From Lamellibrachia satsuma (lineage: Eukaryota > Annelida > Polychaeta > Sabellida > Siboglinidae), in contig BSQZ01000006.1 of NCBI GenBank assembly GCA_033239005.1, forward strand, positions 4,301,501 through 4,365,500: DNA of 64,000 nucleotides, in the 5' to 3' direction. The notes beneath the pieces are model-generated. The model saw nothing but the letters and a program-made list of their open reading frames with translations. It ran no database searches and was not told the origin of the DNA. Numbering within the stretch: position 1 is the stretch's first letter; each line of letters starts with the position of its first letter. Below, one piece after another: positions 1 through 64,000 of the stretch. The translations under genes were made by a program, and so were the position numbers.

Positions 1-774
1 GGCCATGACAGTTGTACCTCAGTACGGCCATGACAGTTGTACCTCTGTACGGCCATAACAGTTGTACCTCATACGGCCATGACAGTTGTACCTCTGTCAC
101 GGCCATGACAGTTGTACCTCTGTACGGCCATGACAGTTGTACCTCTGTACGGCCATGACAGTTGTACCTCAGTACGGCCATGACAGTTGTACCTCTGTAC
201 GGCCATGACAGTTGTACCTCTGTGCGGCCATGACAGTTGTACCTCTGTACGGCCATGACAGTTGTACCTCTGTACGGCCATGACAGTTGTACCTCTGTAC
301 GGCCATGACAGTTGTACCTCAGTACGGCCATGACAGTTGTACCTCTGTACGGCCATGACAGTTGTACCTCTGTACGGCCATGACAGTTGTACCTCAGTAC
401 GGCCATGACAGTTGTACCTCTGTACGGCCATGACAGTTGTACCTCTGTACGGCCATGACAGTTGTACCTCTGTACGGCCATGACAGTTGTACCTCTGTAC
501 GGCCATGACAGTTGTACCTCAGTACGGCCATGACAGTTGTACCTCTGTACGGCCATGACAGTTGTACCTCTGTACGGCCATGACAGTTGTACCTCTGTAC
601 GGCCATGACAGTTGTACCTCTGTACGGCCATGACAGTTGTACCTCTGTACGGCCATGACAGTTGTACCTCAGTACGGCCATGACAGTTGTACCTCTGTAC
701 GGCCATGACAGTTGTACCTCAGTACGGCCATGACAGTTGTACCTCAGTACGGCCATGACATTTGTACCTCAGTA
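1..774. repeat. 25-bp minisatellite, about 31 copies, cut by window start
   Basis: Head-to-tail copies of a 25-bp unit (ggccatgacagttgtacctc followed by tgtac or agtac). Divergence is very low, mostly a single t/a switch, and there is one short unit near 70-95. Because 75 bp equals 25 codons, the array stays open in several frames and gives false ORFs on both strands. The last unit decays near 750-774. The array continues beyond the left edge of the window. Confidence 0.97.
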
Positions 775-3700
775 TACCGGCTGATGCAATGTTCAGCTTT
801 GTCATCTGGCTTTAATTACAGGGTGTTATTTAGTGCCTTTCATGTTTTTCATATACACGTTATACATCTGTTTTCTACTGCAGGATCTTTTGTAAGTATA
901 CACCTTTCAGGCAACCGATCATTAAAGAAATGTGCATTTACTGCGATACTCTTAACTTGGCCAGCGTCTTGTTATATGTTCAGTGCACGAGTGATAATAG
1001 GGGCTATTCACAATTGTCAACATTTATCTATTCATACAAAACATACTAAATGGGGGTCTAGGGTCTTTCTTTTTTAAAATACTTCTCACAGATTCGGTAA
1101 ACAATGTAATATGTATAACCTAGTAACATATTACATGTGGCTAATGTGAGTTGTGTTTGGCTATAAATACTACAAAATTCAAGATTGATATTTAAATATA
1201 TACAATAGTCATGAAATTATGGTACTGGGACAATCCCAAATTGTTTACACAAAAGTAGGGACATTAGTCTCGCTAGTAACTGTCACCTCCCTATTCAGGT
1301 CACTATGGCCCATTCCCAGAGGTAATGTTAATAGAGGTTCTACTGTATATGCTGTACTTAAAGGTGCCTCATCAATTCGATTTTTTGCTCGTCTCGTTTC
1401 AAATTCATTTTTACGAAAATTAAAACCTACCTAGTATCCACTATGACATGCTAGCTCGTTTGTGCAACTTTTGTATGTAGTTTTTGTGAAATCATAAGAC
1501 AAACTATTAAATTATTTAATTCTGTATGCAGAATTTATTGAAGTGAAAATTGAAACACTGAAAACTCACAAATTTCGCCTTTGATGAAATTTGTCATGTG
1601 ATCGGCAAGAGGATGAAGTCACGCCCCTGATCAGCCTTTACCCCAAAAAAGTGTTTACCGTTTGATATCCACTATTTTGAGCCTTACCAGATCTAACGAC
1701 TAAAGTAAACTCTATCAAAGATTACTGCGGATATTACTTAAAACTATTCACACACTACACATCCGGACATCAATGAACCACATTTGCGATAGGCTAAATC
1801 AGTTGAGGGTGCAGTTTTAATATTTTAGTGTCATTTGTAAGGTATTTCAAATTATTTTATGCAATACATTTTGTTTTCAAATCTTCAGAGGTGCAAATAA
1901 TAAGAAAATGTATTTTATGAAACTGCATGTTTGCAATTCTGAGAAATAAGTAAATATACATTTAACAATACACGCAAATTGATGCAAGATTGCAAAAGCT
2001 CTGCCACATTGTATTGAATTGTTTATTTTTGCTGTAAACACTCGTAAATGTATATAGCAAAGCCATATTGCAAGCAGTTATCTGCAGTAATTACTAAACT
2101 AGCCAAGTTGCATGGATGGTACACGCGCTCATAGTGCATCCGCCATAGTTTTCATGCTATACAGGCTGGTTATGAATACATATATAGCCACAACACAACT
2201 ACATCATTCATACAAAGAAACAATTCTATGTTTTTATTAATGATTTCTCATAGTTTTATTTCAACAAAATAAGCACTTCAACAAAGAACTAACAAGCCAA
2301 AGAATCATGAGGGATTCATTCAAGGATGCGATGTCAAAAATATTATCAATACCAGTAATATTATTAACGAGGTATGTGGCTGCGACACAATATGTCCTCA
2401 CATAAATATTCATTTACATGCTGCTTTTATACTAAATGTGCCAATATGCACCAAACTGATTTGACCATAAATTTTATTTTATAAAACCACAGTGAACACA
2501 ACTGATAAATTTCTGCCTGGGGTGATCGCTTTCAACACAACACAAGTTTGCAATCTCTATTGTCCTCAAATATAAAATTATTCACTCCAGACATGCATAT
2601 TCCTTTTGAGTTTTTTAAATAAACATGTTTCTCTACAAGCATACTGAACAACCTGGGTAGGTAAAAACATGGATATTGTTACTTTATCCCAACAAATTTT
2701 ACAAGTGTTTATGCCCAAGAAAATATTGCAAATTCATCTACTGATCTTCTTTCCTTTGTATAAATGCCTACATTTTGTATGAAGTACTGAACATAATTAT
2801 ATAAACATAGTTTCAGTCTGTCTATATGTGTATGTATTACATATTGCAGTACACTAAATTACAAATCACACATGCACATATTCTATAAATACAAATTATA
2901 ATCAATTAAAAAATAAACAATACATAGTTTGCAGCAAAACTTACATAATAAAAATGTACATTGACACTAAACACATACAACACGTATATTTAGCAAGATT
3001 ACATAATACTCGGGAACTTTATTATAACAGAAATAATGGCACTGACACTCTTCATAGTTTCTACAATTCTAAACATGAATTATGAATGTATTAAAAAGCA
3101 TTTATAAATGTTTATTGGACATAATGCTTTCCTATTTTGATAAAGTTTTGATTAGTAATTTTCTAAATATAATTCTCATATATACTCTAGAAAATAAAAT
3201 ATGTACCTATGCTTGTTATATTATACACATTAAATAGTGCATTTCTAATTATATTTCACAATACAGTAAACTTTCTTAAGTATTGAAAACATGTTCTGTT
3301 TTCTAAATTGACTTGGTGCTATTTAAGTGAGCAAAAATATTGCCATGGGAACAGCAGTTGGGTCAAAGTTCAATTTAGGAACACCCAATCGTAACCTGGT
3401 AACTGTAATCTAATAACCAATCTATACCTAATACTGTTTAACCTGCTTTGGGTACACAGTTTATGCAAACTTTTTAATATTTTCAGAATGTATATTTTGA
3501 CGCTGCTTTTGTCAGAGTAAACTATATTTAAAAGCGTGCCACATGTATACTCTTGGTTGATGTTTTTTTTTCATAAGCATGCACCAAAGCACTTCACTTA
3601 TATTTATAACTAATCAGATCGCTATGCCAATATTTAGTTTTCTGTAAACAGCTCGTATTCAATATCCATTTTACAACAGTGATTCCTAAACATATCTAAT

Positions 3701-3938
3701 TAGACTTCAATGATCTCACATTGTATATGTTAACCAATTTCCAACCAATAGTTAACCAATTTCCAACAATATGAGCACACTGTACCAGAAGATTTCTTGA
3801 AGTGCCTCTTTTTAGCAGGACATAATAACCATCACTGTGTAAATACCCCCGTCATCAAGCGACTGTAAACTACTGATCCATCTGCATGTTTTCACAGCCA
3901 GTTGCCCCCACAATAGAGGGCAGCTGTGACGAGGCTGA
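775..3938. other. AT-rich 3' flank of the tetraspanin gene; no gene seen
   Basis: I see no coding signal here. The side next to 3939 should include the 3' UTR of the minus-strand tetraspanin gene. Several AATAAA-type signals occur on the minus strand (tttatt on the plus strand, for example near 2230 and 2470), but I cannot choose among them. One old dispersed repeat lies at 1436-1785. Confidence 0.6.
1436..1785 (-). repeat. Dispersed repeat family member A (inverted relative to the others)
   Basis: The reverse complement of this stretch matches 34800-35190 along most of its length. Shared blocks include a TTAGATCTGGTA-like block, a 'caaaatagtggatatc' block, a block ending in 'tcacatga', and a block with 'tttgtctgatgatttcac' and 'gctagcatg'. 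Shorter matches to the last block occur at 11760-11900, 25850-25960 and 60420-60530. It is probably a decayed non-autonomous mobile element. No coding capacity or clear ends are visible. Confidence 0.6.
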
Positions 3939-4031
3939 TCACTGCTCGTAGACCCGCTTCCGGTATCTGTAGAGCAGTTTGTGGTCGTGCACCTTCGTGA
4001 TCAGGACATACACAATGAAGATCCCTAGGAT
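3939..4031 (-). CDS. Tetraspanin exon 8: end of TM4 and C-terminal tail
   Basis: The acceptor is a pyrimidine-rich tract ending in gttctgtttcag just above 4031. Thirty codons follow, then TGA at 3941-3939. The exon starts in the second half of TM4 (ILGIFIVYVLI) and ends in a basic tail finishing RYRKRVYEQ. It joins the previous exon in phase 0. Confidence 0.88.
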   Translation of the reverse strand: MLGIFIVYVLITKVHDHKLLYRYRKRVYEQ

Positions 4032-7000
4032 CTGAAACAGAACGCCTCACCTAGATAGACTTGAACGCCTCACCTCACCTAGATAGACTTGAACGCCTCA
4101 CCTCACCTAGATAGACTTGAACGCCTCACCTCACCTAGATAGACTTGAACGCCTCACCTCACCTAGATAGGCTTGAACGCCTCACATGTAAATAGACTTG
4201 AAACATCAATTGCTTTAAAAGGAATTAGGATTGGTAAAAATGTAATTGTTTTTTATCAATTATTTTTACATCATGTCACTTTTTAACACAAATTATTCAC
4301 TACAAATAATCACTAGGATAATAATAATACTATGCCTGCGCCGTAAATCTGGTCACTGTGGATGTTCAGAGGCGAACTACAGTACAAAATTTTTTTTTAA
4401 ATATTACATAAAGGAATATATATTAAGATTTTTAAAGCATTTAAATAATATTAATTATTATATATATTAACCTTAATTTATATAATGCCATATATCCAGA
4501 AATACAATCTGTTCAGATGCGCTGAAAATACAACATTGATTAAAAACATATTGAGAATAGATAAATAAATAAATATACAACATTAAAATACTTGCTAAAG
4601 GTGACAACAAACAGTTAAAAGTGAATTCTAAAATGTTTGCGTAATTGAGGCAAAAGTGGCTGTAACTAGCCTAAAAATTAACATAAATGTGATTTAAAGA
4701 GAAAATGTGTATTAAAAAAAAGACAATGTTGACGTGTAGCCATAGGGATGTATGCTGGTGATACTTACGTGAAGGATTGCGAAGCCGAGGGCCGTCGCAC
4801 CAACCATATCGAGGTGGTTCTCTACCCACATCTTGAAAAACCACGAGCACCCTCGAGTGTTGATCTTTCTTCGACGAAGTATTCGCAGCTAGCAACAGAA
4901 TGGTCTCATCAAATCAACTGAAACAATAGCTGAGATCTGAGGTTAATATGAGAAATTACCATGAAACAAACAGTATGCATTGTATGTAGTATGTACGTGT
5001 GTACGTATTCATACATGTACATAAATAAAGAGAAGAGACTGGAATGAAGAAACACCTGAAGATGAAGGTAGTTGGGACCAGACTGTGATGGGCAGGACAA
5101 GGTAGAGGGGAGCAGACTGTGATGGGCAGGACAAGGTAGAGGGGAGCAGACTGTGATGGGCAGGACAAGGTAGAGGGGAGCACACTGTGATGGGCAGGAC
5201 AAGGTAGAGGGGAGCAGACTGTGATGGGCAAGACAAGGTAGAGGGGAGCAGACTGTGATGGGCAAGACAAGGTAGAGGGGAGCAGACTGTGATGGGCAGG
5301 ACAAGGTAGAGGGGAGCAGACTGTGATGGGCCGGACACATACAGAGGATGAGTGAGGACAGAATGGTAAAGGTAACCAACAGTGCCCAGTGTCCGGTCAA
5401 AGTGCTTTACACTCCACCCCCTGGCAGATCTTACACTCCACCCCCTGGCAGACCTTACACTCCACCCCTGGCAGACCTTACACTCCACCACCTGGCAGAC
5501 CTTATACGCCACCCCCTGGCAGACATTACACTCCACCCCCTGGCAGACCTTACACTCCACCCCCTGGCAGACCTTACCCTCCACCCCTGGCAGACCTTAC
5601 ACTCCACCCCCTGGCAGACCTTACACTCCACCCCCTGGCAGACCTTACAATCCACCCCCTGGCAGACCTTACAATCCACCCCCTGGAAGACCTTACACTC
5701 CACCCCTGGCAGACCTTACACTCCACCCCCTGGCAGACCTTACACTCCACCCCCTGGCAGACCTTACACTCCACCCCCTGGCAGACATTACACTCCACCC
5801 CCTGGCAGACCTTACACTCCACCCCCTGGCAGACCTTACACTCTACCCCCGGCAGGCCTTACATTCCACCCCCTGGAAAACCTTACACTCCTCCTCTTGG
5901 AAGACCTTACACTCCACCCCCTGGAAGACCTTACACTCCACACCCTGGCAGACCTTACACTCCACCCCCTGACAGACTTTACACTCCACCCCTGGCAGAC
6001 CTTACACTCCACCCCCTGGCAGACCTTACACTCCACCCCCTGGCAGACCTTACACTCCACCACCTGGCAGACCTTACACTCCACCCCCTGGCAGACCTTA
6101 CCCTCCACCCCTGGCAGACCTTACACTCCACCCCCTGGCAGACCTGATTGACATGGTCGCTCCAACACCAACTCCACTTAAACCAGGCTGCAATTACTGT
6201 GTGAAGACTATTTTTTCATATGCATCCGCCACTGTCTACAGCCAATTACTCATTTATACAGCTGAGTGAACGAGATGTGAATGAAATTGCCCAAGAGAGC
6301 ATGGAAATAAAGAGGGAGTGGAAACAAAGAGAGCGTGGAAATAAAGAGGGAGTGGAAACAAAGAGAGCGTGGAAATAAAGAGGGAGTGGAAACAAAGAGA
6401 GTGTGGAAATAAAGAGGGAGTGGAAACAAAGAGAGCGCGGAAATAAAGACAGCGTGGAAACAAAGAGAGCATGGAAACAAAGAGAGCATGGAAATAAAGA
6501 GGGAGTGGAAATAAAGAGGGAGTGGAAACAAAGAGAGCGTAGAAATAAAGAGGGAGTGGAAACAAAGAGAGCGTGGAAATAAAGAGGGAGTGGAAACAAA
6601 GAGAGCGTGGAAATAAAGAGAGCGTGGAAACAAAGAGGGAGTGGAAATAAAGAGGGAGTGGAAACAAAGAGAGCGTGGAAATAAAGAGGGAGTGGAAACA
6701 AAGAGAGAGTGGAAATAAAGAGGGAGTGGAAACAAAGAGAGCGTGGAAATAAAGAGGGAGTGGAAACAAAGAGAGCATGGAAATAAAGAGGGAGTGGAAA
6801 CAAAGACAGCGTGGAAATAAAGAGGGAGTGGAAACAAGGAGAGCGTGGAAACAAAGAGGGAGTGGAAACAAAGAGAGCGTGGAAACAAAGAGAGCATGGA
6901 AACAAAGAGAGCGTGGAAACAAAGAGGGAGTGGAAACAAAGAGAGTGTGGAAATAAAGAGGGAGTGGAAACAAAGAGAGCATGGAAATAAAGAGGGAGTG

Positions 7001-10000
7001 GAAACAAAGAGGGAGTGGAAATAAAGAGGGAGTGGAAACAAAGAGGGAGTGGAAATAAAGAGAGCGTGGAAACAAAGAGGGAGTGGAAATAAAGAGAGCA
7101 TGGAAACAAAGAGAGCATGGAAACAAAGAGAACATGGAAACAAAGAGGGAGTGGAAACAAAAGAGGGAGTGGAAACAAAAGAGAGCATGGAAACAAAATA
7201 GAGCATGGAAACAAAGAGAGCATGGAAACAAAAGAGAGCATGGAAACAAAGAGAGCATGGAAACAAAAGAGAGCATGGAAACAAAAGAGAGCATGGAAAC
7301 AAAGAGAGCATGGAAACAAAGAGAGCATGGAAACAAAGAGGGAGTGGAAACAAAAGAGGGAGTGGAAACAAAAGAGAGCATGGAAACAAAAGAGAGCATG
7401 GAAACAAAAGAGAGCATGGAAACAAAAGAGAGCATGGAAACAAAAGAGAGCATGGAAACAAAAGAGAGCATGGAAACAAAAGAGAGCATGGAAACAAAAG
7501 AGAGCATGGAAACAAAAGAGAGCATGGAAACAAAGAGAGCATGGAAACAAAAGAGAGCATGGAAACAAAGAGAGCATGGAAACAAAAGAGAGCATGGAAA
7601 CAAGAGAGCATGGAAACAAAGAGAGCATGGAAACAAAGAGAGCATGGAAACAAAGACAGCATGGAAACAAAGAGAGTGTGGAAATAAAGAGGGAGTGGAA
7701 ACAAAGAGAGCGTGGAAATAAAGAGGGAGTGGAAACAAAGAGAGCATGGAAATAAAGAGGGAGTGGAAACAAAGAGGGAGTGGAAATAAAGAGGGAGTGG
7801 AAACAAAGAGGGAGTGGAAATAAAGAGAGCGTGGAAACAAAGAGGGAGTGGAAATAAAGAGAGCATGGAAACAAAGAGGGAGTGGAAATAAAGAGAGCAT
7901 GGAAACAAAAGAGTGAGTGGAAACAAAAGAGAGCATGGAAACAAAAGAGAGCATGGAAACAAAGAGAGCATGGAAACAAAAGAGAGCATGGAAACAAAAG
8001 AGAGCATGGAAACAAAGGAGAGCATGGAAACAAAGGAGAGCATGGAAACAAAAGAGAGCATGGAAACAAAGAGAGCATGGAAACAAAGAGGGAGTGGAAA
8101 CAAAAGAGAGCATGGAAACAAAAGAGAGCATGGAAACAAAAGAGAGCATGGAAACAAAAGAGAGCATGGAAACAAAGAGAGCATGGAAACAAAAGAGAGC
8201 ATGGAAACAAAGAGAGCATGGAAACAAAGAGAGCATGGAAACAAAGAGAGCATGGAAACAAAGAGAGCATGGAAACAAAGAGAGCATGGAAACAAAGAGA
8301 GCATGGAAACAAAGAGGGAGTGGAAACAAAAGAGCATGGAAACAAAAGAGAGCATGGAAACAAAAAGAGCATGGAAACAAAGAGAGCATGGAAACAAAAG
8401 AGAGCATGGAAACAAAGAGAGCATGGAAACAAAAGAGAGCATGGAAACAAAAGAGAGCATGGAAACAAAGAGAGCATGAAACAAAGAGAGCATGGAAACA
8501 AAGAGAGCATGGAAACAAAGAGAGCGTGGAAACAAAAGAGAGCTTGGAAACAAAGAGAGCGTGGAAACAAAGAGAGCATGGAAACAAGAGAGCATGGAAA
8601 CAAAAAGAGCATGGAAACAAAGAGAGCATGGAAACAAAGAGAGCGTGGAAACAAAGAGAGTGTGGAAACAAAGAGAGCATGGAAACAAAGAGAGAGGTAC
8701 AAGAGAAATAAAAAATTAAAGAGTAAAAATAATGTTAAAGGGGAGTTTAGTCAAAGTACATGTATTACAGGGGTCATGCCTCAGTTAGACTTCCCGGTGT
8801 GTTATACACGAATGTAGGGCATAGTAAGTTTGGATATAGGACATTAAAAAAAATTCATACGATCTGACATAAGTGCATTTGTGCACGGACATTACCAGGT
8901 TTGCTGGCGGAAGCTGTTGAGAGTGAAATGGTGGATTTTTAGATGATTTTAATAGGCGGAAGGATATTTGTGATTTTTTTGGCGATTAGACACGTGTGCG
9001 TCGTAATTCATGCCAATATTGGTAAACATTGAGGGGTATCGCACATACAGGCATATTACAAGAGTTAGAAACGTCTAATTTTTACAAAACTCGATCAGCA
9101 TGTCAGTGGGAAGATGACAGCAGCTGGTGAAAACTTTTAGAATTGTTGATGGTCACGTTTTCTTATAATTTTGCAAAACATTAACATGGCCACCAATGGG
9201 AAATATAACTGTAGGCTGAACCCAATTAAACGGAAGTCGTGGTCACAGCACGGTTATAAAATTTTTATATGCTTATGTTTTAATCGTTGTTGTTAGCCTA
9301 ATTGTGGATATTGCAGGTAATTTGGATGAAATAATTAGTTTGTTATAACACATTTCTTAGAATTTTTATAATTTGCAATTCTGATAATATAATGAGGGGA
9401 CATATTAAAAAAAAAATAAATGTTATGTTTCTTTGGTATCATGCTAGTTAATATTATATTATTATATACATTTTTTTGATTTAATATAGTCAACATGATC
9501 ATTACTTATTAAGTGCCGCTATTATTTCAACTTTTTAACCGTCTCCTTTAGGAGGTGTCCTGTAGTTGACCTACTATATACAAAAAAATGTAAAATAAAT
9601 GAACATTTTAATGTTGTGCTATAACGGGCAATTTAATGTTTAATAAGAAATTTTATTGTTCATCAACAGTTTTTCTTCCTTCATTTTCCATCTGTTAAAA
9701 TTGCACAAAAGAGCTTGTGGCAAGCTAAAAGCTTACAATAAGCACTTTTTATATAAAAAATAATCGTTGCGTTTCATAAATGCCTAATCACAACGTCTTA
9801 ATATGCATTTCATGTCGTGTGCAGTTCTCTGTAAGTGGTTGGGCACAAGGAAATTAAGGTATGCAACCCTAAACGTAGCTAACCCCATCTCTAGCTAACC
9901 CCATCCCTAGCCAATCATAACCCTGAAGTGGTTTACATAAGATATAACCATTCTCATAGACACAAGTTGCTAGCAAAAAGTGAACAGTTTGCTTGGAAAA

Positions 10001-13000
10001 GGCAGACAGCAGTAACAATCATGAATAGCCTGGTGTAGAGCGGTTGCCAAAATGGAAATTTGGTCAAAATTAGGGGTTATGACACCAGTTTGTGATGGAG
10101 TAGGCAGCTATTTTGCATTAGAACAGTCATTGGTGATATTTTTATGTGGCCCAGTACATTGGCCACAATGTGTAACAAATTTGGACAGAATAGTTGTATG
10201 TTGGTTGTGCACTGCCACTAGAAGCATTGCATATATCAGCATTTTCAAATCTGGCCGCACCGGGTATTTGGTAATATGATACCCCTTTATGGTGGGGTAT
10301 CCAAATCAAGCAGTACGCCTTGTATCTTATCAACTAGAAGCATGACAGCAGTCATATAAACAATAAAATTTAACAATTCTGACACATTGGAAATCACTCA
10401 AAATCCTGTTAAATGTTAAATCACTTTTCTGACAAAATTACACCATGTTTGGTTAAAAATCAAGCAATTATATAAATATTAATTTGAAAATAAATTCATT
10501 GCTATATCTAAAGAGACAATAAGCAGGCTTCATTGGCTCGCAATTCTCTGGAAATCTATTATACATGATATATGATTTGTCAAAGTGGACCTATAATTAA
10601 AATATGTGACTGGTTTTCAGCAAATATTCTGAGCATGGCATTGTTTTGATTTGGCTGCTATGTTCTGGACGTACCCTTTCCGACAGTTCCTTTCCTGCAA
10701 GTCCTTTCCTCACCCCACGGCCACATATTGCCTGCAAACAGATCAAAGAAAACATTTACAATAACATTATTAATTAGTAACGATTTTCTTCATACCACAA
10801 CTATTGAGATTACTTAAGTAATCTCAACAACTACTGAGATTACTTAAGTAACCTCGACAACTATTGAGATTACTGAAGTAATCTCAACAACTATTGGGAC
10901 TACTGAAGTAATCCCAACAACTATTGAGACTACTTAAGTTATCTCAACAACAAGTATAATAATCTGAACAACTATTGAGACTACTTAAGTAATATCAACA
11001 ACTATTGAGACTATTTAAGTAATCTGAACAACTATTGAGACTACTTTAGTAATTGCAACAACTATTGAGACTACTTAAGTAATCTCAACAACCATTGAGA
11101 CTACTTAAGTAATCTCAACAACTATTAAGACTACTTATGTAATCTCAACAACTATTGACACTATGTAAGTAATCTCAACAAATATTGAGACTACTTAAGT
11201 AATCTCAACAACTATTGAGACTACGTAAGTAGTAGTCATCTTTCTGATCCATGTGAACTCTCTAATCCATCTTACATTTCTGTTACTCTCTCTGTCTACC
11301 ACCATTGCTCGCTCCAAGTCTATGATGCAATTGTTTCTGTCTGCATGGTCTGTTATAACGGGACTGCCGAGTCAACTGGTGAGCAGAGGATGAACTAGTC
11401 GTCAAAGAATACCTGATGAATGGAGCTGATGGCTGCCGAAATGTTGAGAGTAAGTAATCTGAATAGTTGTAGTTTGAAGAAAATTGGTACTCACTATATA
11501 TATATCTACCAATTTGATGACCATTTTCACGAATAAAGTTATTATGATGTTGTGTTTAAAAATCCCTCCCCATTTTATTTAGTACATCGTTAATCAGGTT
11601 CGTCGATATTCCAATCTGCAGCGTGTGAATAGTTTAAGAAATGTGTGCAGTCAGCTTAGTGAAGCAGCGCATACTATTGTTAAAATCATCAACATAATTA
11701 AAGTTGATTAGATTGGATAACTTGCAAATGTGTGAACAGCTTTAAGCTATGGTGTATAGAGCCGGACCACTTTTGTCTTTTTTTAACCACATTTTTATCA
11801 GACCCGGTCCAAAATAATCTGTCTGACAATTTCACCAAAACTATATAACAAGTTTGTATAAATATGCTAGCACGGTAGACACAAGATAAGGTTCAATTTC
11901 TCATGAAATTAGTAAAAAAAGATGAGCAAAATAAATCAACTGAGCTTTAAATAGTTCATGCTGTCTCCAATTCACTGCTAACCAGTCTTGTGTCTGAGGA
12001 AGGAATATATGTCACTTTACTATTCACAAACCATTAAATTGAATGTAAGGAAGTAAGAGACTATGCAGCATGGACCTTGTGCTGCCATGGTAACATATTT
12101 AATGGGACAGGTAAGTTATTTCAGTAGTTGTCTTATGTGTGTGCGACTAAACAGGGTTTGTATTTTGTAAAAAAAAATAACATTGCCAAAACATAAGTAA
12201 CACAGTGTTAACGCATAAGTAACATAACATAACATAAGTAACACAGTGTTAACGCATAAGTAACATAACAGAGCCAAACAAGTAACACAGCAGTGTCAAC
12301 GCATAAGTAACATAACAGAGCCAAACAAGTAACACAGCAGTGTCAACGCATAAGTAACATAACAGAGCCAAACAATAACACAGCAGTGTCAATGCATAAG
12401 TAACATAACAGAGCCAAACAATAACACAGCAGTGTTAGCGCATAAGTAACATAGCAGTGTTAATGCATAAGTAACATAGCAGTGTTAATGCATAAATAAC
12501 ACAGCAGTGTGAAATAAGTAATGCAGCAGTGTTAAATAAGAAATGCAGCGATGTCAAATGAGTAACACAGCAGTTTCAATGCATAATGTCAAATAAGTAA
12601 CGCAGCAGTATTAAATAAGTAATGCCGCTGTGTTAAATAAGTAACGCAGCAGTGTTAAATAAGTAATGCAGCAGTGTTAACTAAGTAACACAGCAGTGTT
12701 AAATAAGTAATGCAGCAGTGTTAACTAAGTAACACAGCAGTGTTAAATAAGTAATGCAGCAGTGTTAACTAAGTAACACAGCAGTGTTAAATAAGTAACG
12801 CAGCAGTGTTAAATAAGTAATGCAGCAGTGTCCAAAAAATAATGCAGCAGTGTCAAAATTAATTGGTGCCAACACAAACGTAACACAACAGTAACAAGCC
12901 ATAAGTAACACAACAGTAACAACACATAAGTAACACAACAGTAACAACACATAAGTAACACAACAGTAACAACACATAAGTAACACAACAGTAACAACAC

Positions 13001-16000
13001 AACACACTTCACTATGCACAGCTTTGTTAGTCAAACTTACAGCATATTTTTCATTTTTGAAAGTCCTAAAACAAACCCTACCAAATTTAGTTTTGAGATC
13101 ATTGTGATAATATATGATGTTTATTAATTAACCTGCATGCTCTTTCTCAGACAAAAGTAATGATCTTACTTGCTATTTCCAAGACTTTTTGATATTAGTC
13201 GAAAGTTAATTAGCTGGGATTTATACATCAAAATGACAACACCAAAGTGAGAAAGTTGACTGTACCTTTGCTGAACAGATTTTCAAGACAGAACAAGGCT
13301 GCAGACAAAACATTAAGCGACGTTCTGAACAGAATAACCATGAGTGACCATGAGTGACCATGAGAACATGGCACATTGGGTCAGTCTGATAATGTACTAG
13401 AGGGCTGTTTTACAATAAATGGTGATCACAGTGTGTGTCCAAGTCTTGATGTTTTCTTGTATGAATCTTTCTTGTTTTAAATGCAATGGAAATATTGGGC
13501 TTGCAAGATGGCTCAATGCAAAATTATGAAGCAACTCACGAATAAAACCCAATATAATTCAACAAGTGTATAATATAATTTAATTCACGTTTCAACATTT
13601 ATCATTTCATTTAATACACATATAATGTTTTTGTTAGACTGTTTAGAAATAAAACTGTTTAAAATAAACGTTTTATCCGAGCTTATGAATTATATGTTTT
13701 ATGTGTTTAATGAGATTTCATTTGCTGCCAAAAATATCAGAAATTTGTGCATGTTGTGATATTTTGCCTTATAAAATGACTCAATTCACTTGATTTCTTT
13801 TTCAAATCTATCAGGGGATCTTATCGCCATTTATAGTGAAACAGCCCCAGAGTGACCTATGTGAGTTTTAGCTGTTATTTATCTAGAATTTAACCAAGAT
13901 ATTCCTTGTGCCTGTCAAGGCCACAAAAGCTATGTTTATTTCTAAGGCATGCAGAAGTGGCAGTGGAACCAAGTGAGAGAGTGCAGTGGTTGAGAAGGAT
14001 GGATGCAAGTATAGAAAGCTGTGTATACGCCACCTTTGGTTCACTGCTGGAGCAACATGAGACAGGCACTCCACAGGCAAACTCAGAGGTCGAGTAGCAC
14101 GAGAAGTCTGGGTTGATGTTCCAGTCAAATGGATTCTGTAGTCCGCAGCACGAGAACTGAAGCAGACAGAGATACTACAGTGAGAGATCTGTCATTGAGG
14201 GAGTAATCATTTACTGTACAGCCATTAACTGTGCTGAAGGACCAGTCATTGTGGATTGCACAGTACTTTATCTGAGAGTGGACAGTGTCTTACCTGAGAT
14301 TTCACTGTGTCTTACCTGGGTCTGGAGAGTGTCTTACTGGAGATTAGACAGTGCTTTACCTGAGATTGGACAGTGACTTACCTGAGATTGGATAGTGTCT
14401 TACCTGAGATTAGAGTGTCTTACCTGAGATTGGACAATGTCTTATCTGAGATTGGATAGCGTCTTAAATGAGATTAGACGGTGTCTTACCTGAGATTGGA
14501 GATTGTCTTACGTGAGATTGGACAGTGTCTTACCTGAGATTAGACACTATCTTACCTGAGATGGACAGTGTCTGACTTGCAACTGGAGTGTATTACCTGC
14601 GACTGGGCAATGTCTTACCTGCAAATGGACAGTGTCTTACCTGAGACTGGATAGCATCTTACCTGGGACTGGATAGTGTCGATAGCCCTTGCTGTTGCCT
14701 TGCTGTTAGTGTATTCCCTCATTGCAAACCTCAACTGTTTCTCAGCCACAGCCGCCGTCTGAGAGACAACAAATGCACAATAGTCATGCATCTATATGTG
14801 TGCATTCAAGGGAATACTAAATTACTGGTGTATTGTTAAAAAATAATAATTTGTAAAACCATATATAATATGTTTACTGATCAAACTTCCAATTTCATGC
14901 TGCAGCTTATACAGTGACAGCGGTCACTGAAAACAGTTTTATCTCAAAAATGTCTTTTCATAAAATAACCATTTAATTTATGCATTTAAATTTAATTAGT
15001 TTAAATTGAATAACTAATTCAGTAATTGTTATCACAATTTTGATAAATCCATATACAACTATTTTAACAATGTGTTTCAATCAGTGGGTATCTGTGTACT
15101 GTTGAAACAGAAGCTGTGTATCTAACCAGGGTAACTGTACCAGTCAACTGTAGTGTAAGGCACACGAAGGAATTAAAAGAAATTTGCCCAGATGTCTGTA
15201 GTTAGTTAAATTCTGTTTTTTAGGCCCATATAGCCAGTGCTGAACCCTGGATTCCTAGGCACAAGTGAATGAGGAATTACATTCCTTCCAGATACGGCAG
15301 AGGTTAACCCTCCGAGACAAGCACCAAATCTATTTTATACATCTCAGTGAACTGTGGGGTGAACCAGACTGTTTTGAATGGAAGCAACAGTATTCGACCC
15401 CTATGTCTTCTTGACTGCAAGTTCAATGTTCAAATGATGGTGTTACCATGGCCAACTTATAATAATAGAAAGGTTTCCAAGCATAGAAAGTATACTCAAA
15501 ACCTGACTCTCAATATTGGGGACTGTGTATCCCTCGTGACTCGGATGATCACGTTAATGTTAGTTCCGTCTAATTTAATCGGGGACGTAAAAGAACCATT
15601 GAGGACGACATGCACCCTGGCAGTGACAACTCTCAATGCCAACCAACATAGAAAGGTCGGCTTGGCGATAACGTTCTGAAAAAGACTGGCTAGTTGAACG
15701 AGACTTCATAACACGATGAAATTGCAGTAACCAAAACATATACAGACTAGTCAGTTAACAGAATGTTGCTGAGTGCTGGAAACAACTACAACTCGAATTA
15801 TAGTAATCATATATTTTGCCCATCTTCACTAGCCAGGGGTTGTAGTAGTACTACAGTACCCTTGGCAGATTGACCTGTTGAAACATGGATTTCTCAGTTT
15901 ATCCCACGCCATGTGCGTATGTACTTTATCCCACTTCCTGTCTTGACATGTTTCTGGGAACTATACGCGCCCACAGCCCCACACACAAACGTTAAAGAGC

Positions 16001-19000
16001 ATTCTACCACAATGTATATACGTTTTTACATTGGAAACTATTTCTAACTAACACACATTCACACTTCTGCAAGGGCTTGTCAAATCAATAGTCACTCTGA
16101 AATAAAATCACAAACTCTAATTACACACAGTGTGCAGTATGCCAATTAGACTTGTCCTAATTGCTGGTTTATCCTACACGCTTATTAGATTGTATTATGT
16201 TGTCATGGATGCTCCCCCGTTGTCATGGATGCTCCCCCGTTGTCATGGATCAGCTGCTTACAAAGACCTTGTCACGTGGCCAGGCATTGATATTTAACCT
16301 ATAAAATGACCTGATGTGAGAACCTGCAAGGGCATAGTACACTGCTAGTAATATTGATTTGTTTACAAAGCACCTAGAAGAGGAATAAGCATAAAATGAT
16401 TATCCCAGTGTACAACATAGATGTGTTTTCTTGGTAGGGTTACAGATCAAAGTGTTGAAATTTCTGACTAAACGAATCAGTGGTCACTTCATGGTAGGTG
16501 ACCACTGTGACCGGCAACCCACATGGTCCTGGATTGTCTCAGTACAGCCATTAATGTGCCTTGCAATATATTTTAGTACCTGCTTTCATAAGCAGACTTG
16601 GGGCCAATTACATTATACTAACTACAATTACACACCAACTCTAAATACCAATTCCAATTTCATCTCAAAAATACCAATTCCAATTACAAAATACCAATTC
16701 CAATTACCAATTCCATATCAAAATAAAATATGTGAACAGAGCAACAACAGACATACTCAATGCCAAAAATAACTATCTATTTTAGAGCAGCTTTACTGAA
16801 TTTCCGCATATTATGGTGCATTATGGCAAACAAATATGATTTACAATATATTATATTCTATTGATTATTTGTGGTGAATAATTTGAGTTAAAAAGTGGCA
16901 TGACTAACTGAAAATACCATTTGCAATTTCACCAATTCCAATTCCTTTTAAAAACAAAACACTAATCACAATTCCGGAATTGGAATTGGCATTTCAATTC
17001 CAATTACAATGTAATTGACCTCGAGTCTGTTCAGACATAACACGCAGCCTGACCCATCTGATGTTATCAGAAAGCTGTCCTGTCTATCAGAAAGCTGTGT
17101 CAGACACGACAGCTTTTAACAAGATTTAAAAAGATTCCAAGGTGAGGATTCCATTTGTCAGTTCGCATGACATTAACTGGTGTTGACAATTCCATCTGGT
17201 GTGTCTTTATTATGCTTCTGCAGTACCAAGAATAGCTATGGCTAATAACGCTGCGTAAATTCAACTGCGCTAACATTTATTGCATTACATGTGCATGAAA
17301 TGCACAAATCAAGGTACATCTAACGACTATATTTTATGGCTGTTTCCTGTTTGACGGACAAATACTGTGTTTTGTAGCCAAATGCATATGATATTATGTC
17401 GCGTGGAATATTATTCATTCATTTCACGTCTCAAAATCACCAGTAATGGCAGTTAATGTCAGTTTATTTCATACACAGTACTCCATTAAGCGATTCGGCC
17501 AAACTGAGATTTCATGATTGCTACATATTTCACGGGGACATGTGAGAAATTGTTCGTACCTGTTCTCGATAGATGAAGGCAATGATTCCAATGATGACTT
17601 GAAGGATGAAAACCAGGATGATGACGCCAAGGAACTGCAAATGAACAGTCATTAGTTTCATGATGCAGACCCACAGCCCTAACATGTTTCATAGTATTTC
17701 TGCAAATGCCAAACAATGTCCTGTCTAGGAGAGGCAGGGTAAGACCTCAAAATAAAAGGTAAAGGTTTGTTCTTATATAGCGCGATATCCAGTGCGTAGG
17801 ATCACTCAAAGCACTGTCAGCCACGCTGCAATTGCGCAAAGACTATTCGTTCACATATCCACCACTGTTTGTATTGCGAAGCGACTGCAGTGGGATTTGA
17901 AACCGGGTTCTCTCGATTGTCAGTCTGGCCTTCTAACCGGTACGCCATCGCGCCCCACAAAATATCAGTGTCTGACATTACACAACATTAGTTCTGTGGG
18001 GAGATTAGTGCTCTGCTGTTTAACATGGGTGTATTTATCAAAAAAACATTGTTTATTTTCTGATAGCAATTTATAAGAGTGCTGCCTTTGAGTGCACGCA
18101 GGCAGTTTTATGTTGCTATGACGACTGAATATAAATATAAACATCATGTGCCAGTTACAAAGACATTTTCCCGGGTTGCCACAGGTTGATGTAATGTAAG
18201 TTTCACATAGCAGGTTGGGGGGGATAAATGACATTGATTTCACATCGATTTCTGAGACCATCCCTAAGAGGGTTGCTATTCCTGCAGTTAGTTGGCAAGC
18301 TTTGCATACTTAATGGTGGTTTAAACAGCCCTTTTCAGAATAGGTTTAGGAAAATATGTAGGGTTCAAAACTGTCAGAAATCAACCATCTTCAGGCATAA
18401 ACAACAACACTGCATACACTGGTACAACTGTTTCTAAACGCAACTACAATCACTCTTGCACCCAGGAACCTAGATCTGAGCAGATCTTATTGGACATTTC
18501 ATGTCGTCCTACCCATACTAAATGTGCCAATTTCTTATGATCTGGTTTATTAGGTCTAGAGGTAGTAACTTGTCAGCACTTGTACAATATGACCTTGTCA
18601 AGTGTCCCATTCACAGTCCAGGCTCTGATAAATCATCAATTAAACAAGAGCAAGAAGGGATAGTTGCTATTTTGGTTGGTCATGGTATGTTGGCCATAGG
18701 TGTCAGTTTTTCACAGAGCTTATAACAAGCAGTTTCATATCACTGACATAGTTAATGTATATTTAGACTGTTAATTACAATATTAAACAATCTTCCATTT
18801 TTAAAAGGAAGACAAATGAATTCATAATTTTGAAAAAGAATCTGCCATTTTTAAAACAGGGAAAAAGGTGGTGCATATCATATCCAGTAATGTATACTAT
18901 ATAACTTGTCATCTTTATCGACAAGAAAAATGCGATAAAATGCATTAAGTTGTTTGTATTTGTTTTATTGATTTGCTATGATGCAGGTCTCAAACATAAG

Positions 19001-22000
19001 ATGCATATAACGTAGTAATGTAATATTCACGTTTAAGTTTTTTTTTTATTTAGAGCTTTTCAATACTATCTTGCAAGGCTCTGGACAGTCCAAAAAACCA
19101 ACCCTTTTCCTACACACCAGGAAACTGGAAACAGGAAATTGGTAATGCATTTGGAGTACTTAAATCATTACATCCATCACTAAAAAAGATATGCTTTGAT
19201 GCTAAATACCAACTCAGTTGTGTGGTGAATCTATTCAGGTCAAGTCGGTTTCCTGAGTTTAGAATAAACAGGATGAGAAATAAAATTATGTGGAAACCAG
19301 AGTGGAAGGAACTCCAGTGAAACCTAATCATGGTGGCATGTTTAGAAACTCACAAACTGGCAAGTACCTACTGAAGCCAGGCCAGTCATAGGGCAACCAA
19401 AGGAGTCCAATGTAATCATTACTGGCATTTGAAGGATCATTGAGCTCTGTCAACCAGGCTGTGCTCAGAACAGGTCATCTAGAACCACTACTCTATAAAC
19501 ACAATCTACCAATATCACGAAAGTCTAGTCTGTTTCTGTTACGTCCACCGATAATTGTAAAAAAACTTCAGTTAGTATATAAATTATATAGAATCATGTT
19601 GTGCAGTGCTAATGAATAACTTAACGTATTAATGCAAGAATTATATTTCTTAACTTTATTCTTATTTGCACAGATCTTTCATTTCATTTTGTTAAGCTTT
19701 GACCAATGAGCAGATGACGTGACAGCCTAATAAAGTATTCTTCTTCAAATAAATTCCTACATTAACTAGTACTTTTTGCGTTTCACTAGATAATTATGAT
19801 CCACTAATAATAGGCACTATGAATGACATGATGCTTCATTAGAATATTTAAATACCATTTGTATTATGAAATGAATGAATGTAAACAGATGGTATTGTGA
19901 ATAAATGCAAAGAATACTTATTTTTTACAATGCTAAAAAACATTGTTATTGTAAAATAATTTTTACAAATATTATGCAATTTCACTTCACGATTACATAA
20001 TTTAAATAATTTAAACAATAGTCAGTTTCATTAATGAGCAATGTAGAACTTGCTAACTGCATCATGAAAATAAACTGGTATACTGGTATGGAAGGTACGT
20101 GCACAAAATAACACAAAACTAAACAGTCCAATATGTCACATATTCATAGAACTGCTCACAGTTTATCTGATGTTTGAACAAAGACTTATGGAGTCTGAGA
20201 CTACATGGCAGGCGTGTATATATATATACATCACTGATCAGTGATATACATATACCAGCCAGCCCCGAGTCTGCCAGGCTCGCTAGAAGATGACAGCATA
20301 ACTGCCCTGCCAAAAATAAATCTCTGGGAGACCTGGAAAACATCAACCCAGTCTCTGGAGGATGACTGATGAGGACAGCTTCCTTGTTTGTGCTCATCCT
20401 TGCCACTGGTCACACTGGTCAGGGCATCCTCCTGGAGTCCAGAGCTCTGACCAGCATGGGTACTCAGACACTAATGAATGTCTACTTCACACAGACATCC
20501 TCAAGGAATTGATTTCCAATGCTCCAATGCATAAAAAGGAAATTAAATTTATGGTTGACCAAGTAAGCTGTTGAAGGGCAATTTTTGTGTTTGCGTTTTT
20601 GATCATGCTTAGGAATCCTTTCACATCTGACTGTATATCTAAACAGCTGGAACAGCTTAATCACTGCACTGTTATCACCAAAGACTGCTCTAGTCACATC
20701 AAAACATGAACTTTGCCTTGACAAAGTGATCTTTGTGATCAGACAAGCCGGACATGACATTGGTAGTTAGCTGAACATATAACACTCAGTTGGCTCAGTC
20801 CCTTTATACAGTTCTTGTTTATTTTTTAAAAGCTGAAACGTCAACTAAATCTGCTGTGTGAAATAATAATATAACTGGGCAAGATCTCAATAGAAAGAAG
20901 GAAAACAGGAGTAAAAGACTGCTTTACTGCACTGGTGCATTCATTAGAGCACTGGTGCACTCATTAGTGCACTGGTGCACTCATTAGTGCACTGGTGCAC
21001 TTATTGGTGCACTGGTGCACTCATTAGGGTGGTCAAATTTCCTGAGACTATTTCCGTGTGCTGCAAAAAACTTTTGTCAGTGAAACAAGGAGAGCTTTTA
21101 GTCCTTAGAAGTCAGAGGTAATCTACAATCTGCATATTTATTTTCACTGATTGACTTTTAATTGTCCTCACCAGTGATCTAGGTGACCAATTTAACAATT
21201 TTACCCCTTCAAGTTTAAACCCCATTTAACATTTATATTGATTTTCAGGTATTTTGCGCCACTAAATCAGGGGAGGGGGGCAGAGAAATGCTTCCATCCC
21301 AGATGTGACAGAAGCACATATTTAAACGAATAAGGTTGTGCTGGGCAAGTCACAACATCATTCAGAAGACTGAATTAGTAGGGGAGACCGGGGCTGGTTG
21401 TCACATGGGTAAGTTATAACGTCCTACAGACAAAACTACTAATGCAAATTATTTCGCAGCAGTATGTTCATCAACAGTTTTAAGCATGTCATGGGTGATA
21501 TCACAGTAAAAAAGGCACCATTTTAAAGAAAAAAATGGTCATTTGTTATGGTGGCCAGGGCGGCTATTCTATGCTTGCTTTAAATTGAGTAGTTTCAGAC
21601 GATTTTACACATTTATTTATGCACCTGCTATCTGTGAGAGATATTGGTGGTTTCAAAACGTTGGCACTAAACAAGTTTCAACCAGGTAACAATTTTAATG
21701 TTCGGCAATCCGGAAATATGCTGTTTTTGTTACAACTACCCCCCCTCCCCCCTCTCACCCAGAGATTAACCAATGGTACATCCAAAGGCGTTGCTCATTC
21801 TATTTATTTTGACACCCAGTGATTGAGCCTGCATGTCAGATAAGGTAAAAAAGCCAGCAACTATCTTCCTGCTACCCAGGAACAAATGGGTTTATCTCCC
21901 AGAAAAAGAGATCAACTTCCACTTATCCCTTGCTGACATTTGATAAGGGAACAAAGTCAGGGAAAGTTAGTTCCACTTGTCTGAGGTCAGGGCAGAGGGG

Positions 22001-25000
22001 CTGAACTGAGGGGGTGGGATCTCACTTCCCAGGGCATCAAGGTGATTCATTTCCCTACTGAGGGTGTTGTTGCCATGGGCATAAGCTTGAGGATAAAATT
22101 ATTGCATCAACCATTACCATCAAAACAAAACAAAATTTAAGAAAAATAATTTGCTCTAATTGTCAAAGGCCCCATAACATGCAATAGTATTCATTCATTA
22201 AAAACCCCATTGAAAGTATCAGGACTGTTGGTGAAAAAAAAATTATTTTGCTTTTACCATTTTGGTAAGCAAAAACCTGCTTTTGTCAGTTTTTTTACCG
22301 TGGTAAAAACCTGTCAACCCTGCATTTAGCAGGATTAATTTTTACGGTGCACAATAAACCAAACATAAAATGTGTTTCAGTTTTCAGACATCTATGTATG
22401 CAGCTGAAGCCATGTACTGTGACAGTTATTTTAAGGTAGCAGAGACACAGGTACGAGCTAGCACACAGCAGGTGTGCTTAATACATGCACAAACCAGTAA
22501 AAATGGCTCAAGAATGATGGCAGGAAATGTATGCCAGATGAGGCAGCAGATTTGTGTGATCTCCCAATGTGGATTCTACTAGGTCCAAATGCATTAATGA
22601 AACAACAAATAACTTGTATTAGTGGGGCTTTGTTTTGGCAGAACTACTCAACAGAGACAGAACCTGCATTGTAAAGGACAGCAAAGAATATATAACAATT
22701 CCGTTACTGCCTCCTTAAACTGAGCAATGCAGAGTCACTGTGACCAAAACAGATCAGCTGCTCACAAAGACCTTGTCACGTGGCCAGGCATTGATATTTA
22801 ACCTGTAAAATGACCTGATGTGAGAACCTGCAAGGGCATAGTACACTGCTAGTAATATTGATTTGTTTACAAAGCACCTAGAAGAGGAATAAGCATAACA
22901 TGATTATCCCAGTGTACAACATAAATATGTTTTCTTGGTAGGGTTGGAGATCAAAGTGTTGAAATTACTGGCCACTTTTTTAGCAACAAGTTTGTTAACA
23001 CTGGAAAGCCTAAACATGGCCCAGTTGAATCTATGAAACTCTCTAGAGCCAGATTTAAATATGGGCTTCGGTTTTTAAAGCAACATAAAACTCAATTGAT
23101 AAGCAACTCTCTAGCCACTAAACTACAAGAACCTGATAGGTTCTGGAACGAAATTAATCGTATGAGTAACTGCACAGTTCCCTTGCCAAATAGTATTGAT
23201 GGGGTTACTGGTGCTGACAGTATAACTGAACTATGGAAGGGTCACTTTGAGTAATTGTTTAATTGTATACATGATAATGACATCACATCTTTACATTATG
23301 TCACATATACTAATGATATATTTGGTACTGTTGATGAAACTGAATTGGTCATTGGGCAGTTAGATAAAATAAATCATGTGGCCTTGATGGTATTACCGTT
23401 ACTGGCTATGTGTATGTCTACCTTTTTTGTCCATGGTTTCCTACCTGATTCTATGCTATCAGTTGTGCTTGTACCTGTTATCAAAAAAATTAATTTTGTA
23501 AAAGCAATGATAGTGACAACTACAGACCAATTGCGTTAGCCAGTGTGATGTTGAAAATAGTGAGAAAAAAAAGTCGCATGTCATCCTTTCTGATCACTAG
23601 CGGTAACCAGTTTGGTTTCAAGAGTAAGCTTGGTACTGACATGTGTATATATGTCTTAAAAGAAAATGTTGATAATTACAAGTGTTTAAATGGGTCTATG
23701 TTCATGGGTTTCCTAGATGCTTCTAAAGCCTTTGACAAAATAAGAAACTCTACATTGTTTAAGAAATTGATTGATAACAAGTACCTAGTTATACTGTTAG
23801 AATTATGATATACTGGTACACAAATCAAACTATGTTTGTATGCTGGTCTGGTATTTTATCTAAGGGATTTCAAGTCTCTAATGGTGTCAGGCAAAGTGGC
23901 ATACTCTCACTGTAACTGTTTAATGTATATATTGACGATTTCAGTGCTGCAGTAACAAAATGTCGCACTGGCTGTTGTATTGATGACATGAATATAAACC
24001 ATCTCATGTACGCAGATGACCTGGTTGTATTTTCCACTTCTAGTGTAGGTTTGAGGGAACTGTTATCTGTTTGTGAAACTTATGGCCTAAATCATGAAAT
24101 TAAATTTACTCATAAGAAAGTGCAATACTCATAAGTAGAGGAAAGCATATGAAAAATGTATGTCACCTTGCATTTAAGTTACATGGAGAGGACATTAAAG
24201 AAGTGAAAAGTGTAAAATACCTGGGTCATATTATATGCAGTGACTCTAAGGAGGACAAAGATATGATGTGTCAGTGTCGCCAATTGTATGCCTGTGGTAA
24301 TGTACTACTTAGGAAATTCTATATGTGCACAAATGATGTCAAGATCAAGCTGTTTAGTACATTTTGCTCATCTTTGCATACAGCTCAACTGTGGTGGAAT
24401 CATTGTGTACATAGCATCCACAGATTACATGTATGCTACAATAATGTGTTTAGATGATTACTTGGACTACCCAAATACTGCAGCGCTTCAGCTATGTTGG
24501 CGGAAAAACTGACTAATGACTGTAAAGCAGTCATACGAAATCTTGTATATAAATTTATGTCACGTTTAGATAAATCTAGAAACTCACTGATAATTGCGGT
24601 ACTTGGTACTGACATCAGATGGAAATCAAGGATAAGGAGACAATGGGTAAAGTCACTTTATATACATAATGACCTTGTGTAATCATACAGTATGTATGTT
24701 CTATGTTTCACCTGTTTCTTGTTTCACCTATATATGTATCATTATATGTGTATCTGTGTCTGAATTAAAGAAGTGAATTGAATATAGGATTAAAATGTTG
24801 CTATATTACCGTGACTCCCCTGAACCAGTGTTATTTTGAACACAAGCCACACACCAGATGGTTATCTTGATAAAACATTTATGTGTAATTGATGAGAGGG
24901 GATCAGTGAGTTTGCCAGGGAGGTTGCAGCCCACAGGGCACCACTGCCCAGGCCAGCAGGGTGTTCCTGACATCAATACTAACACATGAGCCTTTAACTG

Positions 25001-28000
25001 CACTTTGTAGAGTCATCAACGCCAACTCTGTTATCCATCAGTGATCCTGGATGCAGATGAGGACCTGTTGAATTCTCTCACTGGAAACTGGAACACGTGG
25101 TCCTGGTCCTCAGCAGGGCGTCTGTCGTGTGCACATACAGCTACAGTCATGATTCTATCCAGCGTCCATAGCCATCTAACAAAGTTCCATTAATAGGACA
25201 CACAATCTATATGTAACCAAACATTTCTAAATTTATTCAATAACAAACTACACGACAAGCAACGAATACTTACGATCTTGAGCAGAAGAAGCTTGTCCTT
25301 GAGGGCACCAATGATGCCGCAGAACGCCGTGAGCAGCATGCATACCCCAACCACGATGGCAAGGATTGCGGGGCTCATCGGGGCATCGTTGATCGATTCA
25401 TAGTGCTGCGAAGCTGTCACTACCCAGATACCAAGACCCAGCAACAGCAAACCTATCACCTGGAACAGAAGACACTCATGGTCACAAGACACTAAGACAC
25501 CCATGGTCACAGGACACAGAGACACTCATGGTCACAAGACACTAAGACATCCATGGTCACAAGACACTAAGACACCCATGGTCACAGGACACAGAGACAC
25601 TCATGGTCACAGAACACTAGGGCCAACTGCAGTAATAGACCTATCACCTAACTGCACAAATATACAGCAGAACACACAAGAAAGTATCTTTAAAGCGCAG
25701 TCCATAATTCATTTAGCCCATTGCAAATCAGGTTATTGAGTTAAACTTTGTTAAACTTTGACCATTAGACCGGGCAACTTGCGAAACTTTGAATAGCCCA
25801 ATTTTATATTATACTGAGGCGCAGGAACATTTTTGTAAATTTTTTACCAGACCCGGTCAAAAATAATGTAATAGTTTGTCCGATAATTTCACCAAAACTA
25901 ATTAACAAATTTGTACAAACAAGATAGCATTTCATAGTGGATAATAAATTGGTTAAATTTTTGATGAAATGGGTCTGAAACGAAAGGTCCCTCTTCAATT
26001 TGCAAATATGGAATTGAAGAGGGACCTTTAATAGGATTACAGATCTGCAACATAGTGCCTACATATGGTACAAGATATTGTCTCCAGAAACAACACCTAA
26101 GGCATTGCATGTGAAACAGAATACCAATCTTAGAAGGTAATCACCTAGCTGTGAGCATATATCTATATATCATGAACCACGGCATTAATATAAACCTCTG
26201 ATTATCTTTGAGGTTACATGTTTGAAGATGTTTACATATACAAGGCTCTTGGGAGCTGTGCCGGTCATTACTGCAGTGTGATGATCATGTTAACAGGACT
26301 AGATGGTCAACACCACCTACTAAATCACAGGGCCCTGGTATCTTTATCACCATCTATGCAACTGGCAGACACAGCTGTCCACTTGGGCTGGTCCAGACTT
26401 TCACTCTTTATGGATGTCATTGTAATAGTTGGACGTGGTGGCGTCATGGTTGGAACATCAGACTCCGAACCGAGAGAATCTGGGTTCAAATCCTTTTGTT
26501 GCCATTTTGACGCTTTGGCAATTTCATTCACTCCACACTGCTTCAGTTCACTCAGATGTATAAATGAGTACCTTATTATTAACTAAGGTGGATATGTGAA
26601 TGAATAGTTTTCTCACAATATTTGCAACATGGCTGAATGCTTCCCAGAGAAATCGAGTTAGCGTTGGAATGAACAGGTCTGCCATGGGGTGAAGTGTAAA
26701 GCACTTTGAACCTTTATAAATAGAAAGTTTGATAATGTTTATCGTAAAATGATGTTACGTAATATAAACTATATCTTTCTCATTCTAACACACTGACCAC
26801 CCAAATATGTTATAATGAACTAAAATGTTTTAATTTAACTCAATCATTGTCTGTTTAATTGGAATGTTTCAGCAGCAAATATCATATTTACATTGCGGAC
26901 TGAATGACATGGTCAGTGCATTCATAAATGGATAATGGTTGAATTATTAAAACATGCTGGTTCATTGAAACACACCCATCAAAAGTTTTGAAACACATTT
27001 GGGACATCAATACGTTATAATAGATATGGCTTATACAATGAAATGATTTCACAACGGTATGATTTCACAACGAAATGATTTTACAATGAAATTTGTAGTT
27101 TAACAATGAATGTTTTCTTCTGCCAGAAACATATATCAAAAACAACCTTTCCTATACTGGCCATAATAGTGAATGACCTAGGAAATGGACACTGCACATT
27201 TGCAGGCTATTACACTTCTGCGGGCTATGACAATTGTGCGGGCTATGACACGTGTGCGGGCTATGACACGTGTGCGGGCTATGACACTTGTGCGGGCTAT
27301 GACACTTGTGCGGGCTATGACACGTGTGCGGTCTATGACACTTGTGTGGGCTATGACACTTGTGCGGGCTATGACACGTGTGCGGGCTATGACACTTGTG
27401 CGGTCTATGACACATGTGTGGGCTATGACACGTGTGTGGGCTATGACACTTGTGCTGGCTATGACACTTGTGCTGGCTATGACACTTGTGCTGTGCAATT
27501 TTTTTTAAAAACCAAATTGTAGGACTTGATAAAAATGCTATTGAAGGTCAGTGATAAGACTAAAATCAAAGTGTACAGTTTTTTTTATTAATACCAAATT
27601 ACAATTTTGTGCACAGCCTCACTTCTTAATACCACTGGTTTATGGGAAGAGCAGTCTCATACAATAATGGACACCATTGTCCATTCTATTCAGTGATTCA
27701 GAAATTTATTGAAAATACCAAGTACATTTTCAACCATTCCAATTACTTCTTATGCAACAAAACACCAATTCCAATTCTGGAACTGGTGTTTCAATTTTAA
27801 TTACAATGTAGTTAATCACAAGTCTTATGTCAAATTGCAGGGAAGAATTATGTTTATATGCCAGGTTGTTATGCTTATGTGCCAGGTTGTTATGTTTATG
27901 TGCCAGGTTGTTATGTTTATGTGCCAGGTTGTTATGTTTATATGCCAGGTTGTTATGCACCAGCTCACCTAATATCAAAAACCAAACTGTGTCATCTGAG

Positions 28001-31000
28001 TTTGTCTAAGTAACTGCAATAATCACACACAAAAAACTACAGTAATTATTTATAGAAAGAATGCCATTATCTCTGATTGCTTCGTGTTAACTATGTGTTA
28101 ACTGTTCCTAAAACCACACAAGTTGTTTTTATAGTGTTGTAATCCGCTGTCATTAACCACAAATACTGTAGTTTATCGGGTAAACCGCACAATTGACTAT
28201 AACTCATTCTGATGGATGAATGAACTGGTCAAGCAAGTATGTTTTCTTTTTGAATTTGTTCAGATTGCCAAATATTTGTGGTCATAATATTATACCATTT
28301 AAAGGTAGAAATATTTTTACCATAAAATCATGCTATATAGTATAGTCTTTTCTAACATCTTCACCACAAGTTTTATAATGTATTATAATTTATCAGGGTC
28401 AGGAGTTCATGGGACCAAATGATGGGCATATCATGAACAACAGTAAAATTACATTCCCTCCACATGCAATGTAAAGATGATATTCACCCGAAACATTCAA
28501 ATTAACCTGACAACAGTTTTTTATGTGGTCCATTAAAACACATTAGGGCAGTGAAGATGTTAACTAGAATAATTTATGCTATATACTACGACGTTTTCCA
28601 CCCAGCCACCATGCCGACTTTCTAGTTCTACGTTCCTTAAGTTTGACAAAAATACTTTTATGAATATTTTCCTAATCATTCGATATTAAAAAAACCTCTA
28701 TTTGGCCTCCTGTTAACAGTGGTATTCTCCTCTTTCTAGTGTAGTTTAATCACATTGTTTTTGGTGCAGTTATATATTGACAAAAGATTAGGAAAGTGTC
28801 CCAAATTATCACTCGCCAAGCCACAGAACACGACAGTGACGCTATGTTTGTCTTACTAACTGCCCATCCATCTGGTCAGAGGGCAAGTGCAAACTAACTC
28901 CCTTCAAGCACGTTAATTGAATTGTTTTGGCAGAAATTAGGCTTCTGTGAATAGTTCTACATTGTATATAGTGAAGCAATTACCCAATGATTGGAGGCAT
29001 ATATGTGCCAAAATAATCACGCTTATTGATGTTAGAAGGCAGATAACATTACAACTCATGCCATAGTTGATTACTGTTGGTCAAACTTGATCATTCCACT
29101 TTTCCTGTGTCTTTCAGAAGAGGCACTAAAAACTGCTGGTTCCTTCTGCCTGGTGTCTGTGCCAGAGTAAGTAAAAGATCCCACGCAAGGAAAAGGAAAA
29201 CATCTGTCATTGACTCACTCTCTAGAGATGGGCCCTCTGAAATAAACCAGAGCATTATAATTTTCAAATGTGAAGGAATTGCTCTAATATGAAGAAGAAA
29301 TTAAGTAATATTAGTAAAGGAAGAGTGTGCATTGGATTAAATTTATGGAATATCCTATGTACAGATTGTGACCATTTTAGCAATAAGAATATTTCAAAAA
29401 CAGAACTGACAGATATCTGATAGAGGAGGGTTTTGTATATGTTACAGATGAGGAATTGCTTGATTCTTGATATGCTTCCTTATCCTCTTACCGCCTTAAG
29501 TGTTTGCTTTGGACAGCAATCTTGTTAACTCTTGTATGTGTTCCATCATATCTGACATACACAAAGTTCAGAACACTTCAGTCATTTGACCCAGCCACAA
29601 GAGTTATTCATACTGATATATCATAACGAGCTTCACTATATTACTTACTGCCTGGTCTGAATACAGTGCATCAATTAATTTTTGCCCAGTGACAATGGGC
29701 AGTGTTTGTTTTTAAAACCCTGCCATTTTGTATTCCATGGCTTATGATGCTTAAACTTTATCAGCAAAGATACATGTCTGTGCCAACTCTAAACAAAATA
29801 TTAATACATTTCGCAGGTTAGGTTGAGAAGACAAAAGGATTAACAAATACTGAGATACCTTTGCAAAGCTAACAGACTAAGCCCAAACCCCTACATTATC
29901 ACCCACTCCCATCAGCAGGGCACATTTCTTGTTTGACAGGCCATTAAGACGAGAAACTGCTTCCCAAGTTACTCCTGATGCCAGGCAGCAAGTCTAAGCA
30001 GGAAAATAACCCACAACTTGCATGTTGCTATGGTAACCCAGTCCCAGACGCAGTCATCACTGGCTTTAATCCAGCAACCTATTTATACAAGTTTTTCCTA
30101 GTGCAGTGTATTGATGGAGTATTTAAATAAATGTTTGTTTATAAACTTGACACTTGCCTTGTGCCACAGTGAGATTTCTGATGGCAAATCTGTGTAGATT
30201 AACATTACCTTTTACTGGTTGAATTATGGTAATACACATAAGTTGTATGTACAACAGTGGAATAAAACATTGGAAGCTGTGTGGAATGCTGCACTTAACT
30301 TCAGATTTGCTTCCTTTTTAGTGTGATTGGGTTTGGGGAAAGTTTCCTGGAAAAACTAAAAGGATAAAGAAAAGCAATACACATTTTATGTGTTACCTCA
30401 ATAAAATGATCACTGACCTTCATTGAATTAACATGTGAATGATTTTCTAAGATACATTTTATTTTACAATATAATTACAGCTTATGCACAACATTAAATC
30501 AGTGGTACAATACTGAATACAACTGTACCTGTAATCAAATGTGCACAATCGGTGTTTGGATTGGCACTTTGCTAATACACTGCTGCAGTTTAAAAAAACA
30601 ATTGGACATTGATCGATGGATTTATTCTGACACTAGAACTGTCACAATACATAATAAAACATGCACAGGCCACATGGAGTAAATAACACAAACGTTGCCC
30701 ATAGGAGCTAGAAGTCCCGGGATGGACCAGATGGTGGCAGAAATTGGAACTAGAAGTCCCTGGATGGACCAGATGGTGGCAGAAATTGGAACTAGAAGTC
30801 CCGGGATGGACCAGATGGTGCCAGTAATTGGAAATGCATAAATTGTAAACATTAAAACTAATCACCTTGTGAAGGGCAGCTTTTCCATAGAGGCAATGAG
30901 GCATTGTAATTTTTAATGATCATCTGATGATTAGAATTGCTGGACTGTTTGATCGAGGGCTTTCCATCCCAGAAAATTTAAACATTAATTGAAAGAACGG

Positions 31001-34000
31001 ATTCAGATACCTGGTCCTTTACAGTTGTCCTCACAAGAACCTTTTCATCACTCAGACATGTTTCTTCTGGTACAAATTGTCAAATGCTTTGTGTTATGCT
31101 TCGCAAACATGACCATGATAACCTATTGCATGTCTCTCAATGCCAGTAATGATATAGCTATCAAAACTGTAATCTTTACACGGTTCATCTATACACACAT
31201 CTACACCTATATTAGGGACCCTGTAATTACAGCTCCTCAAATATCTTATCCTCCATTGACTGAGTGAGAATCATGTGGAACCACACTCTACGGGGGACTG
31301 TTCATTATTTTGACAAGCTAGTTCACCGTGTCACCCTAGTATGTATCTGACACTAGTTCACTGTGTCACCCTAGTATGTACCTGACACTAGTTCCTTCTA
31401 AGACACCAATCTCATTGATTATATGTCTAAAATGAAGGATCAAATGTCTGACTCAAATCATCACAGACAGTCTTGATTACACCTTAGCGTTGGGGGATAG
31501 GAAACCTTGTCGAGTCGTGACAGTAGATCAATTACTCAGGACAAGATGTGACTTACAATTATCCAGCTGATCCAATAAGTCCATCAATTTATCATAGTGT
31601 TAGTCTACATTAAAGACCATTGTGTATTGGCTGAGTTTAGGCAGATACAACAATTTTTGGTGGATGGAACGCCATTTCGATTGAAACATAATTATTTTGC
31701 TACTGATCTCTGCTTCAACTGCTCTTATTAGCTGCTATTGTAACAGCTTACAAATGAAATCTGAATGGATGCTTCCTAAATGAATGAATGAACGAATGGA
31801 TTTATTCAACAAAACACATTTGCATAATTCATACAGTACATAACTCTAATTGAATTTGTCGAAAAAGGGTAAAGAGAAGTGTAATTCTTATAATGTTTAC
31901 CCTTTTAGTAATTTAACATATCTAGAATAAAATACTTGATTGAACGTATAACTACTGTATTCATTAAAGTGTCATTATTGTCAAGATTCAAAGTGCAACA
32001 ACATAATTTACATTCATAGCAGGACAAAAGAAAATATAGGAACATGAATTGAAAACCTTAATAACAAACTAAAATAACAATCTACAATACTAACATTTTT
32101 ACATTCTACTAATCATTAATTTAGTTTACACTAAGATGATAAACACAATAACTGAAGTTACTAATTTTCTACAAGAAGAACTTAGAACTTAGTTTAAGAA
32201 CTTAGCACATAACTATTCAATACTTTGTCTGTATAATACTTCTTGAACTGATGAATGCTTCTACAACTAATCAATGAACTATCGATGGCATTCCACAGTT
32301 TTACTCCTTTAACAATATACACATGCTTTTCAAACTGGTACGTGCATATTTTTGTATAAAATTACATTCCTGTTGGGTTGAATAAACTGATTCATATATG
32401 CTGAAAAACTGCTGTACATTCAGTGGTAATAAGTTGTGAAATGCTTTAAACATAATAACTGCAGTTTTTAGTTCCACTATATCTGGCACTTTAAGAATGT
32501 GCAGATTATAAAATAGCATAGTTGTATGGTCCAGTCTCTTGGCACCACAAAGTAACCTTATAACCCTTTTCTGTAATATAACTAAACATTGAACATTTGT
32601 TGCACATGTGTTGCCCCATACTTCAGCACAATACATAATGTACGGCAAGAAAAGAGAGCACTACAAAATATGCATACCACGTCTGTCAATCAGGAAGCTG
32701 GCTCTGTGCATAACAGTACAGCTCTTTGAAAGTTTTGATTTTACTAAACAAATATGGTTTTTCAGTCATAACAACCCAAAATTTAGTGATCAACAAATAC
32801 TCCAATAGCGTACTTTATTATCTAGTGAACTTGTAATTTCTTCTACTAATTCTAAAAGAGCATGCGTAGTTGACATATTAGATACACCTAAAACCATACT
32901 GACTTGGACTGAGTATATCATACTTTTTCAGGTATTTGTCCATCCTATTATTATATAATTTCTCTATAATTTTCAAGAATTGAGGTAACAATGATAATGG
33001 TCTGTAATTCTTTTCACCGCACTTAAAAAGTGGAACAACTTTGGCAGTTTTGATTTTGCTTGGAAATATACCCATTTGAAAATGATTTCTTATCAGTACA
33101 TTTAATTACATAAATAGCATCCACTCTGAAACTTGTAATATATTTGATTACCTGACAGCCTCTGTGATGTTCTGAAATATTTTGTGTCTAAAATTTTTGC
33201 TGAGTAAACCTGTCATGCCCTTCCTCTTCAAAATGTAACGCTTCCTCATCTCTCGGAAGATGGAGTACACCAATGAGAAATGTGTGGTCAATTCAGTTAA
33301 ATAACAAAACGTCTTGTTCCTTGTGTCAATATGTTGACATCCTTATGTATTGAATAGACAATGGTTTGTGCTGTGGTGGTCAAATCTATGTTGTGCATCA
33401 CCTGAAGTGGCTCAAGAAAAAATGGCATCAAGTGGTTTTGCATTTAGTTGTGAAATAAGAATGTTTCCTGAAAGTTTCAGAGATTATACCAAACTATGCA
33501 TAAGAGCCTAATTTTTTTACATAAGCTGACAGACTAATAGCCCCACTCCGGCATGGCAGTCTGTGAGGCACTCGCTGCAGGAGAAGGTAGTGGGTTGAGA
33601 AGGTTTGTCAACGTAACCTTCCCCTAAACACTGAATGACCACTCCCTTGGGCAGTGTAGTATTGTGCTTGGAATCACTAATCTATAACCATGGACCACAC
33701 AGGGCAAGGGCAGACAAGGTCAGAGGCTGGCCTCAGTAGCCATGTATGTTTACAAATCACATCCCTGTAGCAGACCCAGCCTGCCCTTATTTCCCCCTAG
33801 GAGGCCCCTTCACGGGGAAACTAGAACAAGGGAGCCATTCCACATTCAGTTAGAAGGACTGGAAGAACAACTGGCTATGTTACAAACATCTTGCTTCACA
33901 TAATTTGCACAATACAAGTACCAAAACAAACACAGTTAATTTATTATCTGCACAACTACAGCATCCAATATTATTTTCTTCTCATTTATTTTTTGTAATT

Positions 34001-37000
34001 TTTAACAGCTGTTTTGACAGACTCTGAGCACGCATCACGTTCAGTTGATGACTACACAAAAACAATATTGACTTTAGAATGTTGATAAAGTTTATCAGTT
34101 TATGATTCCTTCATGTCTGTTTTTGATCACCCTATGTTCAAGCACTTTGACATCTAACTGTTGATCATAATGTGGTCTACAAAAACTTACATAAACAATT
34201 TATAGCGGCAGACAGTCAGACACTTATTCTAACGGTTTTTGGTGCCAGTTTGGCAAGCCACACATGCAAATGTCAATTATTCAAGTGCGCAAATCCACAG
34301 GGCCAGATCAACTCCGTATTTACAGTGCATATAGGTTAGCTGTTTACAAACATCATTACAAATTCAACCTGGCCAGTTTTCAGAGCAAATATGTGTCAGA
34401 AAAAAATGTCTTAATTATTAATAAGAGTTTGTTTGTTGTTATCTGTTCCGAGGTACCAATAACTGTTCTCGCATGTCCACTAACAAAGGTGGCATTGTGC
34501 GTTCTCTGGAGGTTTAGTGCCAGTGCACACACATAGTACAGCCTGTCAACGCAGCGATGCATACTACAAAGTGCCCAATCTACCAGTCATCTCAATAGCT
34601 GCCTTTTGAACATTCTCAAACCAAACACACCTACAACACACGATCTAGTATTTAGGTCAGTCTGAAGACACAATAGTAACATTGAATACTGAGTAAACGA
34701 GAATATGTAAATGTCTCTAGAGAGGTTATTAGCATAGTTAGATTAAAGCTGCTTCCTCAAATGGTTCAACCCATTGTGAATCCAGTTCATTTATATCCAG
34801 ATTTGTAGTGTGTGACTAGTTTAAGTAATGTGCAGTCTGTTTAATAAAAAAAACGTCTATTTTAATTAGTATTTTTATCGTTCGTTAGATCTGGTATGGA
34901 TCAAAATAGTGGATATCCAAAATGGCAAACGCTGTGCAGGTCAACGCCAATCATGGCCGTAACTTCAATCCTCTATCCAATCACATGATAAAGTTAAAAA
35001 ATTTCACCAAGGGTGAAAATCGTGATTTTTTAGCATTTTGATGTTAACTTAACTTTATGCTTGAACAAACATTAAGTAATTTAATAGTTTGTCTGATGAT
35101 TTCACAAAAAAACTACATATAAAAGTGGCACAATTGAGCTAGCATGTTGCAGTGGACACTAGGTAGGTTTGGTCTTTCGTCAAAAAATGAATTTGACGGG
35201 ACTAGCAAAAAAATTGAATTGTGGAAGAACCTTTAAGAGAATTGAGGATAACAATTGTTTACCTTTTAAGAGAATTAAGGAGGGACCTTCAAGAGAATTG
35301 AGGAGGAATCATTAAGAATACCATCAAAATATCTGGGACCTTTAAGAGAATTGAGGAGGGACCTTTAAGAGAATTGAGGAGAAATCATTAAGAATACCAT
35401 CAAAATCTATGTGACATTCAGACAACATCTGCAGTCTCAGTGTAACTTATGATTATTGTCAGATTACATTGTAGCAGTTTTATGGTCATTAACTCTTTAA
35501 AGAACCTTTATTACGGTTTACGGGTGTGTGAAATTTGAAAGCAGGACATTACAATCGCAGTGTTCTGTGAGAATGAACACAGGCATATGTTTGTTCAGCC
35601 AGTAAAGTGACAAAATTAACGAGAACTATTGTGACTTTCCATGGTAAGACGATTGCTCAATCACCTACATCCCAAACTAGTAATTGAAAATGTGCAACAA
35701 CTGACGTACAAAGTTACTCGTCCTACATAGGTTTTCAAGAACTAGCAATTCATTGCATTTTGTGCCAGGCACTGGGTGTCTACCAAGTAATGGTGTCATT
35801 GTGTTACAAATAACTAGAAAACTGTAACTAGTTTTGAACACAGAATACGCCTTTTCAAATCATGCACATGATTAAAGACCGCCAAGGTTGCTTCAATCAC
35901 AGCCAAAGTTGCTTCAATAACGGTCAAAGTTACCACGATCACCCAATGTAAATCACCAAAACATCCAAGTGCAGAATACAGTTAAACAGTGCAGTAAAAA
36001 AGCACCTTGCATAAGCAAAGACGATAGTGGTGGACTGTTGTAAGCAGTGGTATGTTGACACTACAGATGTACAGAACCCTGAGTAAAGAATGTATCCCCA
36101 TTTCTGGCTGACAGTTCATGCTGTTATATAATGCTAGCTTAGGTAGGTTCATAGAGATATGGACATTCGTTGAGTAACTGAGTAATGAAACGGTGGCATA
36201 GCATGCCAATTAATTTCATAAAGGCACACAAACTAGCATTATGCAGAATTTATGTAATGTATTAGAGGATAGAAATCATAGCAGATTGAAGAATTGGTTA
36301 TTCATTGTAATTTTGTAAACAATTAAACACATTTATGCCCCAGCTCTATGGGGTTTTAGCCAAGAAAGAAAGAAACAAAACTGGTTTAGAGTGTACGTAA
36401 TTCTTACCATTTACTGTGGAGATTCACCAATGTGAAATCTGCCTACTACAATATTGAGATATGCACATCTAATAGCCAGAATACATATCAATACCAGCCA
36501 TGATACTCTGATTTATATATGATAATAACTCCCTGACTATTCCATCAATTGTCTGGACTCTGATGTAGTTCCATTTTCCCTGCAGATTGTCCAGGGAGGA
36601 TTCATTTAACCCTGTAGTGGCTTGACAGACAATCGATGTAGACTGAGACTCGATCTGATGTATCTTAATTTGATAGCATATTTCCCATTCTTGATGCCAT
36701 CCTAGCTTGAACTACCTGGGTAGATCCACAATTGATCAAAAAATACAAATATGTGTCAGGGATTACCTCAAAACATGGATGAGTGTATTGGAATTTTTAT
36801 GGTGATGATTTTTATGCAATAAAAAGGTACTGCAAGAGATATGGCATGATTTAAGCACTGAACTTGTAAACAAAGTATTTAAAGATTATAGTCAGTACAT
36901 GATAACAATTTGATAAACATACAACAGACCTTGCCCTGCAACCATTTGGACTTGAGACTCCCGTGAAGCAACTTGCTATTAAACCATGGCCTACACCGAG

Positions 37001-39089
37001 CAGTGGTTTGACAGTGACCATTTGTTGATTATGGTCAGACTGACTGGTCAACATGCACCAAACCAAGAGCCGGGTGCAACATGCAAGGGCCACTATATTT
37101 ATTTAATGCTATCGTTATTATTCATCATTAACATAGCAGGTTTGTTAAAACAACATGTATAAAGTCAGTCCAATGCAATGTAGCTCTACTTTGCCAGCCA
37201 ATGTGAATGACCTCCACCTCTGCCAGGAGGTCACTGCCCAGTGCAACTACATTTCACTGGGGTTGTAAACGGCCAGTCAACCAAAATAGATAATAATCAT
37301 GATAGCCATCACTCAGTGACTAGAGCCTGTGTAAACATTTATGAGAACTATCAATGTTGTACAGCTTGAAAACAGAAGAATAAAATAACCAATTATGAAT
37401 GCCGCCTTGCGTCTCAGTTAGCCAAGGTTCATTCTATACTTAATTTTTTTTATTGAATTTCTCTTATGCTAATTTATCAATTTGTTTTACTAATTATGAA
37501 AATAAATATTTTCTGACAACAGAAAATTCTTGCTAAAATGTCTTATACTAGACCCATCCACTGATAATGTGACAAATAAATTTTCAGGTGTCAAGAATTA
37601 TTTTTTATTGAGTTGGGTAAAGCATAACTTACATTTCAGTGAAACTGTCCCCAAGAACAGTTGGCCTAACCAGAACCCAAGATTTATGTTCTACCCACAC
37701 AGATCCTGTGCATCCCTAAACCATATTATGTACAGCCTATCTGTCTTGCACTGCTGCAGCTATAGCCCTGTCACCACTGCACCAGTGGGTACAGCATTCA
37801 ACTGGCAGTAACTTCTAGTTGAAGCCACTAACAGGTGAGGCAAATTCCTGAGCAGCATTACTCTAGTGCGATGGCTATACCAGCATAGTACAGAGTCACA
37901 TAGTCCAACTCTGTGCAAAAAAATGTAAGGTAGATGTGGAAAATGGAATGGCAATTGTATAAAGTTTTTGTGGACATCATATAACTGAAAACAGCTATAT
38001 TACACAAAGCTGCACATATAACACTTACACTGATTACATGAAACAGCTGCTGTTCAGCCTATAAAATGTGCTGTAGGCTTGAACCCATATATGTTTACAC
38101 AATGTAGACATAGACAGCTGCAAATTAAATAGTTATGACAGTTATAGTCATAAAACATTACCATCATGTATCATCCACACATTAATCTTAAAATAGCTGC
38201 CAAAATATGGTGTCTGAATACCAGTGCTGATTAATATTATTCACAGGCACCATTTACGTTGTTATAATTTAGACTTAGTTATTATGTCATGACGATGACA
38301 TGAGTCACAACACCCAAGTTATGAAAGCAAATTTTTTTATCAAATACTCAAAATAATACCAACCAGTCATGCAATACGTGACATTTAATAATTGTATTAA
38401 AACATAACGAGACAAATATTACAGTGGGGAGCAGTGGTTGAGTGGTAGAGCGTTGGACTTTCGGTTGAAGGGACCGGGGTTCAAAACCACCTGCTGCCAT
38501 TTCAAAACCTAGGCAATTTCGTTCACCCTACTTTGCCCGTGTCTTTCGGAAGAGACACTAAAAGCTGTTAACGTTGGTCCCTTCTACCTTGTGTCTATGC
38601 CAGGGGAAGTAAAAGATCCCACACAGGGGATAAATGTGTAACTTGTCGTGGACTCAAAGAGTGGTGGTCTCTGACTCTATCTCTAACCAATTCCCAGTGC
38701 GTGAGAGGCACCGAGCAGGATTTTCAACGCTCTTAAGGAGCCCAGTCCTTGACAGGAAGAAGAAGACTTAGTAATGTCAATGTTCATTCATAAAATGTCT
38801 AGACTCTAGTGGTGGGGGTCTCTAGTATAATTTACGGTAAAGTGAATTGTCTCGGCCCACGGCAACGCCCACTCCAGTCACCCAGTCTCATCCATTGGCA
38901 TTGACATGCCCATCTGCCGTCACATTTACTTCAACAACAAAAGATACTTACAAAGAAGAGAAGTCCATAGATCGTCACTAAGAATTTATAAACGCAGTAT
39001 CCCGAGCATACTTTCTTCCTATGGGTGCTTCTAGCGCTTCCAGACCCGGTTTTGTTCGAGCCATCGATAAGCTGTTGGTCCGAAGCCAT
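3939..39089 (-). CDS. TspanC8-type tetraspanin, complete 8-exon gene
   Basis: A four-pass tetraspanin assembled from eight coding exons: 38952-39089, 25274-25459, 17560-17634, 14663-14758, 14034-14156, 10675-10731, 4769-4888 and 3939-4031. All introns are phase 0. The product is about 295 residues, or 287 if exon 7 starts at 4864. The order is a cytosolic N-terminus with juxtamembrane Cys, TM1, small loop, TM2, TM3, large extracellular loop and TM4. The loop has CCG, a lone Cys, CGVP, SCC, a lone Cys-Gly and a final GC, giving eight cysteines. That number and the CGVPxSCC pattern define the TspanC8 subgroup (TSPAN5/10/14/15/17/33). In other animals this subgroup escorts ADAM10 and thereby affects Notch signalling. 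The TSPAN33/TSPAN15 branch looks closest, but I cannot assign an exact orthologue. The function is inferred from the family. The splice model rests on consensus sites and frame. Confidence 0.9.
4039..4202. repeat. 28-bp minisatellite next to tetraspanin exon 8
   Basis: About five to six copies of a 28-bp unit (gaacgcctcacctcacctag plus atagactt). The array lies in the last tetraspanin intron and begins within ~8 bp of the acceptor of exon 8. On the sense strand of the gene each unit contains aggtgag, a donor-like string. The distal unit is degenerate. Confidence 0.93.
4769..4888 (-). CDS. Tetraspanin exon 7: last LEL cysteine and most of TM4
   Basis: Contains the final loop motif NTRGC, then a membrane-proximal helix (FFKMWVENHL) and the start of TM4 (MVGATALGFAILH). 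The donor GTAAGTAT at 4768-4761 is strong. The 5' border is ambiguous. A good acceptor (ttctgttgctag) gives a start at 4888 and adds a basic octapeptide LRILRRRK. A purine-rich AG at 4866-4865 would start the exon at 4864 and give family-typical spacing to the previous cysteine. Both keep the frame. I prefer 4888 because of its pyrimidine tract. Confidence 0.8.
5068..5338. repeat. 34-bp minisatellite
   Basis: About 7.5 copies of a 34-bp unit built from ggacaaggtagaggggagca and gactgtgatgggca. It lies in tetraspanin intron 6, shortly upstream of exon 7 on the gene's strand. Variation is low. The proline-rich ORFs seen here on both strands are products of the repeat. Confidence 0.95.
5401..6146. 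repeat. 24-bp C-rich minisatellite, about 31 copies
   Basis: Tandem units of 24 bp (cttacactccaccccctggc plus agac) with frequent 23-bp variants that have lost one C of the C-run. The C-run length changes move the array between frames, so all three frames carry long Pro/His-rich ORFs. There is no splice or start context suggesting a gene. Confidence 0.95.
6235..6290 (-). mobile_element. SINE body fragment
   Basis: The reverse complement reads ggcaatttcattcac, then tcagctgtataaatgagta. The same body sequence follows the B box in the fuller SINE at 26431-26728. It lies between two minisatellites, so the 6.3-8.7 kb array may have grown next to, or out of, a SINE insertion. Confidence 0.55.
6291..8698. 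repeat. 2.4-kb minisatellite of mixed 17/18-bp units
   Basis: About 138 units of gagagcatggaaacaaa (17 bp) or agagagcatggaaacaaa (18 bp), with gggagt/gagcgt and aaataaa/aaacaaa variants. The proximal part (to ~7080) and 7680-7900 are dominated by a 34-bp dimer that alternates gggagtggaaacaaa and gagcgtggaaataaa. The remainder is nearly pure gagagcatggaaacaaa. The unit seldom creates stops, so ORFs of over 800 codons appear in all three minus frames. They encode only Phe/Ser/Leu/Cys/Pro repeats. Confidence 0.96.
8699..10674. other. Tetraspanin intron 6 remainder; no gene seen
   Basis: AT-rich intronic sequence between the 17/18-bp array and exon 6. I see no exon, RNA gene or clear mobile element. 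Short direct repeats (ctaaccccatc-like) occur near 9880-9910. Confidence 0.5.
10675..10731 (-). CDS. Tetraspanin exon 6: seventh LEL cysteine
   Basis: A 57-bp exon between acceptor tctgtttgcag and donor GTACGTCC. It encodes 19 residues starting AICGRGVRKG. The Cys-Gly corresponds to the conserved NTxCGxG element that follows SCC in TspanC8 proteins. Both borders are phase 0. Confidence 0.85.
10797..11236. repeat. 30-bp palindrome-containing minisatellite
   Basis: About 14 units of 30 bp (aacaactattgagactactt plus aagtaatctc). In the first unit, 10804-10827 is a perfect 24-bp palindrome with half-site TTGAGATTACTT. Later units carry imperfect versions. The array lies 65 bp upstream of tetraspanin exon 6, in intron 5. 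Unit sequences are moderately diverged. Confidence 0.94.
11590..11910 (+). repeat. Dispersed repeat family member B
   Basis: Shares ordered blocks with 25735-26000 and 60240-60543: 'gtgtgaatagttta', 'aacttgc(a/g)aa', 'atggt(g/a)tatagag', 'gacccggtc(c/a)aaaataat', 'tttcaccaaaact' and 'atgctagcac'. No coding capacity is visible. It lies in tetraspanin intron 5. Confidence 0.6.
12186..13008. repeat. Complex taagtaacacagcagtgt minisatellite
   Basis: A tandem array with three zones. A ~47-bp zone (12190-12450) has cataagtaacataacagagc followed by a cagcagtgt part. A central zone of ~21-22 bp units (taagtaatgcagcagtgtta) runs to ~12840. A distal zone of 25-bp units (cataagtaacacaacagtaa plus caaca) spans 12895-13005. 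All share a taagtaac core, so they probably arose by stepwise amplification of one seed. Confidence 0.9.
14034..14156 (-). CDS. Tetraspanin exon 5: CCG motif and C8 core of the LEL
   Basis: A 123-bp exon after acceptor tctgcttcag. It encodes 41 residues with SCCG at the start, a lone Cys in PDFSCY, then FACGVPVSCC. This is the signature block of the tetraspanin large loop and gives the TspanC8 assignment. The donor AAAG|GTGGCG is weaker than the others. If it were not used, the frame would stay open for ~50 codons but lose family similarity. Confidence 0.87.
14266..14662. repeat. 22-bp minisatellite made from the exon 4 donor junction
   Basis: About 18 units of ~22 bp (plus-strand form cttacctgagattggacagt plus gt), directly abutting tetraspanin exon 4. 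The exon border itself reads cttac|ctgggactggatagtgt. Each unit is therefore, on the gene's strand, 17 bp of exon end followed by GTAAG. By eye, 12 array units keep CAGGTAA and 10 of these keep CAGGTAAG. Units differ from each other at several positions and some are 20-21 bp, so the array is not very recent. It fills most of the 506-bp intron 4. Confidence 0.92.
14663..14758 (-). CDS. Tetraspanin exon 4: first part of the large extracellular loop
   Basis: A 96-bp exon after acceptor gttgtctctcag with donor CAG|GTAAGAT. It encodes 32 residues starting TAAVAEKQLRFAM, the amphipathic helix A/B region of the loop that precedes CCG. The last 17 bp of the exon plus the donor are the seed of the minisatellite at 14266-14662. 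Confidence 0.88.
16201..16250. repeat. 20-bp direct repeat, 2.5 copies
   Basis: The unit gttgtcatggatgctccccc occurs twice, then a half unit runs directly into the dispersed repeat starting at 16248. Confidence 0.85.
16248..16462 (+). repeat. 215-bp dispersed repeat, copy 1
   Basis: Colinear with 22752-22966 over exactly 215 bp without indels. I count about eight differences, roughly 96% identity. Both copies run from gatcagctgct to gtgttgaaatt, and the flanks are unrelated. I recognise no coding frame or terminal repeats. Confidence 0.85.
16593..17029. mobile_element. Small hAT-like inverted-repeat element (437 bp)
   Basis: The left end cagacttggggccaattaca matches the inverted right end cagactcgaggtcaattaca at 17 of 20 positions. 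Both ends begin CAG, as in hAT elements. Internal sequence is dominated by (c)aattcc-type repeats. The 8-bp flanks, ttcataag and ttcagaca, share only the first four bases, so any target duplication has decayed. It has no coding capacity. A truncated relative is at 27709-27830. Confidence 0.55.
17560..17634 (-). CDS. Tetraspanin exon 3: TM3
   Basis: A 75-bp exon between acceptor tgttcatttgcag and donor GTACGAAC. It encodes 25 residues, FLGVIILVFILQVIIGIIAF then IYREQ. This is a typical third membrane span ending in the Y/F-R-x residues that open the large loop. Confidence 0.88.
17757..17958 (-). mobile_element. tRNA-derived SINE, minus strand
   Basis: The reverse complement starts gcgcgatggcgtaccggtta (A-box-like) and has a B-box-like ggtttcaaatccc at 17894-17904. 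It ends in a tail reading atataagaacaaacctttac. It is not a functional tRNA: no complete cloverleaf or acceptor pairing is visible. Confidence 0.7.
17960..20925. other. Tetraspanin intron 2, distal part; no gene seen
   Basis: AT-rich intronic DNA with no exon or RNA gene that I can support. Short ORFs here have no family resemblance. Confidence 0.45.
20926..21030. repeat. 20-bp minisatellite, about 5 copies
   Basis: Unit gcactggtgcactcattagt in tandem. It contains the short palindrome gtgcactggtgcac in overlapping copies. Confidence 0.92.
21381..21760. mobile_element. Possible inverted-repeat DNA element (~380 bp)
   Basis: The left end ggggagaccggggctggttg continues tcac. The right end, read inverted, is G-rich and finishes with gtagttgtaac. 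The pairing is imperfect and no target duplication is clear. Paired ends of this kind (gggagaccgggg...gttgtcac) are common in animal non-autonomous DNA transposons. The interior has no real ORF. Confidence 0.35.
22752..22966 (+). repeat. 215-bp dispersed repeat, copy 2
   Basis: Matches 16248-16462 end to end. It lies immediately upstream of the LINE remnant that starts near 22985. It could be a fragment of that element's 5' region, but copy 1 is not followed by LINE sequence, so this is unproven. Confidence 0.85.
22985..24784 (+). mobile_element. Degenerate non-LTR retrotransposon, 5'-truncated
   Basis: Reverse-transcriptase blocks can be followed through several frame changes and stops. A pre-RT region includes RFWNEINRMS (~23145). 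'NYRPIALASV' follows near 23520, 'FLDASKAFDKI' near 23710, the catalytic block 'HLMYADDLVVFS' near 24000, 'VKYLGHIICSDSKEDKDM' near 24210 and a C-terminal domain to ~24680. The 3' end reads ctgaattaaagaagtgaatt before 24784. At least five breaks make it non-functional. The clade is not certain; it belongs to the jockey/CR1-like part of LINE diversity. Inserted in tetraspanin intron 2. Confidence 0.85.
25274..25459 (-). CDS. Tetraspanin exon 2: TM1 end, small loop, TM2
   Basis: A 186-bp exon after acceptor tcttctgttccag with donor GTAAGTAT. It encodes 62 residues. It opens with VIGLLLLGLGIWVV, completing TM1, has a short extracellular loop (TASQHYESINDAP), then TM2 with the polar CGIIGALKDK motif at its cytosolic end. 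Phase 0 on both sides. Confidence 0.9.
25466..25620. repeat. 25-bp minisatellite at the acceptor of tetraspanin exon 2
   Basis: About six copies of a 25-bp unit (aagacactaagacacccatg plus gtcac; some units read caggacacagagacactcatg). It begins within 7 bp of the exon 2 acceptor. On the gene's strand each unit supplies gtgtctt-type pyrimidine stretches, so the functional tract of the acceptor appears to be the edge of the array. Confidence 0.92.
25735..26035 (+). repeat. Dispersed repeat family member C
   Basis: Shares ordered blocks with 11590-11910 and 60240-60543, including 'aacttgcgaaa', 'gacccggtcaaaaataatg', 'agtttgtccgataatttcac' and 'caaatttgtacaaacaa'. It ends in a hairpin around 25985-26030 (aggtccctcttcaatt pairing with aattgaagagggacct). 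Confidence 0.65.
26431..26728 (+). mobile_element. tRNA-derived SINE, plus strand
   Basis: An A-box-like segment in ggtggcgtcatggttggaac is followed by a B box, ggttcaaatcc (26483-26493). A conserved body (ggcaatttcattcac, then agatgtataaatgagta) follows, and a tail reading gtgtaaagcactttgaac near 26700. Its body matches the fragment at 6235-6290. Confidence 0.75.
27203..27493. repeat. 18-bp minisatellite, about 16 copies
   Basis: Tandem ggctatgacacttgtgcg with cgtgtg, ctggct and gtctat variants. The period is a multiple of three, so a Y-D-T-C-A-G repeat peptide appears open in one plus frame. Nothing suggests it is translated. Confidence 0.95.
27709..27830. mobile_element. Partial copy of the 16593-17029 element
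   Basis: Contains the same right-hand half in order: an aacaaaacac segment, the near-palindrome ccaattccaattctggaact, then tttcaattttaattacaatg and a degenerate end. The left end is missing or unrecognisable. Confidence 0.5.
27855..27960. repeat. 21-bp minisatellite, 5 copies
   Basis: Unit gccaggttgttatgtttatg plus t, repeated five times with c/t and a/g changes, in tetraspanin intron 1. Confidence 0.92.
27961..30702. other. Tetraspanin intron 1 sequence; no gene seen
   Basis: AT-rich intronic sequence. A truncated SINE sits at 29085-29210. I find no exon here. Confidence 0.45.
29085..29210 (+). mobile_element. Truncated SINE (body only)
   Basis: The run cctgtgtctttcagaagagg, then cactaaaa, and the segment agtaaaagatcccacgcaag match the body of the SINE at 38422-38767. 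The tRNA-like head is absent. Confidence 0.65.
30703..30832. repeat. 42-bp tandem repeat, 3 copies
   Basis: Unit aactagaagtcccgggatgg followed by accagatggtggcagaaatt and gg. The copies are very similar, differing at a few positions. Confidence 0.92.
30833..31783. other. Intronic, no gene seen
   Basis: Contains one short two-copy repeat near 31318-31395 (ctagttcactgtgtcaccct) and otherwise unremarkable AT-rich sequence. Confidence 0.4.
31784..33130 (-). mobile_element. Internally deleted non-LTR retrotransposon
   Basis: On the minus strand, an RT N-terminal block with NYRPLSLLPQFLKIIEKL and SPSQYGFR lies at 33075-32878. A short continuation near 32800 reads YAIGVFVD in one frame. A C-terminal block (IMYCAEVWGNT, ILQKRVIRLLCGAKR) spans 32648-32301. 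The catalytic xADD block between them is missing, so the copy has lost its RT core by deletion. The 3' end is AT-rich and finishes near 31784 with attcattcattca-type repeats. Confidence 0.8.
33131..34799. other. Tetraspanin intron 1, no gene seen
   Basis: No coding or RNA feature that I can support. Confidence 0.4.
34800..35230 (+). repeat. Dispersed repeat family member D (longest copy)
   Basis: Matches the reverse complement of 1436-1785 over nearly its whole length and shares its right half with members B, C and E. Next to it, at 35230-35420, are two direct copies of 'acctttaagagaattgagga' and a repeated 'aagaataccatcaaaat'. Confidence 0.65.
35421..37453. other. Tetraspanin intron 1, no gene seen
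   Basis: AT-rich. A few short repeats occur (for example caaagttgcttcaat near 35900), but no gene. Confidence 0.4.
37454..37602 (+). repeat. 149-bp duplicated segment, copy 1
   Basis: Identical by eye, over all 149 bp, to 39384-39532. It starts tgaatttctcttatgctaat and ends gtgtcaagaattatt. Copy 1 is in tetraspanin intron 1 and copy 2 is upstream of the gene's start codon. Confidence 0.93.
38422..38767 (+). mobile_element. Full-length tRNA-derived SINE
   Basis: The head gcagtggttgagtggtagag plus cgt fits a tRNA A box, and ggttcaaaacc at 38478-38488 fits a B box. The body has tgtctttcggaagagacact and aagtaaaagatcccacacag, and the end reads ttgacaggaagaagaag. It is the best-preserved SINE in the window and lies ~180 bp downstream of tetraspanin exon 1, in intron 1. 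Confidence 0.8.
38952..39089 (-). CDS. Tetraspanin exon 1: start codon, cytosolic tail, TM1 start
   Basis: Starts at the ATG at 39089-39087 in good context (cagcagcATGg). The frame is open further upstream but has no earlier ATG in reach. It encodes 46 residues: a Ser/Lys-rich tail, KVCSGYC with candidate palmitoylation cysteines, and the first half of TM1 (FLVTIYGLLFF). The donor GTAAGTATC at 38951 is strong. Confidence 0.87.
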
Positions 39090-39383
39090 GCTGCTGTGTT
39101 TCTCCGTCCGCTTCGGCTCCAAGCGTTTTACTATGTGAGGTCACAGGTCAACTATTTCGAATCGGTACGCCATCTGTCGGATAGTTTCGTCAACCTCCTA
39201 TCCAAGTGGGGTATTTATGAACTATTTCCTATTCAGCGCTATGCATGCATTGCCACGCAAGCACGGGATCAGTGTTATCAAGCTATAATGTACGATTCCT
39301 CATTCGAATTTGAATTCCTCATTCGAATTTGAATGTATTAGCCGTTAATACAATTCCGAGTGATGTCAAAGGTCAAAGGCCGC

Positions 39384-39528
39384 TGAATTTCTCTTATGCT
39401 AATTTATCAATTTGTTTTACTAATTATGAAAATAAATATTTTCTGACAACAGAAAATTCTTGCTAAAATGTCTTATACTAGACCCATCCACTGATAATGT
39501 GACAAATAAATTTTCAGGTGTCAAGAAT

Positions 39529-39532
<4 letters not shown>
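39384..39532 (+). repeat. 149-bp duplicated segment, copy 2
   Basis: The same 149 bp as 37454-37602, ending where a simple (AT)n tract begins. It is ~300 bp upstream of the tetraspanin ATG. Confidence 0.93.

Positions 39533-39562
<30 letters not shown>
39531..39562. repeat. (AT)n microsatellite
   Basis: An uninterrupted alternating A/T tract of about 30 bp, directly at the end of the 149-bp duplicated segment. Confidence 0.97.
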
Positions 39563-39566
<4 letters not shown>

Positions 39567-40710
39567 AAATGTAGTTTATGCTATAAAACATGATTTGACA
39601 ATAACACCGATCAGACTATGCACCTTTAACATCTTCGCTAGCCAGGGGACGGGTGGTAGTCGCCATGTCGCATGATGTGCGGATGTACGCTGAATCATAA
39701 ATTTAATTTGTTTCAAATTCAAATTTATCATTACCATTCCGACCAACGACGACGGGTCTGTTACCAATTAAAGTTAAGTTCCCGAATGCGAGCCCCGTAC
39801 ATTCCAGCGAGCAATTCAGGTAGTATCGTTCGCTGAGCATCTACGCTGATAGTGTCCAAGCAATATGTCTACCTGTCCATATGCAATAATTGACAGCGCA
39901 AAATAAAGTCAGTAGCTGGATAACACGAGAAGTTGTGTCCTTTTAATGACACGAAATACAATTTTGTTGGACCAATTACTTGGTGGTCAGGTGGATCTCG
40001 GATGTCGGAGGAGTTCCGGGTAAAAAGCGATTTGCAGCAGCGCACGTAGCCCAGTACTGTCCATTGTGGTGAGGGAGTTGATAAGGGGGAAGGTCAGCAT
40101 GTCGGACATTTTTAAGAAGATTTGACCATTACAGCGCAGAGCAAGTGAGCGATGAAAGAAGCACTGAACGAGAGGAAAGAGCTAGGTTTTCTGGAGACAT
40201 GCAGCGATGAAGGTCTGCGCGAAGGGATGCTAAAAAAGCAGAGGTGGATGGAGAATGGTAGGCCTAGTAGTGACTAAAGCAGTAGCTTATACTGCTAATA
40301 GCGGTCTACCCCTTATCAATCGGCATCACCCGCACGAACGCACGTACTGACGCAAGCGCGCGCGCCTACTCTAATGTATATGCTCAAACATTAATAATCT
40401 CCCGCTCGCGTAAGTAATTTTGATTGTTGAAGTTAATATTATGTGATTGCTGGGATGAAGAAGTACAGAAACATGCAACACGTCGTTTCTCAGGTTTCAT
40501 ACCGATGATGTTTCTCTATTATAGTGTATGTCCTAAGTTCTTTTAAGTCTGCAAATCCAACTCGTAATTTAAATTAAGATTAGGGCCCAATGCCAAGTGC
40601 AACGTGAAATGTGTCGGGCTGTACTGTAATCATATTTGTGATGAACAGCTACTCCAAAAACATGTTATTGTCCGAATTAGCGGATGTGTGTGTTAAATCA
40701 ATAGCATACC

Positions 40711-40917
40711 GACCTTGGGGCTACTGGCACCCAATCCTCACACCTCGGGGCTACTAAGACTGGGAGGGGCTACTGGCACCCAATCCTCACACCTCGGGGC
40801 TACTAAGACTGGGAGGGGCTACTGGCACCCAATCCTCACACCTCGGGGCTACTAAGACTGGGAGGGGCTACTGGCACCCAATCCTCACACCTCGGGGCTA
40901 CTAAGACTGGGACTACT
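40711..40917. repeat. 49-bp tandem repeat, about 4 copies
   Basis: Units built from ctactggcacccaatcctca, cacctcggggctactaagac and tgggagggg. They are nearly identical to each other, so the amplification is recent. Confidence 0.95.
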
Positions 40918-43732
40918 GACAAGGGGCAACTGTGATGATGTCTCATCGTGTGCACAACATGATGTTGACATATGGTATGCATCAGGACACAACTGGTCCA
41001 CATTGCTGAATGTGAATTTAACTATTATAGCCTGGTATGAAGTAGCAGTTAGCATGGTTCGCTGGTGTTATATGTGGCGCGTGGCTGGTTGACCTATATA
41101 ATGAAATACAAATACAACAAGTAGGCCCCTGTAGAGTTGTTGTCAAAGTCAATACAAGCCCGCCGTTGTATCGATTCCCACAGCCACGTTTGAAGTTGCA
41201 TTTAGCTATTTTGCGGTAATGGAGCCTATTTCACCATGCTTTTATGCCTTGCATTTTCATGGTAAATGCCTACTGAAATATTTATGCTTAATAGCCCTTA
41301 TCAGCACCTCGTCGCTACGTGTGCGTGCACGGATCAGCATTGTACGACTACAAAGCAGCCGAGCCACGTATCATGCGGCTCGCGAGGTTAATTACCAACT
41401 GGATGAATAGGTGTGGTCAATTATGGCTGCTATCCGGCAGTCGTTGGCATGATAACGACCAACAAACAACACGTCACAACGGGATCGACCGTTCAAAGTA
41501 TCTCCAGGCCTGTGGGGCGGTGGCCAAACAAGTTTTCGACCAGTTTGCTATGTCGTCTTGCGTACTACATACCGTGCCAGCTAGTGTTTGTTCGAGCACA
41601 ATGCTGCTGACGTCGCGCAGTCAAGCCGATGCACAAACGGATCATGCGATGTAAACAGTCCATTAGCTAAGTGGTCAAACTGCTGGAGTGCGTGCAACCC
41701 GTTAAGCAAAAAAGGTAGGTCTCTATCGGCCAGCTTCATTATTACAGCAATATTTAAATAGTAGGACAGGGTTACTTGTCGAGTCCTATAATGCAGGTGG
41801 TACCAATTCACGAGCGGTAACTGCGTCGCAACCACGATATTGGCGTACTTTGTGAACGCCGATAAGGTAACAATCCGAATGTCACGTGGAACGTATCATA
41901 TTGTATTAATAATACAATCGGCACTTACACAGTGGCGAACTGTTGTCGGCGGCCCACGCTCCCAGCGAGCAAACGGGTCTAAGTGGGTAAGTAACAGTGG
42001 GTACGTCTGATCGACATGAAAGCTGGAAGCACGTGTTTCATGTATAACAAAACTTAACAGTGTTCGCGTATGTTAGCCTGTGATATAATAACGTTGTTTG
42101 GGTGTCATTCGATACAGAATGCGTTATGGTCTGGAGCACTATGTCGAGCAGATTGTTCGAGAGAGTATTGCTCTTAGCAAAACTGTTCTGATGATTGGCA
42201 GCATAACCTTCTATTTTTTTTCTTCCTTTAAATCATAATATTCCTTGTATACTTACATCATGTCATTTCTGCCTATTACATATATTCCAGTAGTTGTTCA
42301 TGTGTGGTTATTTTCCTCTCAAAGTGTTGAGTTGTTCGTAAATATTTATAACCCTACTCACTAAAACACGCGGCGTTCTACCGACACATTATATAACCTA
42401 GCTTTAAATATCAGTATGATTTCACAAAACTGCACCTAAACACGTTAACCTGGGTATACGAAGCAAAATATTAACACACATTCTACTGACACACTGTTTA
42501 ACAATTTACAACACTCCGATGACACGTCGGCAGAAGGGATTAAACCGAGTCAATGTGGTCGGTCTATGCGATGTAAACACCACCTTGATACTGTTGTACC
42601 TAAGTTAACCTCTTGACTACGAATCTATACATTACTCTAATTTGCTGCTAAGTACCAGTATGAAAACAGTGAAATGCCAATGGTAAAGCCGGTGACTATT
42701 TGCTGGCGAGAATCCAGCGCACTTAAGTGAATCGGGCAATGCGGACGAGTAATAGCTTATATGGCTATTTCTGACGATTGCTGCATTAGTCACCAAAGGG
42801 GAACGTAGTTGTTCAGGAATCAAACACGAGCGCATGCTGTTGTTGATTAGTAACCATAGCAACTTTAACGTGTCTATACTCCTGATCACCATGGCCCGTG
42901 TTGACCCCCTAATGATATGGTTTCTGCTCGTGTGCTCGCGGATCACACACGAGATTTATAAATGCAATAGTTAATGCTAACAATCCCATTTGACCAACAC
43001 AAACGACTCCGCTGAACGGAGCCGTCAAGAACGGTATCAAATATCGTTATATCATTCATTCCGAAAGTCTGCATTGTATGCGACTGTGAAAGGAGTAGAG
43101 CCCAATAGTCGATTGTATACTATACGATGTGACTGCATTGCAATTAATATAGAGCTATATATGTCAAGTGTATGCCACTGATAATTGTGTCGCCCATATC
43201 TATAATAAACCGTGTTTATTTTTACCAGTCATGATTAGAGTTTGATACGATCATAGTTTATTTATGCCAGAACATAGTGGCATAATTGGTCGACGTTTCG
43301 GTCGTGTGCCCACCTGCCCGTGGACGCTTATCGAAGCTATACACATTGAATAGATATTTATTTGTGTAGGCATCCAAGAATCCAGAACGCTCTTCAAAGT
43401 AGCAAGCAATATAATATATAGATGCGCCCATTCAACATGGCCTAACATGTAAAGTGCTTTTGTAGAAATTAAGACACATCTCATAGGGCCTAATCTAGAT
43501 ACCTAGGTTTGTATAAAGAATAATGCCTTTATGTATTCATGTAACCTATTTGGTTAACATGTTCTAAATTTATGTTTTATTGCATAACTGGGTGCATTAC
43601 TCGTTCAACAGGTAAAACACGCGCGCGGGGGGCTGGCGCGCACGCACGCACATCATTGACTCTTAATTTCATGTCCCATAAACGATATAGTAAACACAAA
43701 TACGTAAATGCATTTACGTAAATGAATTTGCT

Positions 43733-43739
43733 TATAAAG
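43733..43739 (+). promoter_or_regulatory. Candidate TATA box of the 388-codon gene
   Basis: TATAAAG lies 61 bp upstream of the first favoured ATG (43800), which would place a transcription start near 43763. The same box is kept in the inverted copy at 46504-46510, so the duplicated block carries a potential core promoter. Confidence 0.5.
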
Positions 43740-43799
43740 TGCAGCTGGGCGTCTATTTTACACATAACCAGAACCGTTTGCGTTGCTTCAGACTCCACA

Positions 43800-44966
43800 A
43801 TGCTTCCTCGAGCAAACTCCAAGGCACCTCCGAAGCCAAGGGTTCCACCGCCACCAACGGCGACGAGAGACGAGCCTAGGCGGAGACGATCGAGCCAGCA
43901 GCCGGCTGAGACCAACTACACACAGTACGTCGGCGTCCTACGCAGCGAATACGAACAACTCGCAAAGAATGTCGATCGCTGGAACGAAAAGTACTCGACG
44001 AAAAGCGAAATCAAACGAGACTCTCCGATCGAGAAGACGCCGAGGATAAAAGCCGTCGACCAGAGCAGTGGTGCGGAATCAGTCACATTAACCGAAAGAA
44101 CATCACCGATATCACGTTTAGATGATGACAAATTACCAGAATGCGTCGATGGCGACGTCATACAATCGGCTGATGCGCAATCAAAGACAAAGCCAAAGAC
44201 GCCAGAACATGTCAGTCAATGGTCGAATTCGGTAAGCTCCAGAAAACTGTCCGTTTCACCTCGGATCGGGATCGAAAGTCTCAGGCCAATGAAGGTAATG
44301 AGACAACAAAGACAAGTTAGCTGGGGAACACACACAAATTTCATCACACGCAACAATCCGACGTTTGTCAATCGCCTTATTCCGTTGCCGCCGCTTGTAG
44401 ACGCCAAAGGAACAGTTGAAAAACGACCGCAGCGCTCCCCTCGGGAGAATGTCGAACCGAACGCGTTAGTTGAGATCGAAGACACCAGGCGGCCGGGGAA
44501 ACGTTCTGAGCGCTCGCCGCGCGAAAACGTCGCAGAAAATTCATCGGAGCACGAACCACAAAACAGTGATCGAATGACGCCGCCTAAAAAGCGACAAACG
44601 CAAAGTGACGTTCGCAATATATTCGCTGTCCCTCGAATTCCACGGCGGACGAAAGATCGTCGTAGCGTTCATGGCTTTAGTCGACTAAAACCGATATCTG
44701 GACGTTACGCGGTCAACAGAGCTCACGGCCTCGGCCGAGCCAGGTGGGTACCATACCGACCCCTGCCGCGCATCTCTGGCAAGAGGCAGACGAACGATTA
44801 TTTAATGTTGTCTCAATATTCCGCCGGCGAAAGATCTCAGTCAGACATGACGGAAGTACCAAAGCTTCGCACCCTGCTAGAAAAGAGGTTGGAAAAGTTA
44901 TGGTTTGGCGCCAAAACGAAATTCCAAATGCTGAGCGGAAAACGCAGGATTAATAAGTCCAACTGA
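43800..44966 (+). CDS. Unrecognised basic Ser/Pro/Arg-rich protein, single exon, 388 aa
   Basis: I do not recognise this protein. The ORF is the longest non-repetitive one in the window and is open from 43722. I start it at ATG 43800 because a TATA box at 43733 makes the earlier in-frame ATG 5' of the expected transcript. The product is strongly basic and probably disordered. It has a Pro-rich N-terminus (PPKPRVPPPP then EPRRRR), two copies of RSPRENV at residues 212-218 and 238-244, many R/K-S/T-P sites, and a possibly helical C-terminal stretch (LRTLLEKRLEKLWFGAKTK). I see no membrane segment or catalytic motif. AATAAA follows at 45141. It could be an intronless orphan gene, a retrocopy, or a large exon of a longer gene. 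GTACGT at codons 42-44 could act as a donor. The promoter and first ~43 codons recur inverted at 46317-46519. Confidence 0.6.
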   Translation: MLPRANSKAPPKPRVPPPPTATRDEPRRRRSSQQPAETNYTQYVGVLRSEYEQLAKNVDRWNEKYSTKSEIKRDSPIEKTPRIKAVDQSSGAESVTLTERTSPISRLDDDKLPECVDGDVIQSADAQSKTKPKTPEHVSQWSNSVSSRKLSVSPRIGIESLRPMKVMRQQRQVSWGTHTNFITRNNPTFVNRLIPLPPLVDAKGTVEKRPQRSPRENVEPNALVEIEDTRRPGKRSERSPRENVAENSSEHEPQNSDRMTPPKKRQTQSDVRNIFAVPRIPRRTKDRRSVHGFSRLKPISGRYAVNRAHGLGRARWVPYRPLPRISGKRQTNDYLMLSQYSAGERSQSDMTEVPKLRTLLEKRLEKLWFGAKTKFQMLSGKRRINKSN

Positions 44967-45140
44967 AATGCACGTTTAAACTGTTAGTCGTGCATGCAGT
45001 GAAATACAATAATTAGCACTCATTACTGTGTCACGACTCATGTAATGTAACTCGTGGCGAACTTTGAGTGCAATCAGACTGTCGCAGCGCAACATAAGCA
45101 GTAGGGTGTTGCCATACTGAAAAGCCAAGTCTGTTGCTGT

Positions 45141-45146
45141 AATAAA
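45141..45146 (+). terminator. Candidate polyadenylation signal
   Basis: AATAAA 175 bp after the stop of the 388-codon ORF. It is the first canonical signal downstream on the plus strand. Confidence 0.4.
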
Positions 45147-45438
45147 ATAATTTAAACTTGATTTAGTCTTAGTCATTGTACACACACGACACGACATGGC
45201 AAACCCGCATGTAACCATGACAGGTGTGTTTACAATGACGAAGAATACATGTGATGTGGGCTGTCTGTTGATATCTATGTCAACACTACCAATCACTCAC
45301 ACCTGCAGTTGCTATGTATGTATACAGTGTGCGTAGGTTTATAACACGGCGTAGCGGACGCTCGGAACCACTGAGGAGGCATAATATCAATAGTATAGTA
45401 TCAATTAATGAAACCAATTATTGATATCTTAAAGAATT
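45147..45438. other. Short spacer, nothing seen
   Basis: A unique-looking spacer between the orphan gene and the 84-bp array. Confidence 0.4.
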
Positions 45439-46110
45439 CATTGTCCGGCTAAGTCAATTCTGCCAACTACCTCGCATGAGGACACGATTGAATGAATGAC
45501 GCCTCCGTCATCGATACAACATCATTGTCCGGCTAAGTCAATTCTGCCAACTACCTCGCATGAGGACACGATTGAATGAATGAAGCTTCCGTCATCGATA
45601 TAACATCATTGTCCGGCTAAGTCAATTCTGCCAACTACCTCGCATGAGGACACGATTGAATGAATGACGCCTCCGTCATCGATACAACATCATTGTCCGG
45701 CTAAGTCAATTCTGCCAACTACCTCGCATGAGGACACGATTGAATGAATGAAGCTTCCGTCATCGATATAACATCATTGTCCGGCTAAGTCAATTCTGCC
45801 AACTACCTCGCATGAGGACACGATTGAATGAATGAAGCTTCCGTCATCGATATAACATCATTGTCCGGCTAAGTCAATTCTGCCAACTACCTCGCATGAG
45901 GATACGACTGAATGAATGAAGCCTCCGTCATCGATACAACCTCATTGTCCGGCTAAGTCAATGCTGCCAACTACCTCGCGTGAGGACACGATTGAATGAA
46001 TGAAGCCTCCGTCATCGATACAATATCATTGTCCGGCTAAGTCAATTCTGCCAACTACCTCGCATGAGGATACGACTGAACGAATAAAGCCTCCGTCATC
46101 AATACAACAT
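45439..46110. repeat. 84-bp tandem array, 8 exact-length copies
   Basis: Eight units of exactly 84 bp, starting cattgtccggctaagtcaat and ending in a tcatcgatacaacat-type segment. The central units are almost identical, differing by cgcct/agctt and cgatac/cgatat. The last two are more diverged. The array lies between the orphan gene and its inverted partial copy. Confidence 0.96.
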
Positions 46111-46209
46111 CCTAGGTCCCAATAAATTATGACCCTTACACGATAGGCTAAATCCGGCTATTCCTTTACTCTTCTGGTGAAGTTATAACAGTTTTAACTT
46201 ACACAATGT

Positions 46210-46519
46210 TCACAAAAATGCAAGTTTAGATAAAGCCATGGACTCGTGTCTAGCGTCTACTAAACCCATAGCGTCAAACAAATAATTTATAAGCATACTA
46301 AATAAATACGAACTAAACTGCGTGTAGTTGGTCTCAGCCGGCTGCTGGATCGGTCGTCTCCGCCTAGGCTCGTCTCTCGTCGCCGTTGGTGGCGGTGGAA
46401 CCCTTGGCTTCGGAGGCGCCTTGGAGTTTGCTCGAGGAAGCATTGTGGAGTCTGAAGCAACGCAAACGGTTCTGGTTATGTGTAAAATAGACGCCCAGCT
46501 GCACTTTATAAGCAAATTC
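46210..46519 (-). pseudogene. Inverted partial copy of the 388-codon gene (promoter plus first ~43 codons)
   Basis: 46317-46519 is an inverted ~97% copy of 43723-43928. It includes the TATA box (46504-46510), the leader, the ATG (46443-46441) and the codons up to PAETNYTQ. Only a few substitutions are present. Beyond the breakpoint the frame continues into unrelated sequence and stops at 46210, giving a potential 77-residue product. It could be transcribed toward the parent gene. Whether it is expressed is unknown. Confidence 0.8.
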
Positions 46520-46827
46520 AGTGCATTGCTACTCTCGATACATACATGTAGGCAGATGCACCTGATAAGCCTCTATAGTTGCCCTGTTTACACCCCTTTC
46601 AACAATCACGACTAGTGGGTAATTAATTATCTCACGGTACGTTGATCCTTGTTGACTTTCGCCGCCAGTGCAAAGACTCTGATCAATGCTACGAAATAGT
46701 AATTAGTTACTAAATGAAATACAGATTGCGTGAAAAGTAGAAATTTAACAAGATTTGCCATCCAAGCCAAAGGCCCAGACAGCAAGTGGACAAGGAAGCC
46801 ATTGGCTTATCGAGAGACCAACAATGT
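46520..46827. other. Spacer, no gene seen
   Basis: Between the inverted copy and the 3' end of the LINE. Nothing recognised. Confidence 0.4.
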
Positions 46828-49480
46828 TCATCTACTTATAACCCGCCCTCCTGAGATATGTGTCAACCTTGTTTTTAAACATATTCACGCTGCTAGCAGT
46901 TACACAATCTGTAGACAATTTGTTCCATTCATTTATTGTCATATGTGAGAACGAGTGCTTCCTGATGTCCAATCTACATTGATCCTTTACTAATTTTACC
47001 TCATGTCCTCTAGTTCTGCTATCCTTCTTGAGTGAGAAAAACATATTTCTATCAATATTTTCATACCCATTCAATATCTTAAAAACTTCAATCTGATCTC
47101 CTCTTAACCTCCTTGTCTCTAGAGTTGTTAAACCACATTCTTTCAGGCGTTCTTCATAACTAAGGTCTCTCAGTTCTGGAATCATTTTAGTTGCTCTCCT
47201 TTGTATGCGTTCAAGCGTATCTATATCATTCTTACGATATGGTCTCCATGCTTGTATACAGTATTCTAAATGAGGTCTAACTATTGCTTTATAAAGAGGT
47301 ATAATTAACTTTTTTCCCTTGTATGTTATGTTTCTTCTAATCAATCCAAGAATGTGATTACCCTTTGAAGCTGCAATACCACACTGCTCTGAAACTTTCA
47401 TATCAGCGCTTATTGTAACTCCTAAGTCCTTTTCTTTTACAGTAGTACCCAGAACAGTATCTCCCATTTTATAGTTTACATTCAAGTTCCCATGTCCTGT
47501 ATGTAGGCATTTACGTTTCCCAAAATTGAACAACATCTGCCATTTCTCAGACCATTTCGCTAATCTGTCTAGATCGTTTTGTAAATTTTGTTTATCACCA
47601 TCAGTATTAACCTTTCTAAACAGTTTAGTGTCATCTGCAAATTTCAGTACGTTACTTGTTATATTGTCGTCCAAGTCATTGATATAAATTAAGAATAATA
47701 TAGGTCCTAATACTGATCCTTGAGGTACCCCACTCATAACCGATTTCCAATTTGAAACTTCTCCATCTACTACAACTCGTTGTCTTCTGTCAGTCAGCCA
47801 TTGTTCTATCCAGTCAGTTATGCTATCCCCGATACCATGGGCTTTTAATTTAAGTAGTAGTCTTTGATGTGGCACTTTGTCAAAAGCTTTCTGAAAATCT
47901 AAGTAGATAATATCTACTGGCGATCCCACGTCTATCCACTTAGTGATTTCTTCCAAAAAACATAACATATTTGTTAAGCATGACCTCGCTTTAAGGAATC
48001 CATGTTGAGATAAATTTAATAATGTATGCTTAACGAGGAAGTCCACCATCTTTTTTAACCTTTCTAATAATTTACAAATCACTGACGTTAAACTCACTGG
48101 TCTGTAATTCTCTGACTTATTTCTCGAACCCTTTTTAAATAATGGTCTGATGTTTGCTTCTTTCCATTCAAACGGAACAACTCCCTCTTTTAATGACAAG
48201 TTGAATACTCTTGCAAGTGGTATACTGATTTGTTCTACTGTTTCCATTAGTAATTTTGGAGGAATCCCATCCACTCCCGTCTCCCGGTGATTTGTTATCC
48301 TTCATTGCCTTTATTTTCTTAGCTACCAATTCTGGAGTTACAACTAACGGACCTAAATAGTCAGATTTAGCCCCCTGAAATGTAGCATCAGCAACTGGTA
48401 ATGAACTAATATCTTCTTTGGTAAACACTGAACTGAAGTAACCATTTAGGTCTTCCGCCATTAAAAATCCTTGTGATATTATATTTCCAGCATTATCTTC
48501 TAGAGGTCCAACCTTGTCTTGTACGTTTTGTTTACTCCTGACATATGCATAAAAACTATTGCTGTCATTTGTTATGTTACATGCTAGTTTTTGCTCATAG
48601 CTTCTTTTAGATTGTCTGATTTCAGTTGTAGCTGCATTAAGTGCCTCTTTGTATTTTGCAAAGTCTTCTTCCTTTCTGGTACGCCTATAAACCCTCCACA
48701 TAGTTTGTTTTAGCATTATTTTTCTAATAGCCTCTTTTGACAAGTGTTTCTTTCTACACCGTTTTCCTTGTTTTTGGAAGGGAACAAATTTATCGATGAT
48801 ACTCTCAATTTCATATTTTAGAATATTCCAACATTCAATTGCGGTCTTATTCATCAGCATGTTATTCCACTCTAGCTTTGCTAAGTATTTTCTCATATCT
48901 TTGTAGTTACCTTTGTGGAAATTTCTCTTGTACGTTTTCTTATTTTTACTTTCTGATTTTACATTGATGTCAAAATGTATTTGATTATGGTCACTATTAC
49001 CCAATGGTTCAAATATTTTTACATTGTCCACTAATTCTTTTTGTGATGACAAAACTATATCTAATACATTTTCTCACCTGGTTGGTTCTAGTACGTGCTG
49101 AGTAAGAAAGCTATCATGGATTAAAAATAGAAATTGTTGGTCCTCAATCCCTGTGCTCTCTAGAGAATTCCATTGTATGTGTCCATGGTTAAAATCTCCC
49201 ATTATGATACATTCCCCTTTACTAACTTCCTTTATAGCGTTTTTTTATTTTTGTGTTGTCCTCTTCGTTTATGTTTGGACTTCGGTAAACTAATCCAATA
49301 GTTAATTTTGAATTTCCTGAAACAATTTTGCACCAAACAGCTTCATCGCAATCTGCTTCCCTTTCTAGTTTTATTTCATAAGCCTGAATAGATTCTTTAA
49401 CATATAAAATAACTCCCCGCCCCTTCTTCCTATTCGATCTTTCCTAAACATTACATATGGACTAAGTATCAGGTTTGTAC
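46828..49480 (-). mobile_element. CR1/L2-like non-LTR retrotransposon, 5'-truncated
   Basis: On the minus strand it carries the end of an apurinic-type endonuclease, with GRGVILYVK near 49410, the GLVYRSPN block near 49280, MGDFNHGHIQWN near 49200 and the catalytic SDHNQIHFDI block near 48985. A linker and a full RT follow. Damage is limited: a frameshift near 49430, one near 49240, a TGA at 49076-49074 between EPTR and ENVLDIV (possibly CGA to TGA), and a 7-bp insertion near 48275-48285 that shifts frame between NKSPG and DGIPPKLL. ORF1 is absent. The 3' end near 46828 is shared with the fragment at 63577-63833, which supports the boundary. Confidence 0.9.
46832..48274 (-). pseudogene. LINE reverse transcriptase domain, frame intact for 480 codons
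   Basis: This is the RT and C-terminal part of ORF2 of the element above. In order it shows NYRPVSLTSVICKLLE, DFQKAFDKVPHQRLL, GVPQGSVLGPILFLIYINDL, the catalytic FADDTKLF, and the C-terminal domain with LEYCIQAWRPY and LERIQRRATKMI. It is uninterrupted to its stop at 46832 but is cut off from the endonuclease by the 7-bp insertion. The motif spellings fit the CR1/L2/jockey group. Without the upstream part it is not a working element. Confidence 0.9.
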
Positions 49481-51094
49481 AAATGAGTGGGTGATACACC
49501 ACACATCGCCACCATCAACTTCATGAGTGGTCAGTCCCTGGAACAGGAATTTCTCTACACACAAAGTTCAGAATTGCCCCGGTGAACAGAAATGGAAGTG
49601 ACGTGCACCTGGCGGCAGTTAATTGAATCTAATCTAGAGTGACTCCGTGAGGTATGCTATTGTTGCATAACACTGACATTTACTTTCTAAGCGCGTATTT
49701 GCTTGCGGGCACGCGGCGGATTTAGCCTTTCTGTAGGCATAATTTTGTACTGAGCCTGAGGCTGCGTCTCTGCGCGTAGCAACACCGCACACGTCTAAGG
49801 CCCAGGGTGCGAGAGGGTGTGGAAGGGGTAACCTCTCCTGCCGTATGTATCAGGGTCTCCTCCAAAAAAAATACTAATTTCAAATTTCTGGTCTGTTGCA
49901 AGGGGGTCCCAAAGCTGCAAATGGTTACTACATATTTTTTATCGGGGCAATGCCCCCTCCCCCCTCTAAATTCGTCTGTGTATGCGCGTGCGTGTGTGTA
50001 GGTAACACGACACACGTGTGGTTATATCCACAGTAAAAATCTAAATACGTTGCTAGAAGAAGAAGAAGAAAAAGAGACATTAAATGGGAAGGTACAACGA
50101 ATTTCGTTGGTCATCTAAACAACTGGACATCACTACTGAGGTTTCGACATAGCGGCACTGAACGTAATAGTGAGGGGTGTGGCAGACATTGGGAGGTGGG
50201 GGATTGGCCCTAAAAATAGGTGGGAAGTTGGCCTCTAAATTTGGTGGGAGGTGTGATTGGTAAGAAGTGGACTCTCAAAAATGGTTGGCCCCGTATACAG
50301 GTGGGAGTTTGGAAGTTGGTCCAAAAACAGGTGGGAGATGGGAGGTGGGGCCCCAAAACAGATGGGAGATAGGAGGTTGACACCACTGCCACACCCCTCA
50401 TTAGTATTTATAACATATCGGTTTCTTAAAAATAATATTCACGCAAAACGTGCTACCATCGTGATCTCCCATGCTTTTGTAGAAAATACATTATATTACT
50501 TTCCACCCATGCGCACAAACAATTGTCAGTTTGGTTCATGGTTCCTCCGTCTGGTGAGATTCACGTAGCTCTCCTACTGTTGGCACGTTGGAACACTGTG
50601 TTGGCAATGACGACATCAGCAATGGCAGAAAACTGCATTCGTTATTGTCCACTGCCATTCGCACGGCCCATTTAAAATTTTCCAACAAGAAGAATGTTGG
50701 TCATCACCAGGCCGTTAAATGGACGGCACTGATCTTTAACTGCAGCGGTTCCGGGAAGCATTGGCTTTGTTCATCAGGACAACATAAGTTTAGTGCATAT
50801 TCCTGGGTGAGGATTCGCACAACAGTTCTGGTTTTGACCCTGCCACTAACCATGCATCCTCGTAAGAAAGCAGACCGTTCGCATACTCAGACGAGAGGAA
50901 TAGTGGCACATCTTGTCTGTAGATACCATCTTCTCTTCCAGAGCAAATGATCGTGTATGTGTCTTGGTGTCGTGTCCTGACATTCCATATCGCGATGGAA
51001 GGCTTCTTTGTTTTTATCTTCTGAACTCCTTCTGTTGGTGTAGACAGTATATTCTTGACCGGGAGATTCTTAGTACCCCATATATATAGTCTCG
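49481..51094. other. Intergenic, no gene seen
   Basis: ORFs here (for example 49722-50015 on the minus strand) have no family features. An element with inverted ends lies at 50171-50400. Confidence 0.45.
50171..50400. mobile_element. 230-bp foldback element with perfect 15-bp inverted ends
   Basis: The left end tgaggggtgtggcag (50171-50185) is exactly inverted at 50386-50400. Between them is G-rich, internally repetitive sequence based on ggtgggag(t/a)tgg. No coding capacity and no clear target duplication. It is probably a small non-autonomous element that has undergone internal amplification. Confidence 0.5.
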
Positions 51095-51511
51095 CCTTCG
51101 TGAACTCACCGAGAAGAGAATCTGGCCGCAGAGGCGTGGTCTCGTTGTCAACACTATCTTACCACTCCATTTTGTGTAGGCGTTCCCGTGAAGCGCCAGC
51201 AGCCAATTAGCATCACTAAACATTTTTTGCCTTATTTAACTTTTCATTCTGGCAGTTGTGTCAATATAATCAAACATTTAAATTTAACGTTAAATCGAAT
51301 TGCATCGTATCAACTGATAACAGTTCACTTTTATGATATGAATTAACAAATGCCCGGATGACATCGTAATTAGCTAATTATCAGTGTAGGCACCCAGCAT
51401 CTGGGTGCATACATAATTTCCGTCACAATGAAAAGTACACTTTGCGTCCAGGCGATGATGTGTACGACAAACCGTAGCGCTACAGCACGGAGCCTGGATA
51501 ATCGAGGCTAC
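51095..51511 (+). repeat. ~420-bp direct duplication, copy 1
   Basis: Colinear with 52024-52392. Shared blocks include a 'cgagaagaga' block, 'gtggtctcgttgt', 'accactccattttgtgtagg', 'gaattgcatcgtat', 'atgcccggatgacatcgtaa', 'catctgggtg'-type hairpin sequence, 'acataatttccgtcacaatg' and 'agcctggataatcgagg'. Divergence is moderate, with indels. No ORF is shared in frame. Confidence 0.8.
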
Positions 51512-52023
51512 CCCATATATGCCACATCAATTGCTGTCTGGTGTGCGGCATGCACAGGACGTGTCCGTCGATGTAGTCGCATAATATGTGTGTTTTCACC
51601 CCAGTGGATCATAGCTACATGCGATGGGCACACGATAGGACATCCCAAAGTTATCATTTGCCCATAGGTACGGACTGGATTAGTGAGTGTCGGGACATGT
51701 CCACGCACAGGTGGGCCCTGCAAACTTCACCAGAGGAGCTCCAGTCTGCTCCCACATCCCTAACGGATTAGCCTGGGACCGCATGATGCCAGGTATCCGT
51801 ACCTCTGGAAGGTTGAGTTAGGGTTTTGTCTATGCAGAGGTTATGTTCCAGCAGCGAAGGTGAAGCGCATACACTACAAACTACTCACTATACTGCAGCA
51901 CTAGACGCGGTACACAGACCTGTGTACATACATACTGTATACACACCAGTTATGTTTTATTAAATGTTATAGGAGCATAAGCCCAAATATTGTCTCGCTC
52001 ATCCGACTCTCGCTTGCCTTCAG

Positions 52024-52392
52024 AATTCGCCGAGAAGAGAGTATGGCCTCAGAGCCGTGGTCTCGTTGTTACCCACTGTCACCACTCCATTTTGTGTAGG
52101 CGCTCCAGTGAAGCGCCAACAGACAATCAGCGTCATTATCGAGATGCTACACTGTTTTGCTTGATTTAAGTTTTCAGCCTGTAAGTAAGTTTATAAAGTT
52201 AATTCGAATTGCATCGTATAAACTGATAGCCAAATGCCCGGATGACATCGTAATTAGCTAATAAATGTATTATGTATGCGCCCAGAATCTGGGTGTATAC
52301 ATAATTTCCGTCACAATGAAAAGTACACATTGATTCCAGGCCATGTGTGCGAAACGGTGGCGCCACAGAACGTAGCCTGGATAATCGAGGTT
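52024..52392 (+). repeat. ~420-bp direct duplication, copy 2
   Basis: Second copy of 51095-51511, offset by about 0.9 kb. It could be two insertions of one mobile element or an old segmental duplication. Both copies keep a short hairpin (cacccag...ctgggtg, or cgcccag...ctgggtg). Confidence 0.8.
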
Positions 52393-54385
52393 ATGGTGAC
52401 GCCGGCGGGGCACATTTTGGCCACATTTGTCACCACAAGATCCGCTAGGTGGGGTAACTGGTTTTAACTGCAAACTACAACTGATGCTCCCCAGAAAAGG
52501 ACTCCCAAGCCTATTTTTAGAACCTCAAGCACCATGACGCCCTCTGTTGGTTTGTGGCAACAACAAACAGTTAGAGTCAGAGCTTCTTCCGAAATATTCA
52601 CAGGCGCAGTGGTATGTATGTGAACATCATTATTACACCATTACATTAGTATCTTTGTATAATGTAGCGCACCAGGAAAAACAGACCGCATGATTTCAAG
52701 TTCATGGCGCAACACGTTAGATCATTGTAATGTCTGCGATTCAACGTACGTTATGGCTTATTAAGTTATGTTGTTGACAATGTGAATGTTGTAGACGTTG
52801 ATGTTCAACTCATCAGATTATTACGATTGAATTATTAATATGATCCGTAATATAATATTATAGTGTGTTTCTGACGTAGCTAGCTGCACAAATTTCTACC
52901 TGTTAAAATCTCGCTTAATCTCGTGACACCGGTGACAGTTGATCAATGCGGGGAAAGACCACAGTTATACTTCCGAAACGAAAGTGTTTGAGAATGTAGT
53001 GACAACAAATACGAAATTTAGCCGATTTCTGTGATTTTGAGGACTAACTGCATTTATCCAGTACAGTTGGCAGTGAGTCATGAGATGTTGCAGTATGAAG
53101 CGGATTTTTATGGTGACATTCCCGAAACAACAGTGGCATATCAATATTTGGTGAAAATTGGCAATGTTTAAGGGTAAATGTGTTTGTGATGTAATTAAAA
53201 GAGCTGGAGGTATGTGATTTTGAAAAAAATTGTTCAGCATATTGGCAAAATAGTGCCGATGGATAATACTTGCTTAGCCATTCGTAATGTACCACTGATT
53301 TTGTCTTTTGTATGCATTCCCTGTTTGTTACCTCTTATAAATTTTTCTGCAGAAATGTGTGCAATATTAATTAAAAATGCAAAGAAATGATTATGTGATA
53401 ACTGGCAATTGTTTGCGAATGCATCAATGCAATGAAAGCAAAGCATGTGATCATTTAGCTTTTCATTTAAGAAGCCTGAATCATGGCGACTGTGGTTGTG
53501 ATTTGTGAATGAATCGCAGTCTGTTATTCAAAATCTTTATTCACACCTGCCCTTTGTATGGGACAAAGCATCAGGTATAAGTGATAACCATATTTGCATT
53601 ACAAAAATACATTTCTAAAGCAATTTATTTTTCAAAAAACTTTATTTCAAAACATGTAAACCATTTTGTCATATATGTGATATTTAGATGCAGAATTTTG
53701 CAGAAGTAGTTAATGAAGCTGGAAATTGTTCCTGGTTGAGGTGGTCAGTGTTTCCTGTCTGCCTTGTCATTGGTTTCCCTGACCAGGTTTTGGTCAGTGT
53801 TCTGCACATTGGGGTCACCAACTTCATCACCAGTTGTCTGTGAGACTTCTACTGCCAGTAAATATGAAATACACTAATAACGATACATGTCTTAATCCAT
53901 TAACATAATCAGGGCAGCTAATGGTTGGTACTCTTGCAGTCGGGTCGGTTGCGTCAGTCAGGTTGCCAGCCCATGTAGCCAATAGCTTTAACAGCCCTAT
54001 CGTAGTTTTGACCACTTTAGACAACTTTTTATATTTTCATCCAAAAAATTGTTACCCTATTTCATCCTGAATTCTGATATAGCAACTAAACCACTCCGTT
54101 GACTGCATCATTTATGTTTTTGTTCAAGTTTTTTTATTAGAGCTGGTAGAATATTGGTTGGCCAATTGGGCTAGTGGACAAATGTGTTAGTTTTCACCCC
54201 CGAACATACACATGTACAAAATTAAACCCAGCTAACTGCTTCATCAGAAGAAAAGGAATTTGTTGACTGTTTATTTTGTATAAAAAATGCTGTGTTGCAA
54301 AAAAAGACAAGTCATGATTTTTAAGAAGCATCTTTTAAATAGCTTTTCCTACTGGATACATGTTTTTCTGTTCTCTTTTGTGTAG
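52393..54385. other. Upstream of STOML1; possible 5' UTR exon and first intron
   Basis: The first coding exon of STOML1 is preceded by a convincing acceptor (ttctcttttgtgtag, AG at 54384-54385), so at least one noncoding exon should lie in this stretch. A donor-like gcagtg|GTATGT near 52611 is one candidate, but I cannot confirm it. No other gene is seen. Confidence 0.4.
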
Positions 54386-54416
54386 TTTTGCAAACGTTAT
54401 TTCCAAGCTGACTGCC

Positions 54417-54470
54417 ATGAAAGTTGCCGAGCACTATGTCAGCAAAGTACACACCCCTTGCTACAAGTGA
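54417..54470 (+). promoter_or_regulatory. Upstream ORF overlapping the STOML1 start
   Basis: ATG at 54417, 17 codons, TGA ending 54470, in a different frame from the STOML1 ATG at 54436, which it overlaps. Ribosomes starting here would miss the main start, so it could lower translation if the inferred leader is right. It has no recognised peptide. Confidence 0.4.
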
Positions 54471-54619
54471 TCCAGGTGTGAATGAGATGAACTTTGAGTC
54501 GATCCATCTGTATGACTCAGTCCAAGACTACAGCAGCAACAGTAGTGTAGAGGCGAAATACTCATCCATCTTCAAATATGGCAACCCTGTTACTGTCAGT
54601 CGGACTGGAGGCACTCACG
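54436..54619 (+). CDS. STOML1: STOML1 coding exon 1
   Basis: The exon probably starts at 54386 after the tgtgtag acceptor. Translation starts at ATG 54436, since the frame upstream has no other ATG. It encodes residues 1-61, a Ser-rich cytosolic tail with YTPL. The donor is CACG|GTATGA, phase 1. Confidence 0.88.
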
Positions 54620-57039
54620 GTATGACACAACTTTCTATCTCCTCTGTTGAAAAACATCTGTTTATTAAAATACCAAGTTGTATCTATGCAAATCTATTGC
54701 ATGTTGTCAAAACTTAAACATAAATTTAGTAAAATATTATATTAAAAAAATACTAATAGTATTTAAAAGAGATATATTGTAATACATTGACGTTTTGTCA
54801 CTAATCTATTTTACATGTTACCTGTCTATTTAAAGTTGTCATTCTTGTACGTATTACTTGTAAACGTTGCTTTATTGTAATACTTCCATTTATGCTGATA
54901 CATTTGATTATAAATACCTAACTGTTCTAATAAACTTCATCATGCATCTGAACAACATCATTGTACTTGAGATTATTATGTTTTGAATGAACCATGCAGG
55001 TCGATAACTCAATGAAGTCTTTAAAATGTTGTTATGTTTAAGAACAGAGACCAGATAATTATTTTATTGGTGTAACTGTAATATGCATTAATTACAAGTG
55101 TATTAATGTATGAAGCTTACAATATACATACATACATATACTGAAATCATTGGTGCATCTGTAAAAGTATACAGTGCTCAGTGTTACTGAAGAAGTCTGG
55201 TGCCTATGTTTTAGATGTGACCCACACGTCATTGCTGAGTCGTTACTGTGAAGCCCTGGTCATATTCACTGCCTACCTCGTCTTCTTTCTCACTCTGCCT
55301 CTCTCAGGCTGGTTCAGCATCAAGGTTTCTTTTATCAGATTCTAGAAATATTTTAATGTAAACACAATTAACAACAATATTGGTACTTTTTATGGTTCTG
55401 TCTAAATCGATGGAGTTTGCTAGCTATATAGACGTTTTTCTGTTCTACAAAAACTGACATTACACATCGACAACCCTGATTATTGGATAATTTTGACTGG
55501 GATGATCCATTTGCATCAGCACATTTTACATTTGAAAATGTTGTTTGATAATAAAGCATTGTTTTCTTGCAAATGATAAAAACTGGTAATATTTTAAAGA
55601 TGTTTTGTTGGTCTGAAGTATTGAAATAATTTCAGTACTAAATAGTTTCTGTGTTTACAGAATGCTAACTAGCTGGCCTATCCTGATTTATCTTGAAATT
55701 TAACAAGATATATGTGGCCTACCATGGCTACCAGTGATAATTGGTTATATGACTAAAATATATGTTGCAGACATTGCATGGTCATGAAAGAATGGTTGTC
55801 TTCCGACTTGGAAGACTATTGCCTGCCAAAGGTCCAGGTATGTTGCAGACATTGCATGGTCATGAAAGAATGGTTGTCTTCCGACTTGGAAGACTATTGC
55901 CTGCCAAAGGTCCAGGTATGTAAAAGACATTGCATGGTCATGAAAGAATGGTTGTCTTCCGACTTGGAAGACTATTGCCTGCCAAAGGTCCAGGTATGTA
56001 AAAGACATTGCATGGTCATGAAAGAATGGTTGTCTTCCGACTTGGAAGACTATTGCCTGCCAAAGGTCCAGGTATGTAAAAGACATTGCATGGTCATGAA
56101 AGAATGGTTGTCTTCCGACTTGGAAGACTATTGCCTGCCAAAGGTCCAGGTATGTAAAAGACATTGCATGGTCATGAAAGAATGGTTGTCTTCCGACTTG
56201 GAAGACTATTGCCTGCCAAAGGTCCAGGTATGTAAAAGACATTGCATGGTCATGAAAGAATGGTTGTCTTCCGACTTGGAAGACTATTGCCTGCCAAAGG
56301 TCCAGGTATGTAAAAGACATTGCATGGTCATGAAAGAATGGTTGTCTTCTGACTTGGAAGACTATTGCCTGCCAAAGGTTCAGGTATGTAAAAGACATTG
56401 CATGGTCATGAAAGAATGGTTGTCTTCCGACTTTGAAGACTATTGCCTGCCAAAGGTCTAGGTATGTAAAAGACATTGCATGGTCATGAAAGAATGGTTG
56501 TCTTCCGACTTGGAAGACTATTGCCTGCCAAAGGTCCAGGTATGTAAAAGACATTGCATGGTCATGAAAGAATGGTTGTCTTCCGACTTTGAAGACTATT
56601 GCCTGCCAAAGGTCCAGGTATGTAGAAGCACACGTTTAGTGTTTACTTTTCTTCTGCAGTTACAAAGTCATAAGAATATTGCTCTGTTTTACACAAAGAT
56701 TTTGTTAATTCAAACAATTTCACAGCATCCTTAACTAAAGATACACCACAGGCAGTGCAAGTCATAGTTAATCTGTCGTCTCATCTTGTTCTGCAGGGAT
56801 GATTCTTGTGTTGCCACTAATTGACCGTGCTACTAAGGTTGACCTTCGCACTAAAGCCTTCAGCGTGCCTCCACAGAAAGTAGGTATTTCTAACATCCTC
56901 ATCTCTCCTGTGTTACTAACAGCACCAACAATAACCCTAATGTATTTGTGACTGTCGTTGGTAACTATGGAGAGTAGTTCTATATATATGCAAGTTTTCC
57001 ATATGTGATATCTTCACATGCGTGCACATGTGCATGCGT

Positions 57040-57091
<52 letters not shown>

Positions 57092-60000
57092 CAGAGATGA
57101 CATGCACACTTCATTCACGTTTAAGTACGTCAGCCATCTTGCGTTCCAAAATGATTTGCAGTGCTCGCTTTATTGCAAGAGATCATGTCTACTGTAATTT
57201 GTTTACGTCTACACTGTACTACATTAAAATTAAAATTTTGCCGGAATTATTTTTACTTTCTTTCATTCAGTAGAAGTAACTTATATGACCTTGTTAAATT
57301 CACAGACTGCATGAACATTCATGCATGTACATGCGCACGCATGCACACACACACAAACACATGCACATCAGAGATGACATGCATACTTCATTTACGTTTA
57401 AGTACGTCAGCCATCTTGCAGTTCCAAAATGATTTGCAGTGGTCGCATCATTGCGAGAGATCACGTATAGTATATTTTGTTTTACATCTACACTGTACTG
57501 CAAACCTCACCTTTGCCAGAATTATTTTTACTTTCTTTAAACATTCAGTAGAAGAAACTTATATGACTTTGTTAGACTCACAGACTTTTGCTGCACCTGT
57601 ACACGAGCTGTTTTGTTGGTCTTTCTAATCAGGTCTTGACAACAGATGGTGGCATCATCGAGGTTGGTGCAGACGTCTACTACAACGTGCAGGACGTGAT
57701 CCTGTCTGTGAGCAACGTCCAGGACCTCAACCATTCCACACGCATCATCTCACAGACCCTGCTGCAGAAACAACTCGGCCGATATGACTTAGATGAGCTC
57801 GAGACAAAAAAGGCGAATGTCTGCGAGCTTCTGCAGGTCCGATGTGTGAAGAAGATGTGACTGCCGTTTTGTGTAGTCATCCGATCCAGAGTAGTAGACA
57901 CATGCCCATCCTCGGGAGTGGGGTCATTTGAACCTCCCCCTTTTTGAGAGAATTTTTTAAACATTTTTGAAAAATCATCCCAGAAATCCCCAGCTGATTG
58001 TGTGTGCCTGAACCCCCTTTTTCAAAACCTTACCCTTTTCATAATTAGTATTATTAACGGTTGACTGATTTCTGTGCTAAATGTATAGCTTTGTGGACTA
58101 TGACAAGTGGACTATGACAACCTTTGTAAAGGAAGCTGTGTCCATTGAAAGGTGGCAGAGAAGGTGGCTACACTACCCACCACCAAGTCATTTCCCTTTT
58201 CCATAAGTTGTGATACATATTGTAAATTAAAAAATGGTATAATAATATACTTTTCAAAATGTGGCTCCATGACACAATGTTGTAGCATTGGTTGGTTTGT
58301 GTTGTTACTTATGAAGCCATGTTCAAGGTTCATTTTAATGTTTGTAGAATGACATCAATCAAATGTCACTGACGTGGGGAGTCAAAGTTGGAAGAATTGA
58401 ACTGTAAGTGTATTAAGTGTTTGTGTGTCTGAAAATTCAAATGACATAAGCAGAAACACATTTTTTATTAGACACCAGTCTTGTGTTCAGACACCAGTTG
58501 TGTATTCAGATACCAGTTATGTGTTCAGACACCAGTATTGTGTTCAGGCACCAATCTTATGTTTACGCACCAGTATTGTGTTCAGACACCACTCTGACAG
58601 CATTCTCAAACAAAAAGCCATCATAACTACTACTGTACAAGTGTACTTTGCAATATAAGACATAAATGACCATTCAGATAATATCCATCCCACCATATAG
58701 ATTTTAAATTATCAAGTCTTTGTTGGCTCCATCTTGCAGCTCACCCATCAAAATACTGCAGCCTCCAGACCCGACCTTCAGTCAGCATGGAAACGCAGTC
58801 CAGATGATCAGCTCGATCCTGTTTCCCTCCGGCACCAAGGAGATCCCTATCCAGACAGCCCTACAGCAGATGGGACAGTTCCTACAGGCTGGAGAAAGCA
58901 AACCCTCAGCTGGTATGACCAAGATTACAACAGTAAAATAATTTAAACAGCAACATCCTAATAAATGTTACCTATGCTCTTTGGGCCCTATGGTCCATAG
59001 GACTGCCATGCTCCTCCTCCAGTTTGCTCTATCTTTGGTCACCTGTTTCGCTTCAGTCCATATCTTCCACTCCAGTTCTTGTCTTTCTTTTTCTACGGTT
59101 TTCCACCATGTTTTATTTGTTTGAAATTCATCCCACTATTACCTTATTCTTTGTAGATTGTTTGCAACGCTATGCATGTTTTCTACGATTGCTCCAAGTT
59201 ACATAAACCGTAGCCTGTCGTCTTTGTGTATGTAGCACCTTCTGGTACGTTATATCAAACTGATAGGTGGACGGCTTACATAACTTGGAACAGTCATAGA
59301 AAAACATGCATAGAGTTGCAAGCAATTGTACGTTATCCTGCCCAGAGGATAGGCATTTCTGTTAGTAATAATGGTTAGTGTACTTGGAGATGTTATGATG
59401 CCGACTTTAAATAAATCTACCTATCTGACAAGATGATAAAACCAAACACAATATAGCTTTCATTCTAATTCATAAAAATGTACCGGTATACATTTATTTG
59501 TGTTCAGAGTCTGCTGTCCCAGAAGTGAAATCTCCTCAAGATTTGCTAAATATCATGAAGCCACTTCTAAATCACTCACTGGTAGAGCAGTTTGATTGCG
59601 TCTACTGCTTCCGCATAACAGGCAGCCCTGGTACGGAGGCAGACGTCTACTTCCTCGATCTCAAACATGGTTAGTGCCTCTTGTGTTATTTTTTATCTTA
59701 AAGCGAAACAAAAGTCATGGTTTTGGAGCAATGCACCTAAGAGTTAATAAAAACTAACCATTTGCAACTACAATAAACAATATCACACCAGTGGTTTTCT
59801 CAGAATTTGTTCTAAAAGTGGGAGATTCTGGTAAGATCTCAATTTTACTGGCAGTTGACATGTTAACCAGCATGACCAATAAGTGCCTGGCAGTTCTACG
59901 AAATCGGCGACGCTAGACTTCCGATAGGACGTATTAAATGTTTTCGACCAAAATCGAAGGGCCAGCGGGTGTACACCAAACTCTCACAATCAAATGACCT

Positions 60001-61744
60001 GTGAAGTCAGAACGGGATAAGTTTAGTAAAAAAGGCAAAAATATGTTGCATAAGTTGAGTTTAGATGCAAACAGCATGACCACATCCTATTGGCAAGTAC
60101 AGGACTAGGTGTTTACAAATAGATTTTCATTTCAACAAGGGTTTCCTAGGAAATTATATTCTTGATTGTAGTTGCAAATGGTTGTTTTAGTAACTCTTAT
60201 AGGAGTATAGGCTCAAAACTCCAACTTTTGTTTAATTTTTATATGAAACTGTACTTATTTATGTTCAAATCTATAGTGTGTGAATAGTTTAGGCACGTTT
60301 AAGAGTGTGAATGGCTTAGGAAAAGAATTAACTTGACCATTTGACTGGGTAACTTGCGAAAATATGAACAACCTTATGTTATGGTATATAGAGGCGAGCC
60401 ACTTCTGTTGAATTTCGACTTGGCCAATCAAAGATAATGTATCAGTTTGTCCGATAGTTTTATTAAAACTAAATAACACATTTGCACAAACAAACTAGCA
60501 TGTCGTAATCGATACTAGACAGGTTCAATGTTTTACAAAATTAATCTGAACCAGGCATGGTGCAATTAACTTGGAAAGTTAATTAATTAAATTACAATTA
60601 ACTCAGAAATTTCCCCCAATTAAATTCAATCAACCTCAGGTCAATTAAATTAAATTAACCTCCCAAATTGTTCAATTAAATTAAAATTAACTCTCATTCA
60701 ATTAATAATTAATTTCAATTAACTTCTATTAAATTAACTTAACTTAAAAACACAGAAGAAAAACATACAAAATCATTGAACTGGCATTATTAACATATTT
60801 AATAATGTTTTCTAAAAGCATACAAACATAAGTATACAAGGTTGTTAGTACCATAAGTACTGTACTGTACCTAGTGTTGGTTCACCAGTGTTCATATACT
60901 TTTCACATTTGTCCCATTGAATTTGTCATGTGGGATTATGTCTAGAAAAACTCCAGACTCCAGATACACTTTGTATTGCATCCCCTTGGATGGGTGATGA
61001 AACATCCCCTTGGATGGGTGATGAAAGCCACAAAAGAAAGGGGAGTCAATACTCTTACATAATACAGCTGTAGCACTTCGCCAGGCACACTCACAGTTCA
61101 GCTTATTCACTGATTGACACTGGCTGGACATTGACACTGTTCAAACTGCCTGTACCCGACTTGCTTTCTTTGATATTGGTTGGGTGAACTTGGATTATTA
61201 GCAGAGTGGCTGTGTCTGATGGGCACTATGATTATCAAAGCTAATTCTTACTCCTGACAGCAAGCCGGTGGAAGTCACCACCAGATTATATAAAAAATAT
61301 AGCCAATAAAAAATTTACTGAAAGTTAATTGTGATTTTTTCAGTTAAATTAAATTAACCTCTTCCAGTAAAGTTAATTAATTAAATTTTATTAATTTGTG
61401 ATTTTATACAAAGGCAATTAATTCAATCAACTTAATTGCCTGGTCTGAACCGAGACAAGCGGAAAAATCTAATTCAGCATGCACCTTTAAAGGTTATATC
61501 ATGAAAATCAATTTTGTTGTTTGCAGGTGAAGGGCAAGTGGGGTGTGGCAGCCCACCCCAGGGACAACCGGACGTGACCTTGACCATGTGTGTGGATGAC
61601 ATGAGGGGCATGCTCCAAGGTGACCTTAGCATGTTCGGTGCCTACATGGGAGGACGCCTCGAAGTGGACGGTGACTTGAGTGCAGCAAACAAACTCGGCA
61701 ACTTGACAGAAACTGTCCGCAATCGTCTGCAGAGTATGAAATGA
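54436..61744 (+). CDS. STOML1: Stomatin-like protein 1 (SPFH plus SCP2 domains), complete 9-coding-exon gene
   Basis: Coding exons are 54436-54619, 55215-55324, 55771-55837, 56797-56879, 57633-57836, 58348-58403, 58740-58912, 59508-59669 and 61527-61744. They total 1257 nt, for 418 residues. The N-terminal tail carries a YTPL tyrosine sorting-type motif (residues 5-8). A hydrophobic hairpin follows at ~74-95, containing the stomatin proline in LTLPLSGWF. The SPFH/PHB domain is ~99-235 (HERMVVFRLGRL, AKGPG, then VDLRTKAF), and a C-terminal SCP2 domain is ~300-416 with GAYMGGRLEVDGDLS. Stomatin plus SCP2 fusion is diagnostic for STOML1 and nematode UNC-24. The human protein is about 398 residues. 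It is a cholesterol-associated membrane scaffold of late endosomes. The function is inferred from the family. Exon 3 is the first member of an 11-copy exon array. Confidence 0.95.
55215..55324 (+). CDS. STOML1: STOML1 coding exon 2: membrane hairpin
   Basis: The acceptor is ctatgttttag. The exon completes a phase 1 codon, encodes SLLSRYCEALVIFTAYLVFF and LTLPLSGWFSIK, and ends at AAG|GTTTCT, a weak donor. The intramembrane hairpin with its kink proline matches stomatin family members. Confidence 0.9.
55771..55837 (+). CDS. STOML1: STOML1 coding exon 3: start of the SPFH domain (copy 1 of the array)
   Basis: A 67-bp exon after tatatgttgcag with donor CCAG|GTATGT. It encodes TLHGHERMVVFRLGRLLPAK then GPG, the core SPFH strand and loop equivalent to ERMIVFRLGR in STOML1 relatives. 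I choose copy 1 because only it has intron sequence rather than exon sequence upstream of its acceptor. Confidence 0.88.
55771..56617 (+). repeat. 11-copy tandem array of STOML1 exon 3 with both splice sites, 78-bp period
   Basis: Copies start at 55771, 55849, 55927, 56005, 56083, 56161, 56239, 56317, 56395, 56473 and 56551, in exact register with no indel. Each is the 67-bp exon plus an 11-bp spacer. The first spacer is gtatgttgcag and the later ones gtatgtaaaag. Every copy keeps a GTATGT donor and an AG before acattg. Copies 8, 9 and 11 have a stop in the stomatin frame: CGA to TGA in copy 8 and GGA to TGA in copies 9 and 11. Copies 1-7 and 10 are intact. The 11-bp spacers are far too short to be spliced. 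Because 78 is a multiple of three, long meaningless ORFs appear on both strands. Confidence 0.97.
56797..56879 (+). CDS. STOML1: STOML1 coding exon 4
   Basis: After acceptor cttgttctgcag. The first two bases finish the Gly of AKGPG. It then encodes MILVLPLIDRATKVDLRTKA and FSVPPQK. Donor AAA|GTAGGT. It continues the SPFH domain to the conserved PPQ. Confidence 0.92.
57012..57590 (+). repeat. ~285-bp direct tandem duplication in STOML1 intron 4
   Basis: 57017-57307 and 57309-57588 align throughout. Shared blocks include catcagagatgacatgc, tttaagtacgtcagccatct, caaaatgatttgcagtg, gaattatttttactttcttt and cttatatgac. The first copy carries a (CA)25 tract at 57040-57089; the second has only a short CA run. 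The duplication is moderately old. It ends ~45 bp before exon 5. Confidence 0.9.
57040..57089. repeat. (CA)25 microsatellite
   Basis: Uninterrupted CA dinucleotides in STOML1 intron 4. Confidence 0.97.
57633..57836 (+). CDS. STOML1: STOML1 coding exon 5
   Basis: Acceptor ggtctttctaatcag, 68 codons, phase 0 on both sides. It encodes VLTTDGGIIEVGADVYYNVQ through NHSTRIISQTLLQK to ANVCELLQ. The donor CAG|GTCCGA is non-ideal but required: read-through stops 8 codons later and the next exon continues the family alignment. Confidence 0.9.
58348..58403 (+). CDS. STOML1: STOML1 coding exon 6
   Basis: A 56-bp exon, acceptor aatgtttgtag, donor GTAAGTG. It encodes NDINQMSLTWGVKVGRIE, the W-G-V/I-K-V block that ends the SPFH domain in all stomatins. 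Confidence 0.92.
58740..58912 (+). CDS. STOML1: STOML1 coding exon 7: linker
   Basis: Acceptor catcttgcag, donor CTG|GTATGA. It encodes SPIKILQPPDPTFSQ and the variable linker to the SCP2 domain. ILQPPDP corresponds to the VLQPP segment of vertebrate STOML1. One other frame is open here but is only a shadow. Confidence 0.88.
59508..59669 (+). CDS. STOML1: STOML1 coding exon 8: SCP2 domain, first half
   Basis: Acceptor atttgtgttcag, donor CATG|GTTAGT. It encodes PQDLLNIMKPLLNHSLVEQF and VYCFRITG...VYFLDLKHG, the first helix and strands of an SCP2 sterol-carrier fold. Confidence 0.9.
60240..60543 (+). repeat. Dispersed repeat family member E, interrupted
   Basis: Shares blocks with members B and C ('gtgtgaatagttta', 'aacttgcgaaa', 'agtttgtccgatagtttta'). 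Its continuation resumes at 61451-61500 ('acctttaaaggttatat') after the inserted element at 60552-61442. It lies in STOML1 intron 8. Confidence 0.6.
60552..61442. mobile_element. Non-autonomous hAT-like transposon (891 bp) with 8-bp target duplication
   Basis: The left end begins caggcatggtgcaattaact. The right end, inverted, begins caggcaattaagttgattga. The flanks are atctgaac (60544-60551) and gtctgaac (61443-61450), an 8-bp target duplication with one mismatch. CAG ends with 8-bp duplications are characteristic of hAT elements. Both subterminal regions are packed with TTAATTAA/caattaa motifs. The middle has a 24-bp direct repeat (catccccttggatgggtgat) and no transposase. Confidence 0.75.
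61527..61744 (+). CDS. STOML1: STOML1 coding exon 9: SCP2 domain end and stop
   Basis: Acceptor ttgttgtttgcag. It encodes GEGQVGCGSPPQGQPDVTLT, then MLQGDLSMFGAYMGGRLEVD and GDLSAANKLGNL, ending at TGA 61742-61744. The G-D-L...A-x-K-L signature closes the SCP2 domain. Confidence 0.93.
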
Positions 61745-61789
61745 CTGCACATGTGCTGGAGTCTCAGTCGGTGTCATTTCTTAATTTAT

Positions 61790-61795
61790 AATAAA
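61790..61795 (+). terminator. Candidate STOML1 polyadenylation signal
   Basis: AATAAA 46 bp after the stop. A second one lies at 62659-62664. The nearer site would give a very short 3' UTR. Confidence 0.4.
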
Positions 61796-62444
61796 TTATA
61801 CAGATGTGGTATAGAGAGGTTAATGTATTTGTTGTATGTGTATCTGATGTCATTTGGTGTCTCTACTGTAATGGCACCACGTTGCTTAATGGTTCCTGTA
61901 TGTAGATTATTTTTAGACCCAACTTTATTTATTATTTTTAGCCAAAACTTTATTTGGATGCTGTCTGCTTGCAAAAAGCATACAAATGTTCACATACAAG
62001 GCAGGCGCACTGCAAATGGTTGGAATTTGCGGTATAATTCTAATACTTATGAAAGAAGATTGTTATAAGAATATACGTTTATATTGTGTTGTACAATGTA
62101 ATCTGTTCCTGGGCCTTTGTTATGCAATTGTAAATTGTAGTATTTGTACTGTATACAGTTTATACACCTGTAGTTGTGTTGGCTTTAATCCGAGAGCATT
62201 ATTATATACTATTTCCACTCTAATGTCAAGTTATGTATAGTATCATAATCAGTGTGCAATGATAGTATTTCGTGTTGTTCAATGACCAAAATAGCAGTTT
62301 ATGTCTTGCGAGTTATAGTATTCTAGTTTCTTGCTGCAAGATCTCCACAGCTACACCCATTTTTATTTTGTACATGCTATTCTTTCTCAAATATACCATG
62401 AAACATCACAGTTAAAATGCAACACATATGAGAATCTAAGGTGT

Positions 62445-62450
62445 TTTATT
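62445..62450 (-). terminator. Candidate polyadenylation signal of the converging minus-strand gene
   Basis: AATAAA on the minus strand, 850 bp beyond the stop at 63300. If both this site and the plus-strand site at 62659 are used, the two transcripts overlap by about 200 bp. Confidence 0.35.
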
Positions 62451-63299
62451 TACAGGAAATGGCAGTTTTACAGAACTATAGTATTACTGGCAGGAAACGT
62501 ATAGCATAGTGTTTAGTGTTAATATGTAAAGTTTTAGCACTATATTACGTGAATGCAAATAGTTCTACTAAAGTATGTATGATCAATGTGTCTCCTTATC
62601 ATAAAATTATCTACCAACACCATTATTGTTCAATATTGTTCAAGCATAGGTTATGCTAAATAAAATGTACATAAAACGAATACACTGTTATTCTAGGTAG
62701 TTAAGAAAACTATTCTACTGAAGGTCTGTATTTGTTCTGCCAAACAGCATCTAGAGTGCACATTTCAAAACAAATCAGCACACCTGTCTACAAATTAATT
62801 AATGTAGTTTGAATAAATAATACTTCATAAAAACATCAATTGTAAAGCTGCAATTGACCTCCAGATTTGCAATCCCTTCTTCATCTACGTGATCTTGCTG
62901 GCCATGATTAAACATGAGCTATAGATACTTAAAGACATATGCAGCCAGAAAGACAGAACTGTAATGACTTATCAATCATCTTTCATCACAGAGCACCACT
63001 TATAGGGTGTACAAAATGACTACTCTCAAAAGACGTAACTTAAAATCTTTGCCACACATTACAGGGTAAAATATGACATAAATCATAACTAATAAGCCAG
63101 GTCACCCTAACTACTAAGCTGAAAACAGCATAAATAGTATTGAGAGCTAGCAGTCTCGGCTGACTGTTGCATTTTTTAATGATGTCAGAGATCTGGCCTG
63201 CCTTTGGCCTGCCCACTGTCACCGTTGTCACAGTCTCAACAAGCCAGTAGCACTTGTAACATGCCTCATTGCGTTTCCTCGTCACCATGTCTTGCTCAT

Positions 63300-63460
63300 C
63301 TAACTGTCAATCTTGACAAAGACTTTGGGTCGTGAGAAAATTTTGATCGCTTCTGCCACCTCTGACAGTTTTTTCTCGAGTTCCTCTTTGCGCGTGCGGA
63401 TGCGCAGCGTGTCTGTGCGCACGGGCATCGACTGCAGCTGTTGAAGCAGCTGTTGCTCAG
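63300..63460 (-). CDS. C-terminal exon of an enkurin-domain-like protein (partial gene)
   Basis: The acceptor tgttgtttgtttcag is followed by 161 nt ending in TAG at 63302-63300. The exon enters with two bases of a split codon. It encodes EQQLLQQLQSMPVRTDTLRI, then RKEELEKKLSEVAEAIKIFS and RPKVFVKIDS. The pattern 'leucine-rich helix, P-x-x-x-D-T-L, R-K-x-E-L-E, F-S-R-P-K-V-F-V' at the extreme C-terminus looks like the calmodulin-binding enkurin domain of ENKD1/enkurin proteins, which are linked to cilia and microtubules. I am moderately sure of the family. The upstream exons lie beyond 64000 or within 63834-64000 unseen. Confidence 0.55.
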
Positions 63461-63576
63461 CTGAAACAAACAACAGGCACATTAGTTGTGTTTCACAACA
63501 TTTAACAAGATTACCATCAAAAGCAAAGCTAGTGGACATGGAAGCTGTTGGCGTGTCGAACGTCCAACAATTCTTC

Positions 63577-63833
63577 ATCTACATATAACCTGCCCTTCTG
63601 AGATATTTGTCAATTTTGTTTAACATATAATTTTGTTTAATATATTCATGCTGCCAGCATTTACACAATCTGTATATAATTTGTTCCATTCATTTATTGT
63701 CCTTTGAGAGAATGAGTACTTTCTGATATCTAAAGTACACTGTTCCTTCACTTATGTTAGTTTGTGTCCTCTAGTTCTTCTATCTTTCATAAGTGAGAAA
63801 ACTAAATTTCTATCAATATTTTCATATTTTAGT
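63577..63833 (-). mobile_element. 3' fragment of the same LINE family as 46828-49480
   Basis: Aligns with 46829-47075 across the last ~85 codons and 3' end of the LINE (plus-strand blocks: acacaatctgta, atttgttccattcatttatt, gtgtcctctagttct, ctatcaatattttcat), with indels and scattered changes. It lacks everything 5' of that point, a typical 5'-truncated insertion. It lies just upstream of the enkurin-like exon, in that gene's intron. Confidence 0.85.
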
Positions 63834-64000
63834 TTGAAATAGGAGAGACAACAACATATGACACAGTGGTCATGGAATGGTTGTGTCATATCTTAAAAGC
63901 AACGACCACCAAAAGCAACATTTCTAAGATTATTTGGTTACCATAATTATAGTCATACAAATTGCTCATTATGTCGTGTGATCTTCTCCTTTTTATATAG
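63834..64000. other. Window end, nothing recognised
   Basis: Probably intron of the enkurin-like gene. No exon is supported. Confidence 0.35.

What the first reader, a model, noticed from the sequence alone, without database searches (positions are those of the whole stretch)
55771..56617. A coding exon of STOML1, with its splice sites, is tandemly amplified to 11 copies in perfect 78-bp register
Seen: eleven exact-length copies of a 67-bp exon plus an 11-bp spacer, each with an AG and a GTATGT donor. The exon encodes the HERMVVFRLGR core of the SPFH domain, and flanking exons fit copy 1 in phase. Known: exon duplications normally carry hundreds of bp of intron, and introns of 11 bp cannot be spliced. 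Inference: a splicing unit has turned into a minisatellite inside a conserved gene. The spliceosome faces one good acceptor and 11 competing donors, so splice choice, copy number and protein length may vary between individuals.
Basis: partly seen in the sequence, partly recalled or inferred. Interest (0 to 1): 0.92.

Follow-up and report, generated by a model that had tools for sequence, protein, structure and literature searches.

The report
Tubeworm gene exon turned into minisatellite
In a gene closest to a deep-sea tubeworm's STOML1, one 67-base protein-coding exon together with its splice signals is present in eleven head-to-tail copies, and the cell would most likely use only the first copy and cut the rest out as intron, making the gene a natural test of how splicing chooses among eleven nearly identical start-of-intron signals.

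Summary
In detail: 11 copies of a 67-bp exon plus 11-bp spacer, 78-bp period, no indels. The host gene is an otherwise intact nine-exon STOML1 (SPFH + SCP2, 418 aa). Its nearest relative is Lamellibrachia satsuma STOML1, so the window is very probably a vestimentiferan tubeworm. The L. satsuma protein record carries two copies joined by the same read-through spacer (GMLQ), so the duplication is not confined to this sequence. The unit holds the whole exon, a strong 5' splice site and only the last 10 nt of the upstream intron. Copies 8, 9 and 11 carry nonsense changes; spacers 2-10 contain an in-frame stop. With acceptor 1, only donor 1 (normal protein) or donor 2 (26-aa in-frame insert) leaves the gene open; donors 3-11 give a stop at codon 149. 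Best reading: a whole-exon form of the 'mirage' exon/intron-boundary minisatellites known in amphioxus, begun across a 5-bp TATGT match and enlarged by unequal exchange inside the spacer. Copy 1 is probably the working exon and copies 2-11 mostly intron. No RNA, read-level or population data were available; the window's own genome could not be searched.

The parts
54436..54619 (+). STOML1 exon 1 (coding part, ATG start)
   Evidence: joined exons give 418 aa without internal stop; donor GTATGA
55215..55324 (+). STOML1 exon 2 (membrane segment)
   Evidence: aligns with STOML1 relatives
55753..55757 (+). CTAAA, loose candidate branch point of intron 2 (A at 55756, 14 nt before the last intron base); lies outside the repeated unit
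   Evidence: weak motif match only
55761..55770 (+). TATGTTGCAG, 3' end of intron 2: the only intron 2 sequence inside the repeated unit
   Evidence: left limit of exact 78-bp periodicity
55771..55837 (+). Exon 3, copy 1 (proposed working exon)
   Evidence: in phase with exons 2 and 4; encodes TLHGHERMVVFRLGRLLPAKGP
55838..55848 (+). Spacer 1, GTATGTTGCAG; reads in frame without stop (GMLQ)
   Evidence: same residues in L. satsuma P0001
55849..55915 (+). Exon 3, copy 2 (identical to copy 1); acceptor 1 to donor 2 would give a 26-aa in-frame insert
55927..56305 (+). Exon 3 copies 3-7, identical to copy 1, separated by GTATGTAAAAG (in-frame TAA)
56317..56383 (+). Exon 3 copy 8, nonsense (position 34 C>T) and position 64 C>T
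56395..56461 (+). Exon 3 copy 9, nonsense (position 40 G>T); position 65 C>T changes the donor to TAG|GTATGT
56473..56539 (+). Exon 3 copy 10, identical to copy 1
56551..56617 (+). Exon 3 copy 11, nonsense (position 40 G>T)
56618..56628 (+). GTATGTAGAAG, array-end flank, probably the ancestral 5' end of intron 3
56797..56879 (+). STOML1 exon 4, acceptor TTCTGCAG
57633..57836 (+). STOML1 exon 5
58348..58403 (+). STOML1 exon 6
58740..58912 (+). STOML1 exon 7
59508..59669 (+). STOML1 exon 8 (SCP2 part)
61527..61744 (+). STOML1 exon 9 (SCP2 end, stop codon)

Best explanation
Exon 3 of an otherwise intact STOML1 gene, with its 5' splice site and the last 10 nt of the intron before it, forms an 11-copy, 78-bp minisatellite, and the spliceosome most likely joins exon 2 to copy 1 and copy 1's donor to exon 4, so that copies 2-11 would be removed as part of an enlarged intron 3. 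Origin (inferred): a first tandem duplication joined the TATGT at the donor (GTATGTAGAAG) to the TATGT at the acceptor (ATATGTTGCAG), making spacer 1 (GTATGTTGCAG) exactly. Unequal exchange between that spacer and the array-end flank would then make GTATGTAGAAG|ACATTG with the same 78-bp length; one G>A change and further exchanges would spread GTATGTAAAAG. Function (inferred): the branch point probably stays outside the unit, so copies 3-11 would have no usable acceptor and the first AG after the branch point would be copy 1's. Among donors, 1 restores the single-copy protein, 2 would add 26 in-frame residues, and 3-11 would give a stop at codon 149, such transcripts probably being removed by nonsense-mediated decay.
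For: Shown: 11 copies without indels; intact 418-aa gene model with Band_7 and SCP2 domains; copies 1-7 and 10 identical, 8, 9 and 11 nonsense; stop at codon 149 in each donor 3-11 model, none internal for donors 1 and 2. Donor score 9.6 for 10 of 11 copies (8.2 for copy 9), 9.6 being at the 99.9th percentile of 3,864 GTs on the + strand of the window; the seven other donors of the gene score 1.6-7.0. Acceptors of copies 3-11 score -2.5 or -1.7 against 3.5 for copy 1. Two consecutive units hold no strict yTnAy branch-point match. The left edge of periodicity is TATGTTGCAG; the acceptor and donor 11-mers match at 8 of 11 positions, five in a row. The four distinct exon changes are all non-synonymous, two nonsense, as expected if distal copies are not read as exon. 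L. satsuma P0001 has two copies joined by GMLQ, and 29 of 29 other relatives aligned (chosen by hand from the 120 listed) have one. Amphioxus mirages are reported not to disturb normal splicing (passages).
Against: No RNA was seen, so donor choice is inference. The only record found with the array (L. satsuma P0001) is drawn with the two-copy exon, not copy 1 alone, although a predictor that favours long open exons would choose donor 2 anyway (inference). The candidate branch point is a loose match close to the acceptor; the only strict yTnAy between 55700 and 55770 (TTAAC, A at 55703) has two other AGs (55706, 55733) between it and exon 3. A 5-nt match between exon flanks also occurs at one of the six other internal exons tested, so the microhomology is not by itself unusual. 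Intron definition would favour donor 11 (179-nt intron).
Confidence: 0.68

Rival explanations
1. Two-copy isoform is the main product: exon 3 is now 145 nt (copy 1 + GMLQ spacer + copy 2), spliced from donor 2, adding 26 residues between the membrane segment and the SPFH domain.
For: With acceptor 1 the frame stays open only for donors 1 and 2; L. satsuma P0001 is annotated exactly so; AlphaFold2 of P0001 places copy 2 in SPFH strands (block means 94 and 92 for residues 111-130) and leaves residues 85-102 of copy 1 below 50, so the fold would survive.
Against: The annotation may be ab initio; 29 of 29 other aligned relatives lack the insert; copy 2 differs by M>I between L. satsuma and the window while copy 1 does not; donor 1 is equally strong and nearer.
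Confidence: 0.17
2. Assembly or polishing artefact: the true locus has one or few copies.
For: Tandem repeats are easily mis-sized; no raw reads could be examined.
Against: Copies differ in a patterned way (nonsense changes in 8, 9, 11; three spacer types); a second record carries the same chimeric spacer residues, which supports two copies but not the number eleven; tandem arrays cover 15.9% of the window.
Confidence: 0.07
3. The gene is dying: the array blocks splicing and STOML1 is a pseudogene here.
For: With acceptor 1, nine of eleven donors lead to an early stop, and three exon copies are themselves nonsense.
Against: All nine exons are open and in phase over 418 aa; 2 differences from L. 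satsuma in 340 compared positions, one of them in repeat copy 2; array start shared with L. satsuma.
Confidence: 0.05
4. Donor competition is regulatory: the share of transcripts ending in the array sets STOML1 dose through nonsense-mediated decay, and copy number tunes it.
For: Every donor from 3 to 11 leads to the same early stop; two of four distinct exon changes are nonsense against 8 of 198 possible single changes (P about 0.009, tiny sample, equal rates assumed).
Against: No expression data; the same pattern follows from neglect; amphioxus mirages are reported not to disturb splicing.
Confidence: 0.03

Closest known systems
Amphioxus 'mirage' minisatellites (Adh3, globin BflGb6/BflGb9, troponin C, PGBD5); PMC3087553 and PMC3902484, passages read; the founding 2002 paper is not held and is known only through them
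   Same: Tandem minisatellite units spanning exon/intron boundaries, repeated AG/GT signals in many units, inner copies homogenised and edge copies divergent, host gene apparently intact.
   Different: In the two globin cases the unit spans one boundary. [quoted passage not shown] Here the unit holds one complete conserved exon with both AG and GT and an 11-bp spacer, in 11 copies, in an annelid. Copy-number variation and RNA are reported in amphioxus, not tested here.
Variable internal tandem repeats at human exon-intron boundaries (PMC2812944, passages read)
   Same: Minisatellite expansion changes exon/intron structure; spliced-out and retained forms can coexist.
   Different: Average unit 30 bp, four copies, in primate-specific genes of segmental duplications; not described in the passages as a whole exon of a conserved gene.
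Intron gain by tandem duplication (Rogers model, through passages of PMC3087553 and PMC2812944; PMC4974935 and PMC3443670 seen in a search listing only)
   Same: Duplication of a stretch containing AG|GT creates extra donor/acceptor pairs.
   Different: Here the spacers (11 bp) are too short to be introns; an existing intron would be lengthened instead.
Fourth-exon duplications of earthworm metallothionein (PMC12783039, passages read)
   Same: Annelid; extra exon copies reported absent from the final transcript; minisatellites in the gene.
   Different: The minisatellites lie in intron 1; the passages do not describe the exon copies as a short-period array.

Membership tests
Amphioxus-type mirage minisatellite | Minisatellite unit spans a real exon/intron boundary | tested here: met
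   Both boundaries of exon 3 lie in the unit; boundaries inferred from frame and homology, not RNA
Amphioxus-type mirage minisatellite | A copy at the array edge serves as the genuine boundary; gene frame intact | tested here: met
   Copy 1 joins exons 2 and 4 in phase, 418 aa
Amphioxus-type mirage minisatellite | Inner copies homogenised, edge copies divergent | tested here: met
   Copies 2-7 and the spacers after them identical; changes in copies 8, 9, 11 (not 10) and in spacer 1 and the end flank
Amphioxus-type mirage minisatellite | Normal splicing not disturbed | not testable with these tools
   No RNA data
Amphioxus-type mirage minisatellite | Length polymorphism, also somatic | not testable with these tools
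   One haplotype; the genome search did not complete
Amphioxus-type mirage minisatellite | Cephalochordate host (taxon of all cases read) | tested here: not met
   Nearest relative is an annelid tubeworm: 92% BLASTP identity over 82% of the query; 2 differences in 340 compared positions
STOML1 gene | SPFH/Band 7 plus SCP2 domains | tested here: met
   PF01145 E 4.9e-19, PF02036 E 2.1e-13
Coding VNTR (mucin type) | Repeat read through as one open frame | tested here: not met
   TAA in spacers 2-10 and nonsense in copies 8, 9, 11
Mutually exclusive / cassette exon array | Copies separated by spliceable introns with own branch points | tested here: not met
   11-bp spacers; no strict yTnAy in the unit
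Rogers-type intron gain | New intron inside a former exon | tested here: inconclusive
   Spacers of 11 bp are too short to be introns, but intron positions of relatives were not compared

The most novel reading that the evidence does not exclude
STOML1 of these tubeworms carries a length-variable splicing switch: a whole-exon minisatellite in which eleven near-identical strong donors compete for one acceptor, so that copy number sets the balance between the normal protein, a 26-residue-longer protein whose extra copy forms a spacer between membrane and SPFH domain, and transcripts destroyed by decay.
Probability: 0.1. Interest if true: 0.82.

Novelty: new variant of a known kind. Interest (0 to 1): 0.52.

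Why it matters
How the spliceosome picks among several good 5' splice sites is usually studied with one or two decoys (my general knowledge). Here nature offers eleven almost identical, very strong donors at fixed 78-nt steps behind at most two plausible acceptors, with stop codons that make the outcome readable from RNA. It extends mirage-type minisatellites, which I have read of only in amphioxus, to an annelid and to a whole exon. It may also show how gene predictors add repeats to proteins (the L. satsuma record), if RNA proves that isoform absent.

Tried and rejected
Amphioxus as the source organism was my first idea from the density of minisatellites; the protein search placed the gene next to Lamellibrachia instead. 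Coding VNTR and mutually exclusive exons were rejected for the reasons in the membership table; a new intron between copies is judged unlikely from the 11-bp spacers. Whether other arrays of the window overlap exons was only sampled: Pfam on 20 open frames (of 489 of 45 or more residues) gave a reverse transcriptase and an enkurin exon above cut-off, neither in a tandem array, and below cut-off a second reverse transcriptase piece, a HEAT_DAAF5 match on the enkurin frame, and a DUF7640 match (E 0.007) on the 18-bp array at 27201-27491, given no weight. The founding mirage paper is not held. Paper searches that could have shown a whole-exon minisatellite listed none that I recognised as such from titles and abstract starts; some searches listed only part of their hits (15 of 30, 12 of 384, 15 of 17, 15 of 54), and the library lacks most subscription journals. 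Searches were on L. satsuma and on intron gain.

Full report
The observation. Tandem Repeats Finder reports one array at 55769-56628 with period 78, 11.0 copies, 98% matches and no indels. Reading it copy by copy, all 11 copies start at 78-bp steps from 55771; each is 67 bp with an AG before it and GTATGT after it. Copies 1-7 and 10 are identical. Copy 8 has two changes (positions 34 and 64), copy 9 two (40 and 65), copy 11 one (40). Position 34 C>T and 40 G>T are nonsense in the STOML1 frame, so copies 8, 9 and 11 (3 of 11) could not serve as coding exon. Spacer 1 is GTATGTTGCAG, spacers 2-10 are GTATGTAAAAG and the flank after copy 11 is GTATGTAGAAG.

The gene. Nine exons from 54436 to 61744, with limits set by eye from frame and homology, join at GT/AG sites into 1,257 nt and 418 residues without an internal stop. 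The protein has Band_7/SPFH (residues 102-239) and SCP2 (316-406) domains, as STOML1 relatives do. The best of 151 database matches is 'Stomatin-like protein 1' of Lamellibrachia satsuma, a siboglinid tubeworm. With one repeat copy removed from that record, 340 positions can be compared and 2 differ: V/I in exon 5 and M/I in repeat copy 2; its last 13 residues, which depart from the window's reading, were left out. The window is very probably from Lamellibrachia or a close vestimentiferan; the species itself is not established.

A second record. The L. satsuma protein P0001 contains TLHGHERM...GPGMLQ followed by TLHGHERI...GPG, that is, copies 1 and 2 with the spacer read through. GMLQ is what the end of the exon and GTATGTTGCAG encode in frame. 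In the alignment of P0001 with 29 other relatives, 29 of 29 have no residue in the copy-1 columns (the 30 were chosen by hand from the 120 listed). The chimeric spacer is therefore present in a second sequence record; this argues against an error of this sequence alone. How many copies L. satsuma has is unknown, and whether its model rests on RNA is unknown; a predictor that prefers long open exons would choose donor 2 in the present window too.

Consequences of donor choice. With acceptor 1, all 11 donors keep the frame because 78 is a multiple of three. Donor 1 gives 418 residues, donor 2 gives 444, and donors 3-11 all stop at codon 149 through the TAA of spacer 2. Using any single intact copy (1-7 or 10) would give the very same mRNA; copies 8, 9 and 11 would give early stops.

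The repeated donor CAG|GTATGT scores 9.6, copy 9's 8.2; the gene's seven other donors score 1.6-7.0, and 9.6 is at the 99.9th percentile of 3,864 GTs. Acceptors: copy 1 3.5, copy 2 3.6, copies 3-9 and 11 -2.5, copy 10 -1.7; the gene's seven others 6.2-11.7. On the gene-own matrix the values are 6.6, 3.1, and -6.3 or -3.3 (others, each left out in turn, -0.8 to 11.4). So acceptor 1 is weak on one matrix and fair on the other. A loose branch-point match (CTAAA) lies about 14 nt before exon 3 and outside the unit; two consecutive units hold no strict yTnAy. The one strict match between 55700 and 55770 (TTAAC) is 67 nt upstream with two other AGs between, which does not favour it. The gene's other introns are 336-1,857 nt (from the exon limits), so exon definition probably rules and would favour the 67- or 145-nt exon; intron definition would instead favour donor 11 (179-nt intron). 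This choice is inference.

Origin (inference from sequence). Exact periodicity begins at TATGTTGCAG (55761). The last 11 nt of intron 2 (ATATGTTGCAG) and the first 11 after the array (GTATGTAGAAG) share TATGT in register. Joining them at TATGT gives spacer 1 letter for letter and fixes the period at 78. Unequal exchange between spacer 1 and the end flank after their common AG gives GTATGTAGAAG|ACATTG, again 78 bp; one G>A yields the common spacer. Changes cluster in copies 8-11, and position 40 is shared by copies 9 and 11 but not 10, as exchange among units would leave. Caution: a 5-nt match of this sort occurs at one of six other internal exons tested.

Constraint. The four distinct exon changes are all non-synonymous and two are nonsense; of 198 possible single changes 51 are silent, 139 missense and 8 nonsense. 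Two or more nonsense among four has P about 0.009 if all changes were equally likely, but one is a C in a CpG and the sample is tiny. It suggests that distal copies are not protected as exons.

Protein. AlphaFold2 on P0001 with 30 sequences (mean pLDDT 76.4, pTM 0.52) places copy 2 (residues 108-133) in SPFH strands (block means 94 and 92 for 111-130) and leaves residues 85-102 of copy 1 below 50; the model matches stomatin SPFH structures (4fvj, 4fvf, 9oh9). A two-copy protein would then keep its fold with a longer linker. The insert columns have no homologues, so low confidence there is expected, and P0001's own C-terminus looks mispredicted.

Context. 38 merged arrays cover 10,146 bases, 15.9% of the window. 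In such a genome an array catching an exon is less of a surprise than in a repeat-poor one.

What is known. Amphioxus globin, Adh3, troponin C and PGBD5 genes carry 'mirages', minisatellite-like duplications at exon/intron boundaries, with length variation, somatic instability at Adh3 and reportedly normal mRNA (PMC3087553 and PMC3902484, passages). In the two globin genes the unit spans one boundary; [quoted passage not shown] In human segmental duplications, variable tandem repeats at exon-intron boundaries can form new introns and retained forms (PMC2812944, passages). The present case works like a mirage, meets three features tested, fails one (taxon) and leaves two untestable; it differs in repeating one complete conserved exon at short period. 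Eight paper searches (named in Tried and rejected) listed no whole-exon case that I recognised; that is not proof of absence.

Verdict. Real, not chance, and probably not an artefact, though the number eleven rests on this sequence alone; a whole-exon variant of a known minisatellite kind. The likely effect is a longer intron behind copy 1; the striking part, competition among eleven strong donors, is set up by the sequence but untested.

Noticed in passing
window 1-64000: 53 TRF rows in 38 merged arrays cover 15.9% of the window: a minisatellite-rich stretch.
   Followed up: partly
window 55748-56635 (-) and 55757-56458 (+): The array leaves long open frames in other readings: 296 residues antisense and 234 residues in another sense frame, a by-product of the 78-bp period.
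   Followed up: no
window 46835-48301 (-): Reverse transcriptase (RVT_1, E 3.6e-28) in a 489-residue open frame, probably a retroelement; a weaker RVT_1 piece below cut-off at 23494-23805 (+).
   Followed up: no
window 63303-63578 (-): Enkurin-domain exon on the opposite strand, downstream of STOML1.
   Followed up: no
window 5407-6145: 24-bp x 31 array, open over 274 residues in one frame (5327-6148), no Pfam match; could be a coding repeat or chance.
   Followed up: partly
window 57067-57586: STOML1 intron 4 holds a 278-bp near-duplication with CA repeats, and intron 6 a 19-bp array at 58470-58595.
   Followed up: no
protein P0057 (Paralvinella palmiformis): Predicted STOML1 relative passes from the membrane segment straight to the sequence of exon 5, lacking exons 3 and 4 (read by eye); prediction gap or real is unknown.
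   Followed up: no
protein P0001 (L. satsuma): The last 13 residues depart from the window's reading after GSPP, probably a mispredicted splice.
   Followed up: no
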